Assembly: GCF_000013185.1 (NCBI RefSeq)
Contig: NC_007984.1
Span: 257,685 to 287,584, forward strand
From: Baumannia cicadellinicola str. Hc (Homalodisca coagulata)
GTDB taxonomy: Bacteria; Pseudomonadota; Gammaproteobacteria; Enterobacterales; Enterobacteriaceae
Length of the DNA stretch: 29,900 bases
Direction of reading: 5' to 3'
Shown here: in pieces, positions 1 through 29,900 of the stretch
Layout: each line of letters begins with the position of its first letter
Numbering within the stretch: the first letter of the stretch is position 1
The notes under the pieces: generated by a model
Databases searched by the model: none
What the model saw: only the letters and a program-made list of their open reading frames with translations
What the model was told of the DNA's origin: nothing
Translations under genes and position numbers: made by a program

Positions 1-177
1 TATTAAACTATTTATAGGATGAAATAGTAGTTAGCCAATGTAAATTGGTACATGTGCTACAGTAAATAATAAGAGACTATTTTTATTGAACAAGATGATA
101 TTAATTATCGTCTTGAAATACTAATGCTAGTAAGGCACTAGTAACGTCTATTCTAGCTAGAGAGTTACCAAAGTACT
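1..177. other. Gene-free leader upstream of pgsA, with hairpin
   Basis: All six frames are closed by stops, so no tail of an upstream gene such as uvrC (the E. coli neighbour of pgsA) is visible. An inverted repeat at 91-100 and 106-115 (arms CAAGATGATA and TATCGTCTTG, 5-nt loop, one G-T pair) could form a transcript hairpin. Smaller dyads occur at 35-48 (CCAAT/ATTGG) and 127-141 (CTAGT/ACTAG). An AGAG at 161-164 is the only ribosome-binding-like sequence before the pgsA ATG. Function of the hairpin is not known. Confidence 0.4.
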
Positions 178-741
178 ATGCTAAATATACCTATTTGTCT
201 TACTTTATGCCGTATTGTCACTATACCGTTCTTTGTTTTAGCTTTCTATTTACCCTTTAAGTGGGGACCATTAGCTAGTGCATTAATTTTCTTAATGGCG
301 GCTATAACTGACTTATTTGACGGCTTTTTAGCACGTTATTGGCAACAAACAACCCGTTTTGGTGCTTTCCTTGATCCTGTTGCTGATAAGGTTATGGTAG
401 CCGTTGCATTGGTGCTTATAGCAGAACATTTTCACGCCTGGTGGATTACGTTACCAGTAGTAACTGTAATTACACGTGAAATTTTAGTCTCGGCATTGCG
501 TGAATGGATGGCTAAAATTGGCAAAGATCATAGTATAGTAGTGACTTGGATTAGCAAAATTAAAACTACGGTACAAATACTGGCATTAATAGCACTATTA
601 TGGCGTCCTCAAGAACTAGTAATACTCGCAGGTATTTTTGCTTTATATATTGCCACAATATTCACATTGTGGTCAATGTTTCTGTATTTATCTAATACAT
701 GGTATACTTTAGTGCTTAAAAAAAGTAATTATCTTGACTGA
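178..741 (+). CDS. pgsA: CDP-diacylglycerol-glycerol-3-phosphate 3-phosphatidyltransferase
   Basis: Inner-membrane enzyme that condenses CDP-diacylglycerol with glycerol-3-phosphate to phosphatidylglycerophosphate, the committed step to phosphatidylglycerol and cardiolipin. The CDP-alcohol phosphatidyltransferase signature D-x2-D-G-x2-A-R-x8-G-x3-D-x3-D is complete: D45, D48, G49, A52, R53, G62, D66 and D70. The 187 residues match the E. coli length (182) and align from the N-terminal LNIP segment, supporting the ATG at 178. Several hydrophobic stretches (about residues 10-27, 30-45, 72-85, 90-105, 130-170) fit a multi-pass membrane protein. The pgsA, tRNA-Gly, tRNA-Cys, tRNA-Leu order is the E. 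coli order. The upstream E. coli partner uvrC is not in the window. Confidence 0.97.
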
Positions 742-782
742 TATTTTTAGCTGAGTATAATTTAGTTTATGGTAGGGGTATA

Positions 783-857
783 GCGGGAATAGCTCAGTGG
801 TAGAGCACAACCTTGCCAAGGTTGGGGTCGCGAGTTCAAATCTCGTTTCCCGCTCCA
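783..857 (+). tRNA. glyW: tRNA-Gly (GCC)
   Basis: Cloverleaf with acceptor arms GCGGGAA/TTCCCGC, anticodon GCC at 815-817 inside CCTT-GCC-AAGG, T-arm GTTCAAAT, and an encoded CCA at 855-857. It is nearly identical to E. coli glyW. The D-loop reads AGTGGTAGAG, one nucleotide shorter than the E. coli AGTTGGTAGAG. It is the first of three tRNAs in the conserved glyW-cysT-leuZ order 41 bases after pgsA. No separate promoter is obvious, so it may be cotranscribed from upstream. Confidence 0.97.
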
Positions 858-1000
858 AATGAATACTCATAATGTATGAATCGCTATCTTTATCAAGATC
901 GTAATCAGAAATGTTATATCTACGTGTTTATTCCTATTTATTATTATGGATATATTACTTAATATTAATAATTCAGCATCATCTCTTTTTAGACATATAT

Positions 1001-1071
1001 GGCGCGTTGGCAGAGTGGTTATGCAGCGGATTGCAAATCCGTTAACTTCGGTTCGATTCCGGAACGCGCCT
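1001..1071 (+). tRNA. cysT: tRNA-Cys (GCA)
   Basis: Acceptor arms GGCGCGT/ACGCGCC with discriminator T at 1071, anticodon GCA at 1033-1035 in ATT-GCA-AAT, and T-arm GTTCGATT. It matches E. coli cysT. Unlike its two neighbours, CCA is not encoded: the discriminator is followed by TACA, so a CCA-adding nucleotidyltransferase must finish the 3' end. The 143-base gap between it and tRNA-Gly has no recognisable gene. Confidence 0.96.
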
Positions 1072-1084
1072 TACATTTTTCTAT

Positions 1085-1170
1085 GCCCGGGTGGTGAAAT
1101 TGGTAGACACAAGGGATTTAAAATTCCTCGGCTTTAAGCTATACGAGTTCGATTCTCGTCCCGGGTACCA
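1085..1170 (+). tRNA. leuZ: tRNA-Leu (TAA)
   Basis: Class II tRNA of 86 nt with a long variable arm (about 1126-1145), anticodon TAA at 1119-1121 within the loop TTTAAAA, acceptor GCCCGGG/CCCGGGT including the G1-U72 pair also present in E. coli leuZ, and an encoded CCA at 1168-1170. It begins 13 bases after tRNA-Cys and closes the tRNA cluster. Confidence 0.96.
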
Positions 1171-1230
1171 CAGTCTAATTATACCTACTTCTCTCTTCTA
1201 TCAATAGAAGAAAAATTGTCTTATAAATAT

Positions 1231-1248
1231 AAGCGATAATTATCGCTT
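1231..1248. repeat. 18-bp perfect palindrome before pgl
   Basis: AAGCGATAATTATCGCTT equals its own reverse complement. It lies between the tRNA cluster and the pgl start, 17 bases before the ATG and just 5' of the presumed ribosome-binding site (AGGTG at 1252-1256). A second small hairpin, CTTCTA-TCAA-TAGAAG, precedes it at about 1195-1210. Neither has the T-run of a classic terminator. They may mark the end of the tRNA transcript or act on pgl translation; this is inference. Confidence 0.4.
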
Positions 1249-1265
1249 AACAGGTGTAATAATAA

Positions 1266-2267
1266 ATGAATACCATTGTTTATGTTTCTAGTCCTGAAAG
1301 TCAGCAAGTTCATGTTTTACAGATGAATCAAGCAGGTCTACTAACTTTAATACAAGTTGTAAATACTCCAGGAATTGGTCAGCCAATGGCAATTCATCCT
1401 GCAAAAACCCATCTGTATCTTGGTATTCGTCCTATCTGCAGCATAGTGAGCTATAGTATTGATATTAATAGTGGTTTACTTTATGAGGTAGATCAAACAT
1501 CCTTACCGAACACTCCTACCCATTTAAGCACCGATTTATTTGGCAAAAACTTATATTGTGCTTCTTACAATGGTAGCTGCTTAAGTGTTCACAAAATTAA
1601 CGAACAGGGGATTGTAGGTACATTATTACAAATTATAGATGGTTTGACCAATTGTCATTCATCTAATGTAGATACTAATAACCTATTAGTATGGGTTCCT
1701 TGTCTAAAAGAAGACCGTATCAGTATCTTCCGCAGAGCCGAATTAGGTACGTTAATACCCTATAAACCAAATGCTATACATAGCATCACTGGGGCTGGTC
1801 CACGCCACATGGTATTTCATAAATCTGGTCGATATGCATATGTTATTAATGAATTAAATAGCACAATTAGCATATGTACTACAAATCATATGACCGGCGA
1901 TGTACCTAATATAGTACAAAATATAGATATTATGCCGTCTCATTTAGCTAATGCTAGATGGGCAGCAGACATCCATATTACCCCTAATAGCCAATGGCTA
2001 TATTGTAGTGAACGCAGTGCTAGTATTATAGCATATTTTCGTATATTAGAGCATGGAAGTTTATTACAGTTCATGGGTTATCAAGAAACCGAAATTCAGC
2101 CACGAGGATTTAATATCGATGCTACAGGTCGTTATTTAATTGTTAGTGGACAAAAGTCAAATTATATTACAGTATATAACATAAATCAAAAAAATGGTAT
2201 GTTAAAACCATTAGCTCGCTATGAAGTAGGTCATGGCCCTATGTACGTAGCAATAATTGATCTATAG
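1266..2267 (+). CDS. pgl: 6-phosphogluconolactonase (Pgl/YbhE family)
   Basis: Hydrolyses 6-phosphogluconolactone to 6-phosphogluconate in the oxidative pentose phosphate pathway, a cytoplasmic step yielding NADPH precursors. The 333 residues align with E. coli Pgl (331) over the full length as a seven-bladed beta-propeller. Conserved segments include SPESQQVHV near the N-terminus, GAGPRHMVFH, YVINELNS, RWAADIHITP, QPRGFN and the C-terminal GHGPM. An AGGTG sequence precedes the ATG. In E. coli pgl lies close to the bio locus, and the same arrangement is kept here, tail to tail with bioA (11 bases between stops). No terminator is visible in that gap, so the two transcripts probably overlap. 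Confidence 0.95.
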   Translation: MNTIVYVSSPESQQVHVLQMNQAGLLTLIQVVNTPGIGQPMAIHPAKTHLYLGIRPICSIVSYSIDINSGLLYEVDQTSLPNTPTHLSTDLFGKNLYCASYNGSCLSVHKINEQGIVGTLLQIIDGLTNCHSSNVDTNNLLVWVPCLKEDRISIFRRAELGTLIPYKPNAIHSITGAGPRHMVFHKSGRYAYVINELNSTISICTTNHMTGDVPNIVQNIDIMPSHLANARWAADIHITPNSQWLYCSERSASIIAYFRILEHGSLLQFMGYQETEIQPRGFNIDATGRYLIVSGQKSNYITVYNINQKNGMLKPLARYEVGHGPMYVAIIDL

Positions 2268-2278
2268 AAGTAATGCTT

Positions 2279-3580
2279 CTAGTATTTATCTGGTGTAACA
2301 AAAAATTTTTCACAGTTTAAAGCACTAGATATAGCGCATAGTAATCGTTGCATAGCTTCGCTATCGATGATATATGGCGGCATAAGATATATATATCTAC
2401 TAAATGGTCTAATCCAAACTCCTTGATTAACAAACCAGCTCTGTAGCGCAGATATTGCTATTGGTAATTTAGTCTCAACTACCCCAATAGCACCTAATAT
2501 CCGTACATCTCGGACATGTTTATTATTTACTAAAGGTAGTAAACCTGTACGTAGTTGTGTAGCTATAGTATCAACACGTGTTCGCCAGCTTTCATCTTCT
2601 AGTAATGAAATACTTGCGTTTGCTGCAGCACATGCAAGCGGATTACCCATGAAAGTTGGACCATGCATAAAGCAGCCAGCATCACCTTTACTAATAGTTT
2701 CTGCTACATTTCTGCATGTTAATGTAGCAGACAGTGTCATCGTACCGCCTGTTAGTGCTTTACCTAAACAGATAATATCTGGTGATATACCTGCGTGATT
2801 ACAGGCAAACCATTCACCAGTTCTTCCGAAACCAGTAGCTATTTCATCGGCAATTAGTAGTAACTCATATTGATCACACAACTTACGTGCTATCTTTAAA
2901 TAGTTTGGGTGGTAGAAGTACATACCACCTGCGCCTTGTACAATAGGTTCTAGAATTACAGCAGTTAGATATGCATGATTAGCTGCAATAATTCTACTTA
3001 ATTCTAATTCATCGCCATCGCGCCAAATTTCTCCAAAACGTCGTTGCAGAGAATTAACGAATAGGTGTTTGGGCAGATAGTCTTGATATAGTTGATGCAT
3101 AGAATTATCTGGATCTGATACCGACATTGCGCCAAAGGTATCACCGTGATAACCTTGACGTAATGCTAGAAACTTATGACGTGGTTTTCCGCGAGCTTGC
3201 CAGTACTGTAAAGCCATTTTCATGGCTACTTCTACTGCTACTGATCCAGAATCAGATAAAAACACACAATCTAAACCAGAAGGTGTTAAAGCTACAAGGC
3301 GTTGACATAATTCTATGGCTGGATAGTGTGTGATACCCCCAAACATCACATGTGACATACGACTTATCTGGTCATTCATAGCCTGGTTAATAACCGGATG
3401 ATTATAACCATGAATAGCCGCCCACCAAGATGACATTCCGTCTACTAATCGACGACCATTACTTAGGATTAGTTCATAACCTAAGGCTGAGATAACTGGA
3501 TAACTAGGTAACGGATTAGTCATAGAAGTGTAGGGATGCCAGATATGATAACGATCAAACATCAGATAATCTATATGCAT
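2279..3580 (-). CDS. bioA: Adenosylmethionine-8-amino-7-oxononanoate aminotransferase
   Basis: PLP enzyme of biotin synthesis that transaminates KAPA to DAPA with S-adenosylmethionine as the amino donor. It has 433 residues against 429 in E. coli with the same N-terminal spacing, so the catalytic lysine is K274 in CLGKALTGG and the PLP-ring aspartate is D245 in ADEIATGFGR. Substrate-site residues Y17, W52 and Y144 are also present. It is transcribed divergently from bioBFCD across a 107-base gap, as in enteric bacteria. No truncation or frameshift is seen. Confidence 0.97.
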   Translation of the reverse strand: MHIDYLMFDRYHIWHPYTSMTNPLPSYPVISALGYELILSNGRRLVDGMSSWWAAIHGYNHPVINQAMNDQISRMSHVMFGGITHYPAIELCQRLVALTPSGLDCVFLSDSGSVAVEVAMKMALQYWQARGKPRHKFLALRQGYHGDTFGAMSVSDPDNSMHQLYQDYLPKHLFVNSLQRRFGEIWRDGDELELSRIIAANHAYLTAVILEPIVQGAGGMYFYHPNYLKIARKLCDQYELLLIADEIATGFGRTGEWFACNHAGISPDIICLGKALTGGTMTLSATLTCRNVAETISKGDAGCFMHGPTFMGNPLACAAANASISLLEDESWRTRVDTIATQLRTGLLPLVNNKHVRDVRILGAIGVVETKLPIAISALQSWFVNQGVWIRPFSRYIYLMPPYIIDSEAMQRLLCAISSALNCEKFFVTPDKY

Positions 3581-3616
3581 AATTGAATCCTATCAATTAT
3601 AATAAATAATATTGTA

Positions 3617-3644
3617 TTGACAGTATAAAGATAAATTATAAAAT
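3617..3644 (+). promoter_or_regulatory. Candidate promoter for bioBFCD
   Basis: A perfect -35 box TTGACA (3617-3622) is followed after 16 bases by TAAAAT (3639-3644, 5 of 6 to the -10 consensus). It sits in the 107-base bioA-bioB divergent gap. The ribosome-binding site AGGAG lies at 3673-3677, 10 bases before the bioB ATG. The palindromic BirA operator that overlaps the divergent promoters in E. coli (half-sites like TTGTAAACC and GGTTTACAA) is not recognisable anywhere in the gap. No transcript data support the promoter. Confidence 0.45.
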
Positions 3645-3687
3645 AATACTACTATTATATAATAGAAGATATAGGAGCATATAAATT

Positions 3688-4716
3688 ATGCAAGTTACTC
3701 AACGTTGGAATAGAGAACAAGCAATATCACTATTTAATAAGCCTTTTTTTGATTTACTATTTCAAGCTCAACAAGTTCATAGAAAATATTTTAGACTAGG
3801 ACAAGTGCAAATTAGTACACTATTATCAATTAAAACTGGTAACTGTGCAGAAGATTGTAAATACTGTCCACAGAGCTCCCATTATGAAACTAAATTAGAT
3901 AATGAGCCTCTAGTACAGTTACCACAAGTTTTAGCAGCTGCAAAAAAAGCAAGTGATGCAGGTTCAACACGTTTCTGTATAGGCGCAGCTTGGAAAAAAA
4001 TACATGATCGTGATATGCCACTACTTGAGCAAATAGTCACAGGAGTAAAAGCGATAGGCTTAGAAACATGTATGACCTTAGGTATATTGAAACCTCAACA
4101 AGCACAACGCTTAGCAAAAGCAGGCTTAGATTTTTATAATCATAATCTAGATACATCACCAGAATTTTATCATTCTATTGTTACTACGCGTAGTTATCAA
4201 GATAGGCTTAATACAATTGAAAATGTTCGTAAAGCAGGGATAAAAATCTGCTCTGGTGGTATTATAGGATTAGGCGAGACTATTAGTGATCGCGCAGGAC
4301 TTTTAGTTGAACTCGCTAATTTACCAGAACCTCCATCTAGTGTGCCAATTAATATGCTGGTTAAAGTACGCGGTACGCCAATGTTTGATAATAAGGATGT
4401 AGATCCATTTGATTTGATCCGTATGATTGCGGTTACTCGTATTATGATGCCTACCTCTTATGTTCGATTATCGGCTGGTCGTGAACAGATGAACGAACAA
4501 ACACAAGCTATATGCTTTATGGCAGGTGCTAACTCTATTTTTTACGGCCGCAAACTACTTACCTCTTCTAATCCCACCGAAGATAGTGATAAAAGACTAT
4601 TCCGTAAGTTGGGAATGCAGATAGAAAAACATACTACAATAAAAAATTCTAATTGGAAGAAAAAGAAATTATTACTTCATGATAACCAACAGCATGATAA
4701 TACTATTAGCTCATGA
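3688..4716 (+). CDS. bioB: Biotin synthase (radical SAM)
   Basis: Inserts sulfur into dethiobiotin to give biotin, the last step of the pathway. The radical-SAM [4Fe-4S] motif is C53-x3-C57-x2-C60 in CAEDCKYC. The ligands of the sacrificial [2Fe-2S] cluster, C97, C128, C188 and R260, fall at the same numbers as in E. coli BioB, so both clusters should form. Length is 342 residues (E. coli 346). The last 25 or so residues are lysine- and histidine-rich and poorly conserved. The stop overlaps the bioF start in an ATGA junction, showing translational coupling in a bioBFCD operon. Confidence 0.98.
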
Positions 4717-5891
4717 CTAGTTTATGGATACAGCGTTGCGAAAAAGCGCTAGCTATACAGAAACAGAAAAAAGCTTATCGATATCGTAAGCTAATCAGCG
4801 GTGGTAATGACCGTATATTAACATACCAGGGGAAACGTTATTTAAACTTCTCAAGTAATGACTACCTTGGACTTGCGCGGCATCCAGAAGTAATTGCCGC
4901 TTATCAGCAGGTAGCAATAGATGAAGGAATTAGTTCTGGTGGTTCTGGTCACGTTATAGGTTATAGTCCAAGACATCAACGACTAGAAAATCAGTTAGCC
5001 AACTGGCTTAGTTTTCCACGAGCACTATTATTTTGTTCTGGTTATATTGCTAATCAGGCTGTTATTAGCGCATTAACAACTGTCGGAGATTATATTTTCG
5101 CAGATCGTTTAAGCCATTCATCTTTACTAAATGCCGCTATTCAATCTTCGGCAGAACTAATTAGGTTTCGACATAACGATATCAGCTCATTACAACATTT
5201 ATTGCAACGATTTTGTCAGAGTAACTGTTTAGTAATCACTGAAGGTGTTTTCAGCATGGATGGAGACCAAGCACCATTATCTACTATGATACCATATATA
5301 CGTGCTGTAGATAGCAGCTGGTTAATGGTAGATGATGCTCATGGTTTCGGCATTTTAGGCTTAGATGGATGTGGATGTTGTTGGGATTTAAATCAGGACT
5401 TTCGTCCTGAGATATTAATAGTGAATTTTAGCAAAGCGGTAGGAGTTAGTGGTGCTGCTGTATTGTGCCAGGAACAAGTAGCTGAATATCTAATACAGTT
5501 TTCTTCACATCTAATTTATAGTACGGCATTACCTCCAGCAATAGTAGCCGCAACAGAAGTTGCTCTCACTCTTATACGTACAATAACAGGAAAAGCTTTA
5601 CGTCAGCAACTTCAAGATAATATTAATCATTTTCGCTATGGTATACAAGCATTAGGATTAGGATATAGGCTATTACCATCGATAACAGCTATTCAGCCAT
5701 TATTAATTGGCGATAATTTAAGTACATTAAATTTAGTAAGTCAGCTACGAGAACAAGGCTTATGGTTAACAGCTATTCGTCCTCCGACTGTACCACCTAA
5801 TAGTGCACGGATACGTATTACCCTTACAGCAGCTCATAATTACAATGATATTGAACAACTATTAGAAGCATTAGCTAATGTCAATAAATAA
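4713..5891 (+). CDS. bioF: 8-amino-7-oxononanoate synthase (KAPA synthase)
   Basis: PLP enzyme of the alpha-oxoamine synthase family that condenses pimeloyl-ACP (or -CoA) with alanine to KAPA. The catalytic lysine is K241 in [13 protein letters not shown]; in E. coli the same stretch reads FGKGFGVSGAAV. VDDAHG (residues 206-211, D207 and H210), H136 and the glycine-rich SSGGSGH segment near 74-80 are intact. It has 392 residues against 384 in E. coli. The start overlaps the bioB stop by 4 bases and the end overlaps bioC by 14, so the operon is tightly packed. Confidence 0.97.
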
Positions 5892-6639
5892 CCATAAACA
5901 AGGTATCGCTCGTAGTTTTAGTCGTGCAGCACAGCATTATGATAGATACGCAGCTTTTCAACGTTATTGCGGTGAACGTTTGCGTTCTTTAATCGGTCCG
6001 AGAAGAAGTAGTCAGTTATTGCTAGATGCTGGTTGCGGTACTGGTTGGTTTAGCCGTTGCTGGCAACGCGAAGGTAATTATGTTATTGCTTTAGATATTT
6101 CTGCTGCTATGTTAGTTATTGCTCAGCAACAGCATTCAGCAGCTGCTTATATTATCGGTGATATTGAACAGTTACCAATAGCAACATCTACAGTAGAATG
6201 TGTTTTTAGTAACCTAGCTATACAATGGTGCGAAGATTTACCGCAGGTATTAAATCAATTTCATAGGGTACTACGTCCAGGTGGTATCTTAGCTGTATCG
6301 ACTCTAGCTTATGGTTCTCTACATGAGCTAGAACTTGCATGGAGGCAAGTAGATAATAATATACATATTAATCGTTTTTTACCACAAACGGATATTGCTG
6401 CTGCTTTCCAAGCTTATAACCATAAGATAGTCATAGAACAAAAAACCCTATATTATTCCAAATTAATAGATTTATTTAATGAAATTAAAGGTGTAGGTGC
6501 TAGTTATTTATATATTGGTCATGGATTGGGTTTAACTAGTAGGACGCGTTTCCGAGCATTAGAAGAAGCCTGGCCTAGACATGCTTTAGGGTTACCACTT
6601 AGCTATCAATTAGTTTATGGAGTATTATATCGTGACTAA
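5878..6639 (+). CDS. bioC: Malonyl-ACP O-methyltransferase
   Basis: SAM-dependent methyltransferase that methylates malonyl-ACP so that fatty-acid synthesis can elongate it to a pimeloyl moiety. The SAM-binding motif I is LDAGCGTGW at residues 49-57, followed by ALDIS (about 71-75) and GDIEQLP (about 94-100). SNLAIQWC and the RFLPQTDI segment also match E. coli BioC, as does the length (253 against 251). The gene starts inside the end of bioF and overlaps the start of bioD. The pathway also needs a pimeloyl-ACP methyl ester esterase (BioH or a substitute), which is not in this window. Confidence 0.95.
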   Translation: MSINNHKQGIARSFSRAAQHYDRYAAFQRYCGERLRSLIGPRRSSQLLLDAGCGTGWFSRCWQREGNYVIALDISAAMLVIAQQQHSAAAYIIGDIEQLPIATSTVECVFSNLAIQWCEDLPQVLNQFHRVLRPGGILAVSTLAYGSLHELELAWRQVDNNIHINRFLPQTDIAAAFQAYNHKIVIEQKTLYYSKLIDLFNEIKGVGASYLYIGHGLGLTSRTRFRALEEAWPRHALGLPLSYQLVYGVLYRD

Positions 6640-7309
6640 ACGTTATTTTATTACGGGAACAGATACCAATGTTGGTAAAACCTTAGCAGCCTGTGCGTTG
6701 CTACAAGCTGCTATTAGCATAGGTTATCATGCGGCTGGCTATAAACCAGTAGCTACTGGTTATCAGTTAACACTTGACGGACCAAGAAATAATGATGCTT
6801 TGGCACTATTATCAAATAGTAATGTTATTCTATCTTATTCACAGGTAAACCCATTGGTATTTAGTGAGCCCACATCACCACATATTGCTTGCCGTGCTGA
6901 AGGACGAAATATTGAGCTATCTGAACTATCAGCTGGACTTAAAGTAATAGAGCAAAAGTCCGATTGGATTGTCGTAGAAGGTGCAGGAGGATGGTTTACT
7001 CCGTTAGGAGAAGGAATACTATATAGTGATTGGGTTAACTATGAGAAACTACCTGTGATATTAGTTATTGGGATGAAGTTAGGTTGTATTAACCATGCCC
7101 TACTTACTGCATTAGCCATACGACAGTTTGGCCTACAGCTAGTTGGTTGGATTGCTAATCATATACAACCAACTACAACCTGGTCGCAACATTATTTAGC
7201 AGAGTTACGTAATCGATTAGACGCACCATTAATAGGTGATATTCCGTGGCTAAGTAATATTCCTGTAGCATTGCTCGCTAAATATATTAATTTAGCAGAA
7301 CTAAGTTAG
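6632..7309 (+). CDS. bioD: Dethiobiotin synthetase
   Basis: ATP-dependent carboxylation of DAPA to dethiobiotin. The GTG at 6632 is preferred over the ATG at 6617: a GGAG sits at 6619-6622, nine bases before the GTG, and this start gives 225 residues, exactly the E. coli length, with the family N-terminus TKRYFITGTDTNVGKT. The ATG would put the Shine-Dalgarno inside the gene. The P-loop GTDTNVGKT lies near the N-terminus, with conserved VEGAGGWFTPL and KLGCINHA further on. The gene overlaps bioC by 8 bases and ends the operon, followed by a hairpin. In E. coli uvrB comes next; it is absent here. Confidence 0.96.
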   Translation: MTKRYFITGTDTNVGKTLAACALLQAAISIGYHAAGYKPVATGYQLTLDGPRNNDALALLSNSNVILSYSQVNPLVFSEPTSPHIACRAEGRNIELSELSAGLKVIEQKSDWIVVEGAGGWFTPLGEGILYSDWVNYEKLPVILVIGMKLGCINHALLTALAIRQFGLQLVGWIANHIQPTTTWSQHYLAELRNRLDAPLIGDIPWLSNIPVALLAKYINLAELS

Positions 7310-7316
7310 TGCTCTT

Positions 7317-7347
7317 AAATAAGCAAATTATTATTTAATGCTTATTT
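7317..7347 (+). terminator. Candidate terminator after bioD
   Basis: Arms AAATAAGCA (7317-7325) and TGCTTATTT (7339-7347) pair perfectly over 9 bp with a 13-nt loop, starting 7 bases after the bioD stop. The 3' arm ends in TTATTTT, which could serve as a weak T-run. The stem is AT-rich, so strength is uncertain. Confidence 0.45.
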
Positions 7348-7772
7348 TAGTCATTAAGATCATGAAAAATTTTTTAAAATTATTTAATACTAAAATATTT
7401 AAAATCTATTAAATAGATAGCAAAACTAATTATTTTTAGAATAAAATTACTAATTTTATATCTATCTTAAGAGATAGATTCTCTGTATTTGATGAAATAC
7501 TATCTGATTTTCAGTATATGATATATATTATCATTTTGCATATATTAATAGTCATTCCCTTATTTAATTTATTTACTTATTTATGTATGTGTAAAGAGTA
7601 ATGTATATTTTTGTTTAAAGTAGGTAGTTTCCTTGAACTAATATGCATTTTAAATATTGTTTACTAGACAGCGAAGTATGTACTTTATTAAGTATTTCTA
7701 GCTAAGTTCGAGCAAATTAGTTATAGCTTTCCAATGATGCATGCAATAACGATACTAAATGTGGAGTATGTC
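7348..7772. other. Gene-free spacer between bioD and tcyN, with two hairpins
   Basis: No open frame of useful length on either strand. The sequence is very AT-rich and probably holds the eroded remains of ancestral genes (E. coli has uvrB after bioD), but no uvrB similarity can be recognised by eye. Two adjacent perfect hairpins stand out: 7460-7467/7472-7479 (8-bp arms, loop TAAG) and 7485-7490/7495-7500 (GTATTT/AAATAC, loop GATG). A weak promoter-like pair, TTGAAC (7633-7638) and TATTGT (7655-7660), might serve tcyN. Confidence 0.4.
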
Positions 7773-8534
7773 ATGATTGCTATTGCGATTAAAGGACTAA
7801 CAAAAAAATTTAATAATCATACTGTGTTAAATAACGTTAATTTAACGGTACGCCTAGGTGAAGTTTTAGCTATTATTGGTCCTAGTGGCTCTGGTAAAAC
7901 AACTTTACTGCGTAGTATTAATCTGCTGGAAACACCAGACTATGGCTCTATTCAGGTAGGTAATATTATAATAGATACTAGTATACCATTATATCATCAA
8001 AAGAAACAGATTTGTTACCTGCGTCAACAGGTAGGATTTGTTTTTCAGCATTTTCATCTTTTCCCACATAGATCGGTGTTAGATAACATTATAGAAGGTT
8101 TAATTGTAGTAAAAAAAGAGCCGCGTGAAGAAGCAGTAGCTAAAGCCCGTAAGCTACTTGATCAAGTTGGTCTACGTGATAAAGAAAACTTCTTTCCTAA
8201 AAATTTATCTGGAGGTCAACAGCAAAGAGTCGCTATTGCACGAGCTTTAGCAATGCGTCCAGAAGTAATATTATTTGACGAACCTACCTCAGCACTTGAC
8301 CCTGAACTTGTAGGTGATGTTCTAAGTACTATCCGTAACCTAGCAAATGAGCAGCGTACAATGGTGATCGTTACCCACGAAATAAGTTTTGCTCGAGATG
8401 TAGCAGACCAAGCTATTTTTATGGCAGATGGTCATATTGTCGAGCAAAGTTCGGCCGATGATTTATTTACACATCCTGTACATGAACGTACTAAATTATT
8501 TCTTAATACCTTTCTCAAAACAAAAAACAAATAG
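7773..8534 (+). CDS. tcyN: L-cystine-type amino-acid ABC transporter ATPase (TcyN/YecC-like)
   Basis: ATP-binding subunit of a polar amino-acid importer. It aligns closely with E. coli YecC/TcyN, including the start ([13 protein letters not shown] against MSAIEVKNLVKKF) and long identical blocks such as [20 protein letters not shown]; ArtP fits much less well. Walker A is G36-T43 (GPSGSGKT), Q-loop Q92, signature LSGGQ at 145-149, Walker B ending D169-E170, D-loop SALD 173-176, switch histidine H202. The ATG at 7773 is chosen over 7734 because GGAG lies at 7763-7766 and it gives 253 residues (E. coli 250). No permease or substrate-binding protein is next to it, so its partners must be elsewhere or lost. 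The exact substrate is inferred. Confidence 0.88.
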
Positions 8535-8593
8535 ATTATGGTTTAATAATTATTTTTACTAATAGTAAAATGATATTAATTAGGGATTATATA

Positions 8594-9307
8594 ATGACTT
8601 TAAATAAATTAGTTTTGATACGTCATGGCGAAAGTAAGTGGAATAATGAGAACCGTTTTACAGGATGGACTGATATAGATTTATCGGATCAAGGACGTAT
8701 CGAAGCAAAAAATGCTGGGCAGTTACTAAAACAAGCAGGATTTATTTTTGACTTTGCCTATACATCGGTACTAAAACGTGCTATTCACACCCTGTGGTAT
8801 ATATTAGATGAATTAGACCAAGCATGGTTGCCTGTAGAGAAATCTTGGCGCTTAAATGAACGTCATTATGGGGCTTTACAAGGTTTGAACAAAAAGAAAA
8901 TTACGGTCGAATATGGAGAGGAACAAGTCCAACAATGGAGACGTAGTCTTAATATTACTCCACCTGAACTAAGTGATAATGATAAACGTTTGCCTATTTA
9001 TGACATACGCTACGCTAAGCTAAGCTTAGATCAATTACCTAAAGCTGAAAGTTTAGCAATGACGATTAATCGTATTATTCCTTACTGGAAGGGTGAGATT
9101 TTACCACGTATTAATAATGGTGAGCGAGTTATTATCGCCGCACATGGTAATTCTATTAGGGCAATTATAACATTGTTAGATCAACTTAGCGAAAATGAAT
9201 TAATACAACTAAATATTCCTACCGGAGTACCAATTATATATGAATTTAATAGTCAAATAAAAACTATTAAACATTATTACTTAAGTATTGTGAATAAAGA
9301 TTATTGA
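8594..9307 (+). CDS. gpmA: 2,3-bisphosphoglycerate-dependent phosphoglycerate mutase
   Basis: Interconverts 3- and 2-phosphoglycerate in glycolysis through a phosphohistidine. Catalytic residues sit at the E. coli positions: H11 in RHGES, E89 in LNERHYG and H184 in AAHGNS. The ATG at 8594 is chosen because AGGG (8582-8585) precedes it by 8 bases and the protein then starts [13 protein letters not shown] like E. coli MAVTKLVLVRHGE; the upstream ATG at 8570 adds an unconserved octapeptide. The protein is 237 residues, about 13 fewer than E. coli, with the alanine-rich C-terminal tail missing. That tail is mobile near the active site in the E. coli enzyme, so its loss may affect activity. Lies 6 bases before serC. 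Confidence 0.95.
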
Positions 9308-9313
9308 TATAAT

Positions 9314-10405
9314 ATGAATACCGTTTTTAATTTTAGCTCAGGACCAGCAAAATTACCAATTGAAGTACTACAACAAGCACAACAGGAACTCTGTAATTGG
9401 CATGGATTAGGAACTTCAATTATGGAAATCAGTCATCGTAGTGATGAATTTCGTCAGGTTGCGTACGAATCAGAGCAAGATTTGCGTAGTTTACTAAATA
9501 TACCTGATAATTATCAGGTATTATTTTGCCATGGGGGAGCACGCGCACAATTCGCTGCAGTACCAATGAACCTATTAGGTAAATCTAAGATAGCAGACTA
9601 TATTCATGGTGGTTATTGGTCATACAGCGCAGCTAAAGAAGCGCATAAATATTGCCAACCTAGAATGATCGAGGTTATGACTTATATTAATGGTTGGCGT
9701 GGTATTAAACCAATGGTAGAATGGGTTCTATCTCCTGATAACGTAGCCTATGTACACTATTGTCCAAATGAAACAATAGATGGGTTAACTATTGATGAAT
9801 TGCCTGATTTTGGCAATAAAATAGTAGTAGCTGATTTCTCCTCTGCTATTTTAGCACGTCCTATAGATGTTAGTAAATATGGTGTAATTTATGCTAGTGC
9901 GCAAAAAAATATAGGTCCAGCTGGTCTTGCGATAGTAATCATTCGGGATGATCTACTGATAAATAGGGCTAGTACCAAATTACCATCTATTCTTAATTAT
10001 CAGTTATTAGCGAATAATAAATCGATGTTTAATACTCCACCTACCTTTGCTTGGTATGTCTCAGGTTTAGTCTTTAAATGGTTGAAAGTCCAAGGAGGGC
10101 TAGTTGAGATTGAAAAAAATAATCGGGCTAAAGCTATTCTCTTATATAACACTATAGATAATAGTGAATTCTACTATAATAATATACTTCCAGTAAATCG
10201 TTCTTACATGAATGTACCGTTCTATTTAGCAAATAGTGCACTAGATGACTTATTTATAATCGAAGCTAGAAATGCCGGATTATATGCCCTAAAAGGACAC
10301 CGTGTAGCAGGTGGTATGCGAGCGGCGTTATATAACGCGATGCCACTAGAAGGAGTCAAAACACTAGTTCAATTTATGCATAACTTTGCTTGTCGTTATG
10401 GCTAA
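9314..10405 (+). CDS. serC: Phosphoserine / 4-phosphohydroxythreonine aminotransferase
   Basis: PLP transaminase used in serine synthesis and in the deoxyxylulose-5-phosphate-dependent route to pyridoxal phosphate. The PLP lysine is K198 in [11 protein letters not shown], and W102 stacks on the ring. It has 363 residues (E. coli 362). The PLP-phosphate loop reads HGGARAQF where E. coli has HGGGRGQF, two Gly-to-Ala changes beside the binding Arg77; all other core segments ([30 protein letters not shown]) are intact. If serA and serB are absent, pyridoxal phosphate synthesis would be the reason for keeping it, but this window cannot show that. serC-aroA is the E. coli order; gpmA in front is not. 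Confidence 0.96.
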
Positions 10406-10499
10406 GCTGAATAAGTAAACTTCTGAGTGAATAAGAGATCAATTACTGAAAAACTACACTAGATGATAATAACACGTTCATAACTATTAAAAAATTAAT

Positions 10500-11786
10500 A
10501 TGCAGGAATTGCTAACATTACAACCTATTGTCCGTGTAAACGGCACGATTCATTTACCAGGCTCAAAAAGTATCTCGAACCGTGCATTATTGCTAGCTGC
10601 CCAAGCTTTAGGTAAAACTTGTTTGATAAATCTGCTTGATAGCTATGACGTACGCTACATGCTAGATGCTTTGCATAAACTGGGGATTAACTATTGCTTA
10701 TCTATAGATCGACGGAGCTGTGAGATAGATGGTATAGGTCGTCCTTTACGTGTAGATACAGCACTAGAATTATATTTAGGTAACTCTGGTATAGCACTAC
10801 GTTCACTTGTTGCTGCGCTGTGTTTACAAAACAAAAATATTATTATTACCGGCGATAAACGAATGAAAAACCGACCTATTGGTCATTTAGTTGACGCATT
10901 ACGTCAAGGTAGTGCACAAATCCATTATTTAGAAAAAGATAATTATCCACCATTACTTTTACAAGGTGGTTTTTATAATGGTGATATTACAATAGATTGT
11001 AGTTTGTCTAGTCAGTTTCTTACATCATTACTCATGATGGCTCCACTAGCCTCGCAAGATAGATGTATTTTTGTTAAGGGAAGATTAGTATCGAAACCAT
11101 ATATTGACATGACTTTAGCAATGATGAAAAGTTTTGGTATTGTGGTACAGCACGATCAATATAAAATATTTTATATTAAGGGTAAGAGCCAATACCGTTC
11201 TCCGGGTCACTATTTAGTAGAAGGCGATGCAACGAATGCCTCATATTTTCTAGCAGCAGCAGCAATTCGAGGAGGTACAGTGCGAGTTACTGGAGTTGGT
11301 AGCAATAGTATACAAGGAGATATCCGTTTTGCTGATATATTAGCTAACATGGGTGCAATTATTCGTTGGGGAGTAAATTACATAGAATGTACTCGTAACT
11401 CACTCTGCTCTATTGATATTGACATGAATGCTCTACCAGATACAGCTATGACTATAGCTATCGTTGCATTATTTACATATAATGGAGTAACAACATTACG
11501 TAATATATATAATTGGCGCATTAAAGAAACAAACAGGTTAGTAGCTATGGCTACAGAGCTGCGTAAAGTTGGTGCTATAGTTGTTGAGGGAAAAGAATAC
11601 TTATCGATAAAACCTCCTAATATGTTTAAAATAGCCAAAATTAATACATACGATGATCATCGTATTGCTATGTGTTTTGCTTTAGTAGCATTATCTAATG
11701 TATCAATAACAATTGTTAATCCTAAATGTACTTATAAAACCTTCCCTGATTTTTTTAAATTACTTAAAGGTATTAGTATTACTTAA
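10500..11786 (+). CDS. aroA: 5-enolpyruvylshikimate-3-phosphate synthase, TIPS-like
   Basis: Sixth step of the shikimate pathway: PEP plus shikimate-3-phosphate to EPSP, leading to chorismate. 428 residues, one more than E. coli because of an extra N-terminal residue. Active-site segments are kept: [11 protein letters not shown] (Lys and Arg for both substrates), [34 protein letters not shown] and the C-terminal KTFPD. The PEP-site loop reads [11 protein letters not shown] where E. coli has LGNAGTAMRPL, so Ile98 (ATA at 10791) and Ser102 (TCA at 10803) replace E. coli T97 and P101. G97 (E. coli G96) is unchanged. No Shine-Dalgarno is visible before the ATG. Confidence 0.96.
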
Positions 11787-11822
11787 TAATCCTTCTTGTC
11801 CTAAAAGTAATTAGCTATTTTG

Positions 11823-11842
11823 TAATTTTATACATAAAATTA
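11823..11842 (+). repeat. Perfect inverted repeat just before cmk
   Basis: TAATTTTAT (11823-11831) and ATAAAATTA (11834-11842) are perfect 9-bp arms around AC, ending 5 bases before the cmk ATG. The 2-nt loop is too tight for all pairs to form in RNA. No Shine-Dalgarno is visible for cmk; the region may matter for cmk initiation or be chance in AT-rich DNA. Confidence 0.3.
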
Positions 11843-11847
11843 ATTAA

Positions 11848-12525
11848 ATGACATTTATAATACCAGTCATAACTATCGATGGACCTAGTAATTCTGGAAA
11901 AGGAACATTATGTAAAGTATTAGCAGAAAGATTACAGTGGAATTTGCTAGATTCTGGTGCGATTTATCGAGTACTAGCACTAGCAGCGCTACAACATAAT
12001 TTAGTTATCAAGGACGAAGAAGCACTAGTACCATTGGCTGTACATCTAGATGTAAGCTTTATTATTGATCAAGGGCAATTAGTAGTATTTCTTGAAGGAA
12101 AAGATATGAGCAAAGCTATCCGAAATGAGAGAATAGCTCATCTTTCCTCAAAAATTGCAGTTTTACCACGAGTACGCGATGCATTACTCTATCGTCAACG
12201 TGCGTTCCGTACTACTCCAGGTTTAATTGCTGATGGACGTGATATGGGTACTGTTGTTTTTCCTGATGCCCTAGTGAAAATTTTTCTTGATGCCTCGCCG
12301 GAAGAAAGAGCGCGCCGGCGCCTACAACAGTTGCAGGAACAAGGTTTTAGTGTTAACTTTAAACATATTTTATCAAAAATAAAAGAAAGAGATGAACGTG
12401 ACAAAAATCGCATAACTGCTCCTCTAAAACCAGCTGTTAATGCGTTTTTGATTGACTCGACTCAGCTGACTATCGACGCGGTGATAACAAGTGTTATGGA
12501 ATATCTAAAATTAATTTTTAGATAG
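11848..12525 (+). CDS. cmk: Cytidylate kinase
   Basis: Phosphorylates CMP and dCMP to the diphosphates, recycling CMP from phospholipid and RNA turnover. The N-terminal P-loop is GPSNSGKGT at residues 12-20; E. coli has GPSGAGKGT. Also conserved are [16 protein letters not shown], the CMP-binding [15 protein letters not shown] block, and the [10 protein letters not shown] lid region. 225 residues against 227 in E. coli, with start aligned to MTAIAPVITIDG. aroA-cmk-rpsA matches the E. coli order with ycaL missing between aroA and cmk. It follows aroA by 61 bases. Confidence 0.97.
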
Positions 12526-12592
12526 TAAAAATTAAATTTAATCAATTATTCAACAGATAATATTATTTAAATTGCTTATGTGATAAGTAATA

Positions 12593-12657
12593 GGGTATAT
12601 ATAATAACCCCATCAAGTAAGATGGATATTCATTAAAAATTTTGAAGATTATCAAAC
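12593..12657 (+). promoter_or_regulatory. Structured rpsA leader, possible S1 autoregulation
   Basis: Two small hairpins lie back to back: GGGT (12593-12596)/ACCC (12607-12610), and CCATC (12610-12614)/GATGG (12621-12625) with loop AAGTAA; they share C12610, so both cannot be complete at once. A weak GAAG at 12644-12647 is the only Shine-Dalgarno-like element, 10 bases before the rpsA ATG. E. coli rpsA is translated from a folded leader without a canonical Shine-Dalgarno and is repressed by free S1. The same design is suggested here but not proven. Confidence 0.4.
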
Positions 12658-14334
12658 ATGACAAAATCTTTTGCTCAACTCTTTGAAGAATCTCTGAAAA
12701 ACATCACAACCCGCCCTGGGTCTATTGTTCGTGGTACGATTGTATCGATAGCTAAAGATATAGTTCTCGTTGATGCTGGTCTAAAATCGGAATCCGCTAT
12801 TCCTATAGCGCAATTTTATAATGCCCAGGGAGAACTAGAAATAAAAGTCAATGATCAGGTTGACGTAGCGCTAGATGCCGTAGAAGATGGTTTCGGAGAA
12901 ACTATACTTTCTCGTGACAAAGCTAAGCGTCATGAAGCTTGGTTAATGCTAGAACAAGCTTATGAAGAAGCTGCGATCGTAACAGGAATTATTAACAGTA
13001 AAGTTAAGGGTGGTTTTACTGTTGAGCTCAATGGTATTAGAGCTTTCCTACCTGGTTCCTTAGTAGATATGCGTCCAGTTCGTGATACATTACATCTGGA
13101 AGGCAAAGAGCTAGAGTTTAAAGTAATTAAGTTAGATCAAAAACGTAATAATGTTGTAGTGTCACGTCGTGCTGTTATTGAGTCTGAAAATAGTTTTGAA
13201 CGAGATAATTTGTTAGAAAATATGCAGGAAGGTATGGAAGTTAAGGGTCTCGTGAAGAATCTGACTGACTACGGTGCATTTGTTGATTTAGGAGGGGTAG
13301 ACGGGCTACTACATATTACTGATATGGCCTGGAAACGAGTTAAACACCCTAGTGAAATCGTTACTATTGGTGATGAAATTATTGTTAAAATATTAAAATT
13401 TGATCGAGAACGTACCCGTGTATCTCTAGGTTTAAAGCAGCTTAGTCAAGATCCTTGGTATGCTATTGCTCAGCGTTACCCAGAAAATTCACGTCTTACT
13501 GGACGTGTTACGAATTTAACTGATTATGGATGCTTTGTAGAAATAGAAGAAGGTGTTGAAGGATTAGTACACGTGTCTGAAATGGATTGGACCAATAAAA
13601 ATGTTCATCCATCGAAAGTCGTTAATGTTAATGATATTGTTGAAATTATGGTACTTGATATCGATGAAGAACGCCGTCGTATTTCTCTCGGATTAAAACA
13701 GTGTCAAGCAAATCCTTGGCAAAAATTTGCTGAAACACATGAGAAAGGTGATCGTGTTGAAGGTAAGATTAAATCAATTACTGATTTTGGTATTTTTATC
13801 GGTCTAGAAGGAGGTATCGACGGCTTAGTTCATTTATCTGATATTTATTGGAATCTTTCAGGTGAAGAGGCCGCACGTGAGTATAAAAAAGGAGAAGAAA
13901 TTGCGGCAGTTGTTTTACAAGTTGATGCGGAGCGTGAGCGTATTTCCTTAGGTATTAAGCAATTAGATCAAGATCCGTTAAGTCACTACTTGTCTTTAAA
14001 TAAAAAGGGTGCTATTGTTAGCGGTAAAATAATTGCTGTTGATGATAAAGGAGCTCTAATTCAATTAGCAAGTGGTGTTGAAGGTTATCTACGTACGTTT
14101 GATACTGATTCTGTAGAGAGCAGAAGAGATAGTGCAATGTTGCTTAATATCGGCGATAATATCGAAGCTACATTGATTGGAGTGGATAGAAAAAATCGTT
14201 TTATTAATTTATCTATTCGTAATAAAGACGAAGTTGATGATAAAAAGGCGCTTAGTACTGTAACTACTAAGCAAGAAGCAAATAATTTATCTAATGTTAT
14301 GGTTGAAGCGTTTAAAGCAGCAACTAAAAGTTAG
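12658..14334 (+). CDS. rpsA: 30S ribosomal protein S1
   Basis: Brings mRNA to the 30S subunit, needed for messages with weak or structured start regions. Six S1/OB-fold repeats are present at about residues 21-87, 105-171, 192-260, 277-347, 364-434 and 451-520; the third and fourth are closest to E. coli, with [20 protein letters not shown] and [20 protein letters not shown]. The sixth repeat and the tail are the most diverged. Length is 558 against 557. Many genes in this window lack a clear Shine-Dalgarno (aroA, cmk, bioC), which makes an intact S1 plausible as essential. The E. coli downstream gene ihfB is missing. Confidence 0.99.
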
Positions 14335-14354
14335 GTTTTATGCGACTAGAAAGA

Positions 14355-14389
14355 ATGAAATTAATGAGCATGTTGCTTATTAATTTCAT
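14355..14389 (+). terminator. Long stem-loop 20 bases after rpsA
   Basis: Arms at 14355-14370 (ATGAAATTAATGAGCA) and 14374-14389 (TGCTTATTAATTTCAT) pair over 16 bp with one G-U pair and a 3-nt loop TGT. This is the longest stem in the window. It has no T-run after it (CATCATT follows), so it may be a 3'-end processing or stability element, or a terminator that has lost its tract. The following spacer to ycaR has no gene. Confidence 0.5.
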
Positions 14390-14529
14390 CATCATTAGCT
14401 ATTGCTAATTTCTATACAGAAAATTGCTAATAAAAGCTTATTTAATTTTTATTAAATGATTATTTATCATATATATAATGCTTAAATTTATATAGCATAT
14501 AAATAAGTTCTTTTTTGTAGCGAGGTAAA

Positions 14530-14694
14530 ATGGAAATTAGTTTGTTAAATATAATAGCTTGTCCATTATGTCAAGGGCAACTCTTACTACAAGAACAGGA
14601 ATTAGTTTGTCAAATAGATGCGCTTGCTTATCCTGTCCGTACTAATATACCAGTTTTGTTAGTAAGTGAAGCACGTAATATTTTGGTAAAATAG
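14530..14694 (+). CDS. ycaR: Trm112-like zinc-ribbon protein YcaR (UPF0434)
   Basis: Small ORF of 54 residues starting MEISLLNIIACPLCQGQLLL. It matches E. coli YcaR (60 residues) in LLxIIACPxC, the ELVC segment and IPVLL, with C11, C14 and C27 as possible metal ligands. AGG at 14523-14525 precedes the ATG. The Trm112 family in other organisms activates methyltransferases; the role of bacterial YcaR is not established. In E. coli it lies between ycaQ and kdsB, downstream of rpsA, ihfB, ycaI, msbA and lpxK. Here those genes are all gone but ycaR remains next to rpsA, which suggests selection for it. Confidence 0.9.
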   Translation: MEISLLNIIACPLCQGQLLLQEQELVCQIDALAYPVRTNIPVLLVSEARNILVK

Positions 14695-14755
14695 TTTAAT
14701 TCTACATCACAATAACAGCTTACTATTAGTTAACTTAAGCTGTTTATATACTATA

Positions 14756-15433
14756 TTACTTGTTGATTAAAAATTTAATCACATTGCTTAAATCTGTTAT
14801 ATATACCTCTGTTGATGTCATATCTAGTCCCTCATTTTTAATTATATATTTGCCATTAATAAAAAATGATGGGACACCTACTAATTTTAAATTAGTAGCA
14901 GTATTTTCCTGCTTTTTTTGTAAAGATTTAACGGCTAAACTATTCCAGGCAGAATCGTATTCTTGAGCACTTACCCCTGCTTTAAGAAAAAGCTCGCGAA
15001 TATCATATTGATTATGTATTGACTTAGTTTGTTGTACTGCGTAAAAAATTAGTGGACTTATTTTATCTTCTATACCTAATATCATAGCAACTGCCCATGC
15101 TTTAGTGAGTTGTTTGCTAAGAGGTCCTAGGTAATTAACATGGTATTTGGTTACTTTTATATGATTGGGCAGTAATTTTGTTATTCTGCTATTCATTTTA
15201 TAGACTTCATCAAATAGATAGCAGTGCTGGCAGTAAAAAGAAAAAAATTCGAGTACGTTTGGAGCACTGTAATCTGGTTTATCAATACAAATATATTCTT
15301 TACCTTCATAAAAAGATAGTGCAAAAGCACTCTTTATGAAAAGCAAACTAATTATAAATGGAAAACAAACTTTTTTATAACGCTGTTTTGAATTTTTTAT
15401 AGTTGTTAACAAAAACGATTTTTTCACTATCAA
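14756..15433 (-). CDS. dsbA: Periplasmic thiol:disulfide oxidoreductase, CQHC variant
   Basis: Thioredoxin-fold protein that introduces disulfides in exported proteins. Hallmarks are VLEFFSFYCQHCYLFDEV (active-site C68 and C71), TKYHVNYLG, KAWAVAMILGIEDK, the AWNS segment and the cis-proline loop VGVPSFFINGKY (P188). The active-site dipeptide is Gln-His instead of the usual Pro-His. A hydrophobic stretch (about residues 22-38) ending SAFA is a plausible signal peptide, preceded by about 20 extra basic residues; the true start could lie further in, but no other ATG is available. 225 residues against 208 in E. coli. Its oxidant DsbB is not in the window. Confidence 0.9.
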   Translation of the reverse strand: MIVKKSFLLTTIKNSKQRYKKVCFPFIISLLFIKSAFALSFYEGKEYICIDKPDYSAPNVLEFFSFYCQHCYLFDEVYKMNSRITKLLPNHIKVTKYHVNYLGPLSKQLTKAWAVAMILGIEDKISPLIFYAVQQTKSIHNQYDIRELFLKAGVSAQEYDSAWNSLAVKSLQKKQENTATNLKLVGVPSFFINGKYIIKNEGLDMTSTEVYITDLSNVIKFLINK

Positions 15434-15709
15434 TTGATACCATAACTAAAATTTAGTTTTATTTTAATACAAATAATACTATTGATATTAGTTATTTACA
15501 TATAATAACTATTATCTCTTCATATTAGGATAGAGTAATAAAATAATCCGCAATGCGTATTGCAGCTAATTTTTCACTGGAAGTAAAATTAACGCAAAAA
15601 AAGACCATGTGAATATAATCATATAATCTTAGCAGATATCAAAGATCTTTAATAGTAACGGAATATCCTAATTTAGGATTAGATATATCTTAATTGATGA
15701 CTATTTCAC
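15434..15709. other. Gene-free spacer between dsbA and the pyrB promoter
   Basis: No coding frame is supported on either strand. Notable items are an imperfect palindrome GCAATGCGTATTGC near 15550-15563 and a small dyad ATCCTAATTTAGGAT at about 15664-15678. It should contain the dsbA promoter on the minus strand, but no convincing -35/-10 pair was found. Confidence 0.35.
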
Positions 15710-15737
15710 TTGAATTTGGATGAAATAGAAGTATAAT
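15710..15737 (+). promoter_or_regulatory. Candidate promoter of pyrBI-ridA
   Basis: TTGAAT (15710-15715) and a perfect TATAAT (15732-15737) are separated by 16 bases. Transcription would begin near 15744, giving a leader of about 120 nt that carries the attenuator. The position relative to the attenuator and gene makes it a good candidate; it is unproven. Confidence 0.55.
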
Positions 15738-15774
15738 AATGCTAACTCTTATATTATGATAGTTAATAGTAGCT

Positions 15775-15864
15775 ATGATTAACAAAATAAAAAGCCCCTC
15801 AATACGAGGGGCTTTTTATTTTTGCCTTCATGTTACTTACTGGAATGTAAGGAGGATTATAAAA
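15775..15864 (+). other. pyrL: pyrL-like leader reading frame, stop lost, open into pyrB
   Basis: From the ATG at 15775 the frame reads [17 protein letters not shown] and on to NVRR. E. coli PyrL, the 44-residue pyrBI leader peptide, ends with QPLNRGAFFCPGVRR, translated through its own attenuator. The IRGAF..FC...VRR match shows common descent. Here only six codons precede the hairpin, against about 29 in E. coli, the phenylalanine-rich U-rich pause region is absent, and no stop follows VRR: the frame stays open through IIKL into pyrB. No Shine-Dalgarno precedes the ATG, so translation from it may be weak or absent. Confidence 0.7.
15789..15824 (+). terminator. pyrBI attenuator (intrinsic terminator)
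   Basis: Perfect 12-bp stem: arms 15789-15800 and 15806-15817, with a GCCCCTC/GAGGGGC core, an AATAC loop, then TTTTTATTTTTG. It lies between the presumed promoter and the pyrB Shine-Dalgarno, as the UTP-sensitive attenuator does in E. coli, where it reads CCCCTCAATCGAGGGG. It is by far the most GC-rich hairpin on the plus strand, which argues for active maintenance. Its left arm begins only 14 bases after the leader ATG, so a ribosome merely initiating there would block the stem. Confidence 0.9.
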
Positions 15865-16800
15865 TTGATAAATCCCCTCTATAGAAAACATATTATTTCT
15901 ATCAATGATATGAGCAGCAACGAACTAGAATTAGTTTTAAACATAGCAGCTCATCTAAAATTCAAACCACAGCCAGAATTACTGAAAAACAAGGTAATAG
16001 CTAGCTGTTTTTTTGAGGCTTCTACCCGTACTAGATTATCGTTTGAAACAGCTATTCATCGCCTTGGAGCATCAGTAGTAGGCTTTTCTGATGCTCATAG
16101 TACCTCTTTAAGCAAAAAAGGCGAAACATTAGCAGATACTATTTCCGTCATTAGTACCTATGTAGATGCAATAATAATCCGCCATCCACATGAAGGTGCT
16201 GCAAGATTAGCAACTGAGTTTTCCGGTACAGTACCTATCCTTAACGCCGGTGATGGAGCTAATCAACATCCAACGCAAACCTTACTTGATCTTTTCAATA
16301 TTTATGAAACCCAAGGTAAATTAAACAATCTTCGTATTGCTATGGTTGGTGATTTAAAATATGGTCGTACGGTACATTCCCTCACGCAAGCATTGATAAA
16401 ATTCGATAGTAATCACTTTTATTTTATTGCACCTGATACGTTAGGTATGCCTTCTTATATTTTACATACTCTTATAGATCACGATATTAAGTATAGTATG
16501 CATCTTAATCTCGCAGAAGTTATACCCGAGTTAGATATTTTATATATGACTAGAGTACAAAAAGAACGTTTAGATCCTACTGAATATATTAACGTTAAAG
16601 CACAATTTGTACTACAGATTCATCATCTGCTCCATGCACGCGCGAACATGCGTATTCTTCATCCTTTACCAAGAGTTGATGAAATAGCCTATGAAGTAGA
16701 TCAAACGCCCTATGCGTACTATTTTCAACAAGCAGGCAATGGTGTGTTTACTCGCCAAGCTTTACTCGCACTAGTATTAAATAAATATTTAACTGAATAA
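15865..16800 (+). CDS. pyrB: Aspartate carbamoyltransferase, catalytic subunit
   Basis: Condenses carbamoyl phosphate with aspartate, the first committed step of pyrimidine synthesis. The TTG at 15865 is chosen as start: a perfect AAGGAGG (15849-15855) lies 9 bases before it, and it gives 311 residues, exactly the E. coli length, with the N-terminus [14 protein letters not shown] aligned to [14 protein letters not shown]. The carbamoyl-phosphate motif STRTR is at 53-57, the active-site lysine is in LSKKGETL (about 84-85), followed by HPTQTLLDL and the [10 protein letters not shown] loop. The frame is open upstream to 15775 through the attenuator (341 residues), which I read as leader remnant. 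pyrI follows 13 bases later. Confidence 0.96.
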
Positions 16801-16813
16801 TGGAGCATAATTT

Positions 16814-17284
16814 ATGCATCAGTATCATAAATTGCAGGTAGAAGCAATTTATTGCGGTACAGTAATCGACCATATACCAGCACAAGTTGGTATTAAACTA
16901 CTTAGTTGGTTTAAACTGACAGCTACGGATGAACGTATTACTATTGGTTTAAATTTGCCTTCAAATAAGCAGGGTAAAAAAGATCTAATAAAAATAGAAA
17001 ATGTATTATTAACTGAGGAACAAGCTAACCAGTTAGCAATTTATGCTCCTTATGCTACAGTAAATCGCATTGCCAATTATAATGTAGTATGTAAACGTAC
17101 CTTAACGTTGCCTGAAAGTATCGCAAATGTATTTATTTGTCCTAATAGCAACTGTGTTAGCCGTAGTGAACCTGTAGCATCAGGATTTATTATTAAAACT
17201 AGAGGCAAACAGATACATTTAAAATGTAAGTATTGCGAAAAAGTTTTTGAGCGTAGAGCAGTAGAATCAAGTAATTTAAAATAA
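16814..17284 (+). CDS. pyrI: Aspartate carbamoyltransferase, regulatory subunit
   Basis: Binds CTP, UTP and ATP and makes the 12-chain enzyme allosteric. The four zinc ligands that join it to PyrB are C109, C114, C138 and C141 (CPNSNC and CKYC), the same numbers as in E. coli. The nucleotide-binding N-terminal part ([36 protein letters not shown]) is also kept. 156 residues against 153. GGAG at 16802-16805 precedes the ATG. Retention of a feedback subunit in a reduced genome suggests pyrimidine flow is still controlled. Confidence 0.97.
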
Positions 17285-17297
17285 AATATAACTACAT

Positions 17298-17317
17298 AAC
17301 CTAAATTCAATTAGGTT
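17298..17317 (+). repeat. Hairpin abutting the ridA Shine-Dalgarno
   Basis: AACCTAA (17298-17304) and TTAGGTT (17311-17317) form a perfect 7-bp stem with loop ATTCAA. The ridA Shine-Dalgarno GAGG (17318-17321) begins on the next base. It could set the relative expression of ridA or protect the upstream mRNA end. It has no T-run, so it is not a classic terminator. Confidence 0.4.
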
Positions 17318-17329
17318 GAGGAAAAATAA

Positions 17330-17725
17330 ATGAACCATATTATTCATACGCAAAATGCACCAGCAGCAATTGGTCCATATGTACAAGCTAGAAATATTGG
17401 TCTGATGACTTTTATCTCGGGACAGATTCCTATTTGTCCGTTAAGCGGCAAAATAGCCGATAACATTATCGATCAAACAAAACAGTCATTGCAAAATATC
17501 AAAGCAATAGTTGAAGCTATAGGTAGTAATGTTACTATAGCTAATATTATCAAAACAACTATTTTTCTTATTGATATAAATCAACTTTCCGTTGTAAATA
17601 CCATTTATGAAAGTTTTTTTACAGAGCATCATGCACCATTTCCAGCACGCACTTGTGTAGAAGTTAGTAGGCTACCTAAAAACGTCAACATTGAGATTGA
17701 AGCTATTGTAGCAATATATTCATAA
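17330..17725 (+). CDS. ridA: 2-iminobutanoate/2-iminopropanoate deaminase
   Basis: Hydrolyses reactive imine/enamine intermediates released by PLP enzymes, protecting other PLP enzymes. YjgF/RidA fold, 131 residues (E. coli 128). The substrate-binding arginine is R107 in FPARTCVEV and the glutamate is E122 in IEIEAI; IGPYVQ and SGQIP are also conserved. It follows pyrI as in E. coli (pyrBI-ridA). The window carries several PLP enzymes (BioA, BioF, SerC) that could benefit. Confidence 0.95.
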   Translation: MNHIIHTQNAPAAIGPYVQARNIGLMTFISGQIPICPLSGKIADNIIDQTKQSLQNIKAIVEAIGSNVTIANIIKTTIFLIDINQLSVVNTIYESFFTEHHAPFPARTCVEVSRLPKNVNIEIEAIVAIYS

Positions 17726-17733
17726 ACCTACTA

Positions 17734-17755
17734 CCTATATCCCTAAGGATATAGG
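17734..17755 (+). terminator. Candidate terminator after ridA
   Basis: CCTATATCC (17734-17742) and GGATATAGG (17747-17755) form a perfect 9-bp stem with loop CTAA, 8 bases after the ridA stop. The tract after it is AATATATT, not a clean T-run. It probably closes the pyrBI-ridA transcript and faces the cspE terminator. Confidence 0.45.
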
Positions 17756-17770
17756 AATATATTAGTTATA

Positions 17771-17796
17771 GCAAAAAACCCGCAAACAGCGGGTTT
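17771..17796 (-). terminator. Intrinsic terminator of cspE
   Basis: Read on the minus strand, AAACCCGC and GCGGGTTT (17796-17789 and 17783-17776) form an 8-bp GC-rich stem with loop TGTTT, followed by T residues through 17773. It lies 25 bases after the cspE stop. With the pyrBI attenuator it is one of only two textbook terminators in the window. Confidence 0.88.
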
Positions 17797-17820
17797 CAGG
17801 ATAAAAGCTACTAACTAGTA

Positions 17821-18030
17821 TTAGATAGCAATAACGTCAGCAGCTGATGGGCCTTTGGCGCCATTAGTAATTTCAAACTCTACACGCTGACCTTCAGCTA
17901 ATGTTTTAAAACCGTTACTCTGAATGGCAGAGAAATGTACAAAAACATCTTTACTACCATCTTCAGGGGTAATAAAACCGAATCCTTTGGATTCATTAAA
18001 CCATTTAACGTTACCTTTAATCTTAGACAT
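17821..18030 (-). CDS. cspE: Cold-shock-domain RNA chaperone CspE
   Basis: 69-residue OB-fold protein that binds single-stranded RNA and melts structure; in E. coli it acts as a transcription antiterminator. It starts [20 protein letters not shown], with RNP1 KGFGFI and RNP2 [15 protein letters not shown] near the C-terminus marks it as CspE rather than CspC (QDGQKGPAA). The ATG at 18030 is chosen: it gives the exact family length, and AAGGG lies 8 bases upstream; the longer frame to 18090 has an unconserved N-terminus. It is among the most conserved proteins in the window. Only a few residues differ from E. coli, including Q-S-N for Q-T-N and D for N near the end. Confidence 0.97.
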
Positions 18031-18317
18031 CAAACTAACCCTTAAATAAATGAGAGACACTATTCTCTGTGTCAAATAATAGTACAGCAACTAACATGCT
18101 TTTTGTCCAGCATTCAATGGTTAAACCGTGATAAATATTACTAAAAATTACTGTTAGTAATTACTAACACTGGACTAATTTCCTATTCTAGAAAACTAGA
18201 ATACTTCTTATTATATAAAATATTTATCTATAAATATAGCGACAAAGTGGTTACTCTATGACAAAATAATACTATTAATTTTGTAAATATAATTGAGCAA
18301 TATAGTTTACATATGGT
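18031..18317. other. Divergent cspE-queC spacer with palindromes
   Basis: No gene is supported. It contains a perfect 16-bp palindrome GTTAGTAATTACTAAC at 18153-18168, an inverted repeat ATTCTAG/CTAGAAT around AAAA near 18185-18202, and a GACAC/GTGTC dyad in the cspE leader (about 18056-18073). TGTCAA at 18070-18075 reads TTGACA on the minus strand, a possible cspE -35 box, but no -10 lies at normal spacing. The dyads could be operators or 5' UTR structure for cspE or queC; unproven. Confidence 0.4.
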
Positions 18318-19034
18318 ATGCCACATAACCAACAGATAAAAAAAACGGTAGTTGTTTTTAGCGGTGGACAAGACTCAACAACCTGTCTAATTCAAGCTTT
18401 AACCCAATATGATCAGGTATATTGTATCACCTTTGATTATGGTCAACGCCATCGTGCTGAAATCTGCATTGCTCGTAGACTAACTATTACTTTAGGCGCT
18501 TATGATCATCAAATAATAGATACTAGTGCACTTAATGTATTAGCAGCAAGCAGTTTAACAAGAGAAAATATTATCGTACCATTAGCTGAAAAAAATCATA
18601 TGAATAGTTCTCTTAGTACTTTTGTTCCTGGACGTAATATTGTATTTTTAACGTTAGCTGCTATTTATGCATATCAGGTTAAAGCAGAAGTAATCATTAC
18701 CGGAGTGTGTGAAACAGATTTTTCTGGTTATCCAGATTGTCGGGAAAAATTTATTCAGGCACTAAATAAGGCAGTTAATCTTGGGATGGCGTATAATATT
18801 CATTTTATTAGTCCACTAATGTGGCTAAATAAAGCAGAAACTTGGGCACTAGCAGATTATTATCAAAAGTTAGATCTAGTTTGTAATGAAACTCTTACTT
18901 GTTACAATGGTATTCAAGGTAAAGGTTGTGGTTTTTGTACGTCGTGTTCGTTACGTGCCCGTGGCTTAGAAACGTACAAACAGCAACCAAAATTAACTAT
19001 GTCTTCACTTAAAGCTAAGACTGGATTACCCTAA
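18318..19034 (+). CDS. queC: 7-cyano-7-deazaguanine (preQ0) synthase
   Basis: Converts 7-carboxy-7-deazaguanine to preQ0 with ATP and ammonia, on the way to queuosine in the wobble position of GUN-anticodon tRNAs. The PP-loop SGGQDST is at residues 15-21. Zinc ligands are C195, C204, C207 and C210 ([16 protein letters not shown]). FVPGRN and [13 protein letters not shown] are conserved. 238 residues, with seven extra at the N-terminus compared with E. coli (231). A run of eight A residues at 18338-18345 lies in the start region. In E. coli ybaW, ybaV, ppiD and hupB separate queC from lon; here lon is next to it, convergent. Confidence 0.96.
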
Positions 19035-19057
19035 ATATTAGATTAGTTAGAATACGG

Positions 19058-19079
19058 AGAGTTAAGATTTGGTAACTCT
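19058..19079. terminator. Possible bidirectional hairpin between queC and lon
   Basis: AGAGTTA (19058-19064) and TAACTCT (19073-19079) form a 7-bp stem with an 8-nt loop. It sits 24 bases after the queC stop and overlaps the lon stop codon. It is the only stem in the 27-base convergent gap that could end either transcript, and has no strong T-run. Confidence 0.3.
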
Positions 19080-21422
19080 ATTGATATTAAATGGAGAATA
19101 TTGTAATGCTAAAGTTAGTACTTCATCAATACGTTGTACTAGTTTTATATTTAGATCATGAATAACAGTAGCTGGCATTTCTTCTAAATCACGTTTGTTT
19201 TCGTCCGGTATTAATACCGTTCGAATACCACCACGATGAGCAGCTAATAACTTTTCCTTTAACCCTCCAATTGGCAAAACTTGACCACGTAGTGTTATTT
19301 CCCCTGTCATAGCAACAGAAGCTATAACAGGATTACCTGTTAGACAGGAGACTAAAGCAGTACACATAGCTATGCCAGCACTCGGACCATCTTTCGGTGT
19401 AGCTCCTTCTGGGACATGCACATGTATATCGCTTTTTTCATAAAAAGCTGGAGAAATACCTAGTTTTTCGACTCTAGCTCGTACAACAGTTAGGGCCGCC
19501 TGAATTGATTCTTGCATGACTTCGCCTAACGAACCAGTATAAATTAATTTCCCTTTACCAGGAACACAGGCAGTTTCAATTGTTAGTAACTCTCCACCTA
19601 CTTCTGTCCATGCAAGGCCAGTAACTTGCCCAATATGATTTTTTCCTTCTGCACGTCCATAGTCAAAACGTTGTACACCAAGAAATGCCTTAAGATTAGC
19701 AGCATCAATTATTATCTGTTTGATACTCTTATCCATAATTAGCGTTTTAACCGCCTTACGACATAATTTAGAAATTTCACGTTCTAGATTACGTACTCCT
19801 GCTTCACGAGTATAATAACGGATTATATTAACTATTGCGCAATCTTTAATAAACAATTCACCATTTTTAATGGCATTACGTTCGAATTGTTTATTCAATA
19901 AATGTTGACGTGCAATATTGAGTTTTTCATCTTCGGTATAACCTGATAATCGTATTACTTCCATTCTATCGAGCAATGGCGAAGGAATATTCATAGAATT
20001 AGATGTAGCTACAAACATTACATCAGAGAGATCATAATCTACTTCTAAATAGTGATCATTAAAGGTAATATTTTGTTCAGGATCTAATACTTCTAGTAAA
20101 GCTGAAGCTGGATCACCACGCATATCAGATGACATTTTATCAATTTCATCAAGCAGAAAAAGCGGGTTTTTAACACCTACTCGAGCAATTTTTTGGATAA
20201 GCTTACCTGGCATAGAACCAATATAAGTCCGGCGATGACCACGTATTTCGGCTTCATCTCGTACTCCACCAAGTGCCATTCTCACATATTTACGTCCTGT
20301 TGACCTTGCAATAGATTGACCCAAAGATGTTTTTCCTACCCCTGGTGGTCCAACTAAGCACAATATTGGACCTTTAATCTTGCTCACACGGCTCTGTACA
20401 GCAAGGTATTCTAAAATACGGTCTTTCACTCTATTTAAACCATAATGGTCTTTATCAAGAATCTCTTGTGCCTTTATTAGATCTTTTTTTACTTTACTGC
20501 GTGCGTGCCATGGTACTGATAACATCCATTCTATATAACTACGAACCACAGTTGCCTCAGCTGACATAGGTGACATCATCTTAAGTTTTTGTAATTCTAC
20601 CTCTGTTTTTTCCCTTGCTTCTAATGACATTTTAGCAGCTTCTATCTTACGTCTTAGCGTTTCATATTCGTCAGGTATATCCTCCATTTCTCCTAGTTCT
20701 TTTTGAATCGCTTTCATCTGTTCGTTTAAATAATATTCTCGCTGGCTTTTCTCCATTTGTTTTTTTACTCTATTACGGATACGTTTTTCTACCTGTAATA
20801 AATCTATTTCTGACTCCATCATGGCCATAAGGTATTCTAGCCGTTCGGAAACATTTGTCATTTCGAGCACTGACTGTTTGTCAATCAGTTTTAATGGCAT
20901 ATGAGCAGCGATAGTATCAGCTAATCTAGCTGCATCTTCAATGCTATGAAGCGAAGTAAGAACTTCAGGTGGAATTTTTTTATTTAGTTTAATATATCCT
21001 TCGAATTGATTAATAGCTGTACGGACAAGTACTTCTTGTTCGCGCTCGTCTATCTCTGTAACATCAAAATAGTCTGCTTCAGCGGTAAAATGATTACCAC
21101 TATCTGCTAATTTTATGATACGAGCACGCGTTAATCCTTCGACCAAAACTTTTACTGTACCATCAGGTAATTTTAGCATCTGTAAAATACATGATACGGT
21201 TCCTATGGAAAATAGGTCATTAGTATTTGGTTCATCAGTTAAAGCTTCTTTCTGTGCTACTAGCATGATCTTTTTATCATTATCCATAGCTGCTTCAAGA
21301 CATCGAATGGATTTTTCTCGGCCGACAAATAATGGAATAACCATATACGGGTATACTACAACATCGCGTAGAGGTAAGACGGGGATTTCTATACGTTCGG
21401 AACGCTCAATATTCATATTCAT
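19062..21422 (-). CDS. lon: ATP-dependent protease Lon
   Basis: Cytoplasmic AAA+ serine protease that degrades misfolded and regulatory proteins. 786 residues, collinear with E. coli Lon (784) after two extra N-terminal residues. N-terminal substrate domain about 10-205; ATPase with Walker A GPPGVGKT at 358-365 and Walker B FLLDEIDK near 422-428; protease domain with the Ser-Lys dyad S681 (PKDGPSAG) and K724 (GGLKEKLLAA). The ATG at 21422 has AAGAG 8-10 bases upstream; the ATG at 21416 is the alternative and matches the E. coli start (MNPERSER). lon, clpX, clpP and tig are in the E. coli order; hupB and ppiD are lost. Confidence 0.98.
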   Translation of the reverse strand: MNMNIERSERIEIPVLPLRDVVVYPYMVIPLFVGREKSIRCLEAAMDNDKKIMLVAQKEALTDEPNTNDLFSIGTVSCILQMLKLPDGTVKVLVEGLTRARIIKLADSGNHFTAEADYFDVTEIDEREQEVLVRTAINQFEGYIKLNKKIPPEVLTSLHSIEDAARLADTIAAHMPLKLIDKQSVLEMTNVSERLEYLMAMMESEIDLLQVEKRIRNRVKKQMEKSQREYYLNEQMKAIQKELGEMEDIPDEYETLRRKIEAAKMSLEAREKTEVELQKLKMMSPMSAEATVVRSYIEWMLSVPWHARSKVKKDLIKAQEILDKDHYGLNRVKDRILEYLAVQSRVSKIKGPILCLVGPPGVGKTSLGQSIARSTGRKYVRMALGGVRDEAEIRGHRRTYIGSMPGKLIQKIARVGVKNPLFLLDEIDKMSSDMRGDPASALLEVLDPEQNITFNDHYLEVDYDLSDVMFVATSNSMNIPSPLLDRMEVIRLSGYTEDEKLNIARQHLLNKQFERNAIKNGELFIKDCAIVNIIRYYTREAGVRNLEREISKLCRKAVKTLIMDKSIKQIIIDAANLKAFLGVQRFDYGRAEGKNHIGQVTGLAWTEVGGELLTIETACVPGKGKLIYTGSLGEVMQESIQAALTVVRARVEKLGISPAFYEKSDIHVHVPEGATPKDGPSAGIAMCTALVSCLTGNPVIASVAMTGEITLRGQVLPIGGLKEKLLAAHRGGIRTVLIPDENKRDLEEMPATVIHDLNIKLVQRIDEVLTLALQYSPFNINRVTKS

Positions 21423-21510
21423 AGAGCTTTCTCTTATTTTATCTTCCGCAAGGTTTGTCGAACACGTAAAAGTTAGCTGTTACTAATTTGTATCATATAG
21501 TAATTTGAGT

Positions 21511-21538
21511 ATATTGGGTCAAATTACTAACATTCAAT
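21511..21538 (-). promoter_or_regulatory. Sigma-32 (heat-shock) promoter of lon
   Basis: On the minus strand ATTGAA (21538-21533) is followed after 14 bases by CCCAATAT (21518-21511). The sigma-32 consensus is CTTGAA, 13-15 bases, CCCCATNT. As I recall it, the E. coli lon promoter reads TTGAATG, then CCCCATATACT with the same 14-base gap between TTGAA and CCCC; here it is TTGAATG and CCCAATATACT. The match in both boxes, spacing and flanks is strong for such AT-rich DNA. It predicts a 5' UTR of about 85 nt and the presence of rpoH elsewhere. Confidence 0.75.
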
Positions 21539-21624
21539 ATTAAATAATAATGAAAAGAGAATAAAGCATTTATGTTGTAAGATACCTTAATTTTTCTAGA
21601 TAAATTTATCTAAATATCTAACTA

Positions 21625-22890
21625 TCAACTTACTTTGTTATCTGGCTCACGATAAATAATTTTTGGTTTAGTATTACTAGTAATTACAGCTTCATTAATA
21701 ATTACTTTTTCTACATGTAACTGAGATGGTAATTCATACATAGTTTCTAACAATATACCTTCGACAATAGAACGTAAGCCACGGGCACCAGTTTTTCTAG
21801 CCATAGCTTTTTTAGCTATAGCTATTAAAGCTTCTTCGCTAAATTCTAGTTCTACTCCTTCCAAATTAAATAATGCCTGGTACTGCTTAGTAAGCGCATT
21901 TTTAGGTTCACGTAATATCCTAATTAATGCTTCTTCACTTAGTTCATTGAGTGTAGCTACAACAGGTAAGCGACCTATGAATTCAGGAATTAAACCAAAT
22001 TTTACTAAGTCTTCAGGTTCTACTTGAGTTAATAACTTATCTTCATTTAGTTGGTCTGATCCTAATTTAATTATTGCGCTAAATCCTATGCTATTATTTG
22101 TATCCATCCTTCGTTCGATAACTTTATCTAGGCCATCAAAAGCACCACCACAAATAAAAAGAATTTTTGAAGTATCGACTTTTAAAAAATCTTGCTGAGG
22201 ATGCTTACGTCCTCCATGTGGAGGTACTGCTGCAACTGTACCTTCAATTAGCTTAAGTAATGCCTGTTGTACCCCCTCACCAGATACATCACGGGTTATT
22301 GATGGATTATCTGATTTACGGGAAATTTTATCTATTTCATCAATATATACTATGCCATGTTGTGCTTTCTGCACATTATAATCACATTTTTGTAGTAATT
22401 GATGTAGAATATTTTCTACATCTTCACCGACATACCCAGCTTCTGTTAAAGTAGTAGCATCTGCCATAGTGAATGGCACATGCAAGAAGCGTGCTAGTGT
22501 ATCTGCTAGCAGTGTTTTACCACTACCAGTAGGTCCAATTAGCAAAATATTGCTTTTTCCTAGCTCAACATTGTTGTGAGAAGTATCATGATGCAAGCGT
22601 TTATAGTGGTTATATACAGCTACAGCTAATACTTTTTTTGCTTGTTCCTGACCAATTACATAATTATTCAAGTGATTATTAATATCATGAGGTGTAGGTA
22701 GTATCTGAATGTCGCTATTCTTTACTACGTCCTTAATTTCTTCGCGGATAATATCGTTACATAAATTAACACATTCATCGCAGATACAAACTGATGGTCC
22801 AGCAATAAGTTTCCTTACTTCATGTTGTTTTTTACTGCAAAAAGAACAATATAAAAACTGTTTTGAACTATCTTTATGCTTATCTGTCAT
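21625..22890 (-). CDS. clpX: ClpXP protease ATP-binding subunit ClpX
   Basis: AAA+ unfoldase that feeds substrates to ClpP. N-terminal zinc-binding domain with C15, C18, C37 and C40 as in E. coli, plus an extra C35 where E. coli has tyrosine. Walker A G119-T126 (GPTGSGKT), Walker B D184-E185, pore loop GYVG 152-155. The NSIGF segment carries the IGF tripeptide that docks on ClpP. 421 residues against 424. AGAGG precedes the ATG on the minus strand. It follows clpP by 136 bases with a hairpin in the gap. Confidence 0.98.
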
Positions 22891-22950
22891 CAGTAAACCT
22901 CTGTTGTTTCTATCTCCTACTCTTAAAGTTATGAGTTAGAGCTAAACTGT

Positions 22951-22995
22951 TACTACTAAATTCAAAACAATTAGTAGTAGGAGATCTACTAGTAG
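22951..22995 (-). repeat. TAGTAG inverted repeats between clpP and clpX
   Basis: TACTACTAA (22951-22959) and TTAGTAGTA (22971-22979) are a perfect 9-bp inverted repeat with an 11-nt loop, followed by the palindrome CTACTAGTAG (22986-22995). The arms share the same TAGTAG units, so alternative pairings compete. Within the clpP-clpX mRNA this could act as a processing site or partial terminator setting the subunit ratio; this is inference. Confidence 0.4.
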
Positions 22996-23026
22996 CCTTT
23001 TTAATATTAAAATTTAAACTACTACC

Positions 23027-23644
23027 TTAAATACGATGGCTTAATATAGCATCAACTAGTCCATAGTCTACAGCTTCATTCGCTGATAAAAAACGATCCC
23101 GCTCTGTATCTTGTTCTATTACTTGGAGAGTTTTTCCTATATGTTTTGCCATTAACTCGTTCATGCGATTTTTAACTTTTAATATCTCTTTAGCATGGAT
23201 TTGAATATCAGTTGCTTGACCTTGGAAACCACCCATTGGTTGATGAATCATCATCCGTGCATTGGGTAAGCAAAAACGCTTACCTTTAGTCCCAGCAGCA
23301 AGCAAGAATGCACCCATGGAAGCTGCTTGACCCATACAAAAAGTGCTAACGTTTGGTTTTATAAATTGCATCGTATCGTAAATCGACATTCCAGATGTAA
23401 TGTTTCCACCAGGGGAATTGATGTATAGATAAATATCTTTTTCTGGATTTTCTGCTTCTAGAAATATCATTTGTGCTACAATGATATTAGCCATATAATC
23501 TTCAACTTTACCAGTCATAAAGATAATTCTTTCTTTAAGAAGTCGCGAAAAGATGTCGTATGAACGTTCTCCGCGCAAAGTACGTTCAACAACCATAGGT
23601 ACTAAGGCCATATTTAATGGAGTATATTCACAACTATATGACAT
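23027..23644 (-). CDS. clpP: ATP-dependent Clp protease proteolytic subunit
   Basis: Serine peptidase forming the 14-mer chamber used with ClpX. The catalytic triad is S109 (GQAASMG), H134 (MIHQP) and D183 (TERDRFLSA). 205 residues against 207 in E. coli, including a short propeptide (about 12 residues before ALVPMVVE). AGGAG lies 6 bases before the ATG on the minus strand. No clear sigma-32 promoter like that of lon was found upstream; a TATAAT-like box is at 23758-23753. tig lies upstream in the same direction across a 221-base gap. Confidence 0.98.
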
Positions 23645-23865
23645 AATAGTCTCCTAGACTAACTAGAGCAAAATCTTGAAGTGATTTTTTAATTAATCAA
23701 TATAACTAAATAAGTTTTCTATGTTTCTGTACTTATACCATCTATGTTACATATTATAGCTAATTTCAGCTAACTATAAATAGTTATACTTAAAATCTAG
23801 CAGTATTAATAGATGTTTATAAAAATTCAAACTGAATACGTAAAACTTAAAATGAACGAATCCTG

Positions 23866-25176
23866 TTAGCTATGACTTAATTTACTCATAAAATCCGCAA
23901 AATCTATTTTTTTTTCGATTACGTTAGCTTTCATGAGTAAGGCTTCAATTGCCTGTTCTTCTAGAACTATATTAGATATCTGTCTTCTCATAGAAGACTG
24001 AGAATTATATGAATTAATTATTTCTTGTTTTTGTGGAGATAGATAGGCCATTTCTTCCATTATCGCACGCATACGTGCAGTATTCACTTTTATATCATGT
24101 TGTTTAATAATTTCAATTAGCAATAGAGTGATTTGAATACGACGTTTAGCTTGTGCTTCAATAAGCTCACGTGATTGTTCTAGCGCGGATTTTCTTATTC
24201 TACCAATATGTTTGGTATTTTTCTGTTTTATTATTTGTATTTCCTGTTCTATCATAATATCTGGTACATCAATATTATTAACACTTAGTAAGTAGTTTAT
24301 TACTTGTTCTTTTATATAATTACGCACTGCATTCTTTAGCAGTACTTCTATATCTTTACGTATTTTGTTGCGTAAACCTTCCACAGTACCATCTACTACA
24401 CCTAATAATTTGATAAAAGATTCATCCAAATGAGGTAAACGATATTGTTCTACTTTTTTTAAAGCAACAGTAAAAATAGCTAATTTACCTCTTAGCTCCA
24501 GAGGAAAGTATTCATCTGGTAAATATATATTAATATTAAAGTTGTCTCCTGCTTTATGCCCAATAATTCCGTTCTCTAAACCTGGAATAATATGTTTATT
24601 ATTTATACCTATAGTAAAATTAAGATTTTTAGCTTGACTGCCTTTAAGTCTTTTATTCTCTATAGTTCCATATAAGTCAATAGTCACACGATCTGTAATT
24701 TTAGCAGCATTATTAGTTTTTTCCCAAGATCCATTCTGCTTTATTAATTGTGTTAACATCGCATCAATATCTGTTTCTTTGATTTGTACTAATGGTTTTT
24801 CAACTGTTATGGTATCAATACCTTTTAATTCTACTTGTGGAGATATTTCGAACTCAACCTGATATATCAAATCTTTATCTTTTTGATAAGTACTATATGT
24901 ATAATTAGGGGTACTAATAACATTAATTTTTTCCTTAAGCATAGCTGCGATAAATTGCTGATGCATTAGTTGATATAAGACATCTTGACAAAGATAGTTA
25001 TGGTAGCGTTTAGCCACAATGTGTATAGGTGCTTTACCTTTACGAAATCCATCTATAACAACGGTTTTAGCTAATTCTAATAGTTTTTTACTGATTGTTT
25101 CTTCAATAATGTGAGAAGCAATCTTCATTGTGACACTTCGTCTGAGTTTTTGACTATGATCAACCAATATTTGCAT
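23866..25176 (-). CDS. tig: Trigger factor chaperone and prolyl isomerase
   Basis: Ribosome-bound chaperone that meets nascent chains at the exit tunnel. The ribosome-docking signature GFRKGKAP is at residues 43-50. The middle FKBP-like prolyl isomerase domain (about 150-245) includes IIPGLENGIIGHKAGD. The C-terminal helical arms follow. 436 residues against 432 in E. coli, but clearly the most diverged protein of the lon-clpX-clpP-tig block. A run of nine A residues in the coding strand (23915-23907) encodes the KK near the C-terminus and is a possible slippage site. GAGG precedes the ATG. In E. coli bolA, yajG and ampG separate tig from cyoA; all are missing here. Confidence 0.96.
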   Translation of the reverse strand: MQILVDHSQKLRRSVTMKIASHIIEETISKKLLELAKTVVIDGFRKGKAPIHIVAKRYHNYLCQDVLYQLMHQQFIAAMLKEKINVISTPNYTYSTYQKDKDLIYQVEFEISPQVELKGIDTITVEKPLVQIKETDIDAMLTQLIKQNGSWEKTNNAAKITDRVTIDLYGTIENKRLKGSQAKNLNFTIGINNKHIIPGLENGIIGHKAGDNFNINIYLPDEYFPLELRGKLAIFTVALKKVEQYRLPHLDESFIKLLGVVDGTVEGLRNKIRKDIEVLLKNAVRNYIKEQVINYLLSVNNIDVPDIMIEQEIQIIKQKNTKHIGRIRKSALEQSRELIEAQAKRRIQITLLLIEIIKQHDIKVNTARMRAIMEEMAYLSPQKQEIINSYNSQSSMRRQISNIVLEEQAIEALLMKANVIEKKIDFADFMSKLSHS

Positions 25177-25661
25177 GTTTTACCTCAAAAGTCATATATG
25201 ATAGCAACCATATTGCTCACTTAAAAAACCCACTGCTGATTGAGTCAATGAACTTCCAGCATGGTGAATAAAAAAAGCATATTATTAAATAGAATTATAA
25301 TAATAATATTATAGATATAAAATTAAGTTTACCTTTTATAATATAGTTATAAGTTAATTATTCATGTTGTTATGTAGTTAGTCGGTTATCCGGAGAATTT
25401 AGTCAAAGACCATAAAACAGTTAAAATTCATGCTTGATTATAGATCTAATATGATAAAAATATTATTGAACACTTTATCAAAAAATACTATTTTACATAT
25501 TATTTGAATCTTTTTGTTTACCTATAATGATTAACATTGATAACAACCTATTTTAAGAAAATCTAATATTAAGCTTAATCTTATTTACAGTACTGCAACC
25601 TTACCGTAAAATGTTATTTTCTTCAGATATAGTATTTAGTAGCTCTTTTTAAGATATTGAT
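25177..25661. other. Gene-free divergent spacer between tig and cyoA
   Basis: 485 bases with no supported gene on either strand. It occupies the place of E. coli bolA, yajG and ampG, whose remains cannot be recognised by eye. It must hold the divergent tig and cyo promoters. A TATAAT at 25523-25528 is a possible cyo -10 box, but the best -35-like TTGAAT (25504-25509) is only 13 bases away. No convincing Fnr or ArcA site was identified. Confidence 0.4.
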
Positions 25662-26576
25662 ATGAGATTCAGTAACTACATTAAAAAAATTAGTCTTTTA
25701 CTAATAATTGTATCTATTGCATTCATTAGTGGTTGTAGTGAGATGGTATTAATGAATCCAAAAGGACAGATTGGACTAGAAGAACGTAATTTAATATTAA
25801 CTTCTTTAGGACTAATGTTGATTGTAGTAATACCAGCTATTGCAATGGCTATTATTTTTGCTATTCAATACCGTGCATCAAACCTTCAAGCAACATATAA
25901 TCCAAACTTATTAAATTCTACTAAAATCGAATTAGTTGTCTGGTCTATTCCCATCCTAATCATTAGCTTTTTAGCTTATATAACCTGGAATTCAACTCAT
26001 CGATTAGATCCCTATAAACCAATAGCTTCAGCTGTTAAACCAATAAATATTCAAGTTATTGCTCTTGATTGGAAGTGGTTATTTATTTATCCTGAATACT
26101 CAATTGCTACAGTCAATGAAATAGTATTTCCTGTTAACGTACCGATTCATTTCAATATTACTTCTAACTCAGTTATGAATTCTTTCTTTATTCCACAGCT
26201 AGGAGGACAGATTTATGCTATGGCAGGTATGAATTCTACCCTAAACCTTATTGCTAATAAGAATGGTTCTTATAAAGGAATATCATCTAACTTTAGTGGT
26301 CGTGGTTTCTCTGATATGAAATTCAGTGCAATAGCAACTAAAAATAATGAATTATTTTATCAGTGGATAAAAAAAGTAAAAAGTTCACCGTATCAGCTAA
26401 GTACAATGTCTGCGTATGAGCACCTTGCAGTACCTAGTATAAATAATGCTGTTGAGTACTTCTCTAACGTTAAACCAGATTTATATAAAAAAGTAATCGG
26501 CAAATTTATGAATCATAGTGAGAGTATGACTATAACCTCTCTATCAAATAGAGATTCACATGAATATATTCATTAA
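25662..26576 (+). CDS. cyoA: Cytochrome bo3 ubiquinol oxidase subunit II
   Basis: Lipoprotein subunit of the proton-pumping quinol oxidase. The signal peptide ends in the lipobox FISGC with C25 as the acylation site. Two membrane helices follow (about residues 45-68 and 88-105), then the periplasmic cupredoxin-like domain with [33 protein letters not shown] and a C-terminal VKPDLY. It lacks the CuA ligands, as expected for a quinol oxidase. 304 residues against 315; the histidine- and methionine-rich tail of E. coli CyoA is shortened. First gene of cyoABCDE. No strong Shine-Dalgarno precedes the ATG. Confidence 0.96.
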
Positions 26577-26606
26577 TTATCAAATAGGTATTTAGGAATA
26601 ACAAAG

Positions 26607-28604
26607 ATGTTCGGAAAATTAACCCTTAGTTCTATTCCTTACCATGAACCTATAATAATGGTGACCGTTGCCTGTATTCTTCTAATTGGAATAGCATTAG
26701 TATCGGCAATTACTTATTTTGGTCAATGGCAGTATATTTGGCAGAATTGGTTAACTTCAGTAGATCACAAAAAAATTGGTATAATGTACATTATAGTAGC
26801 ATGTATTATGTTGCTACGTGGTTTTGCTGACGCTATCATGATGCGTTTGCAACAGGTACTAGCATCTGCTGGTGATATTGGATTCTTACCTCCACACCAT
26901 TATGATCAGGTTGTTACTGCGCATGGTGTGATAATGATTATTTTCATGGCCACACCTTTTATTATAGGTCTAATTAACCTCATAGTCCCATTACAAATAG
27001 GCGCACGTGATGTTGCTTTCCCATTTTTAAATTCGCTTAGCTTTTGGTTATTTGTGGTAGGTGTTATCTTAATTAACATTTCACTAGGAGTAGGTGAATT
27101 TGCTCAAACTGGCTGGGCTGCATATCCTCCTTTAGCATCTAAGGAGTATAGTCCTGGTGTAGGAGTTGATTATTGGATTTGGAGTATTCAAATAGCAGGA
27201 ATTGGAACTACCTTAACGGGGATTAATTTTATCACTACGATTTTATGTATGCGTGCTCCAGGAATGACTATGATGAAAATGCCCGTTTTCACTTGGACAG
27301 CATTATGTACGAATACACTAATTGTTGCAGCTTTCCCTATTTTAACTGTCACAATAGCATTACTCACTCTAGACCGTTATATTGGTACTCATTTTTTTAC
27401 AAATGATATGGGCGGAAATGCTATGATGTACATAAACTTATTTTGGGCATGGGGGCATCCAGAAGTATATATACTAGCATTACCAGTATTTGGTGTGTTT
27501 TCTGAAGTAGTGTCTACGTTTTCTAAAAAACCTATATTTGGTTATAAATCATTAGTATGGGCAACTATAGCTATTACAGTACTATCATTCTGTGTTTGGT
27601 TACATCATTTCTTTACTATGGGATCTGGTGCTAACGTTAATGCTTTCTTTGGTATCATGACGATGATTATCGCTATACCAACCGGAGTAAAAATTTTTAA
27701 CTGGCTATTTACTATGTATCAAGGACGTATTGTTTTTCATTCATCGATGCTATGGACCATTGGTTTCATTGTTACGTTCTCTATTGGTGGTATGGCAGGA
27801 GTACTACTCGCAGTACCAGGCGCCGATTTTATTTTGCATAATAGTCTGTTTCTGATAGCACATTTCCATAATGTAATAATTGGTGGAGTTATCTTCGGCT
27901 GCTTCGCCGGTATGAATTACTGGTTTCCAAAATTCTTTGGTTTTACCTTAAGTGAAATTTGGGGAAAAAGAGCTTTTTGGTGTTGGATCATTGGGTTTTA
28001 CGTTGCATTTATGCCTATTTATGCATTAGGCTTAATGGGTATGACTCGTCGTTTAAGTCAGCATATAGATCCTACATTTCATCCATTATTAGTAAGTGCA
28101 GCTGTGGGCACAATGCTCATTACATTAGGTATTTGTTGCCAGGTAGTTCAAATTTTAGTCAGTATACGAGACCGCAATAAGAATCGCGATCTTACTGGTA
28201 ATCCTTGGGGAGGAAAGACTCTAGAATGGACTACTATATCTCCTCCACCCTTTTATAACTTTGCTATTTTACCGCAGTTAGATCAACATAATAACGCATT
28301 ATTGCAAAGTACAGATATAAACGAACAGAACAATAACATTAATGTTTATAAACCTATTCATATGCCAAAAAATACTAGTATTGGGATTATAATAGCTGTA
28401 TTTAGCTTAATGATGGGATTTGCGCTTATTTGGTATATTTGGTGGTTAGCTATTGTTAGTTTTGTGTGCATAATTATAACATGGATTATGAATAGTTTTA
28501 ACACAGAAGTAGATTATTACGTATCTGTAGAAGAAATTCAGCGTATTGAGAACGAACATTTGACACAATCTAGCAAATCGGAACTTAATTATGTCAATCA
28601 ATAA
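26607..28604 (+). CDS. cyoB: Cytochrome bo3 ubiquinol oxidase subunit I
   Basis: Catalytic subunit with heme b, heme o3 and CuB. It is collinear with E. coli CyoB through the metal sites: heme b ligands H106 (TAHGVIMI) and H421, heme o3 ligand H419 (AHFHN), CuB ligands H284 (WGHPEVY, with cross-linking Y288) and H333/H334 (LHHFF). The quinol-site residues R71, D75, H98 and Q101 and the K-channel lysine in PTGVKIFNW are present. Fifteen helices are expected in 665 residues (E. coli 663). AGGA precedes the ATG. The end overlaps cyoC by 14 bases. Confidence 0.98.
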
Positions 28605-29202
28605 TATTGATCACATAAATACTTCTACTCTAGCTATAGTGCCGAATACAGAAGCGAAAAAAATTCTAGGTTTCTGGATATACTTAATGAGCGACTGTAT
28701 TCTATTTGCTATGTTATTTGCGACTTATGTAGTATTAAGTCACAGCATTGCAGGAGGTCCTTCTGGTAAAGAAATTTTTGAATTACCCGCCGTTCAATTT
28801 GAAACATTTTGTTTATTATTAAGTAGTCTAACTTACGGCATTGCTATCCTTGCTATGTACCGTAAGCAAAATAACTCTGTGATACTTTGGTTATTTTGCA
28901 CATTTATATTAGGACTCGGTTTTATTATTGTAGAAATAATGGAGTTTTATAATCTAATTATTAACGGATTTGGACCGAATCGTAGTGCATTTTTATCTGG
29001 TTTTTTTAGTTTAGTTGCAACACATGGTTGTCATGTTATATCAGGATTAATCTGGATTATGGTTATGATAGTTCATGTGTATAAAAAAGGTTTAACATTA
29101 GATAATCAAATACGCTTACAATGTCTAAGCTTATTCTGGCATTTTCTTGATATTATATGGATTTGTGTATTTACAGTAGTATACTTACTAGGAGTACTTT
29201 AA
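28591..29202 (+). CDS. cyoC: Cytochrome bo3 ubiquinol oxidase subunit III
   Basis: Membrane subunit that stabilises subunit I. Five hydrophobic helices in 203 residues (E. coli 204), with conserved [30 protein letters not shown]-like [23 protein letters not shown] split across the last two helices. The histidine-rich N-terminus of E. coli is replaced by a neutral one. The start lies inside the end of cyoB, so translation is probably coupled. Confidence 0.96.
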
Positions 29203-29206
29203 GTAT

Positions 29207-29554
29207 ATGCGTAATTTGAATATAAAAAATACCATTAATAATCACTACCAAACTTATATAATAGTATTTTTATTTTCTATTATTCTAACTACTATTCCAT
29301 TTACAATAGTATTCAATCATTACTTCGAAAAACATACGCAAATATTTATCTTAGTAATTTGTGCAATAATTCAAATTATATTACACTTAGTTTTTTTCTT
29401 GCACTTGAAAATCTCGCCTGAATATCAGTGGAATATAGTAGCATTAGCTTTTACCGTCTTAATTATAGTGATTCTTATTATAGGATCTTTATGGATTATG
29501 TGGCATCTAAACTATAACTTGATGAATGAAATTATAGACTATAGTACAATCTAA
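29207..29554 (+). CDS. cyoD: Cytochrome bo3 ubiquinol oxidase subunit IV
   Basis: Small three-helix subunit (about residues 17-36, 43-65 and 76-98) that aids assembly and CuB binding. 115 residues against 109 in E. coli. It is the least conserved cyo gene, recognised by [16 protein letters not shown], helix pattern and operon position. GGAG near 29191 precedes the ATG. Its TAA shares one base with the cyoE ATG. Confidence 0.92.
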
Positions 29555-29900
29555 TGATTAGGCTATATTTACAAGCAACCAAACCTGGAATTGTTTTAAG
29601 TAATTTAATGTCCTTTATTGGAGGATTTTTGCTGGCATCCAAAGGACGGATAAATTATCTAATTTTTTTAGTTACGTTATTAGGAGTATTATTCATAGTA
29701 ACTGCAGGTTGCGTTTTAAATAATATTATTGATCGTGATATAGATCGCAAAATGGAAAGAACTAAAAATAGACCTCTAGCAATAGGTTCTATTTCAATTC
29801 TAACATGTCTAATCTATGCTCTTATTTGTAGTATAATAGGTATCTATTTACTATATAATTATACTAATAAATTAACGATGTTATTAGCCATAATAGGATT
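29554..29900 (+). CDS. cyoE: Protoheme IX farnesyltransferase (heme O synthase), partial
   Basis: Integral-membrane prenyltransferase that adds farnesyl to heme b, making heme O for CyoB. The ATG at 29554-29556 overlaps the cyoD stop (TAATG). The 115 visible codons read [15 protein letters not shown] and include the prenyl-diphosphate motif N56-x3-D60-x3-D64 in NNIIDRDID, followed by [11 protein letters not shown], all as in E. coli CyoE. About 180 further residues should lie beyond the window. The start matches E. coli apart from two residues missing at the N-terminus. Confidence 0.96.

Follow-up and report, generated by a model that had tools for sequence, protein, structure and literature searches.

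The TIPS double substitution of EPSP synthase (T97I with P101S) is known from an engineered Escherichia coli enzyme, for which a glyphosate IC50 of 6.6 mM has been reported, with T97I lowering the affinity for PEP and P101S restoring it (PMC8983318), and for which a second source gives a Ki/Km of 24 and describes a shift of Gly96 towards the glyphosate site (PMC3371024). The corresponding pair in commercial maize and Eleusine indica is T102I/P106S (PMC3411725, PMC10179075), and the Eleusine form is reported with a resistance level of 11.4, a Km(PEP) raised 4.1-fold and 0.26 of the maximum rate (PMC10179075). Working at high glyphosate is described as the natural hallmark of the class II enzymes of the CP4 type (PMC3411725), in which Ala stands in place of Gly96 (PMC3371024). 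The EPSP synthases of insect symbionts, for their part, have been predicted to be glyphosate-sensitive since they cluster with class I (PMC8113238, the main text of which does not name Baumannia). Our literature search, which covered titles and the openings of abstracts with subscription papers mostly outside it, returned no natural TIPS enzyme from any bacterium.

In the stretch of the Baumannia cicadellinicola str. Hc genome analysed here (29,900 nucleotides, hereafter the window) aroA (10500..11786, + strand) is one uninterrupted reading frame for a class-I-type EPSP synthase of 428 residues, which passes the NCBIfam aroA cut-off (TIGR01356, 407.4 versus 287.25 bits, residues 15-425) and matches the E. 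coli EPSPS structures. It is the only aroA match over the cut-off in this genome, a single contig of 686,194 bases, where the second match scored 86.6 bits, below the cut-off. A phmmer search of PDB sequences aligned the PEP-site loop (10776..10808, + strand) to E. coli EPSPS without gaps, and a loop pattern matched at 10777-10807 (TAGGTAACTCTGGTATAGCACTACGTTCACT), with 0 matches in 100 shuffles. The top match among 41 distinct PDB sequences was the E. coli TIPS mutant itself (3FK0/3FK1, 613.8 bits), whose Ile and Ser align with those of the window AroA, and lower ranks went to 3FJX/3FJZ (Ile97 and Pro101, 611.6 bits) and 1G6S (609.3 bits). Given this gap-free alignment and a best match to the TIPS mutant, Ile98 (ATA, 10791..10793, + strand) and Ser102 (TCA, 10803..10805, + strand) occupy the positions of T97 and P101; a preliminary description of this DNA had placed them there, and the loop shift that would have undone this placement is not seen. 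The same description had equated the pair with that of tolerant maize and resistant Eleusine, which by position is correct, although the plant enzymes were engineered or selected by glyphosate while the distribution of the residues reported below points to symbiont drift.

With Ile at T97, Ser at P101 and G96 kept in a gap-free loop, the protein is by its residues a TIPS-type class I enzyme, and score and residues alike make it an EPSP synthase of the TIGR01356 family. It would share with class II at most the capacity to work at high glyphosate; it is closest to enterobacterial enzymes, and the position at which CP4 has Ala is Gly97 here. Twenty ligand or catalytic positions are identical to those of E. 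coli (K22, S23, R27, N94, G96, R100, R124, S169-Q171, S197, Y200, D313, N336, K340, E341, R344, H385, R386 and K411), and at the 21st active-site position examined, D343, the window AroA has Asn (Asn345, 11532..11534, + strand, within KETNR). The D343N site adjoins the catalytic Glu and a PEP-binding Arg. The companion Gly and the catalytic segments had been described beforehand as intact, which agrees with 20 of the 21 positions; D343N and a further loop change, A95S (Ser96, TCT, 10785..10787, + strand), were absent from that account. Compared with the engineered E. coli enzyme, then, the window AroA has the same residues at 97 and 101, keeps G96 and R100 and aligns over the full length, but it is natural and carries A95S, M99L and D343N in addition.

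Our preferred reading, to which we assign a probability of roughly 0.6, is that this is a working, single-copy AroA kept mainly for folate, in which the TIPS pair arose by a two-step path of C-to-T mutation and drift, with tolerance as a by-product. Ordinary symbiont evolution is the best explanation for finding the known double change in nature, and herbicide selection would have played no part in either step. Together, Ile97 and Ser101 should move Gly96 towards the glyphosate site, so that the enzyme is expected, and probably is, tolerant. Such tolerance would conflict with the class-level prediction of sensitivity (PMC8113238): the window AroA departs from the sensitive type at both 97 and 101, and at 101 the same holds for 20 of 53 relatives with reduced genomes, so that, if the tolerance is true, risk predictions for beneficial and pest insects need checks at the level of residues. 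It is also conceivable, though we consider it unlikely, that the TIPS residues are present in an enzyme that is not strongly tolerant because it departs from enterobacterial AroA at about a third of its remaining positions, which alter the pocket or the balance between PEP and glyphosate. The window AroA is 62-65% identical to 30 large-genome relatives (277/424 residues, 65%, to one such relative), A95S and D343N add to the differences, and the same pair has different effects in different enzymes (the E. coli IC50 of 6.6 mM versus the resistance level of 11.4 in Eleusine; PMC8983318, PMC10179075). This account has to contend with the 20 of 21 active-site positions that are kept and with a best solved match that is the TIPS mutant itself. 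As to PEP affinity, on which the preliminary description had suggested relaxed selection, a lower value is not assured: the raised Km(PEP) and the reduced rate in Eleusine speak for a cost of the pair (PMC10179075), but in the E. coli enzyme P101S makes good the loss caused by T97I (PMC8983318).

To set the pace of aroA against its surroundings we used as rate controls the upstream neighbour serC (9314..10405, + strand) and the downstream neighbour cmk (11848..12525, + strand), both recognized as open reading frames with profile matches. Pairwise dN/dS (NG86, dS up to 1.5) between the window genome and two genus mates was 0.09 and 0.105 for aroA, values that are rough since its dS is 1.2-1.4, and was 0.10 and 0.12 for serC and 0.23 and 0.15 for cmk. 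The window AroA is under purifying selection, and the open frame, the 20 of 21 kept positions and a dN/dS of about 0.1 suggest that the enzyme is probably active, as had been supposed. The end branch of the window's lineage is long in all three genes (aroA 0.23, serC 0.24, cmk 0.30), and identity to outgroups is lower in the window genome than in the mates by 5.2-8.4 points for aroA, 1.9-4.8 for serC and 1.8-7.7 for cmk. At columns where six outgroups agree, changes in the window lineage alone versus a mate alone numbered 17:2 and 18:3 in aroA (p 0.0007 and 0.0015), with no such imbalance in serC (16:9 and 14:12) or cmk (6:4 and 6:3); in direct comparison of the imbalances, Fisher p was 0.081 and 0.028 for aroA against serC and 0.14 and 0.33 for aroA against cmk. 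Changes per column in the window lineage were nonetheless alike across the genes (aroA 0.065-0.069, serC 0.062-0.071, cmk 0.056), and the aroA imbalance stems from slow aroA in the mates (L004 and L005, compared with the window's L003). Of the 169 sites that never vary in large genomes, 15 are changed in the window AroA, as against 8 and 9 in the two mates. The evidence on relaxed selection, which the preliminary description had invoked, is mixed: the excess of lineage-own aroA changes over the mates supports it, while the dN/dS values and a per-column pace equal to that of serC and cmk do not. Possibly the window's lineage has lost an extra constraint that aroA enjoys in the mates. The opposite position, that there is no aroA-specific relaxation whatever, we rejected as too strong, as the lineage outpaces its mates in aroA and not in serC or cmk.

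Profile searches of the window's genome covered DAHP synthase, chorismate synthase (aroC), chorismate-binding enzymes, chorismate lyase, prephenate dehydratase and TrpE; they found the first two, together with one chorismate-binding enzyme that scores as PabB (TIGR00553, 388.1 versus a cut-off of 328.4; NF012009, 608.3, just under the cut-off of 622). No chorismate lyase, prephenate dehydratase or TrpE scored over its cut-off in these searches. Since PabB is the only chorismate-using enzyme found, AroA probably serves folate, and folate is probably what the shikimate pathway feeds here. In published accounts the synthesis of Phe and Trp is assigned to the partner Sulcia (PMC2936742, PMC5592932) and tetrahydrofolate is listed as a target metabolite of the Baumannia network (PMC2936742), although a differing view places Baumannia aroH among partially retained genes for aromatic amino acids (PMC5592932); in tsetse, glyphosate given at 100 uM with the blood meal reportedly blocks the chorismate-to-folate route of Wigglesworthia (PMC6550517). 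One genus mate of about 600 kb (G001) gave no match to the AroA protein, its family match being weak and scoring about as high as the second match that fell below the cut-off in the window's genome, and it likewise had no match to aroC, DAHP synthase or PF00425, which fits the loss of vitamin pathways reported for a 633-kb Baumannia strain of the green sharpshooter (PMC4758232). Nor did the fragmented assembly of another mate, G003, yield a DAHP synthase.

These observations bear on a further alternative, which we judge distinctly unlikely, namely that AroA is decaying or mildly impaired and is kept only since the demand for folate is small. PabB as the one chorismate user found and the missing pathway genes in G001 are in keeping with decay, as are the 15 changes at the 169 invariant sites (8 and 9 in the mates) and the 17 and 18 lineage-own changes (2 and 3 in the mates); the open frame, the 20 of 21 residues kept, the dN/dS of about 0.1 and the per-column changes equal to those of serC and cmk in the same lineage argue for the working enzyme of our preferred reading.

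Among four genomes sampled from the genus, aroA was present in three (the window's, G002 and G003). The loop of G002 reads LGNAGTALRIL and that of G003 LGNAGTALRLL, i.e., P101I and P101L with T97 kept, and T97I is thus private to the window's lineage within the genus. The family sample comprised 198 genomes, 192 with a match and 179 over the cut-off, and loops were read in 167: 110 genomes of at least 3.1 Mb (the 30 best-scoring and 80 more from the match list), 55 others (53 of at most 2.2 Mb and two larger), the window's own and G002. Twelve over-cut-off genomes lie outside this reading, and the G003 loop came from the genus search and is outside the 167. T97 and P101 were both kept in all 110 large-genome relatives. 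In the set of 55, P101 was kept in 35 rows and changed in 20 (10 S, 7 F and 3 L), a difference with a Fisher p of about 2e-11 when kinship is ignored (20/55 versus 0/110); counted over the 53 reduced genomes, P101 is replaced in 20, against none of the 110 large ones. The AroA loci without P101 are L102, L103, L107, L111, L115, L116, L123-L130, L134, L142, L143, L145, L146 and L151. Position 97 was far more stable (T 51, I 2, A 2), and both other I97 rows, in G134 and G125, have L101 (loops GITSRLL and GISMRLL, at L125 and L128), a TIPS-like pair. The reduced-genome symbionts thus resemble the window AroA in having lost P101, and differ from it in keeping T97 in 51 of 55 rows and in pairing I97 with L101 rather than S101. 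With Baumannia included (56 reduced-genome rows), T97 is changed in 5 and P101 in 23, which places P101 eighth, tied with the seventh, among the 169 large-genome-invariant sites ranked by rows changed. Of the two further replacements, Ser at A95 occurs in 12 of the 56 rows and A95 is invariant in the 110 large-genome rows, and D343N, within the KETDR motif, occurs in 11 of the 56, including each of the three genomes of the genus that have aroA (L004 and L005 among them). A phylum sample of 150 genomes gave matches in 148, and of the 109 rows that were read two also belong to the family set. T97 was present in 109/109 of these rows, while position 101 held Leu in 93, Pro in 14 and Phe in 2, indicating that evolution can replace residue 101 whereas T97 hardly ever changes. 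Two loci of one genus (L126 and L127) have an unusual PEP-site loop, GQSGALMRF, with N94Q and T97A alongside P101F, and the aroA match at L145 (G118) contains one internal TGA, so that either the gene is broken or the sequence is in error.

An AroA tree was built from 83 rows, 25 of them a random draw from the 110 large-genome rows, after masking of both trait columns. It requires no fewer than 15 switches between P and non-P, a count that does not give their direction, and 3 changes at T97. Baumannia belonged to a starred clade of 11 rows; three of the other rows there have Ser and one has Leu at residue 101, and the branching order of the three aroA-bearing Baumannia genomes is not firm. The preliminary description had suggested dating the two changes from an alignment of symbionts and relatives: such an alignment finds P101 gone in both aroA-bearing mates and T97I private to the lineage within the genus. 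Drift in a symbiont, which it had offered as a possible origin, stands as a likely one, with the refinement that the changes at P101 and T97 have separate histories.

Each substitution takes one C-to-T mutation, P101S from CCN to TCN and T97I from ACN to ATN. Non-P codons at 101 were TCN, TTT/TTC, CTA/CTG/TTG/TTA and one ATA (G002), the codons for Ile in the three I97 rows were ATT, ATT and ATA, and the S, F and L codons at 101 in other symbionts lie on the same C-to-T path as that of the window AroA. AT content as the sole driver of P101 loss was unsupported, since GC3 was no lower in rows without P101 (0.219) than in rows with it (0.184); C-to-T mutation is the path and not a sufficient cause. 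One might instead suppose that a PEP-like inhibitor other than the herbicide, or unusual PEP levels in the bacteriocyte, selected the loop changes here and in other symbionts. The repeated change of P101 (23/56 rows, eighth of 169 sites) would suit such selection, yet six other invariant sites change more often, the codons follow the C-to-T path, and we know of no PEP-like inhibitor of this kind; we regard this as very improbable.

Under the preferred two-step reading, the replacement-tolerant residue 101 would have lost Pro through drift and a C-to-T mutation (CCN to TCN), a loss that recurs among symbionts with reduced genomes, and on this permissive background Thr97 would then have become Ile (ACN to ATN, again C-to-T). 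P101 is gone in 5/5 rows with a changed T97 versus 18/51 rows with T97 (56 rows, with only three changes on the tree), which is suggestive of a T97 change tied to prior loss of P101. That T97 is changed only where 101 is changed matches the E. coli enzyme, in which the PEP affinity lost with T97I comes back in the double mutant (PMC8983318). We therefore favour, with the three genomes of the genus too few for proof, the order P101 first and T97I second, and the pattern offers a natural test of such an order-dependent path without herbicide. A link between P101 loss and the loss of aromatic amino-acid synthesis is not claimed, as its signal appears only without correction for kinship. With kinship ignored, P101 was lost in 14/22 rows with PDT and TrpE both below cut-off versus 9/34 others (Fisher p 0.011), in 11/19 versus 9/34 with the three Baumannia left out (p 0.038), and in 9/13 versus 6/27 below 1 Mb, Baumannia again left out (p 0.006); independent pairs (7 and 10 pairs for loss of Phe/Trp synthesis) gave a median p of 0.375 both ways, with too few differing pairs to reach 0.05.

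A scan of 84,980 species genomes with the loop pattern gave 64 loci, none of them an AroA with the TIPS loop. L037, the one locus among these in which tblastn found an AroA, was rejected as a distant TIPS enzyme since the pattern lies elsewhere there, and none of the 64 matched frames was a distant AroA by an HMM built from 277 AroA rows at E up to 10. Apart from positions 97 and 101 the pattern fits 109/110 large-genome, 34/55 reduced-genome and 32/109 phylum rows, the last of which implies that the scan misses many non-enterobacterial forms of the loop, and records near the window's genome are possibly absent from it. Among the 56 reduced-genome rows there were 11 with S101 and 3 with I97, from which independence predicts 0.59 double rows where 1 was seen; the pair is rare, yet no rarer than changes at the two sites would lead one to expect. 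That agricultural glyphosate recently selected the pair is extremely unlikely: although the host is a xylem-feeding crop pest (PMC5592932, PMC8496328) and other symbionts are reported to be affected by glyphosate in vivo (PMC6550517, PMC8113238), P101 is already gone in both aroA-bearing genus mates, two distant symbionts carry I97 with L101, and about 0.6 double rows in 56 are expected by independence.

More broadly, Baumannia would hold a natural, working TIPS enzyme never selected by herbicide, a sizeable share of the symbionts deemed sensitive for having a class I enzyme would be somewhat tolerant through C-to-T drift at P101, and T97I following P101 loss would be a repeatable two-step path, a proposal that we advance tentatively and at somewhat less than even odds. 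The repeated loss of P101 across reduced genomes is a more useful result than the pair itself. Elsewhere in the window, serC, aroA and cmk share the + strand with rpsA (12658-14334), which lies downstream of cmk, and five biotin genes lie at 2279-7309 (bioA on the - strand; bioB, bioF, bioC and bioD on the + strand), bioF scoring just under its cut-off.
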